From the NCBI GenBank assembly GCA_025774245.1, contig JALGWI010000009.1, positions 1 through 61,033 on the forward strand: a stretch of 61,033 nt of DNA, in the 5' to 3' direction. Within the stretch, counting starts at the first letter, position 1. Each line of letters starts with the position of its first letter. This document shows positions 1 to 61,033 of the stretch, one piece after another. A program made the translations under genes and the position numbers. Below the pieces are notes generated by a model, which ran no database searches, had not been told where the DNA came from, and saw only the letters and a list, made by a program, of their open reading frames with translations. This DNA comes from a bacterium. Lineage in GTDB: Bacteria > Joyebacterota > Joyebacteria > Joyebacterales > Joyebacteraceae.

Positions 1-2470
1 GGACTGTGATGAGCGGTTCGTCCGGATCGTTGCTCGCGATCTCGATGTCGCAGTTGTAGATGCCCGTCCCGAGACCGGCGCTGTTGGCGCAGACGCGGAT
101 CGTCTTCGACTGTCCCGGGCGCGCCATGCCCGCCCCGGGCGTCGCCACGAGCCACGGGCACGTCTCCGTGACCGTCCAGTCGAGGTTCGCGAATCCGAGA
201 TTCTCGATCTCGAGTTCGTCGCAGGCCGTCCCGGTCCCTACGATGTGGAACGACAGGCTCGTCGGCGTCACGTCGATGTCGGGGATGGGCGGCAGGATGT
301 GGAGCGTGACCAGGATGATGATCGTCGCCCGTTCCGGCTCGTTCGTCTCGAGGACGAGTTCACACTCGTACGTGCCCGGCGCGAGCCCAGCGGTGTTCAC
401 GCAGACCTCGACCGTGGAGGACTCGCCGGGTGGGGTCGTGCCTTCGTCCGGTATCGCGGCGAGCCAGTCGCACTCGTCGCTGATCGTCCACGCGAGCTCG
501 CCCGAGCCCGTGTTCGTGATCTCGAGCGGCGCGCAGCCGGTGCCGCCGGCACCGACCTCGAAGACGAACGCAGCGGGCTCGACCCCTGCCTGCGGGGCAG
601 TCAGAATCTCGCACTGCACGTCAACGACGGTCGGGGGATCGTCAGGATCGTTGGAATCGTAGGTGAGCTCCCAGGCATACACTCCGGGCTCGTAACCCCA
701 GGACGCCCAGACCCCGATGTCGACAATCTCTGACTCGCCCGCAGGAATCGTGCCGCCCGACGGGTCGGCCGTGAGTCCGAAGACCGTGTCGGTCACCGTC
801 CACACCAGAGGGGCGGTGCCGACGTTCAAGACCGTCTGGGGCTGGGATTGCGATGTCCCGTGATAGAGCGAGAACGTGAGCTCGGGCGGGTAAACCTCGA
901 TGTCGGGCGTGGGAAGGACCGTCAGGTCGACCGTCACCGTCACCGGCGGCGTGTGGGGATCGTTGCTCGCGATCGTGATGATGCAGTCGTAGTCGCCCGG
1001 CGCGAGTCCGGTGGCGTCGGCGCACACCTCGACAAGGTCGGCGTCCCCGCCCGGGACCGTGCCGGCGTCAGGATCGAGCGTGAGCCACGCGCAGGCCTCC
1101 CCGGCCGTCCAGGTGAGCATGCCCGTGCCGGTGTTCCCGATCGAGAGCTCCTGGCACTCGACCTCGCCCTGCCAGAGAACGAAGCCGAGCTCCGTCGGGT
1201 CGACGTCGATCTCGGGCGTCGGCAGGACGTTGAGCGTGACGTCGATCACGATCACGGGCGTGTCGGGATCGTTGCTCGTGAGGTCCAGGTTGACCGTGTG
1301 GACGCCCGGGGGCAGCCCGTCGGACTCTACGCAGATGTCGACGTCGGTGCTCCCGGACGACGGGATCGAGCCGGAACCGGGCAAATAGGTCAGCCAGGTC
1401 GCCCCGCCGTCGATGTCCCAATCGAGGGTGGCGATGCCGCTGTTCGAAATCGTGAGGACGTCGCACTCGTCGAAGCCCACCTGCAGATCGAACGTGAACG
1501 ACGTCGGGTCGGCGCTGATGTCCGGAACCTGCACGACGTCCAGGTACAAGGTGACCATGAGCGTTGGCTCATCAGGGTCATTGCTCGTGCAGTGGATCAC
1601 GCAGTAGTGTCCACCCGACGAGAGACCGGTCGCGTCGACACAGACCTCGATGGGGTTCGAGCCGGCAGGCTCCGTCGTCCCGCTCACGGGATTCAGGGTG
1701 ACCCACGGGCGCGTCTCGGTGAGATTCCAGTTGAGGGTGGCGTCCCCTACGTTGCTGATCGTGAACGTCTGGCAGTCCATCCCGCCGGGCGGGAGCGTGA
1801 ACTCGAGGTTCATCGGGTCGATCTCGATGTCCGGCTCGGGAATGGCGGGCTCGCACTGGTGGTCCATGTGTAGCTGAAAGATCGCGAAGTCGGCGGCGGC
1901 TACCATCTCATCCCCGTCGAAGTCGCTCCGGCATGCGTAGGGGCCTCCGCCGATGTCACCCTGGAAGATGAGGAAGTCGCCGAGGTCGACGAGGCAGTCT
2001 CCGTCGAGGTCGACCGAGCGCCATCCCCGCAGGTCGAAGTCGGGCCAGATCCCCGTCCATGGGATGGTCACGCCCATGCACGTCACCGTGGTCGTCACGT
2101 GGCAGCAGTAGAGGTGGGGGGACGTGTCGAGTCCGCCTGCGGGGTGGAAAACGGCCTCGCCCCCAGGGTTGGTCGTCGTCGTGAAAGGCGGGCAGAAGCA
2201 GGCGTCGCAGTCGGCGACGTAGCTGATCGTGACGGTCTCTCCGACGATGGGCATGTTCGCGGCGTCCCGGACCGTCACGACGACCGCCGACGGGGCGTCG
2301 CCCGCGGGGCACACGAGGACCATCTCGTCGTACGCGAGCCCCTCCCACTCACAGGAGGAGTTGGCAGGATCGGGGATCGGCCTTCCCTGGGCCGCGACCG
2401 GGGCAGTCGTCGCGACCAGGCTCAGGAGCGCGAGTCCGACCGGTAGCACGATGGTCACCCTCGTCTTCAT
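1..2470 (-). CDS. Large secreted ASH/BACON-repeat protein, C-terminus beyond window
   Basis: The frame is open from ATG at 2470 to the window edge, giving about 823 codons without a stop. The N-terminus is MKTRVTIVLPVG followed by a hydrophobic stretch ending near VAAQ, a type I signal peptide. Next come an Ig-like domain with CPAGD, a dockerin-like pair (DLDGDCLVD and SDFDGDEMV), and six roughly 100-residue Ig-fold repeats. Each repeat opens like PDIEIDPMNLEF and closes with SNDPDEP, resembling ASH/choice-of-anchor or BACON domains; the sixth is cut by the edge. A Shine-Dalgarno GAAAGGA lies upstream of the start. It is a paralog of the complete gene at 2831-5506, so the missing end probably carries a second dockerin and a sorting domain. 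The likely role is a cell-surface or extracellular structural or binding protein. The ligand is unknown. Confidence 0.85.
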   Translation of the reverse strand, partial: MKTRVTIVLPVGLALLSLVATTAPVAAQGRPIPDPANSSCEWEGLAYDEMVLVCPAGDAPSAVVVTVRDAANMPIVGETVTISYVADCDACFCPPFTTTTNPGGEAVFHPAGGLDTSPHLYCCHVTTTVTCMGVTIPWTGIWPDFDLRGWRSVDLDGDCLVDLGDFLIFQGDIGGGPYACRSDFDGDEMVAAADFAIFQLHMDHQCEPAIPEPDIEIDPMNLEFTLPPGGMDCQTFTISNVGDATLNWNLTETRPWVTLNPVSGTTEPAGSNPIEVCVDATGLSSGGHYCVIHCTSNDPDEPTLMVTLYLDVVQVPDISADPTSFTFDLQVGFDECDVLTISNSGIATLDWDIDGGATWLTYLPGSGSIPSSGSTDVDICVESDGLPPGVHTVNLDLTSNDPDTPVIVIDVTLNVLPTPEIDVDPTELGFVLWQGEVECQELSIGNTGTGMLTWTAGEACAWLTLDPDAGTVPGGDADLVEVCADATGLAPGDYDCIITIASNDPHTPPVTVTVDLTVLPTPDIEVYPPELTFSLYHGTSQSQPQTVLNVGTAPLVWTVTDTVFGLTADPSGGTIPAGESEIVDIGVWASWGYEPGVYAWELTYDSNDPDDPPTVVDVQCEILTAPQAGVEPAAFVFEVGAGGTGCAPLEITNTGSGELAWTISDECDWLAAIPDEGTTPPGESSTVEVCVNTAGLAPGTYECELVLETNEPERATIIILVTLHILPPIPDIDVTPTSLSFHIVGTGTACDELEIENLGFANLDWTVTETCPWLVATPGAGMARPGQSKTIRVCANSAGLGTGIYNCDIEIASNDPDEPLITV

Positions 2471-2644
2471 GGTTGCACCGTTCCTTTCGGATCCGCCGTC
2501 GGGCGGAGAAAGAGACAGGGGCCAGCCGCAACGAGGCGTGGCCCCCAAGTCGTGTTTCGGGTTCCGGATTCCCAGACAGTCGCCAACACCTTACACCCCA
2601 CTGGGCGAGAAGAGTGGTGCGGACACAGATCCCATTGAATACGA
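2471..2644 (-). promoter_or_regulatory. Conserved 5' leader of the repeat-protein gene, three hairpins
   Basis: This is the transcribed leader between the promoter and the ATG at 2470. Hairpin A (2518-2545) pairs GGGGCCA/TGGCCCC plus GCC/GGC with a one-base bulge and loop TCGTTGC. Hairpin B (2545-2560) is a short stem with a G-U pair. Hairpin C (2492-2507) is TCCGCC/GGCGGA, just ahead of the Shine-Dalgarno. The same three hairpins occur in the same order in the leader at 5507-5679, with base changes that keep or extend pairing. It does not match a riboswitch class I know, so a cis-regulatory or mRNA-stability role is inference. There is no gene on either strand in 2471-2830. Confidence 0.55.
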
Positions 2645-2650
2645 TACGTT

Positions 2651-2679
2651 ATTGTAGCGCATATCTGACTTTGAGTCAA
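2651..2679 (-). promoter_or_regulatory. Sigma70-type promoter
   Basis: On the minus strand TTGACT is separated by 17 nt from TACAAT, close to the consensus. A 30-bp block including it is identical to 5686-5715 in front of the paralogous gene. It drives the gene starting at 2470 through a leader of about 170 nt. Confidence 0.8.
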
Positions 2680-2744
2680 CCGGAACCTCGAAGCTCGGCG
2701 GAGCCTCTGCGCGGGGGACGGGCGAACCGGCCTCCATCCGCCAA

Positions 2745-2768
2745 GGGGCCGGACGTCCATCCGGCCCC
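2745..2768 (-). terminator. Hairpin terminator candidate after the 891-aa gene
   Basis: A perfect 9-bp stem (GGGGCCGGA/TCCGGCCCC) with a 6-nt loop lies about 60 nt past the stop of the gene ending at 2831. Only a weak T-run follows, so termination efficiency is uncertain. It separates the two tandem paralogs, each of which has its own promoter. Confidence 0.55.
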
Positions 2769-2830
2769 TCGTTGGTCGTCGGGGTGGTCGTGATCCCCCG
2801 ACTCAGGCATCGCGTGAGAGTGCTCCACCA

Positions 2831-5506
2831 TTACTTCAGAAGAACCATCTTCCTCGTTTCGGGTTCGCCGGCGATCTCGAGGCGGTAGAAGTAGACCCCG
2901 GACCCGACCTGCCGTCCGTGGTCGTCGGTGCCGTCCCACGTGACCTCGTAGCGGCTGGCGGGCATGCGCTCGTCGGCGAGCGTCCTGATCGGCCGGCCGG
3001 CGGCGTCGAACACGCGGAGAACGACGCTGCCTGGTTCGGTGACCGTGAACGCGATCTTGGTCACCGGATTGAACGGGTTCGGGTAGTTCTGCTCGAGCGC
3101 CGAGATCCTGGGATCGATCTCCTCCTCTTCGACGTCTGTGACCGTGGGCGCGCACGAGTGGTCCGTGTGGTAGCTGAAGAAGGTGAAGTCGATCGCGGTG
3201 ACGGTCCCGTCACAGTCGAGGTCGCTCCGGCAGGCGGTGCTCCCGAAGTCCTCCATGAAGATCGTGTTGTCCAGGACATCCACGGTGCAGTCGCCGTTCA
3301 GGTCGGGCGAGCGGAACTCGCGGGTGTCACTCGGCAGCCCCGTCCCGAGCCACGGAATCGGCTGCCCGCCGATGAACATCGTCGTCGTCAACATCGTGGC
3401 GGTCCCGAGGGCGTCGGTGACGACCGAGATCGGCTCGCAGATGCAGCCCTCGCACGTGCCCTCGAAGAACGGAACGACCTGGACGCCCGCGATCGGGGCG
3501 TCGTTGACGTCTCGCACACTGACCGTGATCGCGCTCCCGTCACCCCAGGGGCAGACGAAGACCTTGTCCGTGCACTCGAGATTGATCCAATCGACGTGCG
3601 AGTTGGCCATGTCGGCCATCTGGACTTGAAGCGTGACCAGTATGACGATCGTCGCCCGCTCGGGCTCGTTCGTCTCGATCTCGATTTCGCACTCGTACGG
3701 GCCCGGCGCGAGTCCCTCGGTGTCCACGCAGACGTCGACAACGGAGACCTCCCCGGGCGGGGTCAGGCCCTCGATTGGGTCCGTCCAGAGCCAGGAGTCG
3801 CACTCGATGGGGATCGTGATCGTCCACTCGAGGTCGGCTGAGCCCGTGTTGGAGATCTCGAGCAGCTGGCACTCGTCGCCGCCGGCGCCGACCTCGAACT
3901 CGAACTCCGTGGCGCTGACCTCCGGGCGAGGGGCGGGAGCGATGGCGAGGGTCACCGGGACGTTGAACACGGGGTCGACCGGGTCGTTCGACTCGTAGGC
4001 GATGTTCCACTCATGGAGGATGCCGGGCTCGAGATCCCACGACGCCGTGAGTGTCATCTGGGCCTCGGTCTCGCCATCAGGGGGTATCTCGTTCTCGCCA
4101 GCGGGTGCGACGGAGACGTACTCGATGGACGGGAAGGCCTCCCAAACAAGGGTGCCCGCGCCCTCGTTCGCGATCGTGTCGGGAAACGTCCACTCCGTGC
4201 CGTGGATGAGCGATATGAAGAACTCCGCCGGCGTGACCTCGATGTCCGGCGGCTCCTCGACGTTGAGATGCGCCGTCACCACGACGAGTGACTCGTCGGG
4301 ATCATCGCTCTCGACGTTGATGTCGCAGTAGTGATCGCCCGCGAGAAGGCCGGTCGCAGAGACGCAGACCTGCACGTCCTCCCAGTTGTCGGGAGGGGTC
4401 ACAACTTCCCCTGTGGGGTCAATCTCTGTCACCCAAGGACAAGCCGAGCTGGCCTCCCAGGTCAGATCGCCGTCTCCCGTGTTGCCGATCGTGAACGTGG
4501 CGCAGTCTGAACCGCCGTAAGGCACGGCGAGTTCGAGGTTCATCGGGTCGACCTCGATGTCGGGTTCGACATCCAGGACTTCGAGATGCACCGGGATCAG
4601 GAGCGGGTTGGCTTCGGAGGGGGCGCTGTGCAGGATTCGGATCTCGCCGTCGTATTCGCCGGGCAAGAGACCCTCCGACCTGACACACAGGTCGAACTCG
4701 TTCGAATCGCCGGGGAGAATCCGACCGAAGATCGGCTCCCCGAGACCCGTATGTGCGAAGCTAGGAATCTCCAGGATGAACCAGACGAGGCCGGCACCAC
4801 CCATAGTGGCCACGTTGCTGACTGTGACTGTGACGCAAGCCTCTTCACCTGGAGCGAGAGCGAATTCGAGGGACGTTGGATTGACCTCGATCCCCGGTGG
4901 GGGGAGGGGAGTGCACTGGTGGGCGCCCATGGCGTGCGGTATGATGAACGTCTGGTCAGTGCTCTCGATGGTGCCGTCCCCGTTGAAATCACTTCGGCAG
5001 GCTTCAGTGTAGAAATCCCCTCCAAGGAGGGTGTAGTCGGTCATGTCAACGACGAAGTCCCCGGTGAGGTCGAAGCAGCGCCATTCGCGCTGATCGAAGG
5101 TGAGGCCGGTCGCCGGCCAGTTAATGGGCTCACCGTTGTACTCCACGATCGTGGTGACCTCGCAGCAGCCGGCGTCGGAGGACCGATCGAATCCGCCGTG
5201 CGGGTAGATTTCGGCCTGACCAGTGGCATTGGTTATTGCTGTGGAGGGCGGGCAGAATCGCCCGACGCAGTTCGTGACGTAGTAGACCTCGACGGTCTCG
5301 CTGTCCATCCCGACGCCCGAGCCGTCGAGGAGCGTCACGGTGATGTACGCCGGGCCGTCGCCCGCAGGGCAGATGGTGGGTTTGTCGTCGAGTGCCAAGC
5401 CACCCCAGACGCAGGAGTAGGTCTGCGCGGCCGCCGTGGTCGTCGAGGCGACGAGGCAGAGAAGCGCGAGTCCGGCTGCCAGCACGATGGTCACGTTCGT
5501 CCTCAT
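2831..5506 (-). CDS. Secreted ASH/BACON-repeat protein with dockerins and C-terminal sorting domain
   Basis: The protein is 891 aa from ATG at 5506. This start gives signal peptide MRTNVTIVLAAG ending near AAAQ and a GAAAGGA ribosome site; a start 15 codons upstream has neither. Order: Ig-like domain (about 28-115), dockerin-like EF-hand pair (145-198), four Ig-fold ASH/BACON-like repeats (204-630), second Ig-like domain (640-730), second dockerin-like pair (734-785; DLNGDCTVD, SDLDCDGTV). The FlgD-like/type A sorting domain follows (806-891; YPNPFNP, GSGVYFYRL, final KMVLLK). Such C-termini direct export and surface anchoring in FCB bacteria (family knowledge). Many conserved Cys pairs suggest disulfides. 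It is a paralog of the partial gene downstream and shares its promoter and leader. The ligand is unknown; calcium binding by the dockerin loops is inferred. Confidence 0.88.
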   Translation of the reverse strand: MRTNVTIVLAAGLALLCLVASTTTAAAQTYSCVWGGLALDDKPTICPAGDGPAYITVTLLDGSGVGMDSETVEVYYVTNCVGRFCPPSTAITNATGQAEIYPHGGFDRSSDAGCCEVTTIVEYNGEPINWPATGLTFDQREWRCFDLTGDFVVDMTDYTLLGGDFYTEACRSDFNGDGTIESTDQTFIIPHAMGAHQCTPLPPPGIEVNPTSLEFALAPGEEACVTVTVSNVATMGGAGLVWFILEIPSFAHTGLGEPIFGRILPGDSNEFDLCVRSEGLLPGEYDGEIRILHSAPSEANPLLIPVHLEVLDVEPDIEVDPMNLELAVPYGGSDCATFTIGNTGDGDLTWEASSACPWVTEIDPTGEVVTPPDNWEDVQVCVSATGLLAGDHYCDINVESDDPDESLVVVTAHLNVEEPPDIEVTPAEFFISLIHGTEWTFPDTIANEGAGTLVWEAFPSIEYVSVAPAGENEIPPDGETEAQMTLTASWDLEPGILHEWNIAYESNDPVDPVFNVPVTLAIAPAPRPEVSATEFEFEVGAGGDECQLLEISNTGSADLEWTITIPIECDSWLWTDPIEGLTPPGEVSVVDVCVDTEGLAPGPYECEIEIETNEPERATIVILVTLQVQMADMANSHVDWINLECTDKVFVCPWGDGSAITVSVRDVNDAPIAGVQVVPFFEGTCEGCICEPISVVTDALGTATMLTTTMFIGGQPIPWLGTGLPSDTREFRSPDLNGDCTVDVLDNTIFMEDFGSTACRSDLDCDGTVTAIDFTFFSYHTDHSCAPTVTDVEEEEIDPRISALEQNYPNPFNPVTKIAFTVTEPGSVVLRVFDAAGRPIRTLADERMPASRYEVTWDGTDDHGRQVGSGVYFYRLEIAGEPETRKMVLLK

Positions 5507-5679
5507 GGCTGTACCGTTCCTTTCAGCTCCGCATCCCGCGGAGCAAGACAAAGGGGACCAGCCGCAACGAGGCGTGGCCCCGAGTCGCGTCTCGGATTCA
5601 TGATTTCCAGACGGCCGTCAACACCTTAGGCCCCCGCGTCACACAAAGAGTGATGGCTATCAGCTTCCTCTAGATACGA
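5507..5679 (-). promoter_or_regulatory. Conserved 5' leader RNA, second copy
   Basis: Leader of the 891-aa gene. Hairpin A (5553-5581) has GGGG/CCCC, CCA/TGG and GCC/GGC stems around loop TCGTTGC, with single-base bulges. Hairpin B (5580-5595) is CCGAG/CTCGG. Hairpin C (5526-5544) is GCTCCGC/GCGGAGC, just upstream of GAAAGGA. Hairpin C pairs in both copies with different sequences, which argues for structural conservation rather than mere duplication. Confidence 0.55.
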
Positions 5680-5685
5680 TGAACT

Positions 5686-5714
5686 ATTGTAGCGCATATC
5701 TGACTTTGAGTCAA
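5686..5714 (-). promoter_or_regulatory. Sigma70-type promoter, second copy
   Basis: TTGACT-N17-TACAAT on the minus strand, within a 30-bp block identical to that at 2651-2680. It transcribes the 891-aa repeat protein. The rest of the interval up to 5937 shows no gene and no convincing plus-strand promoter for the ABC operon. Confidence 0.8.
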
Positions 5715-5937
5715 CGAGTGTCTCGGGAGCGCGAGGGCGGACGGCAGGGCGGGGACCGGGCGGACGCCCGTTCACCGTCGGCGCCTCCTTCCCGCGAGCG
5801 CGCTCGCGTTTCTGCCAAACCTGACACCACCGTCCGGAGTCCTACCTGTTGCGCGGCACGGTTCCACCGGCCGTCCGGCCGACGGGACGCCGCGCTCTTT
5901 CCGTACCACTCATGGGCAGAACACGCGGAGGACCGCC

Positions 5938-6897
5938 ATGCAGCTCTCGATCGAGAACGTCTCGAAGACCTACTCGAACGGCGTCCGGGCCCTGGACGGC
6001 GTGACCCTCACCATCCCCACGGGCATGTTCGGGCTCCTCGGCCCGAACGGATCCGGCAAGACCACGCTCATGCGCACGATCGCGACGCTCCAGGACCCCG
6101 ACGAGGGGGAGGCGTATCTCGGGGAGATCAACGTCCTCAAGGAGAAGGACGCGGTCCGGCGTGTGCTCGGCTACCTGCCTCAGGACTTCGGGGTCTACCC
6201 GAACGTCACGGCGCAGACGCTCCTCTCGCACCTGGCTGCCTTGAAGGGCATCACGAACGCCGGCGAGCGGAAGGACGTTGTCGAGGCGCTCCTCCGCCGG
6301 GTGAACCTGTGGGACGTGCGGACGCAGAAGCTCGGGAGCTTCTCCGGCGGCACGAAGCAGCGCTTCGGCATCGCGCAGGCGCTTCTCGGAAACCCCCAGC
6401 TCATCATCGTCGATGAGCCGACCGCCGGACTCGATCCGGAGGAGCGGAGCCGTTTCCTGAACCTCCTCTCCGAGATCGGCGAGAACGTGATCGTGATCCT
6501 GTCGACCCACATCGTCGACGACGTCGCCGAGGTCTGCAGCCGCATGGCGATCATCAAGGAGGGTCGCGTCCTGCGGGGCGGCGAGCCCCAGCGCGCGATC
6601 GACGCGATCCGCGGGAAGACGTGGAAGAAGGTGATCGACAAGAACGAGCTCCCGCAGTACGAGGCCGAGCACCACGTGATCTCGACGCGGCTCCGGGCCG
6701 GGAGGACGCTCGTCCACGTCTTCGCCGACGAGCGCCCCGATCCCTCGTTCGACGAAGCCGCCCCGGATCTCAAGGACGTCTACTTCATTACGCTCTCGCG
6801 GTCGAACGGAGCCCCGGACGAGGACTCCGTCTTCCCGGCGAACGCGCACGTGACCACGACCGACGGCTCCTCGGGCGGCAAGGGGAACGGGAGGTAG
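5938..6897 (+). CDS. ABC transporter ATP-binding protein
   Basis: 319 aa. Cytoplasmic ATPase subunit expected to power the two membrane proteins encoded directly downstream. Visible motifs: Walker A GPNGSGKTT (35-43), Q-loop Q82, signature FSGGTKQR (from 135), Walker B LIIVDE (155-160) with D-loop AGLD, and switch His191. It belongs to the ABC-2 exporter (CcmA-like) group. The last 80 or so residues form a poorly conserved tail after the nucleotide-binding domain. GGAGGACCGCC precedes the ATG. The gap to the next gene is 4 nt, so it is co-translated with the first permease-peptidase. The substrate cannot be told from sequence. Confidence 0.95.
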   Translation: MQLSIENVSKTYSNGVRALDGVTLTIPTGMFGLLGPNGSGKTTLMRTIATLQDPDEGEAYLGEINVLKEKDAVRRVLGYLPQDFGVYPNVTAQTLLSHLAALKGITNAGERKDVVEALLRRVNLWDVRTQKLGSFSGGTKQRFGIAQALLGNPQLIIVDEPTAGLDPEERSRFLNLLSEIGENVIVILSTHIVDDVAEVCSRMAIIKEGRVLRGGEPQRAIDAIRGKTWKKVIDKNELPQYEAEHHVISTRLRAGRTLVHVFADERPDPSFDEAAPDLKDVYFITLSRSNGAPDEDSVFPANAHVTTTDGSSGGKGNGR

Positions 6898-6901
6898 GGA
6901 C

Positions 6902-9900
6902 ATGTTCGGTCAGATCCTCGGCTTCGAGCTGGGATACCGCTTCCGTGGCTTTGCGGTCTACCTCTTCGCCGGCGTGATGTTCCTCATGGCCTTCTCGGCG
7001 ATCGCGACCGACTCCGTCCAGATGGGCGGGGCGATCGGGAACGCCGCGCGGAACTCCCCGTACGAGATCGTCCGTCTCATGTCGATGATGAGCGCGATCG
7101 GACTCATCGCCCTCACGGGCTTCGTGGCGTCGGCGGTGAACCGCGACCACGAGCTCATGACCGACGAGATGTTCTACACGACTCCGGCCTCGAGGGCCTC
7201 GTACCTCTTCGGCCGCTTCGGCGGCGCCCTCCTCACGGCCTTCTTCGCGGTCTGCGTTGCGGCCCCGGCGATCGCGATCGCGAGCACCATGCCCTGGCAA
7301 GACCCCGAGCGCATCCTGCCTTTCAGTGTCCTGCCCTACCTCTACGCGCTCGGGGTCTTTGTTCTTCCGAACCTGTTCCTTCTGGGCGCGATCCTCTTCG
7401 CCTTCGCCACGCTCACGAAGCGTGTCGTCTTCACCTACGTGGCGATGCTCGGGATCCTCATGGGCTGGGCGCTCACCCAGATGCACGTGGGGGACCTCGA
7501 GAGCAGGCTGGTTGCCTCGCTCGCGGATCCGTTCGGGATCACGACCTTCAACCTCGCGACCCGCTACTGGACCGTCGTCGAGAAGAACGCGCTCCTGCCG
7601 CCCCTGGACGGCCCGCTCATCATGAACCGCCTGATCTGGGTCGGCGTCGGCGTCGCAGCGCTCGTCTTCACGTGGGCGCGTTTCCGGATGGAGGTGGGGG
7701 AGAAGCGCTCGCGGCGCAGCGCGGCCGCCGTGGCCGCCGTCAGCGCCCCCGGGCGCGAGGTCGCCATCGAGACGGTGGCGATCCCGAAGGTGGCGCAGGA
7801 CTTCTCGAGGCGCGGCTACATCCGTCAGTGGCTCAACCAGACGCGCGTCGAGGTCGCGGGGGTCCTGAGGAGCGTCCCGTTCCTCGTGATCATGATCTTC
7901 GGCGTCTTCAACCTCGCGGGAAGCCTCGGGGCCGACATCGGCGGAAGGACGGGCCTGCCCGTGACGCGCGAGATGCTCTCGATGATCGGGGGGACGTTCG
8001 ACCTCTTTCTCTTCGTCGTCCTTCTGGTCTACGCGGGACTCCTCGTCTGGCGCGAGAGGGCGGCCAGGATGAACGAGATCCAGGACACGCTCCCGATGCC
8101 CGACTGGATCCCCCTGACGGCGAAGCTCACAGGGCTCGTCGTGATCGCGCTCGTCGCGCTCGGTGTCGCGATGACGACGACGATCGTCTACCAGCTCGCG
8201 AGGGGCTACACGTTCCTCGAGATCCCACTCTACCTCCGCGGGCTCTTCGTGCTGTCGCTCGCCGAGTGGCTCCTCATCGCCGCGCTCGCGATCTCGGTCC
8301 AGACGCTCACGAACAACAAGATCGCAGGCTTCGTGATCATGATCGGCTACTTCATCCTGCTCGAGGTCCTGCCGTCGATCGATTTCACGAACAACCTCGC
8401 GATCTATGCGACGACGCCGCCGGCGCCATACTCCGACATGAACGGCTACGGCCACTTCGTGAAACCGCTCGTCTGGTACCACGTCTACTGGGGATTCCTG
8501 GCGGCGGGCCTCGTCCTCGTGTCGAGCCTCTTCTGGATCCGTGGGACCGACACCCCCGTGAGACTCAGGCTCAGGGAGGCCGCGCGGCGCGCGACGCCGG
8601 CGCGCATCGCCGCGATCACGGCGATGCTGGTCGGGTTCGTGGGGACCGGCGCGTGGATCTACTACAACACGCACGTTCTGAACGAGTACACGACGGGGCG
8701 GAGCGAGAACGACCGCGCGGCGCTCTACGAGCAGCGGTACAAGCAGTACCAGGGAATCCCGCAGCCGCGCGTGACCGACGTCAGGCTCGACGTCGATCTC
8801 TACCCCGAGGAACGCCGGGTCGAGATCAAGGGGGATCTGACGCTCGTCAACAAGACCGACGGACCGATCTCGGAACTCCACGTCGTGAACGAGCGAACGC
8901 TCGAGCTGGCGAGCTTCAGCCTGCCGGAGGAGAGCATCACGCTCGACGATCGCGAGATCGGCTACCGGATCTACGCGCTCGACGGGCCGCTCGCGCCGGG
9001 AGACACGCTCGAGGTCAGCTTTGAGGCGCGCATCGTGAACGAGGGATTCGTCGACGGCCGTTCGAACACGCGCGTCGTCGAGAACGGGACCTTCCTCGAT
9101 AACTCGCATTGCGTCCCGGTCTTCGGATACATGGACGACCAGGAGCTTTCGAACACGCACGAGCGCAGGAAGCGCGGGCTCCCGGAGCACGAGGACATGG
9201 CGCCTCCCGACGACATCATCGCGCGCGGAAACACGTTCTCCGTCGACGCCGACTGGATCAGCTACGAGGCGACGATCTCGACGAGTCCCGACCAGATCGC
9301 CATAACGACGGGCGATCTCGAGGACGAGTGGGTCGCGGACGGACGGCGCTACTTCCACTACGAGATGGATGCCCCGATGCTCCACTTCTTCCCGATCGTC
9401 TCGGGGAGGTACGAGGTCGCCCGGGACGCGTGGAACGACATCGGGATCGAGATCTACTACCACCCGACGCACACGTACAACGTCGACCGCATGATCGAGT
9501 CGGTGAAACAGTCGCTTTCGTACTACACGACGAACTTCACTCCCTACCAGCACCGTCAGATCCGGATCGTCGAGTTCCCGCGCTACAGCGGCTTCGCGCA
9601 GTCGTTCGCGACGACGATCCCGTACTCGGAGAGCGTGCACTTCATCGACGACCTCCGGAGCCAGGAGGACCTCGACATGCTGTTCTACATCACGGCGCAC
9701 GAGGTGGCGCACCAGTGGTGGGGACATCAGGTAGTGGTCGCCTGGGTGCAGGGCGCCACGTTCATCGAGGAGGCCATGGCGCAGTACTCAGCCCTCATGG
9801 TCATGGAGAGGGACGTCGGGCCCACGCAGATGAAGAAGTTCCTGGCGTACGAGCTCGATCGCTACCTCTCCGGCCGCGCGCAGGAGCGAAAAGAGGAGAG

Positions 9901-10480
9901 GCCGCTCCTCACGGTCGAGAACCAGGGGTACATCCACTACCGGAAGGGGAGCCTCGCGATGTATGCGCTCCGCGACTACATCGGCGAGGAGCGACTGAAC
10001 GCCGCGCTTCGGGAGTACATCGATCGGGTCGCCTTCCAGGAGCCGCCGTACACGAACTCGATCGAGTTCGTCGAGGCGCTCCGCGGCGCGATGCCCGAGA
10101 GCCTCGAGTACCTCATCGAGGACCTCTTCGAGACGATCACGCTCTACGACAACCGGACCTCGGAGGCGTCGGTCGAGGAGACCGACGACGGGAGGTACCG
10201 CGTCACGCTGGCCGTCCAGTCGGCGAAGGTGCGGGCCGACGGGCGCGGCGTCGAGACCGAGGTCCCGCACCACGACTGGATCGAGATCGGGGTCTTCGGC
10301 GAGAGGAGGGACGGCGAGCCAATCGGGAAGCCGCTCTATCTCGAGAAGCACCGGCTCGCGAGCGGCGAGAGCGAGATCGTACTCGTCGTCGACGAGCGCC
10401 CGGTCCGCGCGGGAATCGACCCGAGGAACCTCCTCATCGACCGCGTGCCTTCGGACAACGTCAGGCGCGTGAGCAGCTAG
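6902..10480 (+). CDS. ABC-2 permease fused to M1-family metallopeptidase (copy 1)
   Basis: 1192 aa. The N-terminal half is an ABC-2 type permease with two sets of transmembrane helices (starting MFGQILGFELGYRFRG; further helices to about residue 590). The C-terminal half resembles an M1 aminopeptidase: a beta-sandwich region beginning near VTDVRLDVDLYPEERR, then HEVAHQWW (His933, Glu934, His937) with Glu956 nineteen residues after the second His, the HEXXH-X18-E zinc site. The canonical exopeptidase GxMEN motif is replaced by FAQSFATTIPYSE (898-910). After the last helix the peptidase probably faces the outside, which is inference from topology. The fusion family is known from genome annotation. 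The substrate is unknown, and export or processing of peptides is a guess. Confidence 0.92.
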   Translation: MFGQILGFELGYRFRGFAVYLFAGVMFLMAFSAIATDSVQMGGAIGNAARNSPYEIVRLMSMMSAIGLIALTGFVASAVNRDHELMTDEMFYTTPASRASYLFGRFGGALLTAFFAVCVAAPAIAIASTMPWQDPERILPFSVLPYLYALGVFVLPNLFLLGAILFAFATLTKRVVFTYVAMLGILMGWALTQMHVGDLESRLVASLADPFGITTFNLATRYWTVVEKNALLPPLDGPLIMNRLIWVGVGVAALVFTWARFRMEVGEKRSRRSAAAVAAVSAPGREVAIETVAIPKVAQDFSRRGYIRQWLNQTRVEVAGVLRSVPFLVIMIFGVFNLAGSLGADIGGRTGLPVTREMLSMIGGTFDLFLFVVLLVYAGLLVWRERAARMNEIQDTLPMPDWIPLTAKLTGLVVIALVALGVAMTTTIVYQLARGYTFLEIPLYLRGLFVLSLAEWLLIAALAISVQTLTNNKIAGFVIMIGYFILLEVLPSIDFTNNLAIYATTPPAPYSDMNGYGHFVKPLVWYHVYWGFLAAGLVLVSSLFWIRGTDTPVRLRLREAARRATPARIAAITAMLVGFVGTGAWIYYNTHVLNEYTTGRSENDRAALYEQRYKQYQGIPQPRVTDVRLDVDLYPEERRVEIKGDLTLVNKTDGPISELHVVNERTLELASFSLPEESITLDDREIGYRIYALDGPLAPGDTLEVSFEARIVNEGFVDGRSNTRVVENGTFLDNSHCVPVFGYMDDQELSNTHERRKRGLPEHEDMAPPDDIIARGNTFSVDADWISYEATISTSPDQIAITTGDLEDEWVADGRRYFHYEMDAPMLHFFPIVSGRYEVARDAWNDIGIEIYYHPTHTYNVDRMIESVKQSLSYYTTNFTPYQHRQIRIVEFPRYSGFAQSFATTIPYSESVHFIDDLRSQEDLDMLFYITAHEVAHQWWGHQVVVAWVQGATFIEEAMAQYSALMVMERDVGPTQMKKFLAYELDRYLSGRAQERKEERPLLTVENQGYIHYRKGSLAMYALRDYIGEERLNAALREYIDRVAFQEPPYTNSIEFVEALRGAMPESLEYLIEDLFETITLYDNRTSEASVEETDDGRYRVTLAVQSAKVRADGRGVETEVPHHDWIEIGVFGERRDGEPIGKPLYLEKHRLASGESEIVLVVDERPVRAGIDPRNLLIDRVPSDNVRRVSS

Positions 10481-10574
10481 CTCGCGGCGGCGGCGGCGGA
10501 CGCGGAGCCCCGCCGTCGGCCGCCCGGCTGCGGACCGGCCGCCGGCCGCCCGGCCACACCCCGCGAGGTTCCAG

Positions 10575-13500
10575 ATGTTCCGCGACGTCCTCAGATTCGA
10601 GCTCCACTATCTCTTCCGACGCCCCGCCGTCTACGTCGGGCTCGTGCTCTTCTTCCTGTTCGGGTTCATGGCGATCGCGTCGGACACGTTCCAGTCGGGA
10701 CGCTTCCTCACGGCGACCGCCAGGAACTCCCCGTACGACATCGTCCGACTCCTGGCATCGATCTCGGTCGCCGGGCTCGTCCTGATCGCTGGATTCGTGG
10801 CGACGGCTGTGAATCGCGATCGCGAGCTCGGCGTCCACGAACTCTTCTTCGCCACGCCGGTCTCGAAGTCGGCCTACCTCGGCGGTCGCTTCGCCGGTTC
10901 GCTCATCGCGACGTTCCTGGCCGTGAGCGCGGCGGCCGCGGCGATGGCGCTCGCGAGCGCGATGCCGTTCCTCGACCAGGAGCGCCTCGTCGCGTTCGAC
11001 GCCGTGCCGTACGTCTACGCGCTCGGCGTCTTCGTGCTTCCGAACCTGCTCCTCGCCGGCGCGATCCTCTTCTCGGTCGCGACGCTGACCCGTCGCGTCC
11101 TCTTCGCGTACGTCGCCCTCGTCGCCATGATCGCGCTCTGGATCATCGCGCGCCGGTTCATGGGCGACATCGACAGCCGGTGGCTCGGGTCGATCATCGA
11201 CCCGTTCGGGATCATGTCCTTCCGCTACGCGACGCGGTACTGGACCGTCGCCGAGAGGAACACGGCCCTCGTGCCGCTCTCGGGGTCGTTCATCCTGAAC
11301 CGCGTGCTCTGGACGTCGGTGGGCGTCGGGTTCCTCGTGTTCACGTGGACGCGGTTCCGAATGACGGTCGTCGAGACCGTCTCGCGCCTCGGGCGCAGGG
11401 GAGGGGCGGCGGGCGACGATCCGGGTGAAGCCGGGCGGGCCCAGCCCGTTCCGATGACGACACCGATCTTCACGGCGCGCACCTGGTTCCTTCAGTGGGC
11501 GAAGCAGACGCGGATCGAGATCGGCGGTGTACTGACGAGCGTTCCGTTCATGGTGATGCTTCTCCTTGCGAACGTCATGCTTGTGACGGGCGCGCTCTCC
11601 GAGGTGGCCGGCACCCGGAGCTACCCCTTGACGAGGATCATGGTGAGCGAGATCACCGGCACCTTCGAGCTCTTCCTCGTCCTCGTGCTCCTCATCTACG
11701 CGGGACAGCTCGTGTGGAGGGAGCGGGCGGCGGGGATGCACGAGATCCACTCCGTGCTGCCGGTGCCCGACTGGGTGCCGGTGGCGGCGAAGCTCTCGGC
11801 GCTCGCCGCCGTCTCGGTCGTCATGCTCGCGGTCGCCGCGCTCGCGACGATCGCGATCCAGCTCGCCGGAGGGCACGTCGATCTCGAGCCCGGCGTTTAC
11901 CTCCGAGGGCTCTTCGTCGTCGGGAACGCGCACTGGCTCTTGATCGCCGCCCTCGCGATCGCCGTCCAGGCGTTCACGCCGAAGAAGATCGTGGGGTTCT
12001 TCGTCGTCCTCGCCGTGCTCGAGACGCTCGAGTGGTTCCCGGAGATCGGGCTCGGCCACCATCTTAACCTCTACAGCTCGACCCCGGAGGTGGTCTATTC
12101 CGACATGAACGGCTTCGGCCACTTCGTTCGGCCGATAGCCTGGTTCAGCGTCTACTGGGGGTTCCTCGCGGCGGCGCTCCTCGTCGTGGCCACGCTCTTC
12201 TGGGTGCGGACGACCGACCCCGCGCCGAGGGGCCGCTGGAGGGAGGCCCGGAGGCGGTTGACGAGAGCGCGGATGGCCGCGCTCGCCGTCGCGCTCGTCG
12301 GGTTCGTCGCCACCGGCGCGTGGATCTTCTACAACACGAACGTGCTGAACCCGTACCTGCCGGAGAAGGAGATCTCGCGGCTCCAGGCAGCCACGGAGGA
12401 GCGGTACAAACAGTACGAGGGTCTGCCGCAGCCCCACGTGACCGACATCGCGCTCTACGTCGACATCTATCCGGAGGAGCGTCGGGTCGAGGTGCGGGGC
12501 GACCTCCGTCTCGTGAACAAGACCGACGCGCCGATCGAGGAGCTCCACGTCCACACCGAACCCGTCCTCGAGTGGGACTTCCCGAGCCTCGCGGGGGAGA
12601 CGGTCGTGCTCGACGACACGGAGGTGGGCTTCCGGATCTACCGGCTCGCCGAGCCGCTTCTGCCGGGGGAGGCGCTCAACGTCGCCTACACGATGAGCGA
12701 CGTCAACGACGGGTTCGTCAACCACGACTCGAACACGAAGGTCGTCGAGAACGGGACGTTCTTCTCGAACTTCCACTGCGTCCCGCACTTCGGCTATGCG
12801 GTCGACACGGAGATCGAGGACCCCACCGTGCGGAGGAGGCACGGCCTTCCGCCCCGCGACAGGATGGCGGCCGTCGACGATCCCGTCGCGCGCATGAGCG
12901 CGTTCGACGTCGACTCAGACTGGATCACGTACGAGGCCACGATCTCGACAAGCGAGGATCAGATCGCCGTGACCGCGGGCTACCTCGAGCGCGAGTGGAG
13001 CGAGGACGGACGGCGCCACTTCCGGTACCGGATGGACAGGCCGATCCAGAAGTTCTTTCCGATCGTCTCCGGCCGGTACGAGGTCGCGCGGGACAGCTGG
13101 AACGACGTCGCGATCGAGATCTTCCACCATCCGCGGCACGCCTACAACGTCGGGCGGATGATCGAGTCGGTCCAGAAGTCGTTGGATTACTTCACGGCCA
13201 ACTTCAGCCCGTACCAGCACCGTCAGGTACGCATCCTCGAGTTCCCGCGGTACCGCACGTTCGCGCAGTCGTTCCCGACCACGATCCCGTACTCCGAGGA
13301 CGCGCACTTCGTCGGCGACGTCCGCGACCCGGAGAACCTCGACATGGTCTTCTACATCACGGCGCACGAGGTCGCGCACCAGTGGTGGGCGCACCAGGTC
13401 GTCGCGGCGCGCGTGCAGGGGAGCACGTTCATCGAGGAGAGCCTCGCGCAGTACTCGGCGCTCATGGTGATGGAGAAGGAGTTCGGACGGGACTACATGA

Positions 13501-14147
13501 AGCGGTTCCTCGAGCACGAGCTCGACCGGTACCTCCTCGGACGCGGAGGGGAGAGGCACGAGGAGATGCCGCTCGTGCTCGTCGAGGACCAGGGCTACAT
13601 CCACTACCGGAAGGGGAGCCTCGCCATGTACGCGCTCCGCGACTACATCGGCGAGGAAGCGGTGAACGCTGCGCTCCGCGCGTACATCGACGAGGTCGCC
13701 TTCCAGGAACCGCCCTACACGAACTCGCTCGAGCTCCTCTCGCACCTCCGGGAGGCGACGCCGGAGCGGTACCGGTATCTGATCGAAGACCTCTTCGAGA
13801 CGATCACCCTCTACGACAACCGCGTCGAGGAGGCGACGGTCGAGGAGACCGGCGACGGCAGGTACCGCGTGCGGCTCGCGATCGACTCCCGGAAGCTCCG
13901 GGCCGACGGGAAGGGCGTCGAGACCGAGATCCCGCACGCGGACTGGATCGAAGTGGGGGTCTACGGGGAGGAGACGGACGATGCGGTCGACGAGCGCCCG
14001 CTCTACCTCGAGAAGCACCGCCTCGCGAGCGGCAACTCCGAGATCGAGATCGTGGTCGACGAGAAACCAGCCCGCGCGGGGATCGACCCGAGGCATCTCC
14101 TCATCGATCGGGAGCCTGGGGACAACGTGAAGCCGGTCTCGGGATAG
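10575..14147 (+). CDS. ABC-2 permease fused to M1-family metallopeptidase (copy 2)
   Basis: 1190 aa, a co-linear paralog of the preceding gene with the same two-part architecture. The start MFRDVLRFELHYLFRR is followed by multiple transmembrane helices. The peptidase half carries HEVAHQWWAHQ (His931, Glu932, His935) and Glu954. The GxMEN position reads FAQSFPTTIPYSE. Both zinc sites look intact, so neither copy appears degenerate. With one ATPase upstream, the simplest model is a heterodimeric transporter in which each membrane subunit carries an extracytoplasmic peptidase. The 94-bp gap from copy 1 is GC-rich and has no promoter I can see. No terminator is visible after the stop. Confidence 0.92.
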   Translation: MFRDVLRFELHYLFRRPAVYVGLVLFFLFGFMAIASDTFQSGRFLTATARNSPYDIVRLLASISVAGLVLIAGFVATAVNRDRELGVHELFFATPVSKSAYLGGRFAGSLIATFLAVSAAAAAMALASAMPFLDQERLVAFDAVPYVYALGVFVLPNLLLAGAILFSVATLTRRVLFAYVALVAMIALWIIARRFMGDIDSRWLGSIIDPFGIMSFRYATRYWTVAERNTALVPLSGSFILNRVLWTSVGVGFLVFTWTRFRMTVVETVSRLGRRGGAAGDDPGEAGRAQPVPMTTPIFTARTWFLQWAKQTRIEIGGVLTSVPFMVMLLLANVMLVTGALSEVAGTRSYPLTRIMVSEITGTFELFLVLVLLIYAGQLVWRERAAGMHEIHSVLPVPDWVPVAAKLSALAAVSVVMLAVAALATIAIQLAGGHVDLEPGVYLRGLFVVGNAHWLLIAALAIAVQAFTPKKIVGFFVVLAVLETLEWFPEIGLGHHLNLYSSTPEVVYSDMNGFGHFVRPIAWFSVYWGFLAAALLVVATLFWVRTTDPAPRGRWREARRRLTRARMAALAVALVGFVATGAWIFYNTNVLNPYLPEKEISRLQAATEERYKQYEGLPQPHVTDIALYVDIYPEERRVEVRGDLRLVNKTDAPIEELHVHTEPVLEWDFPSLAGETVVLDDTEVGFRIYRLAEPLLPGEALNVAYTMSDVNDGFVNHDSNTKVVENGTFFSNFHCVPHFGYAVDTEIEDPTVRRRHGLPPRDRMAAVDDPVARMSAFDVDSDWITYEATISTSEDQIAVTAGYLEREWSEDGRRHFRYRMDRPIQKFFPIVSGRYEVARDSWNDVAIEIFHHPRHAYNVGRMIESVQKSLDYFTANFSPYQHRQVRILEFPRYRTFAQSFPTTIPYSEDAHFVGDVRDPENLDMVFYITAHEVAHQWWAHQVVAARVQGSTFIEESLAQYSALMVMEKEFGRDYMKRFLEHELDRYLLGRGGERHEEMPLVLVEDQGYIHYRKGSLAMYALRDYIGEEAVNAALRAYIDEVAFQEPPYTNSLELLSHLREATPERYRYLIEDLFETITLYDNRVEEATVEETGDGRYRVRLAIDSRKLRADGKGVETEIPHADWIEVGVYGEETDDAVDERPLYLEKHRLASGNSEIEIVVDEKPARAGIDPRHLLIDREPGDNVKPVSG

Positions 14148-14475
14148 GCCGCACGCCCACGTGCCCCCGCCTCATCTACAAACCCGCACCCACAGAGCGC
14201 TTGACTGACACCCAACAACTATGGTATCCTCTGACGCGCTTTACCTCGGCGCGCGTGGTTCTCCATGCGGGCGTGATGCCCGCAGGCCGGCGCGATCCGT
14301 CACGGTGCCCATCCTGACACGACGCCGCGAACCGACCATGCTCCACCCACCGGCCAACGCACTGAACGAGAAGAGGCAGAAGAGAAACGCGGAGACGTGC
14401 CGTCGTCGCACCGGCGCCGTTCCGCGCGTGGCGATCCCGGGCGCCCGCCCGGGGCAGAACGCGAGGAGGAAGCTC
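14148..14475 (+). promoter_or_regulatory. Intergenic region with promoter and long leader
   Basis: TTGACT at 14201 and TATCCT at 14225 are separated by 18 nt, a plausible sigma70 promoter. The roughly 240-nt leader that follows contains a perfect hairpin TGCGGGC/GCCCGCA (14266-14284, 5-nt loop). AGGAGG (about 14464-14469) lies ahead of the ATG at 14476. No coding signal is seen in the interval, although a frame is open from 14221. Confidence 0.6.
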
Positions 14476-16356
14476 ATGCGGTTCGCAGTGCTCATGCTGG
14501 CAGCGGCACTCGTGGCAGCGTGCTCGGTTCCGGCCGACGCAGACGTGCCGAAGACCATGTCGTACCAGGGCGTGCTGACGGACGCCGACGGCGTGCCCGT
14601 CGAGGACGGCGGCTACGGCGTCGAGTTCCGGATCTACGACGTCGAGACGGGCGGGACCGCTCTCTGGAGCGAGTCGCAGCTCGTGATCGTTACCGACGGG
14701 ATCTTCAACGTGACACTCGGCACTGTGGAACCGCTCGGGATCGCCTTCGACGTGCCCTACTGGCTCGGCACCTCGATCGAGGGAGACCCCGAGCTCGTGC
14801 CCCTGACCGAGCTGACGTCGGCGCCGTACGCGCTCCGGGCGGCGGTCGCCGAGAGCCTGAGCGGAGGCGCCGTTAACGACCACGATTGGGAGTTCGACGG
14901 GGACGACATCTACCGGCTGACCGGGCGCGTCGGCATCGGCACGTCTGACCCGGCGGCCCCGCTCGTCATCAAGAGGGATCACGACAGCAACACGAACGTG
15001 ATGATCGTGAACGCCCACACGGGGCAGTGGTCCGGGGCGCTCCTCATGCTTGACGACGAGGAGTCCGGCAAGGGCGTCATCGGGTTCTACGACAGCGAGC
15101 ACCCGTTCCACCCCGACGCGCTCGTGATCGGGAACGAGCGCGGATTCCCGGGAGGGCCGATCAAGCTCAGGACCCGGAGCAGCGACCGGGTGTACGTGAG
15201 CGCCGAGGGGAACGTGGGCATCGGGACCGTGACGCCTGCCGAGCGGCTCGACGTCGCTGGCACGACGCGAACGACGGGGTTCATCCTGCCGACTGGCGCG
15301 GTGGATGGCCATGTCCTCGTGTCCGACAGCGCCGGCGAGGGAACCTGGCAGCCGGCGCCGGGCGGGATCGGCGGGGGCGGCACCAACAACTACATCCCCA
15401 GGTTCACGGGTTCATTGACCATCGGGAACTCCGTCATCCGCCAGAACAATGACGGAGACGTGATCGTCGGCGGCGAGCTCCACGTCGACACCTCGACGAC
15501 GCGCGCCGGGGAGTTCACGTCGAATCACGGGAGCTCACTGACCAGCGTTCTGCACGCCGAGTTCACCGGTTCCGGCTCGTACGACGTGGCCGCCGTCCGC
15601 GGGCACTCCGTCTCACAGGACGGATACGGACGGGGTGGGTCGTTCCTGGGCGGGTACGACGGCGTCCAGGGCCTCGCCACACCGACGGGGACCCTCGAGT
15701 ACCACGGCGTCTCCGGCGGCGCCATCGGCGGGAACGGGGACAACATGGGCGTCTACGGGTTGGCGATCCAGGGTGACCACAACTACGCCATCTACGGCGA
15801 CGGGGGCCTCTCCGGCAGCGAGTGGGCGGGCTACTTCGCCGGCGACGTCCACATCACCGGGACGCTCACGGGCGGGAAGGCCGGCTCGAGAATCGACCAC
15901 CCTCTCGACCCGGCGAACAGCTACCTGAACCACGCGTACGTCGAGAGCCCCGAGATGAAGAACGTGTACGACGGCGTGGCCATTCTCGACGAGAGCGGTG
16001 AAGCGCGGGTGGTGCTCGCGGAGTGGTTCGAGGCCGTGAACAGCGTCTTCCGCTACCAGCTCACCGCGATCGGTGCTCCAGGCCCGAACCTCTACATCGC
16101 CGAGAAGATCTCCGGGAACGCCTTCACGATCGCCGGCGGCGAGCCGGGGATGGAGGTCTCGTGGCAGGTGACCGGCATCAGGAGCGATCCGTTCTCCGAG
16201 GCCGGCAGGATCGTGGTCGAAGAGGAGAAGCCCGCGGACGAGGTCGGGAAGTACATGCATCCGGAGGCGTACGGTCTGCCGCGGGAGATGGGGGTGAGCT
16301 ACCGCGAGCCCCCGAGGATGCTCTCGTCGTGGGCCGATCAGCTGAGCACGGAGTAG
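14476..16356 (+). CDS. SYQG-family secreted surface protein (paralog 1)
   Basis: 626 aa from ATG 14476, chosen for its AGGAGG site and signal peptide MRFAVLMLAAALVAACS. VAAC could be a lipobox; otherwise cleavage falls near ADA. After this comes a conserved N-terminal domain (MSYQGVLTDADG, FRIYD, PYALRAA), then a variable middle with short repeats of tail-fibre style (VGIGTSDPAAP, VGIGTVTPAERLDVAG). The conserved C-terminal domain has YAGYFAGDVHITGTL, IDHPLDP, VESPEMKNVYDG, YQLTAIGAPGPNLYIAE and VSWQVTGIR. This end-domain pairing recurs in three other genes here. It is probably an extracellular fibre or adhesin-like protein. No enzyme motif is seen and the function is unknown. Confidence 0.8.
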   Translation: MRFAVLMLAAALVAACSVPADADVPKTMSYQGVLTDADGVPVEDGGYGVEFRIYDVETGGTALWSESQLVIVTDGIFNVTLGTVEPLGIAFDVPYWLGTSIEGDPELVPLTELTSAPYALRAAVAESLSGGAVNDHDWEFDGDDIYRLTGRVGIGTSDPAAPLVIKRDHDSNTNVMIVNAHTGQWSGALLMLDDEESGKGVIGFYDSEHPFHPDALVIGNERGFPGGPIKLRTRSSDRVYVSAEGNVGIGTVTPAERLDVAGTTRTTGFILPTGAVDGHVLVSDSAGEGTWQPAPGGIGGGGTNNYIPRFTGSLTIGNSVIRQNNDGDVIVGGELHVDTSTTRAGEFTSNHGSSLTSVLHAEFTGSGSYDVAAVRGHSVSQDGYGRGGSFLGGYDGVQGLATPTGTLEYHGVSGGAIGGNGDNMGVYGLAIQGDHNYAIYGDGGLSGSEWAGYFAGDVHITGTLTGGKAGSRIDHPLDPANSYLNHAYVESPEMKNVYDGVAILDESGEARVVLAEWFEAVNSVFRYQLTAIGAPGPNLYIAEKISGNAFTIAGGEPGMEVSWQVTGIRSDPFSEAGRIVVEEEKPADEVGKYMHPEAYGLPREMGVSYREPPRMLSSWADQLSTE

Positions 16357-16482
16357 GCGAACGACACAGACGGTGGAGAACGCGAACGTCCAGGGACGGC
16401 GTCGGCGCAGACTCGAGAGCGCACGCGCGGAAGCAGATGTGCGGACCGGCGCAGGCGTTCGCCCCCGGGAGGAGGCCGGACG

Positions 16483-16545
16483 ATGAGACGCGCGATGATC
16501 GCAGCCGCGGCCCTCGCCCTGGCTGGTGCTCTGCCAGCCGGGAGT
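16483..16545 (+). other. Out-of-frame signal peptide of SYQG paralog 2 (apparent +1 frameshift)
   Basis: ATG 16483 is preceded by GGGAGGAGG and encodes MRRAMIAAAALALAGALPAG, a typical signal peptide. It is one frame off the body of the gene, which continues as VAAVPRTMSYQG. Removing one base near 16540-16543 (GCCGGGAGTC) restores a continuous reading like the paralogs. This is either a real frameshift or a one-base sequencing or assembly error. Confidence 0.65.
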
Positions 16546-18355
16546 CGCTGCGGTGCCCAGGACGATGAGCTATCAGGGCGTGCTCACGGACGCGGGAGGC
16601 GTGCCCGTCGACGACGGGGACTACAGCCTCACGTTCCGGATCTATGACGACCCGGGCGGAGCCGCCAACCCGCTCTGGGAGGAGACGCAGGCCGTCACGG
16701 TCGACGACGGTGCCTTCGACGTGATTCTGGGCGAGGTCAACCCGCTCACGATCGCCTTCGATGCGCCGTACTGGCTCGGCATCTCGATCGAGGGCGAGCC
16801 GGAGCTCGTGCCCCTGACCGAGCTGACGTCGGCGCCCTACGCGCTCCGGGCGGCGGTCGCCGAGAGTCTGAGCGGAGGCGCCGTGAACGACCACGACTGG
16901 GAGTTCGACGGGGACGACATCTACCGGCTGATCGGGCGCGTCGGCATCGGTACATCGGACCCAACGAACCCGCTTGTCGTCAGGAACGACCACGACAGCA
17001 ACACGGTCGTCAGGATCGAGAACGCCCACTCGGGGCAGTGGTCCGGCGCGCTCCTGATGCTCCAGGATGAGGAAGGCAAGGGCGTGATCGGATTCTACGA
17101 CGGGGAGCATCCGTTCCAGCCGGACGCGCTCTCGATCGCGAACGAGCGCAACTTCCCGGGAGGTCCGGTCACGCTCCGGACCCGCAACAACGACCGGGTC
17201 TACGTGAGCGCCGAGGGTGACGTGGGTATCGGCACCGTGACGCCGGCCGAGCGGCTCGACGTGGCCGGCACGACGCGGACGACGGGGTTCGTCCTCCCGA
17301 CCGACGCGGCGGTGGGGTACGTCCTCACGTCGGACAGCGCCGGCGAGGGGACGTGGCAGCCGGCGGCGGGCGGGATCGGCGGGAGCGGGACTGCGGATTG
17401 GATTCCGAGATTCACGGGGACGTCGACCATCGGGAACTCGTCGATCTATGAAGAGTCGGACGGCGACATCGTCATCACCGACGACACCAGCATCGACGGT
17501 CGGCTCGACGTCGAAACGAGCACGGCGAGGGCTGGGGTGTTTACCTCCGACTACAACAGCACCATCACGAACGTCGTGTACGCGGAGTTTCTGGGAACGG
17601 GCACCGTCGACGCAACCGCCGTCTACGGGCGGAGCGTGCCGCGTGACTACTACGGGATCGGCGGGAAGTTCTACGGGGGATTCGTAGGGGTGGAGGGCGT
17701 CGTCGCCCCGAGCGGCAGCCAGCACTACACAGGCGTGTACGGTCAGGTGAGCGGAGGAGTCGGCGCCAACTACGCGGTCTACGGATACGCGACAGGCGGC
17801 ACCTCCAGCTACGCGATCTACGGACAGGCGGCCGTGGCCGCATCGAGCTACGCAGGGTACTTCGACGGCAACGTCCACGTCACCGGCGACCTGACCGGAG
17901 GCAAGGGTGCGTCGCGGATCGACCATCCGCTCGACCCGGCGAACAGGTATCTCACGCAGTCGTACGTCGAGAGCCCCGAGATGAAGAGCGTGCACGACGG
18001 CGTCGTGGTGCTCGACGGCCGCGGGGAGGCGTGGGTCGAGCTGCCCGAGTGGTTCGGGGCGCTCGCCGGGGACTTCCGGTATCAGCTGACCGCCATCGGC
18101 GCGGCCGGCCCGAACCTCCACGTCGCCGACAAGATCACGGACAACCGCTTCAGGATCGCGGGCGGCGATCCGGGCATGGAGGTCTCGTGGATGGTGACCG
18201 GCATCCGCCGGGATCCGTTCGCCGAGGCCTACCGAACCGTCGTGGAGGAGGACAAGCCCGCGGTGGAGGTCGGGAAGTACGTGAACCCGGAGCTCTACGG
18301 GCAGCCCGAGACGATGGCGGTGACCCACCAGGAGAGGCGCCCGACGCCGGAGTGA
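16526..18355 (+). CDS. SYQG-family secreted surface protein (paralog 2), frameshifted N-terminus
   Basis: The uninterrupted frame gives 609 aa if begun at GTG 16526, which has no good ribosome site. The true start is probably ATG 16483, with a one-base error or mutation between. Domains match the preceding gene: MSYQGVLTDAGG, TFRIYD, PYALRAAVAES, VGIGT repeats, then IDHPLDP, VESPEMKSVHDG, YQLTAIGAAGPNLHVAD, VSWMVTGIR. It lies 169 bp after the stop of paralog 1. The stretch around 16802-16950 is almost identical in DNA to 14793-14940, so recent duplication or gene conversion is likely. If the frameshift is real, the protein would lack a signal peptide and not be exported. Confidence 0.78.
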   Translation: MLCQPGVAAVPRTMSYQGVLTDAGGVPVDDGDYSLTFRIYDDPGGAANPLWEETQAVTVDDGAFDVILGEVNPLTIAFDAPYWLGISIEGEPELVPLTELTSAPYALRAAVAESLSGGAVNDHDWEFDGDDIYRLIGRVGIGTSDPTNPLVVRNDHDSNTVVRIENAHSGQWSGALLMLQDEEGKGVIGFYDGEHPFQPDALSIANERNFPGGPVTLRTRNNDRVYVSAEGDVGIGTVTPAERLDVAGTTRTTGFVLPTDAAVGYVLTSDSAGEGTWQPAAGGIGGSGTADWIPRFTGTSTIGNSSIYEESDGDIVITDDTSIDGRLDVETSTARAGVFTSDYNSTITNVVYAEFLGTGTVDATAVYGRSVPRDYYGIGGKFYGGFVGVEGVVAPSGSQHYTGVYGQVSGGVGANYAVYGYATGGTSSYAIYGQAAVAASSYAGYFDGNVHVTGDLTGGKGASRIDHPLDPANRYLTQSYVESPEMKSVHDGVVVLDGRGEAWVELPEWFGALAGDFRYQLTAIGAAGPNLHVADKITDNRFRIAGGDPGMEVSWMVTGIRRDPFAEAYRTVVEEDKPAVEVGKYVNPELYGQPETMAVTHQERRPTPE

Positions 18356-18434
18356 GCCGGGGCGCACCCTGAGAACTGCGGGCCTGCGGGCCTCCGAGGC
18401 GCGCGGGCGCCTGCGCCTGCGCCGCGCGGGGTCC

Positions 18435-18463
18435 TTGCGGTCCGCCGCCCGGGGCGGTATCAT
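18435..18463 (+). promoter_or_regulatory. Sigma70-type promoter
   Basis: TTGCGG-N17-TATCAT, about 50 nt ahead of the ATG at 18517. The interval 18356-18434 shows only GC-rich sequence with no gene. Confidence 0.6.
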
Positions 18464-18516
18464 TGTAGAGAGAGAGAAATCCGCTGCCCGGCCCCGAAAG
18501 CTCGGGAGGGACCACC

Positions 18517-20295
18517 ATGGACACGCACAGCGACAAGCACAGCGCGCGCCATCGAATGGACCGCATCTGGCCGTGGGTCGCCGGGTTCGCGGCCTTTCTC
18601 TGGATCATCCTCCGGAGCGGAGCCAATCCCCGACGGTTCTCGTATCCCTGTCAGCGGGCGGCCCTGCCGATCGCGGCGACCTGGCTTCTCGCGGTCGCGG
18701 CGTTCGTGGGGGGGAGCCTCGTTCTCCGCCGTTTCGCCCGGTTCTCGGCGATCGCCGTCGTCCTCGTCGGCGTCGTCTGGCTCGTCGGGATCCTGCCCGG
18801 CGCGCTCAGGGCCGATCTGCCGATCCCGCGGGATCTTCCCGTCTGGGAGGTCGCCGACCCGACGTCGGTCCTCTTCGTGATGGAGGACCTCCCGCCGACG
18901 ACCGGATCGCTCGCGGCCGGCGACGAGACCGTTCCCGACGCGTACCTGTCCGACCCGGCGATCGACACGCTCGTCGAGATGCTCGCGACGAAGGGGATCC
19001 ACCTCTGCGAGACGACCGCCCACCCCGACGGTCTCGTCGGTCCGAACGACGTCGTCGTGATCAAGGGGAACTTCCAGTGGAGCGGCCGCAACACGACGAA
19101 CACCGACCGCATCAAGGGACTCGTCTGGCGAATCCTCCAGCACCCCGACGGGTTCACGGGCGAGGTTCTCGTCTGCGACAACGCGCAGGACTACGGGCAC
19201 GGCGGATTCGGGGAGGGGCTCAACGAGAGCGACAACAACTCCGACGACACCGAGCAGTCGATCCTCGACGTCGTCGCGACGTTCCACGCGAAGGGCCACG
19301 AGGTCTACTCGCAGGACTGGAGCGAGTGGTGGAGCGTCGTCGTCGACGAGTACGACACCGGCGACATGAACGACGGGCACCCGTACGAGGAGCCGACGAA
19401 GATCTCCTATCCGAAGTTCCAGTCGCCGTCGGGGAACGAGTACATCTCGCTCCGCCACGGCGTCTGGAACACCGGGTCGAGCACGTACGATCCTGACCGC
19501 CTCGTGATCATCGATTTCCCGGTCATCAAGGAGCACAGCTACACCGGCTCGACCCTGGCGGTCAAGAACTGGGTCGGCGTGCTCACGAGCTACGCGAAGA
19601 GCGCGCGCTACGGAGGCGACACGGCGTTCCACCAGACGTACGTCTACGGGACGCAGGCGCTGCCCGCGAAGGTGATGGAGGCGACGCTCCCGGCGCTCAC
19701 GATCGTCGACGGGACCTGGACGACGACCGACGGGCCGAACAACCAGAACCCGGCCGTCCTGGTCGAGACGAGGATCCTGGTGGCGTCGACCGATCCGCTC
19801 GCCTCGTCGTGGTACGCGGCGAAGTACGTCCTGACGCCGCTCGTCCCGAACCCGAACGACACCGATCCCGACTACCCGAACGGGAGATACAACCGCGCCA
19901 CGAGCAACTGGCTCGCCTACTTCCAGACGGCCGCGATTCCGTTCACGAAGAGCGCCGACGAGATGTCGGTCTACAACGAGGGGATCCTCACGTCGGTCGA
20001 GGGGGAGCCCGTGAAGACAGGGCTGATCCTGCACCAGAACATCCCCAATCCCTTCAACCCGCGCACCACGCTTCGCTTCCACCTTCCCGACGCGCAGACG
20101 GCTAGGCTCGCCATGTACGACGCGGCGGGCCGCGAGGTGGCCGTGCTCGCCGACGGCCCGCTCGGCGCGGGCTGGCACGAGGCGGCCTGGGACGGGACCG
20201 ACGCCTCGGGCCACACCGTCGCCAGCGGCGTGTACTTCGCCCGCCTCCAGGGTGAGGGGGGAGTCGAGGCGAAGAAGACGGTGTTCCTCCGATAG
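18517..20295 (+). CDS. DUF362-domain membrane protein with C-terminal sorting domain
   Basis: 592 aa. GGGAGGGACC precedes the ATG. Three hydrophobic segments lie at about 17-32, 48-70 and 77-94. The central part looks like DUF362: NDVVVIKGNFQWSGRNTTNTD, GEVLVCDNAQ, and LVIIDFPVIKEHSYTG followed by LAVKNWVGVLTS, the usual pattern of that domain. DUF362 proteins often carry or accompany iron-sulfur clusters, but no CxxC cluster is visible here. The C-terminus is a FlgD-like/type A sorting domain (IPNPFNPRTTLRFHL, ASGVYFARL, final KKTVFLR). A surface-sorting tail on a protein with three membrane helices is odd. The reaction is unknown. Confidence 0.8.
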   Translation: MDTHSDKHSARHRMDRIWPWVAGFAAFLWIILRSGANPRRFSYPCQRAALPIAATWLLAVAAFVGGSLVLRRFARFSAIAVVLVGVVWLVGILPGALRADLPIPRDLPVWEVADPTSVLFVMEDLPPTTGSLAAGDETVPDAYLSDPAIDTLVEMLATKGIHLCETTAHPDGLVGPNDVVVIKGNFQWSGRNTTNTDRIKGLVWRILQHPDGFTGEVLVCDNAQDYGHGGFGEGLNESDNNSDDTEQSILDVVATFHAKGHEVYSQDWSEWWSVVVDEYDTGDMNDGHPYEEPTKISYPKFQSPSGNEYISLRHGVWNTGSSTYDPDRLVIIDFPVIKEHSYTGSTLAVKNWVGVLTSYAKSARYGGDTAFHQTYVYGTQALPAKVMEATLPALTIVDGTWTTTDGPNNQNPAVLVETRILVASTDPLASSWYAAKYVLTPLVPNPNDTDPDYPNGRYNRATSNWLAYFQTAAIPFTKSADEMSVYNEGILTSVEGEPVKTGLILHQNIPNPFNPRTTLRFHLPDAQTARLAMYDAAGREVAVLADGPLGAGWHEAAWDGTDASGHTVASGVYFARLQGEGGVEAKKTVFLR

Positions 20296-20332
20296 GCCCG
20301 CCTGGGGTCCCCGCTGGGACAACGTGTTGGCC

Positions 20333-20361
20333 TTGCCACGTACAGATATCCGTGCTATCAT
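20333..20361 (+). promoter_or_regulatory. Sigma70-type promoter
   Basis: TTGCCA-N17-TATCAT, starting a leader of about 115 nt before the GTG start at 20485. Confidence 0.7.
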
Positions 20362-20484
20362 TTCCCGAAGGTGTGTTCCGGTGGTCTCAGGCCTGACGGC
20401 GCTCTCCTTTAGCGCCTGAAGGCAGCTATTGCACCGCCGGCCGAAGACACCACGAGCCACAGCCAGGGAAAGGCCGGACCCGCC

Positions 20485-21726
20485 GTGTCGACTCCCGCGA
20501 TCAGATCGCGCCAGCTCGAAGCGCTCGAGAGGCTCGACGTTCAGGTGAACTCGAACCCCGCCGTGATGTACGTCGAGTCGGTGCGGGGCTGCCCCTACAC
20601 CTGCGTCATGTGCATGGCGCGGGGAACCAAGCCTGTCAAGATGCCGCCCGAGCTCCTGGAGAAGCTCGAGCCCTTCTACCCGGACCTCGAGGTGCTCGCG
20701 ATCCACGGGTTCGGCGAACCGCTGCTGGCGGATCTCGACTACTTCGTGGCGAAGGCCACCGAGCACGACATCGTCCTCCACATGAACACGACCGGGTTCT
20801 TCATGAGCCGGCGCGTGTGCGAGCTCCTGCTCGAGGCCCGGCTCTCGATCCGCTTCTCCATCCACGCCGGGACATCAGAGACCTACCGCCGGGTGATGGG
20901 ACAGGATTTCCGGAAGGTCATCGACAACATCAAGTACCTCACGAAGTCCGCCGAGCAGTCGGGGAAGGACCACGACTTCTGGTTCAGCTACGTCGTGATG
21001 AAGGAGACCCTCGACGACATCGAGGACTTCCTCCGACTGACGCGGGACTGCGGCGTCTCGAGCGTCCGGTTCATGAGGCTCGCGCCGAACAAACAGTCGA
21101 TCCGGGGGTTCACGCTCGAGGACCGGGACTTCCGGTTCCGCTACTTCGAGCAGTTCAACCGGAGGATCTTCCGGACGTTCCACGAGCGCTATCCCCGCTA
21201 CCAGAAACTGGCGGACGAGCTCGGCATCCAGATCGAGTTCGGATCCATGGAATCGAAGAACGCGGCGCGCGCGTCGGCCGGCTGGCTCGTCAACGGCGTG
21301 TCGCGCAGGATCATAGGGAAGAAGCTCCTGCCCCTCCTCCGGCCGCGCGGTCACTGTCTCGCGCCGTGGCTCGGCCAGCTCATCGTGCGGCAGACGGGGG
21401 AGGTGAAGCTCTGCTGCAAGACGTCCTATCTCGTCGGGAACCTCCACGAGGAGACGATCGGCGAGATGTGGAACGGGGACAGGATGGAACGGATCCGCCG
21501 GCCGTTCAGCGAGGGGCGGATCCCGCGCGAGTGCGGGTACTGCCCCGGCTACGACATGCGGAACTATCCGAACAACTCGTTCCCGGAAGCGGAGCGTAGG
21601 TGGCCGGAGTCGCTGCCGACGGGCGGCCGTGCCAGGAAGAGTGACAAGGCAGAAGCGCGCGACACGGAGGAGCAGCCGGCGGACCGTCAGGGGGACCGGG
21701 AGAGGGAGCGGGTGCCCGTTCCCTGA
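20485..21726 (+). CDS. Radical SAM/SPASM domain protein
   Basis: 413 aa, GTG start with GGGAAAGG upstream. The radical SAM cluster motif is CPYTCVMC (Cys36, 40, 43), followed by HGFGEPLL and MNTTGFFM typical of the TIM barrel. The C-terminal Cys-rich part (GHCLAPW, GEVKLCCKTSYLVGNL, CGYC) is a SPASM-type auxiliary cluster region with the usual NLHEETIGEMWNG segment. SPASM proteins modify peptides or proteins, or serve in cofactor and small-molecule biosynthesis. No precursor peptide gene is obvious nearby, so the substrate is undetermined. The tail after about residue 375 is charged and low in complexity (KSDKAEARDTEEQ). It is transcribed alone from its own promoter. Confidence 0.88.
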   Translation: MSTPAIRSRQLEALERLDVQVNSNPAVMYVESVRGCPYTCVMCMARGTKPVKMPPELLEKLEPFYPDLEVLAIHGFGEPLLADLDYFVAKATEHDIVLHMNTTGFFMSRRVCELLLEARLSIRFSIHAGTSETYRRVMGQDFRKVIDNIKYLTKSAEQSGKDHDFWFSYVVMKETLDDIEDFLRLTRDCGVSSVRFMRLAPNKQSIRGFTLEDRDFRFRYFEQFNRRIFRTFHERYPRYQKLADELGIQIEFGSMESKNAARASAGWLVNGVSRRIIGKKLLPLLRPRGHCLAPWLGQLIVRQTGEVKLCCKTSYLVGNLHEETIGEMWNGDRMERIRRPFSEGRIPRECGYCPGYDMRNYPNNSFPEAERRWPESLPTGGRARKSDKAEARDTEEQPADRQGDRERERVPVP

Positions 21727-22072
21727 CGCGGAGCGAGGACTGTGAAGGAACTCCACGGGGCACTCGAGCGGACGGCGCGGGTGCCCCGCTTCTTAGCTGG
21801 AGCGAGCGGGGTTCCCGGCGCCGGCGAACCCGGCGCCCGCCGACCCGGCGTCCGACACCCCGGCGCCGCTCGGTCCCGACCCCGGAACTCGTGTTCCCGT
21901 AACCTCTTGGCAGTCGAGGGGCCTGATGCTACAATGATGCGGCACGTAGAGTCTCCGCGACTCGGGCACCGTCGGTGACCTCGACGCGGCCGGCGACGCC
22001 CACGCTCCTGGCGACGCCGACTCCGTCGGCGTCATCGACCCCGTGAGCGGTCTTCTGCTGAAAGGGGCAACT
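21727..22072 (+). promoter_or_regulatory. Intergenic region with promoter 21907-21935
   Basis: TTGGCA-N17-TACAAT at 21907-21935 is a close sigma70 match. It is followed by a leader of about 130 nt and AAAGGGG just before GTG 22073. Upstream, 21808-21870 is a CGGCG-rich, imperfectly repetitive stretch. No gene is seen. Confidence 0.7.
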
Positions 22073-22981
22073 GTGGGCGCCCTGGCGGACAAGATCCTCC
22101 AGTCGAAGCGGTTCGTCCTGATGAACCGCGCGCGGGCGGATCTCATCGAGGGCCACGTGTGCCGCCGCCTCCAGATCGATCCGAACGATCAGCGCGTCGA
22201 GCACTTCGTGGTCGATAGAGGCACGATCGCCGGTGGGCGGCGGTCGATCGAGATCGTGGAGCTCAGGAGGGTCGCCACCGACCCGCCGCTGGCGATGTAC
22301 GGCATCAAGCGCCCGCACGGCGCGGAGCCGGAGAGCTGTGTGCTCGCCTCGCAGCTCTCGATCGGCCCGTTCGTTCTCGACGTGTCTAACGATGGTGTCA
22401 TCCTTGAGGTGTACTTCCCGCCCGACGTGAACATCCGGGAGCGCCGCCCGATCGCCGGCGAGTACGAGTACTACGGGAAGCGCATGGGAACGCTCTTCCT
22501 CAGGCTCATCCTGGTCGGCGCGAACCTCCTCCTCCTTCACAGGGACGAACGCCTCGATCACATCTTCGTGCTCGGGGGCGGCAAGACCATCGACATCCGC
22601 CTGATCGGCTGGGGATGGGCCGCCATCTGGCCGATCGAGCGGTTCGACGAGTGGGCAGTCGAGCAGTTCCGCTGGATGTACCTGCAGCTGAGCTTCCAGG
22701 AGCCCGCAATCTGGAAGGCCTTCCTCTCGACGCTCATGAAGGACCTGCCGGAGAAGATCGCACCGCAGGCTCTCTCGTACGCCTACCTTGCCTTCGCGAA
22801 GCAGCAGGCGCCATCGCTCGGCGCGGGGGTGCGCGGGGACCTCGCGCAGAGGTTCCTCGAGTTCATCGTGGAGTCCGGCCCGGTCCATCTCGACGTCGAG
22901 CCCTTGAACCGTTTCGCCGAGCAGGGGAGGGACGTCGCCCGGAGGGACCTCGCGGGTCTCTGGGATCGCGTCGTGAGGTAG
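22073..22981 (+). CDS. Hypothetical protein, unrecognised family
   Basis: 302 aa from GTG 22073, chosen because AAAGGGG sits 5 nt upstream; a GTG ten codons earlier is possible. The sequence begins MGALADKILQSKRFVLMNRA and has no signal peptide. One moderately hydrophobic segment (TLFLRLILVGANLLLL) and a Trp-rich stretch (IGWGWAAIWPIERFDEW) lie in the middle, followed by a helical C-terminal third. I see no catalytic or metal-binding motif and do not recognise the family. It has its own strong promoter and is followed by an inverted repeat at 23011-23038, so it is probably monocistronic. Confidence 0.75.
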   Translation: MGALADKILQSKRFVLMNRARADLIEGHVCRRLQIDPNDQRVEHFVVDRGTIAGGRRSIEIVELRRVATDPPLAMYGIKRPHGAEPESCVLASQLSIGPFVLDVSNDGVILEVYFPPDVNIRERRPIAGEYEYYGKRMGTLFLRLILVGANLLLLHRDERLDHIFVLGGGKTIDIRLIGWGWAAIWPIERFDEWAVEQFRWMYLQLSFQEPAIWKAFLSTLMKDLPEKIAPQALSYAYLAFAKQQAPSLGAGVRGDLAQRFLEFIVESGPVHLDVEPLNRFAEQGRDVARRDLAGLWDRVVR

Positions 22982-23010
22982 CTCCCCGGGACAGTCCTCG
23001 CGCTCTGGCG

Positions 23011-23038
23011 GTCGACCGCGGAGAGGCTCGCGGTCGAC
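23011..23038. repeat. Perfect 10-bp inverted repeat
   Basis: GTCGACCGCG and CGCGGTCGAC separated by 8 nt, 30 nt after the stop of the orphan gene. There is no T-run, so it is either a weak terminator or a protein-binding dyad ahead of the lipoprotein gene at 23178. Confidence 0.5.
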
Positions 23039-23177
23039 GCGTTGTCGATCGTGAGGAACAACGGCCTGCCCGTCGACGCCCTGTCGGACTACGGGCAGTC
23101 GATGAACCGGCACGCGTTTCTGCTGGTGGAGCAGCCGCACCGGCCCGCGACCCGGGCCACAGACGGAGGAACGGGAG

Positions 23178-23954
23178 ATGACCATCGAACGGAAGCGGGG
23201 AAGCAACGCGCTCAGCACGCTCGCGGTGTGCACGGCGATCTTCGGCGTGATACTCGCCGGCTGCGCGTGTCAGTGCGGGGGGGACAGCAAGGGGATCGAG
23301 GGTTCCGGCATCGTGACCACCGAGGAGAGGGCCGTGAGCGGGATCTCGGCCGTGATCGTCGCGAACCAGGGCGATCTCATCATCGAGTTCGGGGAGACCG
23401 AGCGCCTGGTGATCGAGGCCGAGGACAACCTGATCGAGCACATCGACGTCAGGGTTTCGGGCGGGAGCCTCAAGATCGCGACGAAGCAGGGTGTAGGGAG
23501 CCTCCGAAACAAGGAGCCGATCCGCTACCATCTCACCGTCAAGGAGTTGACGGCGGTGACGGCCACGAGCGCGGGGGACATCACGGCTCCAGCGATCGAG
23601 ACCGAGCGCTTCTCGATCCGCGCCTCGAGCGCGGGCGACGTCAGGATCGAGGCGCTCACCGCGAAGAGCCTGAGCGCCAGCCTCTCGAGCGCCGGCGACG
23701 TGGTCATCGGCGGCGGATCGGTCGACGAGCAGAACATCACGGTCTCGAGCGCGGGGGACTACGACGCCCGCGGGATGAAGTCGGTCCGCGCGCACGTCTC
23801 GGTGTCGAGCGCCGGCGACGCGACGGTCTGGGTGACCGAGGAGCTCCGCGGCGACCTGTCCAGCGTCGGCGACCTGCACTACGTCGGCGATCCCAAGGTC
23901 GAGGTGCACAGCAGCTCGCAGGGCAAGGTTCTCAAGCTGTCCACGGACGCGTAG
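23178..23954 (+). CDS. GIN-domain (DUF2807) lipoprotein
   Basis: 258 aa. The signal peptide ends in lipobox LAGC (start MTIERKRGSNAL), so the protein is probably lipid-anchored. The mature part is a right-handed beta-helix-like GIN/auto-transporter adhesin head domain. It opens with GIEGSGIVTTEERAVSGIS and contains repeated turns with SSAGD or TSAGD at roughly 20-residue spacing (at least six). Family members are common and functionally vague; some are linked to envelope stress or adhesion. A short run CACQCGG after the lipid-anchored Cys is unusual. It may be co-transcribed with the 62-aa gene at 24007. Confidence 0.88.
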   Translation: MTIERKRGSNALSTLAVCTAIFGVILAGCACQCGGDSKGIEGSGIVTTEERAVSGISAVIVANQGDLIIEFGETERLVIEAEDNLIEHIDVRVSGGSLKIATKQGVGSLRNKEPIRYHLTVKELTAVTATSAGDITAPAIETERFSIRASSAGDVRIEALTAKSLSASLSSAGDVVIGGGSVDEQNITVSSAGDYDARGMKSVRAHVSVSSAGDATVWVTEELRGDLSSVGDLHYVGDPKVEVHSSSQGKVLKLSTDA

Positions 23955-24006
23955 GGCACGCGGCGCCGGGCGGGAGGGAAGAGAGCTCTGGCAGCTGATT
24001 TGTGAG

Positions 24007-24195
24007 ATGGCCGGTGAAACCATGGCGAGGTTCGTGGTGTCCAAGGATGACAACGGCCGTGATCTCGAGAGCGTGAGGGCGATCGACTTCGACGAGCTCA
24101 AGGCCGAATTCAGGAAGGCCGCCGAGGGATTCATAGAAGGAGGCGGGACCGTGCACGAGCAGCTGAGACAGGAACTCCCCGTCTACAAGTCATAG
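24007..24195 (+). CDS. Small protein, unknown function
   Basis: 62 aa if begun at ATG 24007; ATG 24022 is an alternative. The sequence is hydrophilic and charged (ARFVVSKDDNGRDLESVRA, FDELKAEFRKAAEGF), with no signal or membrane segment. It ends just before a strong terminator, which supports it being a real last gene of the transcript. No family recognised. Confidence 0.6.
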   Translation: MAGETMARFVVSKDDNGRDLESVRAIDFDELKAEFRKAAEGFIEGGGTVHEQLRQELPVYKS

Positions 24196-24220
24196 AATCG
24201 ACAGACAACCGGTACTGCGT

Positions 24221-24254
24221 GGGCCCCCGCGGGTGCTGCGGGGGCCCGCTTTTT
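24221..24254 (+). terminator. Strong Rho-independent terminator
   Basis: A 10-bp perfect GC stem (GGGCCCCCGC/GCGGGGGCCC) with a 7-nt loop is followed by GCTTTTT. It ends the lipoprotein/small-protein transcript. Confidence 0.9.
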
Positions 24255-24361
24255 GACTCAGGTTGCATGGGAATCACACAAGATCTCAGGTTGATAAGGG
24301 CGATCCGACTCCACAGGCTGTTTCCCGGCCTGGAGGACGCCCGAGCGAAGAACTGCGGTAC

Positions 24362-24391
24362 TTTACACCCGAAGCCCAACGGGGCTAGAAT
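24362..24391 (+). promoter_or_regulatory. Sigma70-type promoter of the ABC exporter operon
   Basis: TTTACA-N18-TAGAAT, each box matching consensus at five of six positions. It lies about 85 nt before ATG 24478. Confidence 0.6.
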
Positions 24392-24477
24392 CGGGGCCGC
24401 AGCCGGGGACGGCTCGCCCGTCCCCGGGTTTCGCGTAAGAGGCAGGGAGACCGCCCTGCCGGAACCGGAAGCGAATC

Positions 24478-26274
24478 ATGTGGTGGGTCGAAGATAACCT
24501 CGAGGAAGACGAGCAAGACGTCCGGCATCTGCCGCTTCGGGTGATGCTCCGGAAGATCGTTCCGTTCTTCCGCCCGCACAAGCGAACGCTGGCGATCGCG
24601 TCTCTGCTCATGCTCGTCGCCGTCGCCGCGGAGCTCGGCGGGCCGCTCATCATCCGGCACGTCCTGGACGTCGACATCCCCGCCAGCGACCGGCACGGCG
24701 TCCTCCTGCGCGGACTCGCCTACGCCGGCCTGTTCGCGATCGGCATGACGGCGGCGTACATCCAGGTCATCATGGTCGCGCGGGTCGGCCTCACGATCAT
24801 CACGACGCTCCGGGAGGAGACCTTCGCGCACGTGATGAGCCTCTCCCTGGCGTACTTCGACAAGAACCCGCCGGGGAAGCTGATGGCGCGTGTCGAGAGC
24901 GACATCGAGCGGCTGAGGTTGCTCTTCTCTGACGTCGCGCTGGCGCTGCTCAGGAACGCGGTCCTCCTCGGGGGGACGTTCGCCGTCATGCTCTTCGCGA
25001 ACGCGAAGATCACGCTCGCGATTATGCTCCTCATGACGCCGATCGTCGTCGGTACGTACTTCTTCCTGCGGTACATCCGGAGGGCGTTCCGCGTGGTCCG
25101 CAGGCTCTACGCGCGCATCTCGGCGTTCCTGGCGGAGTACGTGACGGGAATCCCGATCCTCCAGATCTTCGGCTACACGGAGAAGGCGCAGATGGACCTG
25201 GCGCGGCTGAACCGCGACAAGTACAGCAAGGAGATCAGGGTCTACTTCCGCGAGTACGCGTTCTGGGGCGCGTTCTCCTCGGTGGAGATCGCGGCCGTCA
25301 TGGTCATCATCTATCTGAGCGCGCGGCACGCGTTCGGCATCGCGATGACGGTCGGGACGCTCGTCCTCTTCATCGAGTACACCAGGAGGCTCTTCTGGCC
25401 GCTCGTGATGTTCTCCGAGCAGCTCGACTTCATCCAGCAGGCGTTCGCCTCGGCCGACCGCGTCTTCGCCGTGCTCGACACGCCGTCGAGGACGCCGGAT
25501 CTGCCGGGCGCGCTCTCGGAGGTGCCTGGGGACTGGGGGGAGATCGCGTTCGACGACGTGAGCTTCGAGTACGACGGCGGGGTGAGGGCCCTGGACCACG
25601 TGAGCTTCCGCGTCGCGCGGGGAGAGAAGGTGGCGCTCGTCGGCCTCTCGGGCGGCGGGAAGACGACGGTGACGAACCTCCTCCTCAGGTACTACGAGCC
25701 GACCGAGGGGAAGGTCGCGCTCGACGGCGTCGACATCCGGGAGTACCGGCAGCGGGAGTGGCGGAAGAAGATCGGGCTCGTGCTCCAGGACATCCACCTT
25801 TTCCCGGGGAGCCTGAGGGACAACCTGCAGGTCCTGCGGGACGGGGTCCCGACGGAGGCGATGGACCGCGCGCTCGAGGTCGTTCAGGCCCGGGGCATGG
25901 TCGAGCGACTCCCGAACGGCTACGACACCGAGTTGGCGGAGGGCGGGGCGAACCTGTCGATGGGCGAGCGCCAGCTCCTCTGCTTCGCGCGGGCCATCGT
26001 GGACGATCCGGACATCCTCGTGCTCGACGAGGCGACCTCGTCGGTTGATCCGGTGACGGAACAGAGGCTTCAGGATTCGCTCGACCACCTTCTCGAGGGG
26101 CGGACGTCGCTCATCGTGGCGCACCGCCTCGCGACCATCACGAAGGTCGACCGGATCCTCGTCCTCCACGAGGGTCGGCTCGTCGAGGAGGGGCCGCACG
26201 AGGAGCTGTACCTGAAGGGCGGAATCTACCGCGACCTGTTCGATCTGCAGTTCGCGGCGCACGTGATCGACTGA
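24478..26274 (+). CDS. ABC exporter half-transporter (TMD-NBD), catalytically complete
   Basis: 598 aa. Six-helix type I exporter membrane domain (about 30-330), then the nucleotide-binding domain: Walker A GLSGGGKTT (389-397), signature LSMGERQ (493-499), Walker B ILVLDE with Glu518, and switch His in VAHRLAT. It is of the MdlB/LmrA-like multidrug or lipid exporter group. The next gene encodes a second half-transporter with a degenerate Walker B, so the pair probably forms a heterodimer with one full catalytic site. The substrate is not predictable. Confidence 0.93.
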   Translation: MWWVEDNLEEDEQDVRHLPLRVMLRKIVPFFRPHKRTLAIASLLMLVAVAAELGGPLIIRHVLDVDIPASDRHGVLLRGLAYAGLFAIGMTAAYIQVIMVARVGLTIITTLREETFAHVMSLSLAYFDKNPPGKLMARVESDIERLRLLFSDVALALLRNAVLLGGTFAVMLFANAKITLAIMLLMTPIVVGTYFFLRYIRRAFRVVRRLYARISAFLAEYVTGIPILQIFGYTEKAQMDLARLNRDKYSKEIRVYFREYAFWGAFSSVEIAAVMVIIYLSARHAFGIAMTVGTLVLFIEYTRRLFWPLVMFSEQLDFIQQAFASADRVFAVLDTPSRTPDLPGALSEVPGDWGEIAFDDVSFEYDGGVRALDHVSFRVARGEKVALVGLSGGGKTTVTNLLLRYYEPTEGKVALDGVDIREYRQREWRKKIGLVLQDIHLFPGSLRDNLQVLRDGVPTEAMDRALEVVQARGMVERLPNGYDTELAEGGANLSMGERQLLCFARAIVDDPDILVLDEATSSVDPVTEQRLQDSLDHLLEGRTSLIVAHRLATITKVDRILVLHEGRLVEEGPHEELYLKGGIYRDLFDLQFAAHVID

Positions 26275-26352
26275 CCGACCGCGCGACGGCGTGCGTGCGG
26301 CTTCGCGGCGGCCGGGCGTCCGGCCGAACCGACGCAGTGAGAGAGTGAACCG

Positions 26353-28446
26353 ATGACGACCGAGCAGAAAACCGAGAAGCACGAGGAGGCGCCGGACGCC
26401 CCGAAGCTCAGCTTCCGCGAGCACGTCTCGTGGATCTGGCGCTACTGGCGGCCGCACAAGTCCGTCCTCGTGTTCCTCGGGCTCTTCACCCTCGTCTCGA
26501 CGACCGTCGCGGTCGCCTATCCGCTGGTCTTCCGGTGGGTGATCGACCGCGTGTCCGGCATCCTCGAGGCGACGGAGGGGACGGACGCCGCGGCCGACAT
26601 CCGCAAGGTGATGCTCATTCTCGGGGCGATCCTCCTCGGGCACTTCGTGGCGCGGCTCTACCCTGCTGCGCGCGCCCTCGTCAACGCGCGGCTCGAGCGC
26701 GACATCCGGGACGACGTCTTCGGCGAGCTCATGAAGAAGGACTACCACTTCAACAATACCTTCAGGACGGGCGACGTCGTGACGAGGCTCACCGACGACG
26801 TCGGCGAGTGGCCGAAGGTCGCGTGGTTCGCGTGCTCGGGCATCTTCCGCGCCGTCGAGTCGAGTTCGAAGCTCATCTTCTGTCTCATTGTGATGATCAT
26901 GATGAACGGGAAGCTGACGGGGCTCTCCGTCCTGCCGTTGCCGATCATGATGTGGGTCTTCTACAGCCTCCGTCACCGGATGCGGTACTACATGGAGGAG
27001 TCGCAGAGGAGCGTCTCGAAGACGAACAACCTCCTCGAGTCGGCGTTCACCGGGATCCGGATCGTCAAGGCGTTCCGGGCGGAGGACGCGCAATCGAAGC
27101 GGATGTCGGCGATCCTGAAGGAGCGGGTCGCCGTCCTCCTCGGGCTCCTCAAGCTCCAGATGATCATGTGGTCGCTCGACACGTTCGCGAGCAGACTGGG
27201 CCAGATGATCGTGATCGCGTACGGCGGGTTCCTCGTCATCCAGGGCGAGCTCACGGTCGGGACGCTCTTCGCGTTCTACGTCTACCTCGACATGCTGACG
27301 CATCCGATGATGGACGTGCCGTTCCTCTTCATGACCGGCCAGCAGGCGTTCGTCTCGATCGACCGGATCGACGAGATCAAGACGTTCCCGATAACCGAGG
27401 CCCGCCCGCAGGGCGAGGAACTCGACCGGGTAGACGATATCGTCTTCGACGGCGTCTCGTTCTCGTACGACGGGTCGAGGAAGAACCTCGAGGACGTCAA
27501 GTTCACGGTGAAGGCGGGAACGCGCGTCGCCGTCGTCGGGCCGGTCGCGAGCGGGAAGTCGACCGTGCTCAAGCTCATAGCCGGGATCCTGACGCCCCAG
27601 AAGGGAGAGATCCTCCTGAACGGCCGGTCGCTCACCGAGTGGGACTGGGACTCGTTCCGCGTGCGCATCGGCTACGTGCCTCAGGAAGCGGTGCTCTTCT
27701 CGCAGTCGATCGAGGACAACGTGATCTTCGGGCGGGCGTCGCTCGCCGACATGCTGCCCGAGGGGGTGATCTACGGCGAGGACGACGCGCCCGCCGTCGA
27801 AGGCGCGCGCGGAGGAGACGGTGGTGGCGACGGTGAGGCCGGCGGCGGCGACGGGCGCGGCACGTCTCCGGGCGACGGCTCGGGCGACGGCTCGGGCGAC
27901 GAGCATCTCCCGGCCCCGACCGACGCCGACCGGCGTTCGGCCAGGCTCTGGGCGCGCTACTGCCTCTCGATCGCGCAGATGGACGCCGACCTCGACCTGC
28001 TGCCGAAGGGGATCGACACGGTCGTCGGTCAGAAGGGCGAGCTCGTCTCCGGAGGGCAGAAGCAGAGGATCGCGATCGCGCGCGCGCTCGCCGGTCGTCC
28101 GCAGGTGCTCCTCCTCGACGACTGCACCGCGGCCCTGGACGCGCAGAACGAGGATCGCTTCTGGACGCGGCTCGACCAAGAGGCCGACGGGCAGATCTGC
28201 TTCGTCGTCTCGCACCGGCTCGCGACGATCCGCCGGGCCGATTCGATCCTCGTTCTCGACGACGGACGGCTGGTCGACCAGGGAACCCACGACGAGCTCG
28301 TCTTGCGCTGCGCGACGTATCAGGAGTTCCTCCAGACCGAGCGGAGGAAGGCGCACCTCGGGATGGTGAGGGGCGCCGCCGGCGGGGGAGGTCGGGCGGC
28401 AGAGGGCGTGATTCCGTCGAAGAAGAGCATCGACGCGGAGCCGTAG
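26353..28446 (+). CDS. ABC exporter half-transporter with degenerate Walker B and Gly/Asp insert
   Basis: 697 aa. Membrane domain (about 30-340) and nucleotide-binding domain with Walker A GPVASGKST (396-404), signature LVSGGQKQR (about 564) and LLLDDCTAALD. Asp590 stands where the catalytic Glu is expected, as in the degenerate subunit of heterodimeric exporters such as TM287/288 and BmrC/D (family knowledge). Between the Q-loop and the signature is an inserted segment (about 480-520) rich in Gly, Asp and Ser, in the helical subdomain that normally contacts the membrane domain. It lies 78 bp after the partner gene, without a visible promoter. Confidence 0.93.
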   Translation: MTTEQKTEKHEEAPDAPKLSFREHVSWIWRYWRPHKSVLVFLGLFTLVSTTVAVAYPLVFRWVIDRVSGILEATEGTDAAADIRKVMLILGAILLGHFVARLYPAARALVNARLERDIRDDVFGELMKKDYHFNNTFRTGDVVTRLTDDVGEWPKVAWFACSGIFRAVESSSKLIFCLIVMIMMNGKLTGLSVLPLPIMMWVFYSLRHRMRYYMEESQRSVSKTNNLLESAFTGIRIVKAFRAEDAQSKRMSAILKERVAVLLGLLKLQMIMWSLDTFASRLGQMIVIAYGGFLVIQGELTVGTLFAFYVYLDMLTHPMMDVPFLFMTGQQAFVSIDRIDEIKTFPITEARPQGEELDRVDDIVFDGVSFSYDGSRKNLEDVKFTVKAGTRVAVVGPVASGKSTVLKLIAGILTPQKGEILLNGRSLTEWDWDSFRVRIGYVPQEAVLFSQSIEDNVIFGRASLADMLPEGVIYGEDDAPAVEGARGGDGGGDGEAGGGDGRGTSPGDGSGDGSGDEHLPAPTDADRRSARLWARYCLSIAQMDADLDLLPKGIDTVVGQKGELVSGGQKQRIAIARALAGRPQVLLLDDCTAALDAQNEDRFWTRLDQEADGQICFVVSHRLATIRRADSILVLDDGRLVDQGTHDELVLRCATYQEFLQTERRKAHLGMVRGAAGGGGRAAEGVIPSKKSIDAEP

Positions 28447-28508
28447 CCGCGCCGCCGTTGCACGGCGAGTAAGCGGCGGCACGCCGAGATGTTCGCGAGG
28501 GCCACACC

Positions 28509-29036
28509 GTGACGCTCGAAAAGGGAGTCGCCAGGGCCTTTCAGATGGACGACGCCACGTGGGCGCGCCACTCCAATCCGTGGAGTGTGTGGACGCGGTT
28601 CACGGTGATGCCCCTCATCATACTGGCCGTCTGGAGCCGCGCGTGGCTCGGGTGGTACTCGCTCATCCCCATCGGACTCTCACTCGCGTGGACGTGGCTG
28701 AACCCGCGCGTCTTCGTCGCGCCGCGATCGACCGACGCCTGGACGTCGAGGAGCGTCTTCGGAGAGAGGATCTGGCTCGCGCGGAAGGAAGAGCCCGTTC
28801 CGGAACGGCACACGGTTCTGCCGAACGTCCTGAACGTCGTCGGGGCCGCGGGGGTTCCGCTGATCGCGTGGGGAGTCTACCGCTTCTCCGTGTGGCCGAC
28901 GCTGCTCGGCTGCGCGCTCGTCTACGCGGGGAAGCTCTGGTACCTCGATCGGATGGTCTGGCTCTTCGACGACGTGAGCCGCGACGAACCGAAGTACGCC
29001 GCGTGGATCTACACGAAGGACGATTCGGGGAGCTGA
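28509..29036 (+). CDS. Small membrane protein (DUF6653-like)
   Basis: 175 aa. It contains MDDATWARHSNPWSVWTR followed by hydrophobic stretches (LIILAVWSRAWLGWYSLIPI; VLNVVGAAGVPLIAW; LLGCALVYAGKLWYL). The Trp-rich N-terminal motif is what I recall of DUF6653, and the assignment is tentative. The function is unknown. It is the last gene before the convergent terminator at 29062 and probably part of the ABC exporter transcript (62-bp gap). Confidence 0.72.
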   Translation: MTLEKGVARAFQMDDATWARHSNPWSVWTRFTVMPLIILAVWSRAWLGWYSLIPIGLSLAWTWLNPRVFVAPRSTDAWTSRSVFGERIWLARKEEPVPERHTVLPNVLNVVGAAGVPLIAWGVYRFSVWPTLLGCALVYAGKLWYLDRMVWLFDDVSRDEPKYAAWIYTKDDSGS

Positions 29037-29061
29037 CGCCAGCGTACCGAGACGACGAAGA

Positions 29062-29093
29062 ACTCCCCCCGGGGCGGGCGCCGTGGGGGGAGT
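29062..29093. terminator. Bidirectional terminator hairpin
   Basis: A 9-bp stem ACTCCCCCC/GGGGGGAGT with a 14-nt GC-rich loop lies between convergent genes ending at 29036 (+) and 29101 (-). It can serve both strands. Confidence 0.75.
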
Positions 29094-29100
29094 CGTTCGT

Positions 29101-31458
29101 CTAAGGCAGGCCCTGCTCCGTGCGGGAGATGATCTCGTCCTGGAGCGCGCGGGAGATGTCGCAGAAGTAGTCGCTGTATCCCGCGACGCGGACGATGAGG
29201 TCGCGGTGCTCCTCGGGATGCTCCTGCGCGTCGCGGAGGGTGTCGGCCGAGACCACGTTGAACTGGACGTGGTGTCCGCCGAGCCGGAAGTACGTCCGGA
29301 CGAGGCCGGCGAGCCGGTCGAGGTCGTCCTCCTCTGCCAGCGCCTCGGGCGTGAACTTCATGTTGAGAAGCGTTCCCCCCGTTCTCGCGTGGTCCATCTT
29401 CGCTGCCGACAGGAACACGGCCGTCGGCCCGCGGCGGTCGGCGCCCTGTACCGGGGAGATGCCTTCCGACAGTGGCGTCCACGCTCTCCGGCCGTCCGGC
29501 GTAGCGCCGGTCACCGATCCGAAGTATACGTGGCACGTCGTCGGCAGCATGTCGATGTGGTAGTTCCCGCCGCGCTGGTTCGGCCGCCCGTCGATGGCGT
29601 CGAAGTAGGCGTTGAAGACGTGCTGCATCAGCTCGTCGGCCTCGTCGTCGTCGTTGCCCCACTTCGGCGAACGGTTCGCGAGGATCTGACGGAGGCGCCC
29701 CGCCCCATCGAAGTCCGCGAGCAGGGCCTCGAGGAAGTCGCCCATCGACACCGTCCCGTCGCGGAAGATGTGTTTCCTGATCGCGGCGAGGCTGTCGGTG
29801 ATCGTCCCGATCCCGACGCCCTGGATGTACGACGTGTTGTAGCGCGCGCCGCCCTCGTTGTAGTCGAGCCCGTTTGCGATGCAGTCGTCGGTGATGAGCG
29901 ACAGAAACGGTGCCGGCATCCTCTCGGCGTAGATCCGCTCGATCGTGTCGTTCCCGCGGATCTTGATGTCGAGGAAGTGGCACATCTGCGTCTCGAACGC
30001 GCGCAGGAGATCCTCGAAGTCGACGAACGCGCGCGGGTCGCCGGTCCTGGGACCGAGCTGCATCCCGGTGCGGGGATCGACGCCGTCGTTCAGAGCGAGT
30101 TCCAGGACCTTCGGGAGGTTGAAGTACCCCGTCAGGATGTACGCCTCCTTGCCGAAGGCGCCCGTCTCTACGCACCCGCTCGTCCCGCCCTCCCGCGCGT
30201 CCTCGAGGCTCTTCCCCTGGCGGACCAGCTCGTCGACGACGCGGTCGGAGTTGAAGACCGAAGGGAACCCGTAGCCCTTACGGATGACGCGGGACGCCTC
30301 TTTGAGAAACCGGTCGGGCGTCTTGGATGAGATCTGCACGTTCTGGCTCGGCTGGAGGATGTGCATCTCGTCGATCACTTCGAGGAGGAGGTAGCTGACC
30401 TCGTTCGAGCCGTCGTCGCCGTTCCTCGTCTGTCCGGCGAGGTTGATGTTCGCGAAGTCGGTGTACGTCCCGCTCTCGGCCGCCGTGACGCCGACCTTGG
30501 GCGGCGCAGGCTGGTTGTTGAACTTGACGAAGAAGCACTCGAGGAGCTCCTTCGCGTCGTCGCGCGCCAGGCTTCCGTCCGCGATGCCGCGATCGTAGAA
30601 CGGGCCCAGGTGCTGGTCGAGGTGGCCCGGGCTGAAGGCGTCCCATCCGTTCAACTCGGTGATCACCGCGAGGTGGCAGAACCAGTATGCCTGGAGCGCC
30701 TCGTGGAAGTTCCGCGGGGCGTGCGCCGGGACGCGCGTGCAGGCCGCAGCTATCGTCGCGAGCTCCGCCCGGCGCGCTGGATCGGTCTCGTCCGCGGCCA
30801 TCTCGCGGGCGAGCGCGGCGTGCCGCTCGGCGAAGAGGACGACGGCGTCGGCGGCGATCTCCATCGCCCGGAGCTGCTCGCGGCGGTGATCGGCGCGCGG
30901 GTCGTCGGGATCGAGCCGCTCCAGGGCTTCTGCGATCTCGGCCTTGAACGCGAGCATGCCCTTCGCGTAGATCTTCCCGTCGGCGACCGTGTGGCCCGGC
31001 GCGCGCTGCTCCATGAACTCCGTGTAGACGCCGGCCTCGTAGGCCTCCTTCCACTCGGACTCGAGCGCGTCGAAGATCACGTCGCGCAGGCTCCTGCCTC
31101 GCCAGAACGGGATGATCTCCTTCTCGTAGACGTCCGCGATGCCGGGCGGAACGCCGTAGCTCGTTTTCTCGCGGTCGTTCAGAATCCGGAGGTCGTCGAG
31201 GCTGTGGCAGGTCAGTTCGGGGTAGGTGGGTGTCGCCTTGGGCGCGGGTCCGCGCTCGCCGACGATGAGCTCGTCGGCGCCGATCGCGATCGCCTTCTTC
31301 TCGCAGACGTGTCGGAACGCGAGCGCGCGAAGGACGGGCGTCGAGTGCTTCCCCTCGTTCTCCCGATAGAACTCCGTCATGAGCCACGCGCGCTCGGCGG
31401 AGATCGTCGGTGTCGCCGCGAGGGTCGCGTCTCTCAGGCGCTCTACGCGTTCGGTCAT
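29101..31458 (-). CDS. hypD: Glycyl radical enzyme, probably trans-4-hydroxy-L-proline dehydratase type
   Basis: 785 aa. The glycyl radical loop RVAGYSDYF (radical Gly760) is near the C-terminus and the thiyl radical loop SGCVETGAFG holds Cys429 and Glu431. A C-x-E arrangement marks the dehydratase/lyase branch rather than pyruvate formate-lyase. The flanking GKEAYILTGYFNLPK, a His in APGHTVADG (156) and GWDAFSPGHLDQ (Asp273) look most like HypD, which dehydrates trans-4-hydroxyproline to pyrroline-5-carboxylate. Length also fits. Choline or diol lyase is less likely, but the substrate needs active-site comparison. The activating enzyme is encoded 18 bp upstream. It implies at least facultative anaerobic metabolism, since the radical is oxygen-sensitive. 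Confidence 0.85.
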   Translation of the reverse strand: MTERVERLRDATLAATPTISAERAWLMTEFYRENEGKHSTPVLRALAFRHVCEKKAIAIGADELIVGERGPAPKATPTYPELTCHSLDDLRILNDREKTSYGVPPGIADVYEKEIIPFWRGRSLRDVIFDALESEWKEAYEAGVYTEFMEQRAPGHTVADGKIYAKGMLAFKAEIAEALERLDPDDPRADHRREQLRAMEIAADAVVLFAERHAALAREMAADETDPARRAELATIAAACTRVPAHAPRNFHEALQAYWFCHLAVITELNGWDAFSPGHLDQHLGPFYDRGIADGSLARDDAKELLECFFVKFNNQPAPPKVGVTAAESGTYTDFANINLAGQTRNGDDGSNEVSYLLLEVIDEMHILQPSQNVQISSKTPDRFLKEASRVIRKGYGFPSVFNSDRVVDELVRQGKSLEDAREGGTSGCVETGAFGKEAYILTGYFNLPKVLELALNDGVDPRTGMQLGPRTGDPRAFVDFEDLLRAFETQMCHFLDIKIRGNDTIERIYAERMPAPFLSLITDDCIANGLDYNEGGARYNTSYIQGVGIGTITDSLAAIRKHIFRDGTVSMGDFLEALLADFDGAGRLRQILANRSPKWGNDDDEADELMQHVFNAYFDAIDGRPNQRGGNYHIDMLPTTCHVYFGSVTGATPDGRRAWTPLSEGISPVQGADRRGPTAVFLSAAKMDHARTGGTLLNMKFTPEALAEEDDLDRLAGLVRTYFRLGGHHVQFNVVSADTLRDAQEHPEEHRDLIVRVAGYSDYFCDISRALQDEIISRTEQGLP

Positions 31459-31476
31459 GCGTTCATCTGCCTCCGT

Positions 31477-32388
31477 CTATCCGCCCGTTCTGACTTCGAG
31501 TCCGTAGTCCCCGAGGATCTCGGCGATCCCGTCGAGCGTCGCACGCGGCGAGGCGGGCACCTCACCGTGATCCCACGGGCGCTCGAGCCTCGCGTACTTG
31601 TCGGCGGCGGTCCGGTGGAAGGGGAGGAGGTGAACCTGCCGCGTGTTCGACAGAGACGAAACGAACCGGCCGAGAGCGTCGATGTTCGTCCGGTCGTCGG
31701 TGACGCCCGGGATCACGGGGAAGCGGACCCAGACGCGCGCCCCCGTTTCGTCGAGCGCCTTCAGGTTCTCGAGGATGGGGGCAAGCGCAACCCCCGTGTG
31801 CTTCTGATGCCGGTTCTCGTCGAGCAGTTTCAGGTCGAAGAGGAAGAGATCGGTGAGCCCGGCGATTCCGAGGAGGACCCGGCTGTCGGCCGCCCCGCTC
31901 GTGTCGACGGCGGTGTGGATACCCCGGTCGCGGCAGCTGGCCAGGCAGGCGGAGAGGAACTCCGGCTGCGCCAGCGGCTCGCCGCCCGAGAACGTCACGC
32001 CGCCCCCGGTCTCTTCGTAGAAGGGACGGTCCCGCTCGACCTCCGAGAGGACGCGGTCGACCGGGAGCTCCCGGCCGACGAGACGGCGGGCGCCGGCCGT
32101 GCACGCTTCGACGCACCGCCCGCACCGCACGCAGAGGCTCCGGTCGGTCGACTTCCGTCCGTCGGGACCGACGAGTGGAGGAACCGGGCACGCCTCGACG
32201 CAGGCTCCGCAGTGCTCGCACCGATCGGCCACGAGGAGGATCTCGGGGTCGGCCGAGAGTCCCTCGGGGTTGTGGCACCAGGTGCACGACAGCGGACAGC
32301 CCTTCAGGAACACGGTCGTCCGGATCCCCGGGCCGTCGTGGATCGCGTAGCGCTGGATGTTGAAGATGATGCCCGTGGGACGGTCCAT
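31477..32388 (-). CDS. Glycyl radical enzyme activating protein
   Basis: 303 aa from ATG 32388. This start gives MDRPTGIIFNIQRYAIHDGPG, the usual N-terminus; upstream in-frame codons are Arg/Pro-rich noise. Radical SAM motif CPLSCTWC (Cys31, 35, 38). Between it and the barrel lies a two-cluster ferredoxin insert (CEHCGACVEAC, 57-67; CVRCGRCVEAC, 86-96), typical of activases for dehydratase-type glycyl radical enzymes. It generates the Gly760 radical on the downstream enzyme using S-adenosylmethionine. The putative -10 box ends 6 nt before the ATG and no Shine-Dalgarno is present, so translation may be leaderless. Confidence 0.93.
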   Translation of the reverse strand: MDRPTGIIFNIQRYAIHDGPGIRTTVFLKGCPLSCTWCHNPEGLSADPEILLVADRCEHCGACVEACPVPPLVGPDGRKSTDRSLCVRCGRCVEACTAGARRLVGRELPVDRVLSEVERDRPFYEETGGGVTFSGGEPLAQPEFLSACLASCRDRGIHTAVDTSGAADSRVLLGIAGLTDLFLFDLKLLDENRHQKHTGVALAPILENLKALDETGARVWVRFPVIPGVTDDRTNIDALGRFVSSLSNTRQVHLLPFHRTAADKYARLERPWDHGEVPASPRATLDGIAEILGDYGLEVRTGG

Positions 32389-32394
32389 GCGTCG

Positions 32395-32423
32395 AGCGTA
32401 GCCCCGGGTGCGCAGCGTGTCAA
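32395..32423 (-). promoter_or_regulatory. Sigma70-type promoter, predicted leaderless
   Basis: On the minus strand TTGACA-N17-TACGCT. The -10 box is followed by only 6 nt before the ATG at 32388, placing the expected transcription start at or next to the start codon. No ribosome site is seen. Confidence 0.65.
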
Positions 32424-32510
32424 CCGGGGCGGCGGGGGTGCGGCCGGGGCGCGGCCGGGGGCGGCGCCGGGCTCCCGTGCGGGCGCCCACCGCGAGGGCT
32501 GGTACGGCGC

Positions 32511-32539
32511 TTGATAGGGTGGGCTCTGGCGGCTATTAT
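32511..32539 (+). promoter_or_regulatory. Sigma70-type promoter of the phosphoesterase operon
   Basis: TTGATA-N17-TATTAT, divergent from the glycyl radical operon promoter about 90 bp away. It lies 37 nt before ATG 32576, with GGAGG between. Confidence 0.75.
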
Positions 32540-32575
32540 ATGGAGTGCGATCCACCACTCGCGCGACGGAGGCGT

Positions 32576-34846
32576 ATGTCCGCATCGAGCAAGAAACTAG
32601 CCTTCCTCACGGCCGCGGTCGCCGCGGCCGTGCTGTACCCTGCCCAGGCCCACGCATACGTGGGGCCCGGCGCGGGCTTCGCCGTCGTGGGCTCGCTCGC
32701 GGTCGTCTTCATCACGTTCTTCCTCGCCCTGGGCTCGCTCATCTCGTGGCCGTTCCGGACGCTCCGCCGCCTGATCCGCGCGCGGCACCTCCGGGGACCG
32801 AGCGAGATCAAACGCGCGATCGTGCTCGGGCTCGACGGGCTCGACCCTGTCATCACGAAGGGATTCATGGAGGAGGGAAAGCTCCCCAATTTCCGGAGGC
32901 TGGCCGACCAGGGTTCCTTCAAGCTCCTGGAGACTGCGTGCCCGTCGATGTCGCCGGTGGCGTGGTCGACCTTCGCGACGGGCGTCGACGCGTCGCGGCA
33001 CAACATCTTCGACTTCCTCGGAAGGGACGAGAAGACCTACTTCCCGATCCTCTCCTCGACGCGCATCACGACCCCCGAACGGACGCTCAAGCTCGGGAAG
33101 TACCGCGTTCCGATCGGCAAACCCTCGATCCGCCTCATGCGGAAGAGCCGCCCGTTCTGGTCGGTCCTCGACGACTGCTACATCCCGTGCCACATCCTGC
33201 GCGTGCCGATCACGTTCCCGCCCGAGAAGCTCAAGAACGGCGTCCTCCTCTCGGCGATGTGCGTGCCCGACCTGCGCGGGAGCCAGGGGAGCTTCACCGT
33301 GTTCACGACCGACCGCGAGAAGGCCGGATCGTACACTGGAGGTGCCCTCATCCTGATCGAGCGCGAGGGCAACGTCGTCAGGGGCGAGCTGCCCGGCCCG
33401 CCGTCTCCGTTCACCGAAGGGCACGAGGCGCTCACGGTTTCGTTCGAGGCGGAGATCGACGAGTTCGACGATGTCGTCGCGTTCGACTTCGACGGGAACG
33501 AGTTCGTCCTGGAGGCGGCGGAGTACTCGGACTGGCTGCCGCTCGAGTTCAACGCGGGCCTCGGCGTCAAGGTGAAAGGCATCGTCAGGGTCTACGTGAC
33601 GTCGGTGTCTCCCCACTTCGAGCTCTACGTCACGCCGATCAACATCGATCCGGACAGCCCGGCGATGCCGATCAGCGAACCGTCGATGTTCTCGCAGTAC
33701 CTCGCCAAGCTCCAGGGCCGCTACGCGACGCTCGGGCTCGCCGAGGACACGTGGGCGCTGAACGAGCGGATGATCGACGAGAAGGCGTTCCTCGAGCAGA
33801 CCTACCTCATCCACGAGGAGCGCGAGCGCATGTTCATGAACTCGCTCGCGAAGAACCGGAGCGGGCTCACGGTGGTCGTCTTCGACGCGACCGACCGCAT
33901 CCAGCACATGTTCCTGAGGTACCTCGACGACGACCATCCCTCGAACCGAGACAAGGACCACGAGCACCACAAGGGTGCGATCGAGGACCTCTACGTGAGG
34001 ATGGACGAGCTGCTCGGGCGCGTCATGCGGCAGGTCGACGATTCGACGCTGCTGCTCGTCATCTCCGACCACGGCTTCAAGCAGTTCAAGCGCGGCGTGA
34101 ACCTGAACACGTGGGCGCTCGAGAACGGCTACATGTTCGCGGAGGGGAACGGCGGCGCGGACGGCGGCGCGACCGGCGGATCGGGGAGTGGGGCCGGCGG
34201 TGACGCGTCGGGCGACGGTCCGGGAAACGGCGACGGCGCCGAGGCCTGCGATTTCGGCGCGTACTGCGCGCCGGGCGAGGGCGCGAGCGCGGTCGGCGAG
34301 TACCTGCGCGGCGTCGACTGGTCGAGGACGAAGATGTTCCAGCTCGGCCTCTCCGGGATCTACATCAACCGGCGCGGGAGGGAGGCGCAGGGCATCGTCA
34401 AGTCGGACGAGTACCGGGCCTTGAAGCGCGAGCTCAAGGAGAAACTCGAGGGCCTCGTCGACCCCGAGACGGGCGAGCGCGCCATCACGTCGGTCTACGA
34501 CACCGAGGAGATCATGGACGGGCCGTACGTGGAGAACGCGCCCGACCTCATCATCGGCTACAACATCGGGTACCGGGCGTCGTGGGACGCCGCGGTGGGG
34601 AAGTCGAGCGCGGCGGTCCTCGAGGACAACGTCAAGTCGTGGAGCGGCGACCACTGCATCGATTACAGGCTCGTGCCGGGCGTCCTCTTCTCGAACAGGA
34701 AGGTGACGGCTGACCGGGCGGGCCTCATCGACATCGGCCCGTCGATCCTCGATCTTTTCGGGGTGAAGATCCCCGACTACATGCGCGGACGATCGGTCTT
34801 TCGGCAGGAAACGAACAAGGACGGCACCAGTGGGAATGACGCGTAG
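32576..34846 (+). CDS. Alkaline-phosphatase-superfamily (type I phosphodiesterase) protein, membrane-anchored
   Basis: 756 aa from ATG 32576 (GGAGG 5' of it). The N-terminus has a signal-like segment ending PAQAHA and a second hydrophobic stretch VVGSLAVVFITFFLALGSL, so it is exported and probably anchored. Metal and nucleophile positions of the phosphodiesterase/nucleotide pyrophosphatase fold are present: Asp87 (GLDGLD), Ser126 in MSPVAWSTF at the nucleophile position (by alignment inference), DATDRIQH, Asp498/His499 in ISDHGF and His693 in SGDHCIDY. A Gly/Asp-rich insert occupies about 524-557. The substrate is unknown; phospholipid, glycan phosphate and nucleotide esters are all possible. 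It overlaps the next gene by 17 nt. Confidence 0.88.
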   Translation: MSASSKKLAFLTAAVAAAVLYPAQAHAYVGPGAGFAVVGSLAVVFITFFLALGSLISWPFRTLRRLIRARHLRGPSEIKRAIVLGLDGLDPVITKGFMEEGKLPNFRRLADQGSFKLLETACPSMSPVAWSTFATGVDASRHNIFDFLGRDEKTYFPILSSTRITTPERTLKLGKYRVPIGKPSIRLMRKSRPFWSVLDDCYIPCHILRVPITFPPEKLKNGVLLSAMCVPDLRGSQGSFTVFTTDREKAGSYTGGALILIEREGNVVRGELPGPPSPFTEGHEALTVSFEAEIDEFDDVVAFDFDGNEFVLEAAEYSDWLPLEFNAGLGVKVKGIVRVYVTSVSPHFELYVTPINIDPDSPAMPISEPSMFSQYLAKLQGRYATLGLAEDTWALNERMIDEKAFLEQTYLIHEERERMFMNSLAKNRSGLTVVVFDATDRIQHMFLRYLDDDHPSNRDKDHEHHKGAIEDLYVRMDELLGRVMRQVDDSTLLLVISDHGFKQFKRGVNLNTWALENGYMFAEGNGGADGGATGGSGSGAGGDASGDGPGNGDGAEACDFGAYCAPGEGASAVGEYLRGVDWSRTKMFQLGLSGIYINRRGREAQGIVKSDEYRALKRELKEKLEGLVDPETGERAITSVYDTEEIMDGPYVENAPDLIIGYNIGYRASWDAAVGKSSAAVLEDNVKSWSGDHCIDYRLVPGVLFSNRKVTADRAGLIDIGPSILDLFGVKIPDYMRGRSVFRQETNKDGTSGNDA

Positions 34847-36983
34847 GCGGGCCACCGCCCTCGGAACGGCGGCGCTCCTCGCGCTGGCGATCGCGCTCGC
34901 GGGCTGCACGGCGGACGTCCCCGAGCAGAGCGGCCTCAGCGATGAGGAACGGGCGGCGCTCGCGTCCCTGGGATACGTCGAGACCGGAGCGGTCGCAGCG
35001 GGCGAGGACGGCGATCACGGTCATCGAGTGATCGTCCTCGGGATCGACGGCATGGACTGGCTCATCTCGAGCCGCATGATGGACGAGGGGAGGCTCCCGC
35101 ACTTCAAGGCGCTCGCCGACGCCGGAGGGTTCAGGCCGCTCCTTTCGAGCATCCCTCCGCAGAGCCCGGTCGCGTGGTCGAACTTCATCACCGGAACCGA
35201 CCCGGGGGGGCACGGGATCTTCGACTTCATGCACAGGAAGACGGAGAGCTATCTCCCGTATCTCTCGACGTCGGAGGTCGCGGCGCCTCCCGAGAAGGCG
35301 CGCATCCTGGGCATCCCTGTGCGGAACCGGTTTGCCCTGCCGTTCACCGACTACGTGTTTCCGGTGGCGGGCGGAGGCACTCTGAACCTCCGGCGGGGCG
35401 TCGCGTTCTGGCAGATCCTCGAGGCGGCCGGCATCCCGTGCACGATCTTCAAGCTCCCGGCAAACTTCCCGCCGGTGCCGAGCGAGAAGGGCCTGACGAG
35501 GAGCATCTCCGGCCTCGGCACGCCGGACATCCTCGGGACCTACGGGACGTTCGGGTACTACACGACGGAGGAGTGGGAGGGCCGGACCGACCTCGGCGGT
35601 GGTTACGTCTACGAGGTCGATCTCGAGGACGACGTGATCCGCTCGAAGCTTTACGGTCCGCCGAACGACTTCAAGGACTACGAGAAGATCGAGGAGCGGC
35701 GCGGGTCGCGCGTTCCGTACAGCGAGAAGAAGGTCGGCATCGACTTCGAGGTCTACGTCGATCCCGAGAACCCCGTCGCCAAGATCGTGGTCGACGACAC
35801 CGAAACCGTCCTTGCCGAGGGCGAGTTCAGCGACTGGGTCGAGCTCGAGTTCAAGATGGTGCCCGGTGTGGTCACGGTGAGCGGCATCGCGCGGTTCTTC
35901 CTGAAGTCGGTGCACCCGGAGTTCGGGCTCTACGTGAGCCCCGTGCAGATCAACCCGGCGAACCAGGCTCTTCCGATCACGGAGCCGCCCGGCTACGGGA
36001 AGGAACTCGTCGACGAACTCGGCTACTTCTACACGCAGGGCATGGCGGAGGACACGAAGGCGCTCGAGCACGGGATCTTCGGGAACGCGGAGTTCGCGCA
36101 GCAGGCGAAGATCGTGCTCGCCGAGCGATCGAAGGCATACGACTACGAGCTCGAGCGGTTCGACGAGGGGCTCCTCTACTTCTACTTCTCGTCGCTCGAC
36201 CAGAGCACGCACGCGATGTGGCGGTGCATGGATCCGTCGCATCCCGCGTACGTCGCCGAGACCGACGCGGCTTTCGCGGACTTCATCGAGCTGCTCTACA
36301 TGGAGTTCGACCGCGTTCTGGAGAAGACGCTCGAGAAGGTCGACGAGAACACAACCCTGATCGTGCTCTCCGACCACGGCTTCGCGCCGTGGTACCGGGC
36401 GTTCCATCTGAATCGCTGGCTCCTCGACGAGGGTTACCTCGTGCTCAAGGACGGCGTCGATCCCGACCGCGTGGAGTGGCTCCTGGGCGTCGACTGGTCG
36501 AAGACGCGGGCGTACGGGCTCGGGATCAACGGGCTCTACGTGAATCTGAAGGGACGGGAGTCGCAGGGGATCGTCCAGCCCGGGCCCGAGGCCGACGCGC
36601 TCGTCGACGAGATCGCGGGGAAGCTCGAGACCGTGCGCGACCCGAAGACGAACCAGCGGGTCGTCGTCCGCGCGTACAAGGCGCGGGAGACCTACCACGG
36701 CCCGTACGTCGAGGCGGCGCCCGATATCATCGTCGGGTACGGCTGGGGGTACCGCGGGTCGGACCAGACCGCGTCGGGACAGATCAGGCCCGAGATCCTC
36801 GAGGACAACACGAACAAGTGGAGCGGCGACCACTGCGCCGACTACCACCACGTGCCGGGGGTGCTCTTCTCGAACAGGCCGATCGAGCTCGAGCATCCGG
36901 CGCTCTTCGATCTCGCCCCGACCATCCTTGCGGAGTTCGGGATCGGCAAGATGCCGTGGATGGTGGGGCGGCCGGTCTTCTAG
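34830..36983 (+). CDS. Alkaline-phosphatase-superfamily lipoprotein
   Basis: 717 aa from GTG 34830, which has AAGGA at correct spacing; ATG 34836 is an alternative. The signal peptide ends with lipobox LAGC (Cys26). Just after it lies SDEERAALASLGYVE, an LxxLGY motif more often seen at the ends of sulfatases. The catalytic core parallels the preceding protein: Asp73 (GIDGMD), Ser112 in QSPVAWSNF, SSLDQSTH, LSDHGF and SGDHCADY. The two adjacent enzymes are distant paralogs, one lipid-anchored and one membrane-anchored. They are translationally coupled by overlap, so they may act on the same substrate or as a complex. Confidence 0.88.
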   Translation: MGMTRRRATALGTAALLALAIALAGCTADVPEQSGLSDEERAALASLGYVETGAVAAGEDGDHGHRVIVLGIDGMDWLISSRMMDEGRLPHFKALADAGGFRPLLSSIPPQSPVAWSNFITGTDPGGHGIFDFMHRKTESYLPYLSTSEVAAPPEKARILGIPVRNRFALPFTDYVFPVAGGGTLNLRRGVAFWQILEAAGIPCTIFKLPANFPPVPSEKGLTRSISGLGTPDILGTYGTFGYYTTEEWEGRTDLGGGYVYEVDLEDDVIRSKLYGPPNDFKDYEKIEERRGSRVPYSEKKVGIDFEVYVDPENPVAKIVVDDTETVLAEGEFSDWVELEFKMVPGVVTVSGIARFFLKSVHPEFGLYVSPVQINPANQALPITEPPGYGKELVDELGYFYTQGMAEDTKALEHGIFGNAEFAQQAKIVLAERSKAYDYELERFDEGLLYFYFSSLDQSTHAMWRCMDPSHPAYVAETDAAFADFIELLYMEFDRVLEKTLEKVDENTTLIVLSDHGFAPWYRAFHLNRWLLDEGYLVLKDGVDPDRVEWLLGVDWSKTRAYGLGINGLYVNLKGRESQGIVQPGPEADALVDEIAGKLETVRDPKTNQRVVVRAYKARETYHGPYVEAAPDIIVGYGWGYRGSDQTASGQIRPEILEDNTNKWSGDHCADYHHVPGVLFSNRPIELEHPALFDLAPTILAEFGIGKMPWMVGRPVF

Positions 36984-36996
36984 AGGCCGCGGCCGG

Positions 36997-37080
36997 GACG
37001 GCGCGTGGCCCGACGGCGCGGGGCTCGACGGCGTGGCCAGACGACGTGGCCAGACGACGTGGCCCGACGGCGCGGGGTCG
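36997..37080 (+). repeat. Short GC-rich tandem repeat, 13-15 bp units
   Basis: Six imperfect units of the form GACGGCGTGGCC or GACGACGTGGCC lie in the 133-bp gap between the lipoprotein and the 64-aa gene. No promoter is apparent. It may be slippage-prone spacer. Confidence 0.6.
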
Positions 37081-37116
37081 GAGCGAGAGCACGCCGCTCA
37101 GTCAGAGGAGGACGGA

Positions 37117-37311
37117 ATGTTCGGTGGTGCGAGCATCAAGATCGACAAGGAGCTTCTCGAGAAGGTGAAGAGGTTCGCCAAGATCGCCGGCTACTCGTCT
37201 CCCGAGGAGTTCGTGACTCACGCCCTCGAGCGGGAGATCGCGAAGCTCGAGGAGTCGGACTCCGAAGAGGAGATCAAGGAGAAGCTCAAGGGCCTCGGCT
37301 ACATCTCGTAG
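37117..37311 (+). CDS. Small ribbon-helix-helix-like protein ending in an LGY motif
   Basis: 64 aa from ATG 37117, directly after GAGGAGGACGGA, a strong ribosome site. Residues 7-40 (SIKIDKELLEKVKRFAKI, then YSSPEEFVTHALEREI) have the strand-helix-helix pattern of ribbon-helix-helix DNA-binding proteins. The acidic tail ends in EKLKGLGYIS. The final LxxLGY motif also occurs near the N-terminus of the lipoprotein encoded upstream. It could be a regulator of this operon or a protein-interaction adaptor; neither is proven. No toxin-like partner is adjacent. Confidence 0.75.
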   Translation: MFGGASIKIDKELLEKVKRFAKIAGYSSPEEFVTHALEREIAKLEESDSEEEIKEKLKGLGYIS

Positions 37312-37318
37312 GCCCTGT

Positions 37319-37349
37319 CGCGCGCGGAGGATCCGGGGGACCGCGCGCG
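37319..37349. repeat. Intercistronic inverted repeat
   Basis: A 9-bp stem CGCGCGCGG/CCGCGCGCG with a 13-nt loop lies directly after the 64-aa gene. There is no T-run, so it is more likely an mRNA-processing or attenuation structure than a full terminator. Confidence 0.4.
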
Positions 37350-37404
37350 GGGATTTCGCATCGTCACCCCTTACGCGGCCTGAAGCGCCGCCGGACCGGG
37401 AACC

Positions 37405-38235
37405 ATGTGGCCGATACTGAAAGCCATCACGCGCGGCTTTGACGCCTTCTTCGGGATCTTCGCGGGAACGCATCCCGTCCTGCCGCTCCTCATCGTCTCG
37501 ATCGTGGCGGGCGTCGTCATGCTCCTCATCTTCGGGAAGACGTCGAACCAGAGGCGGATCGCGGAGACGAAGGACAAGCTGAAGGCCTACATCATGGAGA
37601 TGTGGATCTTCCGAAACGACACGCGCGTGATGTTCGCAGCGATCGGGAATGTCATCGCCAACAACCTCAGGTACCTCCGGCATTCGCTCAAGCCGCTTCT
37701 CTTCCTCATCCTACCCGTGCTCCTGATCATGGTGCAGCTCGGCATCCGCTACGGCAACGCCGGCGTCGAGCCGGGCGGGTTCGCCGTCGTTGCCGTCAAG
37801 CTCGATGGGAGCGCCCGCCCGACCGAGATCGACGTCAGACTGGACACGCCGTTCTCGCTCCGCGTGACCTCGCCGCCGCTCCGCATCGATTCGGCGGGCG
37901 AGATCGACTGGAGCGTCCAGGGGCTGATTCCGGGGACGCACGAGCTGGTGATCCAGACGCCATCGGGACCGGTGACCAAGGAGTTCGTCGTGTCGGGCCA
38001 TCCCGGCGTCCGCAAGGTGGGCGCGGTCCGCGCCCGCGCCGGAACCTGGGCGGCGTTTCTCTATCCCTCGGAGGCGCCCCTCCCGCGCGACTCCGCTGTG
38101 AAGACGATCGAGGTCCGCTACCCGCCCGGCGATCTTTCGCTCTTCGGGATCGAGCTCCACTGGCTTCTCATCTTCTTCGTCGTCTCGGTGGCCGCCGGGT
38201 TCGCCCTGAAGGGCGTCTTCGGCATCGAGGTCTGA
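37405..38235 (+). CDS. Three-helix membrane protein, possible distant YidC/DUF106-like
   Basis: 276 aa. Helix 1 is about 25-42 (LPLLIVSIVAGVVMLLIF). It is followed by a charged helical stretch (RIAETKDKLKAYIMEMWIF) and helix 2 about 96-114 (PLLFLILPVLLIMVQLGIRYG). A soluble beta-rich domain of about 130 residues then leads to helix 3 at the C-terminus (WLLIFFVVSVAAGFALKG). The helix/coiled-linker/helix start recalls DUF106/EMC3-type members of the Oxa1 superfamily, but this is a weak resemblance. Position in the phosphoesterase operon suggests an envelope role. No catalytic residues are recognised. Confidence 0.78.
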   Translation: MWPILKAITRGFDAFFGIFAGTHPVLPLLIVSIVAGVVMLLIFGKTSNQRRIAETKDKLKAYIMEMWIFRNDTRVMFAAIGNVIANNLRYLRHSLKPLLFLILPVLLIMVQLGIRYGNAGVEPGGFAVVAVKLDGSARPTEIDVRLDTPFSLRVTSPPLRIDSAGEIDWSVQGLIPGTHELVIQTPSGPVTKEFVVSGHPGVRKVGAVRARAGTWAAFLYPSEAPLPRDSAVKTIEVRYPPGDLSLFGIELHWLLIFFVVSVAAGFALKGVFGIEV

Positions 38236-38249
38236 TCGCGGAGGGCTCC

Positions 38250-39212
38250 TTGTCCGTTTCCCCGAACGACGGCAGGATCGATCTCCACCTCCACACGACC
38301 GCTTCCGACGGAACCCTGACACCGAACGAGCTCGTCGAGCGCGCGAAGTCGCTGGGGCTCGCCGCGATCGCGATCACCGACCACGACTCCGTCGGCGGGA
38401 TTCCGGAGGGGCTCGCGGCGGGCGAGCGTCTGGGGGTCGAGGTCGTGCCCGGCGTCGAGATCGGAATCGCGCACGACCCCGACCGGGGGCTCGTCGAGGT
38501 CGACGTTCTCGGCTACCTCATCGATCCGGAGGACCGGGAGCTCGTCGACGTGCTCCGCCGGCTGCAGGACGCGAAGAACGGGAAGCTCGATCGGCAGATC
38601 GAGGTTCTCTGCGCGAACGGGCTTGCGATCGAAGCGGGGGAGGTGCTCGCGGAGTCGGCCGGCGACACCGTCCGCCGTCCCCACATCTGGAAGGTGCTCC
38701 ACCGGCACCACCCGGAGTTCGCTGCGCAGGAGTTCTTCGACCGGACCTCGTTCGGTGGGGATTGGCACGTCGCGAGGGAGTTCACCCTCCCGCTCGAGGA
38801 GTGCCTGGAGCTGATCGCGCGCGCCGGCGGGATCTCGGTTCTCGCGCACCCGGGGGCTTACAACTCGACCTTCGCGCGCGGAGGCGCGCTCATCGATCCG
38901 GCGGTCGACGGGGTCATCGAGGTCTGCGCCGCCGCCGGGATCGGCGGGATCGAGGTCTACTACCCGTACGACAAGAACAGACCGTTCCACAACGACGAGT
39001 CGCTCATCGACGGCGGCGAACTCGCGCGGCTCGTGGGTCACTACCGCGATCTGGCAGAGAGACACGGACTCGCCGTGACGGGCGGTACCGACTTCCACGG
39101 GGCGAGCAAGCCGCAGATCGAGATGGGCGAGGTCGAGGTACCCTACCTGCTGCTCGAGGAGCTTCGGGCGGCGCGGGGTGGGAGCCGGGGGAGTGGGCGC
39201 GGGAAGAGCTGA
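38250..39212 (+). CDS. PHP-domain phosphoesterase
   Basis: 320 aa from TTG 38250, preceded by GGAGGG at 5 nt; the upstream open frame overlaps the preceding gene and is not used. PHP motifs: DLHLHTTASDG, ITDHDSVGGIPE, PGVEIGI, LAHPGAY and TGGTDFHG supply the metal-binding His/Asp set. This is the YciV/RnmA-like group, whose characterised members hydrolyse 3'-5' phosphoadenosine or RNA 5' ends (family knowledge). Exact activity here is not assigned. It is last in the 32576-39212 cluster, 14 bp after the membrane protein, and no clear terminator is seen. Confidence 0.9.
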   Translation: MSVSPNDGRIDLHLHTTASDGTLTPNELVERAKSLGLAAIAITDHDSVGGIPEGLAAGERLGVEVVPGVEIGIAHDPDRGLVEVDVLGYLIDPEDRELVDVLRRLQDAKNGKLDRQIEVLCANGLAIEAGEVLAESAGDTVRRPHIWKVLHRHHPEFAAQEFFDRTSFGGDWHVAREFTLPLEECLELIARAGGISVLAHPGAYNSTFARGGALIDPAVDGVIEVCAAAGIGGIEVYYPYDKNRPFHNDESLIDGGELARLVGHYRDLAERHGLAVTGGTDFHGASKPQIEMGEVEVPYLLLEELRAARGGSRGSGRGKS

Positions 39213-39643
39213 CGCGGGAGGAACGTCCGGCTCCGTCGGACATGGACGAAGCGAAGCGGCGCGCCGAGAGGGGCGCCGTCGGTCGTTCAGGGTGCTGCAA
39301 GGGGGATTGGGGGAGGCGCGCGGTGCCTTCCGGACGCGGTGCCGGCGCTTCCCGGCGGTCGACCCATTGACAAGATTGCCATCTTGTGATATAGTTTAGA
39401 GTTAAGAGCGTTGGAAGCTCCGCAGGGGGGCGGCACCGCTGCTGCGGCGCCCGCGCTTCGCGGTGTGTCCGGGGCGGTATGCCGTCGGTCGGCGTCTGCG
39501 AGGCCGGCGGGCCCAGCCACGCTCCGACGGCATCAACGGAATCGGAGACGACAGACACTCTGTTTCTCCGGCCGGATCGCCGGCGTTCTGCCTGCGGCGC
39601 GGCCCGGAGGGAAGGCGAGACAGAGAAGAGGAGAGCGACGAAG
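39213..39643 (+). promoter_or_regulatory. Promoter with embedded dyad and long leader
   Basis: TTGACA (39367-39372)-N17-TATAGT (39390-39395) is a near-consensus promoter. A perfect inverted repeat ACAAGAT-TGCC-ATCTTGT (39370-39387) overlaps the -35 box and spacer, the usual place for a repressor operator. A leader of about 240 nt follows, GC-rich with several potential stems, ending in AGGAG before ATG 39644. No gene is seen in the interval. Confidence 0.75.
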
Positions 39644-42061
39644 ATGAGACGACTCCTTGCACTCGGCGCGACGCTCGCATTGCTGGTGGTGATCCAGACG
39701 GCCGCGGCCGCGCCCCCGCAGAAGATCGGCTACCAGGGCGTGCTCAGGGACGAGGAAGGCGTGGTCGTGCCGGACGGGTACTACGGGATGGCGTTCCGGA
39801 TCTACGACGGTCCGACGGGGGGGCTGGCGCTCTGGACGGAGATCCAGTCACTGCCTGTTGAGAACGGGGTCTTCAACGTCCTCCTCGGCGACGTGCAGCC
39901 GATCGACCTCCCGTTCGACGCTCCCTACTGGCTCGCGATCCAGATCGGCGCGAATCCCGAGATGATTCCGCGCGTGGAGCTCGTGTCGGTTCCGTACGCC
40001 TACCGGGCTCTCTACGTCGACGGGGCGGGGGCGGATGAAGACTGGGTGATCGACGGCGACGACATCTACAGGCTGGACGGCTCGGTCGGCATCGGCTCGA
40101 CGCCGCGTGGGGAGGTGGCGCCCGAGGGACCGGAGGGCGACACGGAGCGCGCGGTCGACCGCGGGCTGAACAGACTCTACGTGCGTGGCGCCAACCAGAA
40201 GGTCATCCACTCCGCGCTCTGGGACACCGACGACGAAGGCGATGGGCGAGCGGCGATCTACGCGTACCGGTCCAGAGAGGTCCCGAGCCCGGGGATCGGC
40301 TACGCGCACTGGGCGACCAACAACGCGATCACCGGTTACAACGCCTTCGGCGACGAATACACGTTCGGCGTCGCGGGCTACACGTGGTACGACGAGCAGC
40401 GGACCGGCGGCGTTCTCGGATCGAAATACGACGGGACGGTGTGGGCGGCCCTGGGGTATGAAGACGAATTCCAGATCGACTGGGGCATCTACACGCCCAA
40501 CGACGCCCGGGTGGGAGGCTTCGTGATGCCGGTCGGGGCGATCAACGGCTACGTGCTCACCTGCGACGGGGACGGCGCCGGAACGTGGCAGCCGGGCGGC
40601 GGCGGGGGCGGGGGTATCTACGGCGCCGGCACGGCGGACTTCATCGCGAAGTTCACCGGCGAGACGGCGATCGGTGACTCGGACATCTACAACGCCGACG
40701 GGGCCGTCGGTATCGGGACCACGTCCCCCGATGCATCGCTTGACATCGAGCGCGCCGATGAAGGTGCTGCACTCGAGGTCGTGAGCTCCTACTCCGGGCC
40801 GATCGGCCACCTCGTCAAATTCGAACGCACGGGCATGGTCCAGCCGAGCGACGACGTTCTCGCCCTGGAGGTTCCGCCGACCGCTTCCGACAGCTCGCAG
40901 TTCATCGAGTGCCGGCGCGGAGGCGTCCAGTTCGCGGTCGGCGCCGACGGCAGCATCACCGCCGAGGGCGACGCGACCGTCGGCGGCGATGCGACCGTCG
41001 AGGGAGCCGCTTCCCTGATCGGCGGCGCGGTGATCACGAACGGAGCGTCCATCTCAGGCAGCGCCACCATCACGGGCGGCGCCGGCATCACGGGCGGCGT
41101 GACGATCTCCGACGGCGCCGTGATCACGGGCGGGGTGGACATCGCGGACGGCGCGCTCATCACCGAGGGTGCGACGATCGACGGCGACCTCAGGCTCGTG
41201 GGCGGGCTCGACGTCCAGAGCGCGAACGATCGGGGGGGCGCGTTCAGGACGGGGTTCCAGAGCGACCTGACCCGCGTCGTCCGTGCCGAGTACACGGCGA
41301 CGGGCGAATACGACGCCGTCGCGGTGTTCGGGCGATCGGCGCCGGCGGACTACTACGGCATCGGCGGATCGTTCGAAGGCGGGTTCCGCGGGATCTCCGG
41401 CGTGGTCTTCCCGACCGGGACGGAGACCTACAACGGGGTCCACGGCCGGGTGTCCGGGGGATCCGGCACCAACCACGGTGTGCACGGGCACGCCTTCGGC
41501 ACGGGCGTCAACCGCGGCGTCTACGGCTACGCCGGCGGGTCCGACGAGAGCTACGCCGGCTACTTCGCCGGCGATACCCACGTCACCGGGACGCTCACGA
41601 AGGCCGCGGGGGCGTTCAAGATCGATCACCCGCTCGACCCGGACAACATGTACCTCTACCACTCGTTCGTCGAGAGCCCCGACATGAAGAACGTGTACGA
41701 CGGCATCGTGGAGCTCGACTTCGTGGGGGAGGCGTGGGTGGTGCTGCCGGACTGGTTCGAGGAGCTGAATCGCGATTTCCGTTACCAGCTCACGCCGCTC
41801 GGAGCTCCGGCTCCGAACCTCTACATCGCCCAGGAGATCATGAGTAACCAGTTCAGAATCGCGGGTGGCGACCCGGGGCTCAGGGTGTCCTGGCTCGTGA
41901 CGGGGATCCGGAAGGACGCCTACGCCGAGGCGAACCGGATTCCGGTCGAGGAGATGAAACCGGCCGCGGAGCAGGGGCGATACCTGCACCCGAGCCTCCA
42001 CGGCGCGCCCGAGCAGCTGGGGGTCGATTACCAGGAGGAGAAGGCCGCGGGAGGGCAGTAA
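39644..42061 (+). CDS. SYQG-family secreted surface protein with beta-solenoid insert (paralog 3)
   Basis: 805 aa from ATG 39644, giving signal peptide MRRLLALGATLALLVVIQTA ending near AAA and an AGGAG site; upstream in-frame codons belong to the leader. N-terminal domain: IGYQGVLRDEEG, FRIYDG, PYAYRA. A second module shared with paralog 4 follows (DWVIDGDDIYRLDGSVGIG, RGLNRLYVRGANQ, GVAGYTWYDEQRTGGVLG). The middle has about 85 residues of short repeats (ATVGGDATVEGAA, AVITGGVDIADGALITEG) resembling a left-handed or bactofilin-like beta-solenoid. The C-terminal domain is the family standard (IDHPLDP, VESPDMKNVYDG, VSWLVTGIR). Probably an extracellular fibre; no enzymatic motif. Confidence 0.82.
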   Translation: MRRLLALGATLALLVVIQTAAAAPPQKIGYQGVLRDEEGVVVPDGYYGMAFRIYDGPTGGLALWTEIQSLPVENGVFNVLLGDVQPIDLPFDAPYWLAIQIGANPEMIPRVELVSVPYAYRALYVDGAGADEDWVIDGDDIYRLDGSVGIGSTPRGEVAPEGPEGDTERAVDRGLNRLYVRGANQKVIHSALWDTDDEGDGRAAIYAYRSREVPSPGIGYAHWATNNAITGYNAFGDEYTFGVAGYTWYDEQRTGGVLGSKYDGTVWAALGYEDEFQIDWGIYTPNDARVGGFVMPVGAINGYVLTCDGDGAGTWQPGGGGGGGIYGAGTADFIAKFTGETAIGDSDIYNADGAVGIGTTSPDASLDIERADEGAALEVVSSYSGPIGHLVKFERTGMVQPSDDVLALEVPPTASDSSQFIECRRGGVQFAVGADGSITAEGDATVGGDATVEGAASLIGGAVITNGASISGSATITGGAGITGGVTISDGAVITGGVDIADGALITEGATIDGDLRLVGGLDVQSANDRGGAFRTGFQSDLTRVVRAEYTATGEYDAVAVFGRSAPADYYGIGGSFEGGFRGISGVVFPTGTETYNGVHGRVSGGSGTNHGVHGHAFGTGVNRGVYGYAGGSDESYAGYFAGDTHVTGTLTKAAGAFKIDHPLDPDNMYLYHSFVESPDMKNVYDGIVELDFVGEAWVVLPDWFEELNRDFRYQLTPLGAPAPNLYIAQEIMSNQFRIAGGDPGLRVSWLVTGIRKDAYAEANRIPVEEMKPAAEQGRYLHPSLHGAPEQLGVDYQEEKAAGGQ

Positions 42062-42156
42062 GAGACCCGGCGGAACAGGGCCGGGGCGGCGGGGCGGCGC
42101 GCCGAAGGACCGCGGGCTGCCGGACCGGCTACCGGAAGAGAACTGAAGCGTCACGA

Positions 42157-42189
42157 CACGGCGCTCCCGACCTCGGGGGCGCCGTTTTC
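42157..42189 (+). terminator. Rho-independent terminator
   Basis: Stem ACGGCGCTCCC/GGGGGCGCCGT (11 bp including one wobble) followed by TTTTC, about 100 nt after the stop of the gene ending at 42061. Confidence 0.8.
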
Positions 42190-42480
42190 GGTAGGAGGAA
42201 GTGGCGGAGCTTGTCTCTTGACATACGCAATAAAGCTATGCACTCACCCAGTATCATGAGCGCTCACTCATGATGCTCCTGCGCATCCCACTATAGCATT
42301 GACGCAGATTCGATTCTGTGGTACCGTCTAGCCAGCCTGAGTTAGCTGCACAACCTTTCTTCACGTGATGGTAGAAAAGAGCGAAGTAGCGCTAGGCGCC
42401 GCGTGCGCACGGCCGGGGTGCGGTGCGGCGTCGTTGCTTTCTTGGGAGAGCTTACCAGGGGTGAGCGAAAGGAGGGCTCG
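42190..42480 (+). promoter_or_regulatory. Intergenic regulatory region with dyad and promoter candidates
   Basis: This stretch is noticeably more AT-rich than its surroundings. It holds TTGACA at 42218 without a good -10 box, an 8-bp inverted repeat ATCATGAG/CTCATGAT with a 6-nt spacer (42253-42274), TATAGC at 42292, and TTGACG-N17-TACCGT (42299-42327). The dyad sits where the -35 box of TATAGC would be, which suits an activator site. The leader ends with AAAGGAGG before ATG 42481. No gene is seen. Confidence 0.55.
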
Positions 42481-43005
42481 ATGCGACAGCGGTCTGTGGT
42501 GCTGCTCGCCGTTGCAGTTGTTCTGCTCATGGCCTTCTCCGCGGCAGCGCAGTTCCAGATGCCTTACAGCGTCGTGGGCTGCGGTGGGGGGAGCATGTCG
42601 GGCGTGAACAACATCATCCACGGCACGGTCGGACAGGCGTGCATCGGGGTGGTGAGCGGCCCATCGAACATCAACCAGATCGGGTTCTGGTACCGTCCTG
42701 GCTGGATCCTCACGGGTGTCGAAGGTGAGGACGTGCTTCCGACGGAGTACTGGCTTGGCCAGAACCACCCGAACCCGTTCAATCCCGTGACGACGTTGAG
42801 CTTCGCGATCCTCGAGCGGACGCGAGTGGAGATGAAGGTGTACGACGTCGCGGGGCGAGAGGTGATGACTCTCGTGGACGAAGTGCTCGACCCGGGGTTT
42901 CACCGGGCCGTGCTCGACGCGAAGGGCCTTCCGAGCGGTGTGTACTTCGCTCGGATGGTGGCAGGTCAGTTCGTAGAAGCCCGCAAGATGGTGCTCCTGA
43001 AGTAG
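42481..43005 (+). CDS. Small secreted protein with FlgD-like/type A C-terminal sorting domain
   Basis: 174 aa from ATG 42481 (AAAGGAGG 5 nt upstream). The signal peptide ends near FSAAAQ. The mature N-terminal part carries the short pattern GCGGG, SGVNNIIHGTVGQACIG, GFWYRPGW that recurs in small FCB-group sorted proteins. The C-terminal domain (about 95-174) has HPNPFNPVTTLSFAI, YDVAGREV, SGVYFARM and the final KMVLLK. It lies between two SYQG-family genes. Function unknown; it may be a small surface component. Confidence 0.82.
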   Translation: MRQRSVVLLAVAVVLLMAFSAAAQFQMPYSVVGCGGGSMSGVNNIIHGTVGQACIGVVSGPSNINQIGFWYRPGWILTGVEGEDVLPTEYWLGQNHPNPFNPVTTLSFAILERTRVEMKVYDVAGREVMTLVDEVLDPGFHRAVLDAKGLPSGVYFARMVAGQFVEARKMVLLK

Positions 43006-43167
43006 GGGTGGACCTGCATACATGGGGGCACCCGGCTGTCCCCGGCGGCGAGCCCGCGCGGGTCCACTCCACCTCTCTTTCGCTCGAGCGCGACGAGGGA
43101 GACGCGCGCAGGGAGGCGAGAGACGGAGGTGGGGGCTGACGCAGACCAGGAGAGGAGATCGCGACCA

Positions 43168-45786
43168 ATGAGACGGCTTCTTGTGATGTGTGCCCTTCTT
43201 GCGCTCGTAGCGCAGGCGGGCGTGGCAGCGATTCCGGAGACGATGAGCTACCAGGGCGTTCTGACGGACGCAGTCGGAAGCCCGGTCCCGGACGGCTTCT
43301 ACAACTTGACGTTCCGGATCTACGCGGTTCCGGTGGCCGGCGTCTCGCTGTGGACGGAGACGCAGAACGTGTTCGTTGAGGACGGCATCTTCGACGTCAT
43401 TCTCGGCGATGTGAATCCGATAGCACTGCTGTTCGACACGCAGTACTACCTGGCGACGCAGGTCGGCGCGGCCCCGGAGTTGACGCCCCGGACGAAGCTG
43501 ACCGCGGCGTCGTACGCGTTCCGCGCGAAGTACGCGGACACAGGTGCGCCCGATGCGGACTGGGTCATCTCGGGCGACGACATCTACCACATCCCGGGCT
43601 CGGTCGCAATCGGCGACGTGCCGCGGGCGAATGAGTCGGTCGTGCGCGAGGGTGACGACGGCGAGACGCACGACCGCGGACTCAACAAGCTCTACCTGCT
43701 GGGTGAGAACCAGAGGGTGCTGTACTCGCGGCTCGTCGACACCGACGATCTCGGCGACGAGCGCGCCGCGATCTACGGCTACCGGACGAGGACGGTGGCG
43801 AGTCCCGGAGATGGCTACGGCCACTACGACACGAACACCGCCGTCACCGGGCACAACTTCTACGGTGACCCGTATACGTTCGGCGTGGCCGGCTACAGCT
43901 GGTTCGACTACGAGAGGACGGGCGGCGTGCTCGGTTCGAATCACGACGGCACCGTATGGGCCTCGCTGGGCTACCAGGACGAGAACTTTGACGATTGGGG
44001 CGTCTACACCCCCGACGCCACCTACCTCGGCGGCCCCCTCCAGATCCCGACCGGCGCGACGAACGGCTACGTGCTGACGTCGGACGCGAGCGGCAACGCG
44101 ACGTGGCAGGCGGGCGCCGGCGGCGGATTCACCCTGCCCTATGCGGGGTCCGGGAGTAGTGCTGGTCCGCTGTTCGAGCTCGAGCAGAACGGAGCCGGCG
44201 AGACGGCCCTGTTCCTGGATGATTCCAGCTGGGAGGACATCGTCGGAGTCGGCATGACCGGGACGACCAACAAACTGTGGCTGAGCAGCGGGTTCGGCTG
44301 GGCGTCGATCAGTGGCGGCACGACGAACACCGACGACATCGTGATCCAGCACTCGTCCGGCGAGGTCGGTATCGGCGGCGTGACGAGTCCGTCGAACGCC
44401 CTCGACGTCGGCGGCACCGTCGAGATGCTGGGATTCCAGATGGCGACCGGCGCGGGCGCCGGCTACGTTCTGACGTCGAGCGCGAGCGGCGTGGGCACGT
44501 GGCAGGCGTCGACCGGCGGCGTCGGCGGGGGTGGCTCGGCGAACTACATCCCGAGGTTCACTGCCGCGACGACGCTCGGCAACTCGGTCCTCTACCAGGA
44601 CGCGGGCGGCGACATCGGGATCGGGACGACCAGTCCGGCCTCGACGTTCACGGTCAACGAGAACACGTCGGGCCAGGCGCTCGAGGTGAACAGCACCTAC
44701 GTGGGTTCGGCCGGGCGCCTCGTCGACTTCAGTCGCACGAGCGCTCCGTCGAACGGGAACGACATGCTGCAGATCGTGGTTCCGTCGAGCGCGCCCGACG
44801 GCTTCCAGTTCATCGAGTGCGAGCGCAGCGGCGTAGAGTTCGTCGTCGACGGTGACGGGCAGGTGACCACGCAGGGCGGCGTCGTCAGCTACGGTCCCGT
44901 GTCCGTCAGCTCGACGCTCGGCGTCACGACGACGACGCCAGGGTGCGCGAGTTTCCAGACCAACTACGGCAGCTCGACCGCGCGTCCTGTCTACGCCGAG
45001 TACACCGGAACCGGGAGCACGGACGCCGTAGCTATCGAGGGCCGTTCTGAGCCGACCGACTTCTACGGCATCGGTGGCAGGTTCTACGGTGGATTCCATG
45101 GCGTGGAAGGCCGGGTCGCCCCGACGGGCAGCAGCAACTACTACGGCGTCTACGGCTACGTATACGGGGCGACCGGGTCGAACTACGGCGTCTACGGCTA
45201 CGCCAGCGGTGGGACGACGAACTGGGCCGGCTACTTCTCGGGGAACGTCAACGTGAGCGGCACGCTCTCGAAGGGCGGCGGCTCGTTCGTCATCGACCAC
45301 CCGCTGGATCCCGCCAACAAGGTCCTTCGTCACTCGTTCGTCGAGAGCCCGGACATGATGAACATCTACAACGGGAACGCGGTGCTCGACGCGAGCGGCA
45401 GGGCGTGGGTCGAGATGCCGGAGTGGTTCGACGAGCTGAACGTCGACTTCCGGTATCAGCTGACCTCGATCGGTGCTCCGGGCCCGAACCTGTACGTGGC
45501 CACGGAGATGACGGGAATCAGGTTCGAGATCGCGGGGGGCGAGGCCGGCATGAAGGTCTCGTGGCAGGTCACCGGCATCCGGAACGATGCCTTCGCGCGT
45601 GCGAACCGGATCGTGGTGGAAGAGAACAAGCCCGCCACGCAGGTCGGCAAGTACCTGTATCCGGAGGCGCTCGGACTCTCCGAGACCATGGGAGTCGACT
45701 ACGAGTCCAACAGCACCGAGAAGGGAGCCTCCGAGCGCGTTCCTCCGACGCAGCCGGAGGTCAGGGATAGGACCGACGAGCAGTAG
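43168..45786 (+). CDS. SYQG-family secreted surface protein (paralog 4)
   Basis: 872 aa from ATG 43168, with GAGGAGATC upstream and signal peptide MRRLLVMCALLALVAQAGVA. N-terminal domain MSYQGVLTDAVG, TFRIYAV, SYAFRAKY. The module shared with paralog 3 is clear (DWVISGDDIYHIPG, RGLNKLYLLGENQ, GVAGYSWFDYERTGGVLG). It has a longer middle with two VGIGG or IGIGTTSP tail-fibre-style units and Gly/Ser/Thr-rich linkers. C-terminal domain: VIDHPLDPANK, VESPDMMNIYNG, YQLTSIGAPGPNLYV, VSWQVTGIR. It lacks the solenoid insert of paralog 3. A strong terminator follows. Extracellular fibre or adhesin role inferred. Confidence 0.82.
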   Translation: MRRLLVMCALLALVAQAGVAAIPETMSYQGVLTDAVGSPVPDGFYNLTFRIYAVPVAGVSLWTETQNVFVEDGIFDVILGDVNPIALLFDTQYYLATQVGAAPELTPRTKLTAASYAFRAKYADTGAPDADWVISGDDIYHIPGSVAIGDVPRANESVVREGDDGETHDRGLNKLYLLGENQRVLYSRLVDTDDLGDERAAIYGYRTRTVASPGDGYGHYDTNTAVTGHNFYGDPYTFGVAGYSWFDYERTGGVLGSNHDGTVWASLGYQDENFDDWGVYTPDATYLGGPLQIPTGATNGYVLTSDASGNATWQAGAGGGFTLPYAGSGSSAGPLFELEQNGAGETALFLDDSSWEDIVGVGMTGTTNKLWLSSGFGWASISGGTTNTDDIVIQHSSGEVGIGGVTSPSNALDVGGTVEMLGFQMATGAGAGYVLTSSASGVGTWQASTGGVGGGGSANYIPRFTAATTLGNSVLYQDAGGDIGIGTTSPASTFTVNENTSGQALEVNSTYVGSAGRLVDFSRTSAPSNGNDMLQIVVPSSAPDGFQFIECERSGVEFVVDGDGQVTTQGGVVSYGPVSVSSTLGVTTTTPGCASFQTNYGSSTARPVYAEYTGTGSTDAVAIEGRSEPTDFYGIGGRFYGGFHGVEGRVAPTGSSNYYGVYGYVYGATGSNYGVYGYASGGTTNWAGYFSGNVNVSGTLSKGGGSFVIDHPLDPANKVLRHSFVESPDMMNIYNGNAVLDASGRAWVEMPEWFDELNVDFRYQLTSIGAPGPNLYVATEMTGIRFEIAGGEAGMKVSWQVTGIRNDAFARANRIVVEENKPATQVGKYLYPEALGLSETMGVDYESNSTEKGASERVPPTQPEVRDRTDEQ

Positions 45787-45829
45787 GACCTGGTCGACGG
45801 ACAGCAGCACGGAACCTGCGGGTTCCTTC

Positions 45830-45864
45830 GAACGGCGCCCCCCTCGGGGGGCGCCGTTCTCTCT
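45830..45864 (+). terminator. Strong Rho-independent terminator
   Basis: A 14-bp perfect stem from GAACGGCGCCCCCC to GGGGGGCGCCGTTC with a minimal loop, followed by TCTCT, 44 nt past the stop at 45786. Confidence 0.9.
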
Positions 45865-45925
45865 GTGCGCCGGCTCTCCCGGCAGCGGGACGACGCCCCA
45901 AGCGGGGCCCGACACGGCTTTCTCC

Positions 45926-45955
45926 TTGACACCGCGAATATCCGCCGGGTAGCTT
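45926..45955 (+). promoter_or_regulatory. Sigma70-type promoter candidate
   Basis: TTGACA-N18-TAGCTT with a weak -10 box, 37 nt ahead of ATG 45992. It would start the metabolic gene cluster. Confidence 0.5.
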
Positions 45956-45991
45956 CGGCGTGCGACGAACGGAAGGCACATACCTGCGCGG

Positions 45992-47170
45992 ATGGTCATG
46001 AAAGACACGAAACGGTTCCAGCGGGCCGCGAGGCTCGACAGGCTGCCGCCGTACCTCTTCGTCGAGCTCGAGCGGGCGAAGCACGCCCTCCTGGCCGAGG
46101 GCGTCGATCTCGTCGATCTCGGTCTCGGCGATCCCGATCTCCCGACCTTTCCCGAGATCGTGGAGGCGCTGCAGGCGGCCTGCGCCGACCCGGCGACGCA
46201 CCGCTACCCGGCGCAGCGGGGCGACGCGTCGCTCAGGAAGGCGATCGCCGGCTGGTTCGAGGCACGCTACGGCGTCTCCCTCGATCCCGAGCGCGAGGTC
46301 CTCGTCCTGATCGGCACGAAGGAGGGGCTCGGGCACCTGCCGATGGCGGTCCTCGATCCGTCCCGTGTCGCCCTCGTGCCCGATCCGGGCTACCCGGTCT
46401 ACCAGGCGGCCTCGTGGCTCGCCGGTGGAGAGGTCGTCCACGTGCCCCTCGAGCCGGAGCTGGGTTTTCGCCCCGACCTCGACCGCATCTCACGGGCGAC
46501 GGCGGACTCCGCGCAGCTCCTGTTCCTGAACTACCCGAACAACCCAACGGGGGCACCGGTCGATCCCGAGCTCTTCCAGCTCGCGGCGAACCTCGCGCAC
46601 GAGCACGGCTTCGTCGTCGTGAACGACGCCGCCTACGCGGAGATCCTCTACGAGGGATCCAGGGTCTCGCTCCTGCAGGCGGGCGGCGCCCGCGAGGTCG
46701 GCGTCGAGTTCCACTCGTTTTCGAAGACGTTCAACATGACCGGCTGGCGGATCGGATTCGCCGTCGGGAACGCCGGCGTTCTGGACGCGCTCGCCGCGAT
46801 CAAGAGCAACGTCGACTCGTGCGTCTTCACCGCGATCCAGCGGGCCGGCGAGGCCGCGCTCTCGCTTCCCGAGGAGCGGGTCGGCGAGCAGCTCGAGGTC
46901 TACCGGAGGCGGCGCGACGTGCTCGTCGACGGCCTGGGGGACGCCGGGTGGCACGTCCCGAGGCCGCACGCGACCTTCTACGTCTGGGCGAAGGTGCCGA
47001 CGGGGGAGGGATCGCAGGCCTTCGCGACCAGGCTCCTCCGCGAGGCGCGGGTCGTGGCGACGCCTGGGGTGGGTTTCGGCCCCTCCGGCGAGGGCTACGT
47101 CAGGATGGCCCTGACGACGCCCGAGGAGCGGATCGTCGAGGCCGTTGATAGAATCCGCCGAATCCTGTAG
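45992..47170 (+). CDS. dapL: LL-diaminopimelate aminotransferase-like class I aminotransferase
   Basis: 392 aa, fold-type I PLP enzyme. Substrate-side motif LGLGDPDLP near the N-terminus, YPNNPTG, NDAAYAE and the PLP lysine in HSFSKTFNMTGWR (Lys245), then RMALTTPEERI at the end. The overall pattern matches DapL, which makes LL-diaminopimelate from tetrahydrodipicolinate in one step of lysine and peptidoglycan synthesis. Related aminotransferases for aspartate or alanine cannot be excluded. ATG 45992 is used; a Met two codons later is equally possible. Confidence 0.85.
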   Translation: MVMKDTKRFQRAARLDRLPPYLFVELERAKHALLAEGVDLVDLGLGDPDLPTFPEIVEALQAACADPATHRYPAQRGDASLRKAIAGWFEARYGVSLDPEREVLVLIGTKEGLGHLPMAVLDPSRVALVPDPGYPVYQAASWLAGGEVVHVPLEPELGFRPDLDRISRATADSAQLLFLNYPNNPTGAPVDPELFQLAANLAHEHGFVVVNDAAYAEILYEGSRVSLLQAGGAREVGVEFHSFSKTFNMTGWRIGFAVGNAGVLDALAAIKSNVDSCVFTAIQRAGEAALSLPEERVGEQLEVYRRRRDVLVDGLGDAGWHVPRPHATFYVWAKVPTGEGSQAFATRLLREARVVATPGVGFGPSGEGYVRMALTTPEERIVEAVDRIRRIL

Positions 47171-47264
47171 GCTACGAGGCTACGGCGGGGCAGGAACCGG
47201 AGCCCCGCGGGCGCAGAGCCCGACGGGCGAAGCGCGCGGAACCCACACACGAGGAGTCGTGAGG

Positions 47265-47627
47265 ATGCCCAAGTACAAGGTGTCGCTCGAGAACATCCGG
47301 CTCTACGGCTACCACGGGGCCTCGGAGAACGAGCGGGAGCTCGGCCAGCGCTTCGAGGTCGACGTCGAGATCACCGCCGACCTCTCCGACGCGGTCCGGA
47401 CGGACGACATGAAGAGGACCGTCAACTACGAGTCGGTCTACCGGCTGATCGAGAGGGAGGTCGTCGGGGAGAAGTACCACCTCCTCGAGACGATGGCCGA
47501 CAAGATCGCCCGGGACGTCCTCTCCCAGTTCGGGGCCGAGGAGGTGCTGGTGCGCGTCAGGAAGCCGAGCGTGCCGATCGCCGGATCGATCGACCACGTC
47601 GAGATCGAGGTCGTCCACACGCGGTAG
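47265..47627 (+). CDS. folB: Dihydroneopterin aldolase
   Basis: 120 aa from ATG 47265. YGYHGASENERELGQRF carries the conserved catalytic region, NYESVYRLIER and HLLETMADKIA are family hallmarks, and the C-terminus has VRVRKPSVPI. It converts dihydroneopterin to 6-hydroxymethyl-dihydropterin in folate synthesis. folK follows 64 bp downstream and uses its product. Confidence 0.93.
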   Translation: MPKYKVSLENIRLYGYHGASENERELGQRFEVDVEITADLSDAVRTDDMKRTVNYESVYRLIEREVVGEKYHLLETMADKIARDVLSQFGAEEVLVRVRKPSVPIAGSIDHVEIEVVHTR

Positions 47628-47691
47628 CGGTACCGGGAGAGGTGTGTTCGGGGGGCGCCGCGCGGCGGCGCTTCCGGGGACGGAGGGGACC

Positions 47692-48207
47692 ATGCACAGG
47701 GCCTGGATCGGACTCGGCTCGAACCTCGGGGACAGACTGGGGTACATCAAGAAGGCGCTCGCGATGGTGGGCGCGCTCCCCGGTACGGACGTCGTGAACG
47801 TCTCCTCGATCTACGACACCCGCCCCGTCGGGCGGGAAGAGCAACCTCGCTTCCTGAACGCTGCCGCCGAGGTGACGACCGATCTCGACGCGCGCGCATT
47901 CATGAACGAGCTCCTGGCGATCGAGGATCGGTGCGGCAGGTTCCGACGCGTCGCGTGGGGGCCGAGGACGCTCGACATCGATCTCCTTCTGTTCGACGAC
48001 GTTCAGATCGAGGATCCGGAGCTCACCGTTCCCCACCCGCGGATGACGAAGCGCCCGTTCGTGCTGATTCCCCTCGAGGAGATCGCGCCCGACCTCCTGA
48101 TTCCGGGCGTCGGCAAGAACATCCGGCTTCTCGTGAGGGAGATCGGGGACGTCGGCTCCGACGTCAAACGGATCGGTGGCCCTCCGTCTCCTGCCGTGGA
48201 CGCCTGA
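47692..48207 (+). CDS. folK: 6-hydroxymethyl-7,8-dihydropterin pyrophosphokinase
   Basis: 171 aa from ATG 47692 (CGGAGGGGACC upstream). Motifs WIGLGSNLGDR, YDTRPVG, FLNAAAEV, WGPRTLDIDLLLFDD and VPHPRM are those of HPPK, including the ATP- and Mg-binding Asp pair in DIDLL. It transfers pyrophosphate from ATP to the pterin made by FolB. It lies 12 bp before the nucleoside kinase gene. Confidence 0.95.
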   Translation: MHRAWIGLGSNLGDRLGYIKKALAMVGALPGTDVVNVSSIYDTRPVGREEQPRFLNAAAEVTTDLDARAFMNELLAIEDRCGRFRRVAWGPRTLDIDLLLFDDVQIEDPELTVPHPRMTKRPFVLIPLEEIAPDLLIPGVGKNIRLLVREIGDVGSDVKRIGGPPSPAVDA

Positions 48208-48219
48208 TCGGGAGGACGT

Positions 48220-48864
48220 TTGCCGGGAAAGAACTACGTGGCGATCGAAGGGGTTATCGGCGTCGGCAAAACGACGCTCGCGAAGCTCCTTGCGACGAAG
48301 TGGGGGGCCCACCTCAAGCTCGAGATCGTCGAGGAGAACCCCTTCCTCGCGGACTTCTACCAGAACATGCGCGGCCACGCGTTCCAGACGCAGCTCTTCT
48401 TCCTGCTCTCCCGGCACAGGCAGCAGAGCGATCTCAAGCAGTACGACCTCTTCATGGAGCGCGTCGTCTCGGACTACATCTTCGCGAAGGACCGCATCTT
48501 CGCGAACATCACGCTCGACGACAACGAGCTCGGCCTCTACAAGCGACTCGCAGACCTCCTCGAGCGAGAGGTCCCGAAGCCCGACATCGTCGTCTACCTC
48601 CAGGCTTCGGTCGACGTCCTCATGGGGCGGATCCGCCGGCGCGGGCGCGATTTCGAGCGGGACATGTCCCGCGAGTACATCGACACACTGAACGAGGCCT
48701 ACAACCACTTCTTCTTCCACTACAAGGACACGCCCCTCATCGTCGTCAACACGAACGACATCGACTTCGTCGAGAGCACGGCCGATTTCGAAGAGCTCGC
48801 GAAGGAGATAGAGGAGCACGACAAGGGCACGGCCTACTACGTGCCGATCGGAACGAGGGCGTAG
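48220..48864 (+). CDS. Deoxynucleoside kinase
   Basis: 214 aa, TTG start with GGGAGGACG before it. P-loop EGVIGVGKTTL, then EENPFLADFY, QTQLFFLLSRHRQ, an ERVVSDYIFAKDR segment with the catalytic Glu/Arg region, and lid-like RIRRRGRDFER. This is the dGK/dCK-type family that salvages deoxynucleosides. Its position between folK and panB recurs in many bacteria. Base preference is not predictable. Confidence 0.92.
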   Translation: MPGKNYVAIEGVIGVGKTTLAKLLATKWGAHLKLEIVEENPFLADFYQNMRGHAFQTQLFFLLSRHRQQSDLKQYDLFMERVVSDYIFAKDRIFANITLDDNELGLYKRLADLLEREVPKPDIVVYLQASVDVLMGRIRRRGRDFERDMSREYIDTLNEAYNHFFFHYKDTPLIVVNTNDIDFVESTADFEELAKEIEEHDKGTAYYVPIGTRA

Positions 48865-48880
48865 TTCCCGAGAGCCATCC

Positions 48881-49687
48881 ATGATGGACAGGAAGAAACG
48901 CACTGCGCCGTCGATCACGGCGATGAAGAAGGCGGGCGAGAAGATCGCCGTCCTGACGGCGTACGATTTCACGACGGCCCGGCTCCTGGACGAGGCGGGC
49001 GTCGATGTGCTCCTCGTCGGCGACTCGGCGGCGATGGTCGTTCTCGGGTACGAGAACACGCTGCCGGTGAGCCTCGACGCGATGATCCTCCTGACCGCCG
49101 CCGTCTCGAGGGCGCGGCCCGCCGCGCTCGTCGTGGGCGACATGCCGTTCATGTCGTACCAGGCCTCGATCGCCGACGCCGTCCGGAGCGCCGGCCGGAT
49201 GGTCAAGGAGGGCGGTGGGGAAGCGGTCAAGCTCGAGGGCGGCCGGAAGATCGTGCCGAAGATCACGGCGGTTCTGGAAGCCGGGATCCCTGTCATGGGC
49301 CACATCGGCCTCACGCCGCAGTCGATCCACGAGCTGGGCGGCTACCGCGTCCAGGGGCGGAACGACGAGGCGAGGGACCGGCTCATGGACGACGCGACGG
49401 CCCTGGCGGAGGCCGGCTGCTTCTCGATCGTGCTCGAGGCGATCCCGTGGCAGCTCGGTAAGGAGCTCTCGGAGGCCATCCCGATTCCGACGATCGGCAT
49501 CGGGGCTGGCCCGCACTGCGACGGACAGGTGCTCGTTGTGAACGACATCGTCGGCTACGTCACGGGCCGGGTCCCGAAGTTCGTCAGGAGCTACGGGGAC
49601 ACGAAGTCGGTGGTCGCCGACGCGGCCGAGGGGTTCGTCAAGGACGTCAAGAGCGGCGAGTATCCCTCGATCGACGAGAGCTACTGA
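48881..49687 (+). CDS. panB: 3-methyl-2-oxobutanoate hydroxymethyltransferase
   Basis: 268 aa. Motifs LTAYDFTTARLLDEAGVD, LLVGDSAAMVVLGYENT (metal Asp), GDMPFMSYQ, EAVKLEGG, GHIGLTPQSIHELGGYRVQG, IVLEAIP and IGIGAGPHCDGQ cover the whole family pattern. It catalyses the first step of pantothenate synthesis, ketoisovalerate to ketopantoate. The downstream neighbour is panC. Confidence 0.96.
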   Translation: MMDRKKRTAPSITAMKKAGEKIAVLTAYDFTTARLLDEAGVDVLLVGDSAAMVVLGYENTLPVSLDAMILLTAAVSRARPAALVVGDMPFMSYQASIADAVRSAGRMVKEGGGEAVKLEGGRKIVPKITAVLEAGIPVMGHIGLTPQSIHELGGYRVQGRNDEARDRLMDDATALAEAGCFSIVLEAIPWQLGKELSEAIPIPTIGIGAGPHCDGQVLVVNDIVGYVTGRVPKFVRSYGDTKSVVADAAEGFVKDVKSGEYPSIDESY

Positions 49688-49735
49688 CGAGAGCTACCGA
49701 CGAGAGCAGCTGGCGAGAGCCACAGGCTGGAGCCA
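49674..49735 (+). repeat. Degenerate short tandem repeat between panB and panC
   Basis: Three to four imperfect copies of GACGAGAGCTA or a close variant begin in the last codons of panB and run into the 80-bp gap. Probably slippage-derived spacer. Confidence 0.45.
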
Positions 49736-49767
49736 CTGACGGAAACTACCGAGGGCGAAAGGCAGCC

Positions 49768-50637
49768 ATGGAGGTCGTGCGCTCCGTCGCCGAGATGAGG
49801 AAGAGGGCGGCCGAGTTGCGCGAGGCGGGCTCGGTCGTCGCGCTCGTTCCGACGATGGGGGCGCTCCACGAGGGGCACCTGAGTCTCGTCCGCATCGCGC
49901 GGGAGCTCGCCGACACGGTCGTGGTGAGCATCTTCGTGAACCCGGCGCAGTTCGGTCCGTCTGAGGATCTCGAGCGCTACCCGCGCGACCTCGACAGGGA
50001 CGCCGCGCTCGCCGCGGAGGCGGGGGGCGACCTCGTCTTCGCGCCCGCGATCGGGGAGATCTACTCGGCCCGGTACGACACGGTCGTCCACGTGCAACGC
50101 CTGACGCGGCGCCTGTGCGGCGCGTTCCGCCCGGGGCACTTCGACGGCGTCTGCACGGTCGTGGCGAAGCTCCTGAATATCGTCCGTCCTTCGCTCGCCG
50201 TCTTCGGGCAGAAGGACGCGCAGCAGGCCGCCGTCATCGAGCGCATGGTCGCCGACCTCGACATGGACGTCGAGATCGTGCGCGGGCCGACCGTCCGCGA
50301 GCCGGACGGGCTCGCGATGAGCTCTCGGAACGTTTACCTCTCGATCGAGGAGCGCGCGGACGCTGCCGTCCTCCACGAGGCGCTCGAGCTGGGGCGCTCG
50401 CTCCACGCGACGGGGGAGAAGGACGCCGCGAAGGTGGTCGGGAGCATGAGGGAACTCATCGAGGCGAAGGAGACCACGGAAATCCAGTACCTGGTCGCCG
50501 TCGACGCGGCGACGCTCGAGGACGTGTCGGAGCTTGCGGACGGCACGCTCCTCGCGACGGCCGTCCACGTCGGCGCGACGCGTCTCATCGACAACGTCGT
50601 GCTCGATGGGGCGGGGGAGACGACGGTCCATGGATAG
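49768..50637 (+). CDS. panC: Pantothenate synthetase
   Basis: 289 aa. VPTMGALHEGHLSL (HIGH-type ATP site), FVNPAQFGPSEDLERYPR, HFDGVCTVV, FGQKDAQQ and the KMSKS-like AMSSRNVYLS are all present. It joins pantoate and beta-alanine using ATP. The preceding AAAGGCAGCC is a modest ribosome site. The end overlaps the HIT gene by 8 nt, indicating coupling. Confidence 0.97.
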   Translation: MEVVRSVAEMRKRAAELREAGSVVALVPTMGALHEGHLSLVRIARELADTVVVSIFVNPAQFGPSEDLERYPRDLDRDAALAAEAGGDLVFAPAIGEIYSARYDTVVHVQRLTRRLCGAFRPGHFDGVCTVVAKLLNIVRPSLAVFGQKDAQQAAVIERMVADLDMDVEIVRGPTVREPDGLAMSSRNVYLSIEERADAAVLHEALELGRSLHATGEKDAAKVVGSMRELIEAKETTEIQYLVAVDAATLEDVSELADGTLLATAVHVGATRLIDNVVLDGAGETTVHG

Positions 50638-51112
50638 GCTCTGGGCGCCCTGGAGGATGGAGTATCTCATGTCAGACGGACCCCACGGCTGCATCTTTTG
50701 CGACAAGCCCGCAGAGGACGACGACCGGAAGAACCTCATCCTGCTTCGGACACCGCTCTCGTTCGTCATTCTGAACGCCTACCCCTACAACAACGGCCAC
50801 CTGATGGTGTCGCCGTTTCGGCACGTCGCGACGCTCTCCGAGCTCACGCCGGAGGAGCGGTGCGACGTCATGGACACGGTAGCGGCGGGCGAGCGGATAC
50901 TCGAGCGCGCGTTCTCCCCGCAGGGAATGAACATCGGGATCAACCTCGGCCACTGCGCGGGTGCCGGCGTCCCCGGACACGTGCACGTTCACATCGTTCC
51001 GAGGTGGGAGGGTGACACGAACTTCATGCCCGTCCTCGGAGAGACGCGCGTCATCCCGGAGCTACTGATAGAGACGTACGATCGCCTCAAGCAGCATCTC
51101 GAGGAGGGGTAG
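50630..51112 (+). CDS. HIT-family hydrolase/phosphorylase
   Basis: 160 aa from ATG 50630, chosen for the family start MDRLWAPWRMEYL. Features: zinc-type CIFC near the N-terminus, NAYPYNNGHLMV, and the histidine triad HVHVHIVPRW. It resembles the HIT branch acting on dinucleoside polyphosphates or AMP conjugates. The actual substrate is unknown. It overlaps the end of panC. Confidence 0.92.
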   Translation: MDRLWAPWRMEYLMSDGPHGCIFCDKPAEDDDRKNLILLRTPLSFVILNAYPYNNGHLMVSPFRHVATLSELTPEERCDVMDTVAAGERILERAFSPQGMNIGINLGHCAGAGVPGHVHVHIVPRWEGDTNFMPVLGETRVIPELLIETYDRLKQHLEEG

Positions 51113-51196
51113 GGGCGCGGCACTGCGGCACTCGCGGGCGGGGCGCCCGCGGCACCCGAAGGTGCGCCGGCCCGGCAGTCGAGACGGGGGAGACCG

Positions 51197-51646
51197 ATGG
51201 CAGCGAAGAAGAGGAAGAAGCGGAAGAAGCGCGGAAGGCGCCGGGGAGACCGGGCGTCGGCGCTCTACTACGTGATCGTCCTCGGACTCCTCGGGGGCAT
51301 CGTGTTCGTCGCCCTCGGTCTTCTCTGGACGTTCGCGCCGCGGGCGAGCCGCGAGGAGCCGCTCAAGGTGATCGTCCAGAACGGCTGCGGGGTCGAGGGG
51401 GTCGGGTTCAGGACGAAGGAGTTCCTGCGCCGGCACCCGGGCTACGACGTCGTCGACTTCCGGAACGCCGACCACTTCAACTACGAGGAGACGATCGTCA
51501 TCGATCGCACCGGCGACCTCGAGAGCGCCGCCGTCGTCGCCAGACTCCTGGGAACGACGAACGTCATTCAGCAGATGCCGGAGACGCCGCTCGTCGACAT
51601 CACGGTCGTCGTCGGCAAGGACTACGCCAGGTTCCTGTCGGAGTAG
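51197..51646 (+). CDS. LytR C-terminal (LytR_C) domain membrane protein
   Basis: 149 aa. A very basic N-terminus (AAKKRKKRKKRGRRRG) precedes one membrane helix (YYVIVLGLLGGIVFVALGLL), then a LytR_C-type domain (LKVIVQNGCGVEGVG, YDVVDFRNADHFNYEETIVIDR, VVARLLGTTNVI, DITVVVGKDY). Such domains occur in envelope proteins of unclear function. The stand-alone membrane-anchored form is seen in several phyla. Confidence 0.88.
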   Translation: MAAKKRKKRKKRGRRRGDRASALYYVIVLGLLGGIVFVALGLLWTFAPRASREEPLKVIVQNGCGVEGVGFRTKEFLRRHPGYDVVDFRNADHFNYEETIVIDRTGDLESAAVVARLLGTTNVIQQMPETPLVDITVVVGKDYARFLSE

Positions 51647-51677
51647 CCCGGGCAGGATCCGGACCACGCACGAGAGA

Positions 51678-51705
51678 GGCCCCGCCCGATGGGCGGGGCC
51701 TTCGT
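51678..51705. terminator. Rho-independent terminator between convergent genes
   Basis: A 10-bp perfect stem GGCCCCGCCC/GGGCGGGGCC with a 3-nt loop, followed by TTCGT. It lies between the genes ending at 51646 (+) and 51776 (-). Confidence 0.8.
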
Positions 51706-51775
51706 ATTCGTGGAATCGGTGCGGTCGCTCGGGCGCCGGGGCATCGCTCGTCGCGCGCCGGCAGCGCCGCTTCCG

Positions 51776-53602
51776 CTAGAAGTACATGTCCCGGAAGTCC
51801 TCTATGTTGGCCCCCGCCATGAGCCCCTCGAGCCACGACGAGAAGATCTGGAGTCGCTTGCGCTGGAGGAGCTGCCCCATGATCTGGTCCTCCTGCGCGG
51901 CGAAGGCCTCCTCGTCGGCGGCCACCTTCTCCTCGACCCTCATGACGTAGAACCGCTCCGGCGTCGTCGTGGCGACGGCCCTGCTGGTCTCGCCCGTCCG
52001 GAGGCCGAACGCTGCCCCCGTGAACTCGGTGCCCCTGCCGATGCCGGGCACGGCATCGCGGCGACTGACGAGGCCTGACTCCCTGATCGTGTACCCGTGC
52101 TCGTCGGCCGCTTCCTCGAGGGTCGCTCCGGAAGCGACCCGCGTCGCGATCTCGGTAGCGATCGCCTCGGCCCGCTCCTTCTGCCTCTCGGCCACGAGCG
52201 CGCGCTGCGCCGGATGGTCGACGCCGGTCTCGTCGGCCTCGGAGGCCAGCTGCTCGAAGGTGGGGAGGAAGCTCGGCGACCGCTCGGCGACCTCGAAGAC
52301 GTAGTACGAGTCGACGGAGATGTAGGGGCCGAGGATCGTCCCGGGCTCGCTGTCGAAGGCGAGCTTCACGGCCGGCCGCATGTTGCCGACCATCGGGATG
52401 TATCGATCGTTCGGGAACGGCGGCGTGGTCTGGACCTCGAATCCGGCCTCCGCTGCCGCCGCCTCGAGTCCGTCCCCGGCGGCCGCCTCGCCCAGCGCGG
52501 CCACCTGCTCCTCGATCTCGATGAGCGTCTCGTCACTCGCGCGGATCTCCATGAGGATGTGGCGCGCGTGGATCTCCTCGCTATCGCCGACACCGCGCTT
52601 GTCCTCGATCTGGATGATGTGGTAGCCGAACCGCGTCTTGACCGGCGCGCTCACCTCGCCGACGGGCAGCGAGAACGCCACCTCTTCGAACTCGGCGGCC
52701 ATCTTCCCGCGGCGGAAGTAGCCGAGGTCGCCACCCTCCGGTCCGCTCGGACCTTCGGAGTAGATCTCGGCGAGCGAGGCGAAGTCCTCGCCTTCGCGGA
52801 CAGCGTTCGCGAGGTCCTGCAGCCTCTGGACGACGTCCTGCTCGTCGAGATCGCTCGGCCCCTTCATGAAGCGCACGAGTCTCAGGGTCGCCGTGGGCGG
52901 CCGCTCGAAGTCCTCGTGGTTCTCGTCGAAGTAGACTCGAATCTCCTCCTCGGTCGGGAGGAGATCGGTGGTGCTGATCCTGTACGGCTCGATCTGCGCG
53001 TACTTCACGCTGACCTTCTCGTTCTGGGCGACGTACTCGGTCCAGACCTCGTTCTCGCTCACGAAGGCGGCCGACTGGATCTCCTGTTGCAGAAGCTGCC
53101 GCTTGAGGGTCTCGCGGTAGAGCTGCGCAACGCCCTCCCAGCGCTCGGGATGGAGCTGGATCTCGCGGTGGTAGACGTCGAGATCGAACTGCCCCTCCTC
53201 GGTCCGGAACGCCGGGGAGTTGTAGATCGTGGCGGGCGGGCTGGTCCAGAGCATCTCGAAGACGACGTCGTCCGGCACGTCGATCCCGAGTCGCTCGATC
53301 TCGTTCTGGATCAGGATGTCGGCCACCATGGTGTTCCACGCCTCTTCCCGGATGGCCTCCCTGGTCGCCTCGGAGATCGCGGTGTTGGTCCGCTGGGCGT
53401 ACTCCGTGAGCCGGCCCCTCACGGTCTCCGTGAAGGCGCGGTACGTGATCTCTACGCCGTCGACGCGTCCGAGCGTGCCCCGCTCGGGCGCGGCTCTCGA
53501 CCGGGAAATCCCCCGGCCCCAGCTGGCGAAGATGAAGCCGACGAAAGCCACGACGACGATCCAGAGAACGATCTTGGTGTTCGAACGCAGTGCGGCAAGC
53601 AT
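51776..53602 (-). CDS. PpiD/SurA-like peptidylprolyl isomerase, membrane-anchored
   Basis: 608 aa. A single N-terminal helix ([20 protein letters not shown]) is followed by a SurA-N-like chaperone segment (about 45-210) and one clear parvulin domain near 240-345 ([41 protein letters not shown]). A second, divergent parvulin-like part follows, beginning [12 protein letters not shown], and a helical C-terminus. The arrangement is that of PpiD or PrsA-type foldases that assist export and outer-membrane protein folding. This fits the many secreted repeat proteins in the window. It is transcribed divergently from the EF-G-like gene. Confidence 0.9.
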
Positions 53603-53680
53603 GTGACGGTGCCTCCACGCTTTCGCGCCGGTGGTGTCAACGGAAGGCCCTCCCCGAAAGAGGGCCGTGGTCGCGAGTAA

Positions 53681-53709
53681 AAGATACCACGGCCTCCGGG
53701 GGCGCGCAA
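53681..53709 (-). promoter_or_regulatory. Sigma70-type promoter of the foldase gene
   Basis: Minus strand TTGCGC-N17-TATCTT. It starts a leader of about 70 nt containing a GGCCCT/AGGGCC hairpin (near 53646-53666). Confidence 0.6.
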
Positions 53710-53730
53710 GCGCAATGTCCTAGTTTCCGG

Positions 53731-53759
53731 TTGACGAAGGCTCGATATGCTGGTATCTT
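53731..53759 (+). promoter_or_regulatory. Sigma70-type promoter of the EF-G-like gene
   Basis: TTGACG-N17-TATCTT, 72 nt before ATG 53832, back to back with the minus-strand promoter at 53681-53709. Confidence 0.65.
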
Positions 53760-53831
53760 CTAGCGTTTGATATCGCTCCACAGGGAGCTTCCCGGGAACA
53801 ACGGCTGGCCGGCATTTCGGAAGGAAGGACC

Positions 53832-55913
53832 ATGAAGTCCCCCTCTCCAGACAAGATCAGAAACGTGGCGCTCGTGGCTCACGGCGGCGCGGGCAAGACC
53901 ATGCTCGCAGAAGCGATGCTCTTCACTGGCGGGTCGGTGGCGAGGATGGGACGGGTGGATGACGGCTCCGCGTCGCTCGACTACGCCGAGAACGAGAAGC
54001 GGCGTCAGATCTCCATCAACCTCGGCATCGCCTACGTGAACTGGAACGGCACGAAGATCAACGTGCTCGACTGCCCCGGTTACGCCGACTTCTACGGCGA
54101 CGTGAGGGCCGGCCTCAGGGTCGCCGACTCCGCGATCATGGTCTTGGCGGCGCCGTCGGGCGTCGAGGTCGGGACGGAGCTCGTGTGGCAGTTCCTCGAC
54201 CAGATGGGCCTTCCGCGCATGATCTGCGTGAACAAGATGGACAAAGAGCACGCGGACTACCGCAAGTGCCTCGACCAGTGCGTCGAGCTTCTGGGCGCCC
54301 GCCCGGCCCCGGTCGTGATCCCGATGGGAGCGGCCGACGGTCTCAAGGGCGTCGTCGACCTCATCGAGGGGAAGGCGTACATTGCTGACGGGCCCGGGAA
54401 GCACAAGAAGGTAGACGTGCCGGCCGACATGGCCGACGAGGTCGCTGAGCTCCGAAACCAGCTCATCGAGGTCGCGGCGGAGTCGGACGAGGCGCTGATG
54501 GAGAAGTTCTTCGGCGACGAGGCACTCTCGCCCGAGGAGATCAAGCGGGGACTCCGGGCCGGCGTGGCGGCTGCCACGATCGTGCCCGTCGTAGCGACGG
54601 CGGCCGACTCGACGGTCGGCGTCGAGCCGCTCATGAATACCATCGCGGACATCATGCCGTCTCCGGCCGACATACTCGAGGTGATGGGAAAGAAGCCCGG
54701 GAGCGAGGACGAAGCGAAGCGCGCGCCCACTCTCGACGCGCCGTTCTCCGCGCTAATCTTCAAGACGGTGGCCGAGCAGCACGTCGGCGAGCTGTCGTTC
54801 TTCCGCGTCTACTCGGGAACCGTGAGCGCGGGGGACGAGGTCCTCAACTCGTCGAAGGACGAGAGCGAGCGGATGGGGCAGATCCACGCGCTGATCGGTC
54901 GCGAGCGCAAGGAGTTGGAGGTGGTCACGGCAGGCGACATCGCCGGCGTCGTCAAGCTCAAGAAGACGTCGACGGGCGACACGCTCTGCGCGAAGTCGAA
55001 CCCGATCGTCCTGCCGCCGGTCGACTTCCCGAAGCCCGTCCTCGCGGTCGCCGTGGCGGCGAAGTCGAAGGGCGACGAGGAGAAGATCAACGCGGGTCTC
55101 CTGAAGCTCCACGAGGAGGACCCGACGTTCGGCATGGCGTACGACCCGGTCATCAGACAGACGATCGTGTCGGGCCTGGGCGACCTTCACCTCGACGTCA
55201 TGATCGAGAAGCTCAAGGACAAGTTCGGCGTCGAGGTCAACAGGGAGAAGCCGAGGATTCCCTTCCGCGAGACGATCACCTCGACGGCCAAGGCCGAGGG
55301 GAAATACAAGAAGCAGACGGGCGGGCGCGGCCAGTTCGGCGTCGCGTGGCTCAGGCTCGAGCCGCGGGAGCGCGGGGCCGGATTCGAGTTCGCCAACGAG
55401 GTCGTCGGCGGATCGATTCCCTCGAAGTTCATCCCGGCCGTGCAGAAGGGCGTGCTCGAGCGGATGGGACGCGGCGTCATCGCCGGGTATCCGGTCGTCG
55501 ACGTCCTCGCGGCCGTCTACGACGGGAAGTACCACTCGGTAGACTCCTCCGAGATGGCCTTCAAGATGGCCGGGTCGATCGCGTTCAAGGAGGCGGCGGC
55601 CGAGGCGAGGGTGGTTCTTCTCGAGCCGGTCTACGACATCACCGTCGTTGTTCCCGATGAGTTCCTGGGCGACGTCATGAGCGACGTCTCGTCGCGCCGG
55701 GGCAAGATCAGGGAGACCGGCCAGGAGGGGCGCTACCAGGTCGTGAAGGCCCAGGTCCCGCTGGCCGAGCTCTACATGTACTCGACGCACCTCCGGTCGA
55801 TCACCGGAGGGCGCGGCTATCACGAGCAGGAGTTCTCGCACTACGAGCAGGTACCGGCCGACGTCCAGGCCAAGGTTGTGGCGGAGTCGGGCCAGCCGGC
55901 CGAGACTGAGTAG
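53832..55913 (+). CDS. Elongation factor G-like GTPase (EF-G-2 type)
   Basis: 693 aa, AAGGAAGG ribosome site. Five-domain EF-G layout with P-loop AHGGAGKTML, G3 motif DCPGYADF, G4 NKMD, and the EF-G domain IV/V regions (GRGQFGVAWL, VRLLEPVYDI-like segment, RRGKIRETGQ). The G3 His that normally positions the catalytic water is Tyr84, and the P-loop lacks the usual AHIDAGKTT. Both features are typical of EF-G-2/FusA2 paralogs rather than canonical EF-G (family knowledge). It may have a specialised role in translation or ribosome biology with slow GTP hydrolysis. A canonical fusA should exist elsewhere in the genome. Confidence 0.9.
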   Translation: MKSPSPDKIRNVALVAHGGAGKTMLAEAMLFTGGSVARMGRVDDGSASLDYAENEKRRQISINLGIAYVNWNGTKINVLDCPGYADFYGDVRAGLRVADSAIMVLAAPSGVEVGTELVWQFLDQMGLPRMICVNKMDKEHADYRKCLDQCVELLGARPAPVVIPMGAADGLKGVVDLIEGKAYIADGPGKHKKVDVPADMADEVAELRNQLIEVAAESDEALMEKFFGDEALSPEEIKRGLRAGVAAATIVPVVATAADSTVGVEPLMNTIADIMPSPADILEVMGKKPGSEDEAKRAPTLDAPFSALIFKTVAEQHVGELSFFRVYSGTVSAGDEVLNSSKDESERMGQIHALIGRERKELEVVTAGDIAGVVKLKKTSTGDTLCAKSNPIVLPPVDFPKPVLAVAVAAKSKGDEEKINAGLLKLHEEDPTFGMAYDPVIRQTIVSGLGDLHLDVMIEKLKDKFGVEVNREKPRIPFRETITSTAKAEGKYKKQTGGRGQFGVAWLRLEPRERGAGFEFANEVVGGSIPSKFIPAVQKGVLERMGRGVIAGYPVVDVLAAVYDGKYHSVDSSEMAFKMAGSIAFKEAAAEARVVLLEPVYDITVVVPDEFLGDVMSDVSSRRGKIRETGQEGRYQVVKAQVPLAELYMYSTHLRSITGGRGYHEQEFSHYEQVPADVQAKVVAESGQPAETE

Positions 55914-56014
55914 AGTACCGTCGGGCCCGGCCGGACGCGTTGTCGTACGGGGAGGGCCCGAAGGCTCTCGAAGGGTGCTCGCCCTTGCGGGGCATCTGGA
56001 TGGGGAGGGATCGG

Positions 56015-56770
56015 ATGTCAGGACACTCGAAGTGGGCCAGCATCAAGCATAAGAAGGCGGCAGTGGACGCCAAGCGCGGGAAGCTCTTCAACCGTCATGC
56101 CAGGCTGATCGAGGTGGCGGCGCGCGAGGGCGGTCCCGACATGAACACGAACATCCGCCTCAGGACCGCGGTGCAGGGAGCGCGCGACGCCAACATGCCG
56201 AACGACAAGATCGACAAGGCGATCGCGAAGGGCTCCGGGAAGGTCAAGGGCGTCACCTACGAGTCGGTCGTCTACGAGGCGTACGGCCCGGACGGCGTGG
56301 CGCTCATCATCGATGTCCTGACCGACAACAAGAACCGCACCGTCGGCGAGATCCGTAACATCCTTCAGAAGCACGCCGGGCATCTCGGCGAGGGCGGTAG
56401 CGTCGCCTGGAACTTCACGCAGAAGGGCATCATCACGATTCCCGTCGAGGGGAACGAGGAGGACAGGATCCTCGAGGTCGTGCTCGAGGCGGGCGCCGAG
56501 GATCTCAAGACTGAGGGGGAGAGTTTCGAGATCACCACGGAGCCGAAGGATTTCGGCTCGGTGCGCGAGGCCCTGAACACGGCCGGCATCGACGTCAACC
56601 ACGCCGAGGTCACGAGGGTCCCGGGCACGACGGTCCAGCTCGAGGAGAAGAACGCGAGGAAGGTCCTCCGGCTCATGGACACCCTCGACGACCAGGACGA
56701 CGTCCAGAACGTCTCCGCGAACTTCGATATCTCCGATGAGATCATGGAGGCCCTCAAGGACGAGGAGTAG
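56015..56770 (+). CDS. yebC: YebC/PmpR family protein (TACO1-like)
   Basis: 251 aa from ATG 56015 (GGGGAGGGATCGG upstream), which gives the family start SGHSKWASIKHKKAAVDAKR. Later motifs NMPNDKIDKAI, YEAYGPDGVALIIDVLTDN, GGSVAWNFTQKG and LMDTLDDQDDVQNVSANF match. Family members relieve ribosome stalling at proline-rich stretches, and some were described as transcriptional regulators. The neighbourhood yebC-ruvC-ruvA-ruvB is a classical conserved order. Confidence 0.96.
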   Translation: MSGHSKWASIKHKKAAVDAKRGKLFNRHARLIEVAAREGGPDMNTNIRLRTAVQGARDANMPNDKIDKAIAKGSGKVKGVTYESVVYEAYGPDGVALIIDVLTDNKNRTVGEIRNILQKHAGHLGEGGSVAWNFTQKGIITIPVEGNEEDRILEVVLEAGAEDLKTEGESFEITTEPKDFGSVREALNTAGIDVNHAEVTRVPGTTVQLEEKNARKVLRLMDTLDDQDDVQNVSANFDISDEIMEALKDEE

Positions 56771-56862
56771 CGCGGCGTCGGCGAGCAGCGCCGGGTCCGT
56801 GCCGTTCCTCTCGCGTGTCGTTCATCACGCATGCCGGGCCTCCGGAAGCGAGGCAGTCCGCC

Positions 56863-57360
56863 GTGGCCGACAGGAAGATCGTGCTCGGCGTCGACCCCGG
56901 TACGATCGTGACCGGGTTCGGGGTCGTTTCGGAGGAGAAGGGCCGCCTCGAGGCCCTCGGCTGGAGCAGCGTCAGAACCTCACCGCGCGCGCCGCTCGCG
57001 GAGCGCTTGAGCGAGATCCACGCAGAGGTCGTCCGCCAGATCGAGATCCACCGACCTGACGAGGTCGCCGTCGAGAACGTGTTCCAGGCCAGAAACGTGA
57101 AGTCGGCTCTCATGCTCGGCCACGCGCGGGGCGTCGCGCTCCTCGCGGCCGCGCAGGCCGGCGTCGACGTGTTCGAGTACGCGCCGCGAGAGGTGAAGCT
57201 CTCCGTCGTCGGGACCGGATCGGCCACGAAGGCGCAGGTCGCCTCGATGGTCTCGAGGCTCCTCGGGGTCGCGACCGAAGAGATGCGGGACGACGAGTCG
57301 GACGCGATCGCCGTCGCGATCTGCCACATCCACAAGATGAGCGGAGCGTCCATCCGATGA
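56863..57360 (+). CDS. ruvC: Crossover junction endodeoxyribonuclease RuvC
   Basis: 165 aa from GTG 56863, chosen to fit the family length and the start ADRKIVLGVDPG; an upstream GTG 16 codons earlier has no ribosome site. Catalytic acids are visible in GVDPGT, AVENVF and near the end in RDDESDAIAVA. It cuts Holliday junctions in complex with RuvAB. It overlaps ruvA by 4 nt (ATGA). Confidence 0.96.
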   Translation: MADRKIVLGVDPGTIVTGFGVVSEEKGRLEALGWSSVRTSPRAPLAERLSEIHAEVVRQIEIHRPDEVAVENVFQARNVKSALMLGHARGVALLAAAQAGVDVFEYAPREVKLSVVGTGSATKAQVASMVSRLLGVATEEMRDDESDAIAVAICHIHKMSGASIR

Positions 57361-57950
57361 TCGCCCAACTCCGTGGAACACTCCTCTCGAAGACGCCCGC
57401 CGAGATCGTCGTCGACGTCGGCGGTATCGGTTTCCGCATGCTCGTTCCGCTCTCGACCTTCCGCGAGGTCGGGAAGGAAGGAGGGACGGTCCGCCTCCTC
57501 ACGTACCTCCACGTTCGCGAGGACGCCCTCGGTCTCTTCGGCTTCGTGACGGAGGCCGAGCGCACGATCTTCCGTGAGCTCATCTCGGTCTCCGGCATCG
57601 GCCCGAAGCTCGGGCTGGCGGTCCTCTCCGGCCTCTCGCCGGAGATCTTCCACCGTGCGGTCATCGAGGAGGACCTCGGGCTCTTGACAAGCATCTCCGG
57701 AATAGGTAAGAAGACGGCACAGCGCATGATCGTCGAGCTCAAGGACAAGCTCTCGGGGCTGGACGTCTCGTCGATCGGCGGCACCGCGGAACCGGGGCAG
57801 GAAGAGATCGGCGACGCGGTCCTGGCGCTCGTCGCCCTCGGGATGCATCGGGCGACGGCGCGCGAGGCCGTCCTCAAGGTCCAGACCGAGGCCGGCGGCG
57901 ACCTCCCCGTCGAGGAGCTGGTCAGGCGGGCGCTCAGGAAGGGAAGCTAG
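57357..57950 (+). CDS. ruvA: Holliday junction branch migration protein RuvA
   Basis: 197 aa. The N-terminal OB fold begins MIAQLRGTL. Two helix-hairpin-helix motifs ([37 protein letters not shown]) bind DNA. The C-terminal RuvB-contact domain begins around [14 protein letters not shown]. It is translationally coupled to ruvC. Confidence 0.97.
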
Positions 57951-57966
57951 CGCGAGGGGAAGCGAC

Positions 57967-58995
57967 ATGGAGAGCCAGACCCCCAGAGGCGTGACGACAT
58001 CGAGCCTCTCGACCGACGACGTGACGTACGACAGGGCCCTGAGACCCGCGCAGTTCTCGGAGTTCGTGGGCCAGGAGACGCTCAAGGACAACCTCAAGGT
58101 CTTCATCCAGGCGGCCAGGAAGCGCGACGAGCCCCTGGACCACTGCCTCTTCTACGGCCCGCCGGGGCTCGGCAAGACGACGCTCGCGCACATCATCGCG
58201 ACGGAGATGGGAACCGATCTCCAGGCGACGTCCGGCCCAGTCATCGAGAGGCCTTACGACCTCACCGGCATTCTCACGAATCTCAAGCGTGGCGACATCC
58301 TCTTCATCGACGAGATCCACCGGCTTCAGCACGTGGTCGAGGAGTATCTCTATCCGGCCATGGAGGACTTCTCGGTCGACATCGTCCTCGACAAGGGGCC
58401 GGCGGCCAGAAACGTCAAGCTCAACCTCGAGCACTTCACGCTCGTCGGCGCGACGACGCGGGCCGGGCTCCTCACGTCGCCGCTCCGGTCGCGCTTCGGC
58501 GTCTCCCAGAGGCTGAACTACTACAACCCGGACGAGCTCGCGCAGATCGTCCGCCGGTCGGCCGAGATCCTGAACGTCCCGATCGACGATGACGGCGCGT
58601 TCGAAATCGCCCGGCGCTCCCGCGGGACCCCGCGGATCGCCAACCGGCTCCTCCGGAGGGTGCGCGACTTCGCCGAGGTCATGGGGGACGGCCGCGTCAC
58701 GGCGACGGTCGCCCACGAGTCGCTCCTGAGGCTCGAGGTCGACGAACGCGGCCTCGACGAGATGGATCGGCGGATCCTCGAGGCGGTGATCCAGCGCTTC
58801 GGCGGCGGCCCGGTCGGGATCAAGAGCCTGGCGGTCGCTGTCGGGGAGGAGGCGGAGACGATCGAGGAGATCTACGAACCGTTCCTCATCCAGGAGGGCC
58901 TCCTCAAGCGAACGTCGCGCGGGCGCGAGGCGACGCCCTCGGCGCACGAGTACTTCGGCGCCGGCGCACCCGGGGAGCAGGCGAAGCTGCTCTAG
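57967..58995 (+). CDS. ruvB: Holliday junction branch migration ATPase RuvB
   Basis: 342 aa. Family start with [21 protein letters not shown], Walker [12 protein letters not shown], Walker [11 protein letters not shown], sensor-1 LVGATTRAG, arginine finger region SPLRSRFG, and sensor-2 [13 protein letters not shown]. The C-terminal winged helix ends TPSAHEYFG. It is the motor of branch migration with RuvA, 16 bp after ruvA. Confidence 0.98.
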
Positions 58996-59141
58996 TAGAG
59001 CCCGCATCGGTTCCTTCCTCCAGCTCAGTCAAACGCCGCCGACGCGGCTTAATCCGCTGGCAGGAAGACGCCGACGCGGGCAATCGGGCGGCGAGGGGCG
59101 TCTGGAGCTGCGGAGCGGTCTCACGAAGAGGGGAGGTCTCC

Positions 59142-59978
59142 GTGGCCAGACTGATCGTCTGCATAGCTGTCATCGTTTGTGTCTTCCTCGTCGTCGTTCT
59201 TCCGGACCTCGCGGGAGCGAGCTCCGAAGGGCGCGATCCGATCGCGGCAGGCGCGATCGAGGTGTCGGCGACCGACGGGTCGCCCGCCGATGCGTCACCG
59301 ATCGACGCGTCACAGAACGACGCGCCACCGACCGTGGAGTCCATCCTCGCGCGCTACGTCGAGGCGGTCGGCGGGCGCGAGACGCTCGAGGGAATCGAGT
59401 CGCGGGTCGCTTCGGGGCGGTTCATCGACGACCGGCCGTACGCGGGGCCGGTCGTGACCTCGCCGTTCGAGGCGCTCTGGAAGGCGCCCGACCGCCGGCT
59501 CTACGTGGAGCAGCGTGGGAGCGGCGACTACCTGGAGGGGTTCGAGGGCGGCTGCGCGTGGCGTTGCGAGGACGGGGAGCTGACGTTTCCCGACGACGTC
59601 GCGCGATCGAAGCGCTCCTGGCTGCTCGATCCCCGAGGCCCGCTTCGCATGCGGGAGCACTTCGGCGAGATGAGCCTCGCAGGTAGGCAGTGGCTCGCCG
59701 AGCACGATGCCGAGGTGTACGTCGTCGAGACCGACCGAGACGCGGCCCACTATTCGCTCCACTTCGACGCGGTGACCGGACTCCTGCTTCGGATCGGCTA
59801 CTACTGGGACCTGACGGACTACCGGAGCGTCGACGGCGTGAGGGTCCCGCATCGGGTCACCCTGAGCCGGAAGGGCGGGTCGAACACGTTCGTCTTCGAG
59901 GAGATCGAGCACAACGTCCCGATCGACGATGCGCGGTTCGCGGTGCCTGCGAAGCCGGCGAAGATCATGAGACTCTGA
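59142..59978 (+). CDS. Secreted LolA-like protein
   Basis: 278 aa, GTG start with GAGGGGAGG before it. The signal peptide or anchor is IVCIAVIVCVFLVVVL, ending near AGA. A short Asp/Ala/Ser/Pro linker (DGSPADASPIDASQNDAPP) leads to a domain beginning ILARYVEAVGGRETLEGIES. That opening and the beta-strand-rich remainder resemble LolA/LolB-like or outer-membrane lipoprotein-sorting folds often found in envelope proteins. The ligand is unknown. It sits between ruvB and queH with no obvious functional link. Confidence 0.75.
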   Translation: MARLIVCIAVIVCVFLVVVLPDLAGASSEGRDPIAAGAIEVSATDGSPADASPIDASQNDAPPTVESILARYVEAVGGRETLEGIESRVASGRFIDDRPYAGPVVTSPFEALWKAPDRRLYVEQRGSGDYLEGFEGGCAWRCEDGELTFPDDVARSKRSWLLDPRGPLRMREHFGEMSLAGRQWLAEHDAEVYVVETDRDAAHYSLHFDAVTGLLLRIGYYWDLTDYRSVDGVRVPHRVTLSRKGGSNTFVFEEIEHNVPIDDARFAVPAKPAKIMRL

Positions 59979-60058
59979 CGAGGGGGGCGCCCGGCCATCC
60001 CGGGGCTCCCGCGGCGCTCCCGCTCCCGGCGGGACCGCCGGAAGGACAGCCGCCACCG

Positions 60059-60595
60059 ATGAAGGTCCTCCTGCACGTCTGCTGCGGGCCGTGCGCGATC
60101 GTCCCGCTTCGCGATCTTCTCGCCGAGGGACACGAGGCCGACGCGGCTTTCGTCAACCCGAACATCCACCCGTACCAGGAGTTCCAGCGGAGGCTCGAGG
60201 CGAGCCGGCAGGTCGCCGACGCGATCGGCGTCGAGATCGTGTACGAGGATCCGTACGGGCTCACGGAGTTCCTTCGCGAGGTCGTCGGGCACGAGGAGGA
60301 GCGCTGCCCGATCTGCTATCGGATGCGCCTCGACCGCGTCGCCGGGATCGCAAGCGAACGCGGCTACGACGCTTTCACAACGACGATGCTCGTCTCGACC
60401 CAGCAGGACCACGAGGCGATCCGCGCCGCCGGAGAGGACGCGGCGAAGAGATACGGGGTGGCGTTCCTCTACCGGGACTTCCGCCCGAAGGTGATGGAGG
60501 GGGTTCGGGCCTCGAAGGAGATGGGCGTCTACCGTCAGCAGTATTGCGGTTGCATTTACAGTGAGTGGGAGCGCTTCCGGGACCAGAGGAGGTAG
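60059..60595 (+). CDS. queH: Epoxyqueuosine reductase QueH
   Basis: 178 aa from ATG 60059. The N-terminal LLHVCCGPC and later CPICY and QQYCGCIYSEWER supply the cysteines for the iron-sulfur and metal site of the QueH (DUF208) family. It performs the last step of queuosine synthesis in tRNA, replacing QueG. Its neighbour queA makes the epoxyqueuosine substrate, supporting the assignment. Confidence 0.95.
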   Translation: MKVLLHVCCGPCAIVPLRDLLAEGHEADAAFVNPNIHPYQEFQRRLEASRQVADAIGVEIVYEDPYGLTEFLREVVGHEEERCPICYRMRLDRVAGIASERGYDAFTTTMLVSTQQDHEAIRAAGEDAAKRYGVAFLYRDFRPKVMEGVRASKEMGVYRQQYCGCIYSEWERFRDQRR

Positions 60596-60626
60596 ACGCG
60601 GCGCCGTCGGGAAGGCGCCGCGAGCG

Positions 60627-61033
60627 ATGAAGACGTCCGATTTCGAATACGAGCTTCCGAAAGAGCTGATAGCCCAGTACCCCTCCGAAAGGCGCGACGA
60701 GTCGCGTCTTCTCGTTCTGGACCGCGGAAGCGGTGCGATCGCGCACCGCGTCTTCCGCGACATCGTCGAGTACCTGCGCCCGGGCGACGTCCTCGTCCTG
60801 AACGAGAGCGAGGTCATTCCCGCGAGACTCTTGGGCAGGAAGGCCGCGACCGGCGGGAAGGTCGAGATGTTCCTGCTGCGCGCCGTCGCCGCGGGGGAGG
60901 GCGCTCTGCCCAGGTGGGAGGTCCTCGTCCGGCCGGCCGCACGCGTGCGCGAGGGAACGATGCTCGAGTTCGGCAACGGGCGGCTCACGGCGCGCGTCGT
61001 CACGGAGCTGCCGGCGGGCAGGAGAGAGGTGGA
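60627..61033 (+). CDS. queA: S-adenosylmethionine:tRNA ribosyltransferase-isomerase, 3' end beyond window
   Basis: The first 135 codons from ATG 60627 begin MKTSDFEYELPKELIAQYP, and SERRDESRLLVLDR, VLVLNESEVIPARLLG and WEVLVRPA follow, all QueA hallmarks. The gene is open at the right edge of the window. It transfers the ribosyl moiety of S-adenosylmethionine to preQ1 in tRNA. It lies 31 bp after queH. Confidence 0.96.
   Translation, partial: MKTSDFEYELPKELIAQYPSERRDESRLLVLDRGSGAIAHRVFRDIVEYLRPGDVLVLNESEVIPARLLGRKAATGGKVEMFLLRAVAAGEGALPRWEVLVRPAARVREGTMLEFGNGRLTARVVTELPAGRREV

Follow-up and report, generated by a model that had tools for sequence, protein, structure and literature searches.

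A possible transcription attenuator in the leaders of two tandem genes for predicted type IX secretion cargo

Two neighbouring genes on the minus strand of one bacterial contig open with the same promoter block and a long leader, in which an earlier note had seen three hairpins in a fixed order and suggested a functional cis-acting RNA. The locus raises the question of whether these leaders carry a regulatory signal of their own or owe their likeness to gene duplication. Our analysis suggests that they are probably a small, lineage-specific control of expression, not a proven new riboswitch.

Two paralogous genes and their promoters

The window, the whole 61,033-nt stretch that was analysed, is an entire contig of a 3.2-Mb, GC-rich genome (128 contigs). 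Gene 2 (2834..5506, minus strand, ATG at 5506) encodes 891 amino acids, with a signal peptide recognised by eye and, according to Pfam and NCBIfam, dockerin-like and BACON/HYDIN-type Ig-like repeats and a FlgD-Ig/T9SS type A sorting tail that scores 27.9 bits against TIGR04183 (cut-off 23). Gene 1 (1..2470, minus strand) begins at the ATG at 2470 and runs off the contig end; it carries a signal peptide (by eye) and BACON/HYDIN-type Ig repeats (Pfam), and its C-terminus lies beyond the contig, leaving the sorting-tail result to cover gene 2 alone. The two genes are paralogous, their N-termini sharing 47% amino-acid and 64% nucleotide identity, and they stand in tandem, each preceded by one copy of a sigma-70-type promoter. 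Since the genome encodes the T9SS translocon SprA (TIGR04189, 495.9 bits summed over the frame) and gene 2 has a sorting tail, gene 2 is predicted to be type IX secretion cargo, and gene 1 likewise by paralogy. Further along, at 6902-14147 on the plus strand, lie two tandem paralogues of about 1190 amino acids in which ABC-2-type membrane regions are fused to an M1 peptidase domain, adjoined by an ABC ATPase gene; in a genome of the same genus (G001), the family gene is also adjoined by a similar ATPase and a similar fused protein.

The promoter of gene 1 (TTGACT-17-TACAAT; 2651..2680, minus strand), with the dyad TGACTcaaAGTCA over its -35 element, and that of gene 2 (5686..5715, minus strand) are indeed identical at 30 of 30 positions, as the earlier note had claimed, and the two blocks rank highest among promoter-like sites in the window's first 20 kb. 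In the 80 nt above the promoter, identity between the copies is 62%, below the 78% of the leaders. Upstream of promoter 1, past the stop of gene 2, a hairpin at 2740-2770 on the minus strand (GGGGCCGGA..TCCGGCCCC) shares the outer stem GGGGCC/GGCCCC with hairpin B of the leaders and is probably the terminator of gene 2.

The dyad, generalised as TTGAYTnnnRGYCA, occurs in six of eight distinct promoters of the gene family, compared with 2 of the 52 TTGACT..TANNNT sites elsewhere in the genome, and is missing from two family members. It also stands 5' of unrelated genes across the phylum, among them YicC-like, endonuclease V-like and exported-protein genes. Loci that carry it include L065, L066, L067, L069, L070, L071, L072, L073 and L077. 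Its presence before unrelated genes led us to reject the dyad promoter as a gene-specific operator; it is possibly a common promoter feature or an operator.

Hairpins of the two leaders

Leader 1 (W1; 2471..2650, minus strand, from the -10 box to the ATG of gene 1) and leader 2 (W2; 5507..5685, minus strand) each comprise about 173 transcribed nucleotides from the likely start to the ATGs, in agreement with the earlier estimate of about 170. They are 78% identical, promoter included, compared with 64% at the coding start and 58% at coding third positions; because the genes are paralogues, this likeness alone is weak evidence of function. The identity is also patchy: it reaches 30/30 in the promoter, 28/30 around hairpin B and 13/15 over the Shine-Dalgarno sequence, and is about half near the beginning of the leader body, where the first 60 nt of RNA 3' of the promoter are the least conserved between the copies. 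Folding energies of the whole leaders are unexceptional against dinucleotide shuffles (z of -1.3 and -1.0).

The hairpins fared unequally. Both leaders have hairpins B and C, in the same order, whereas A is at most a partly shared stem. In leader 1 (2552..2589, minus strand), RNAfold pairs an outer GUGUU/AACAC and an inner UCUGG/CCGGA; in leader 2 (5587..5624, minus strand), sequence and folds show that the outer pairing survives as GUGUU/rACrC, through A-to-G changes that give G-U pairs, whereas the inner stem is broken, so that only the outer part of the supposedly conserved core stands.

Hairpin B is the best preserved of the three. It lies at 2518..2545 in leader 1 (GGGGCCACGCC...GCGGCTGGCCCC; -19.1 kcal/mol, T-rich tail at 2508-2517) and at 5553..5581 in leader 2 (-17.5 kcal/mol, tail at 5545-5552 with 6 T of 8), both on the minus strand, and copy 2 has the G-U pair in place of G-C that the earlier note described. 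Across four leaders of two subfamilies (W1, W2 and two from the same genus, G001 and G002b), all 40 of 40 cells of the pairing table are paired, with one two-sided change from A-U to C-G and two G-C/G-U exchanges; these pair counts were reached in 73 of 500 shuffles, which is not significant with four sequences. In each of the four leaders, the hairpin taken alone has -17.5 to -23.2 kcal/mol and 5-6 of the 8 bases that follow it are T, and its tail begins 30-31 nt from the Shine-Dalgarno sequence in W2, G001 and G002b. When folding of the nascent chain is modelled, hairpin B forms with a probability of 0.79-0.99 once the tail is made; in W2 the probability is 0.90 in the nascent form versus 0.00 in the full-length fold.

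How terminator-like this element is was judged against the genome itself. Scanning 461 kb, with gene calls from a simple codon model, for stable hairpins followed directly by 8 bases of which at least 5 are T gave 79 sites: 18 within 120 nt after genes, 7 in leaders, 10 in other intergenic DNA and 44 within coding DNA (412 kb, both strands), a coding background that predicts 0.009 such hairpins per 170-nt leader. Both copies of hairpin B were recovered, that of leader 1 being counted under other intergenic DNA, probably because gene 1 is truncated and went uncalled. The sites after genes have tails similar to those of hairpin B, such as TTCTCGTTTC, and weak or sub-threshold matches of our covariance model in other genomes include terminator-like hairpins of the form GGGGCC..GGCCCC-TTTC. 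We therefore read hairpin B as terminator-like, resembling the genome's own putative intrinsic terminators at gene ends. Termination there may be weak, because the T-tract is interrupted by C.

Hairpin C stands before an invariant GAAAGGA, the Shine-Dalgarno sequence of gene 1 (2482..2488) and gene 2 (5518..5524). Its stem is TCCGCC-CGAC-GGCGGA in leader 1 (2492..2507), 3 nt before GAAAGGA, and GCTCCGC-GGGAT-GCGGAGC in leader 2 (5526..5544), 1 nt before it, all on the minus strand. Thus the hairpin does pair in both copies, but not with different sequence as had been thought: TCCGC/GCGGA is common to the two and only the extensions and the loop differ. Strong stems within 12 nt of the Shine-Dalgarno sequence occur in 44 of 268 genes (16%) where 18.7 (7%) are expected from shuffles, and hairpin C is therefore only weakly above background. 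Family leaders have such a stem in 6 of 9 cases, compared with 20 of 150 leadered genes as entered for the test; the family members are non-independent and the hairpin scores of several were assigned by hand, and with relatives collapsed the count becomes 3 of 6 (p ~0.06). In the uncollapsed test the control row was entered as 20 versus 130 instead of the correct 20 versus 110, which makes its p slightly too small. We rejected hairpin C as the key element on the grounds that stems before the Shine-Dalgarno sequence are just mildly enriched in family leaders. GAAAGGA-ATG was likewise dropped as a marker of the leader class: a stem precedes it in 8 of 30 cases, with 3.6 expected, and a terminator-like hairpin close by together with a promoter was found in this set for only one further gene, with its ATG at 42481.

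That gene encodes a different protein with a T9SS sorting tail (174 aa), and its upstream region (42299-42483, plus strand) has the same layout as the window leaders: a promoter TTGACG-17-TACCGT, a GC hairpin with a T-rich tail and a stem GCTTACC-AGG-GGTGAGC abutting GAAAGGA. At 14201-14476 on the plus strand, a promoter-like TTGACT-18-TATCCT precedes a leader of some 245 nt, in which a strong stem (TCCCGGGCGCCCGCCCGGGG) lies about 10 nt before the Shine-Dalgarno sequence; the gene downstream encodes a 626-aa predicted exported protein similar at its N-terminus to an ORF of a different contig (L065).

Relatives of the leaders

In a sample of 20 genomes of the phylum, clear members of the gene family were found in two genomes of the same genus (G001 and G002) and one of genus g7 (G008), and a public contig search with the N-terminal alignment gave mostly the same MAGs and one C-terminal-domain match in a distant Eisenbacteria MAG. 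W1, W2, G001 and G002b share a block made of the GGGGCC-hairpin (B), the T-rich tail, hairpin C and GAAAGGA. A covariance model of this block, searched against the 20 genomes, had five strong matches, all before members of the gene family, so that homologues of the kind the earlier note had called for do exist but are few: five leaders in three genomes of one genus. Four of the matches are the training leaders. The fifth, G002a (E = 1.6e-6), had been left out of the model and was found mainly through the sequence around the start; it keeps the promoter and the Shine-Dalgarno region, breaks hairpin B, with a weaker hairpin at the same place, and has for a neighbour the ABC transporter that also adjoins the window genes. 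Family leaders of G008 have a similar promoter and mostly a stem near the Shine-Dalgarno sequence, and hairpin B is absent from them. G001 is the sole leader with an exceptional whole-leader folding energy (z -2.9).

The retention of stems despite base changes, on which the earlier note had built its case, therefore applies to B and hardly to A. For C, it applies only across subfamilies, between which the stem is replaced whole and cannot be counted as base-pair covariation. Conservation of the structured leader at the genus level is partly supported by these alignments. Searching the leaders by nucleotide sequence in 60 related and unrelated genomes returned the two window copies and one 20-bp match in a distant genome. 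The window has no match at gathering score in Rfam (release 15), the earlier note having likewise matched it to no known riboswitch, and a permissive Rfam search of the four leaders gave nothing credible, all matches lying far below gathering score. A general leader of T9SS cargo was rejected, most other sorting-tail genes in the 461 kb and in the relatives' loci having no such layout.

Explanations of the leader and known systems

The reading that we prefer, with a confidence a little short of even, is that the leader is a lineage-specific transcription attenuator of predicted T9SS cargo genes. It builds on what is directly observed, namely the promoter-like blocks, the paralogy of the genes, the fact that hairpin B and the layout are conserved within the genus, and the terminator-like form of B. 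Each gene would be transcribed from its own promoter copy, of sigma-70 type, and the first 170 nt or so of each mRNA would form a leader, with hairpin B and its U/C-rich tail lying some 30 nt upstream of the Shine-Dalgarno sequence and stem C abutting that sequence. Part of the RNA polymerases may halt at hairpin B while the remainder read through, a read-through that may be regulated, and hairpin C may moderate or protect the initiation of translation. As in a leader attenuator, a terminator-like hairpin with a U-rich tract lies between promoter and start codon; a mutually exclusive antiterminator conserved among the homologues was not found, the possible competitors of hairpin B differing between W1/W2 and G001/G002b. 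No ORF with a Shine-Dalgarno sequence is common to these four leaders, and a conserved leader peptide, of the kind that a ribosome-mediated attenuator would keep, was rejected.

A plainer account, a serious possibility to which we nevertheless give less than even credence, is an unregulated structured 5' UTR in which B and C add stability to the mRNA or keep the ribosome-binding region tidy, their conservation reflecting duplication and ordinary constraint on promoter, Shine-Dalgarno sequence and stability. It fits the paralogy of two genes for predicted secreted proteins, the position of B and C just before the Shine-Dalgarno sequence, the mild commonness of such stems in this genome and the other hairpins that G002a and several G008 leaders carry near that site. 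Yet it leaves unexplained why B is followed by a T-rich tail in each of the four leaders, and terminator-like sites are rare elsewhere in the leaders of the genome.

Unlikely, in our view, is the more elaborate proposal of a genus-specific cis-regulatory RNA in which conditional termination at B and the stem at the ribosome site would control T9SS cargo, possibly by sensing the status of export or of surface proteins. It is improbable that transcription from the promoter is meant to yield a small RNA of some 135 nt ending at B, with the downstream gene expressed by read-through: a promoter, some 100 nt and a terminator-like hairpin do follow one another, but the first 60 nt of the body are its least conserved part, the body is unrecognisable in G001 and G002b, and no Rfam sRNA matches at gathering score. 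Equally improbable is a new family of cis-regulatory RNA that binds a ligand or protein, as a riboswitch or autoregulated leader. The fixed order of B, C and Shine-Dalgarno sequence and the departure of the full-length fold of W2 from its nascent form would suit such an RNA; against it, no conserved multi-helix aptamer core was found, folding energies are unexceptional, the leaders occur in one genus only and Rfam is empty. Of the functional cis-RNA first suggested, what stands is a conserved structured leader with selection on B (pairs intact within the genus, one two-sided change); a riboswitch is unsupported, neither an Rfam match nor a ligand pocket having been found. Least probable of all is that conservation acts on the DNA, the TTGACTnnnAGTCA dyad over the -35 element being a transcription-factor operator and the leader a by-product. 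The frequency of the dyad in family promoters favours this reading; its presence upstream of unrelated genes (e.g. the YicC-like one) and its absence from two family members speak against it, and the conservation of hairpin B and the Shine-Dalgarno region is left unexplained.

If the attenuator reading is true, the leaders would give a first indication that cargo of type IX secretion is controlled at the level of RNA in a bacterial lineage that has received little study, and in which the relatives compared here are MAGs. To our knowledge, no such control has been reported, and our search of the literature on riboswitches in Eisenbacteria found no such report. The case also illustrates how a plausible 'riboswitch' call from two paralogous leaders turns into a terminator-like element once relatives from the genus and the terminators of the genome itself serve as controls.

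Compared with the families in Rfam, the window leaders are riboswitch-like in length and structure yet match none at gathering score. Genes for surface-layer proteins (slpA-type) have long, stable 5' leaders, and the likeness extends to a promoter and a long structured leader before a predicted surface-protein gene and to a stem near the Shine-Dalgarno sequence, whereas the window leaders have a terminator-like tail after B and the protein family is unrelated. Attenuators based on intrinsic terminators are well known in bacterial leaders, in the trp and his operons, the T-box and the pyrBI class. Like these, the window leaders place a terminator-like hairpin and a U-rich tail between the promoter and the first gene; unlike in them, no leader peptide, conserved antiterminator or Rfam T-box match was found, and the target is a gene for a secreted repeat protein.
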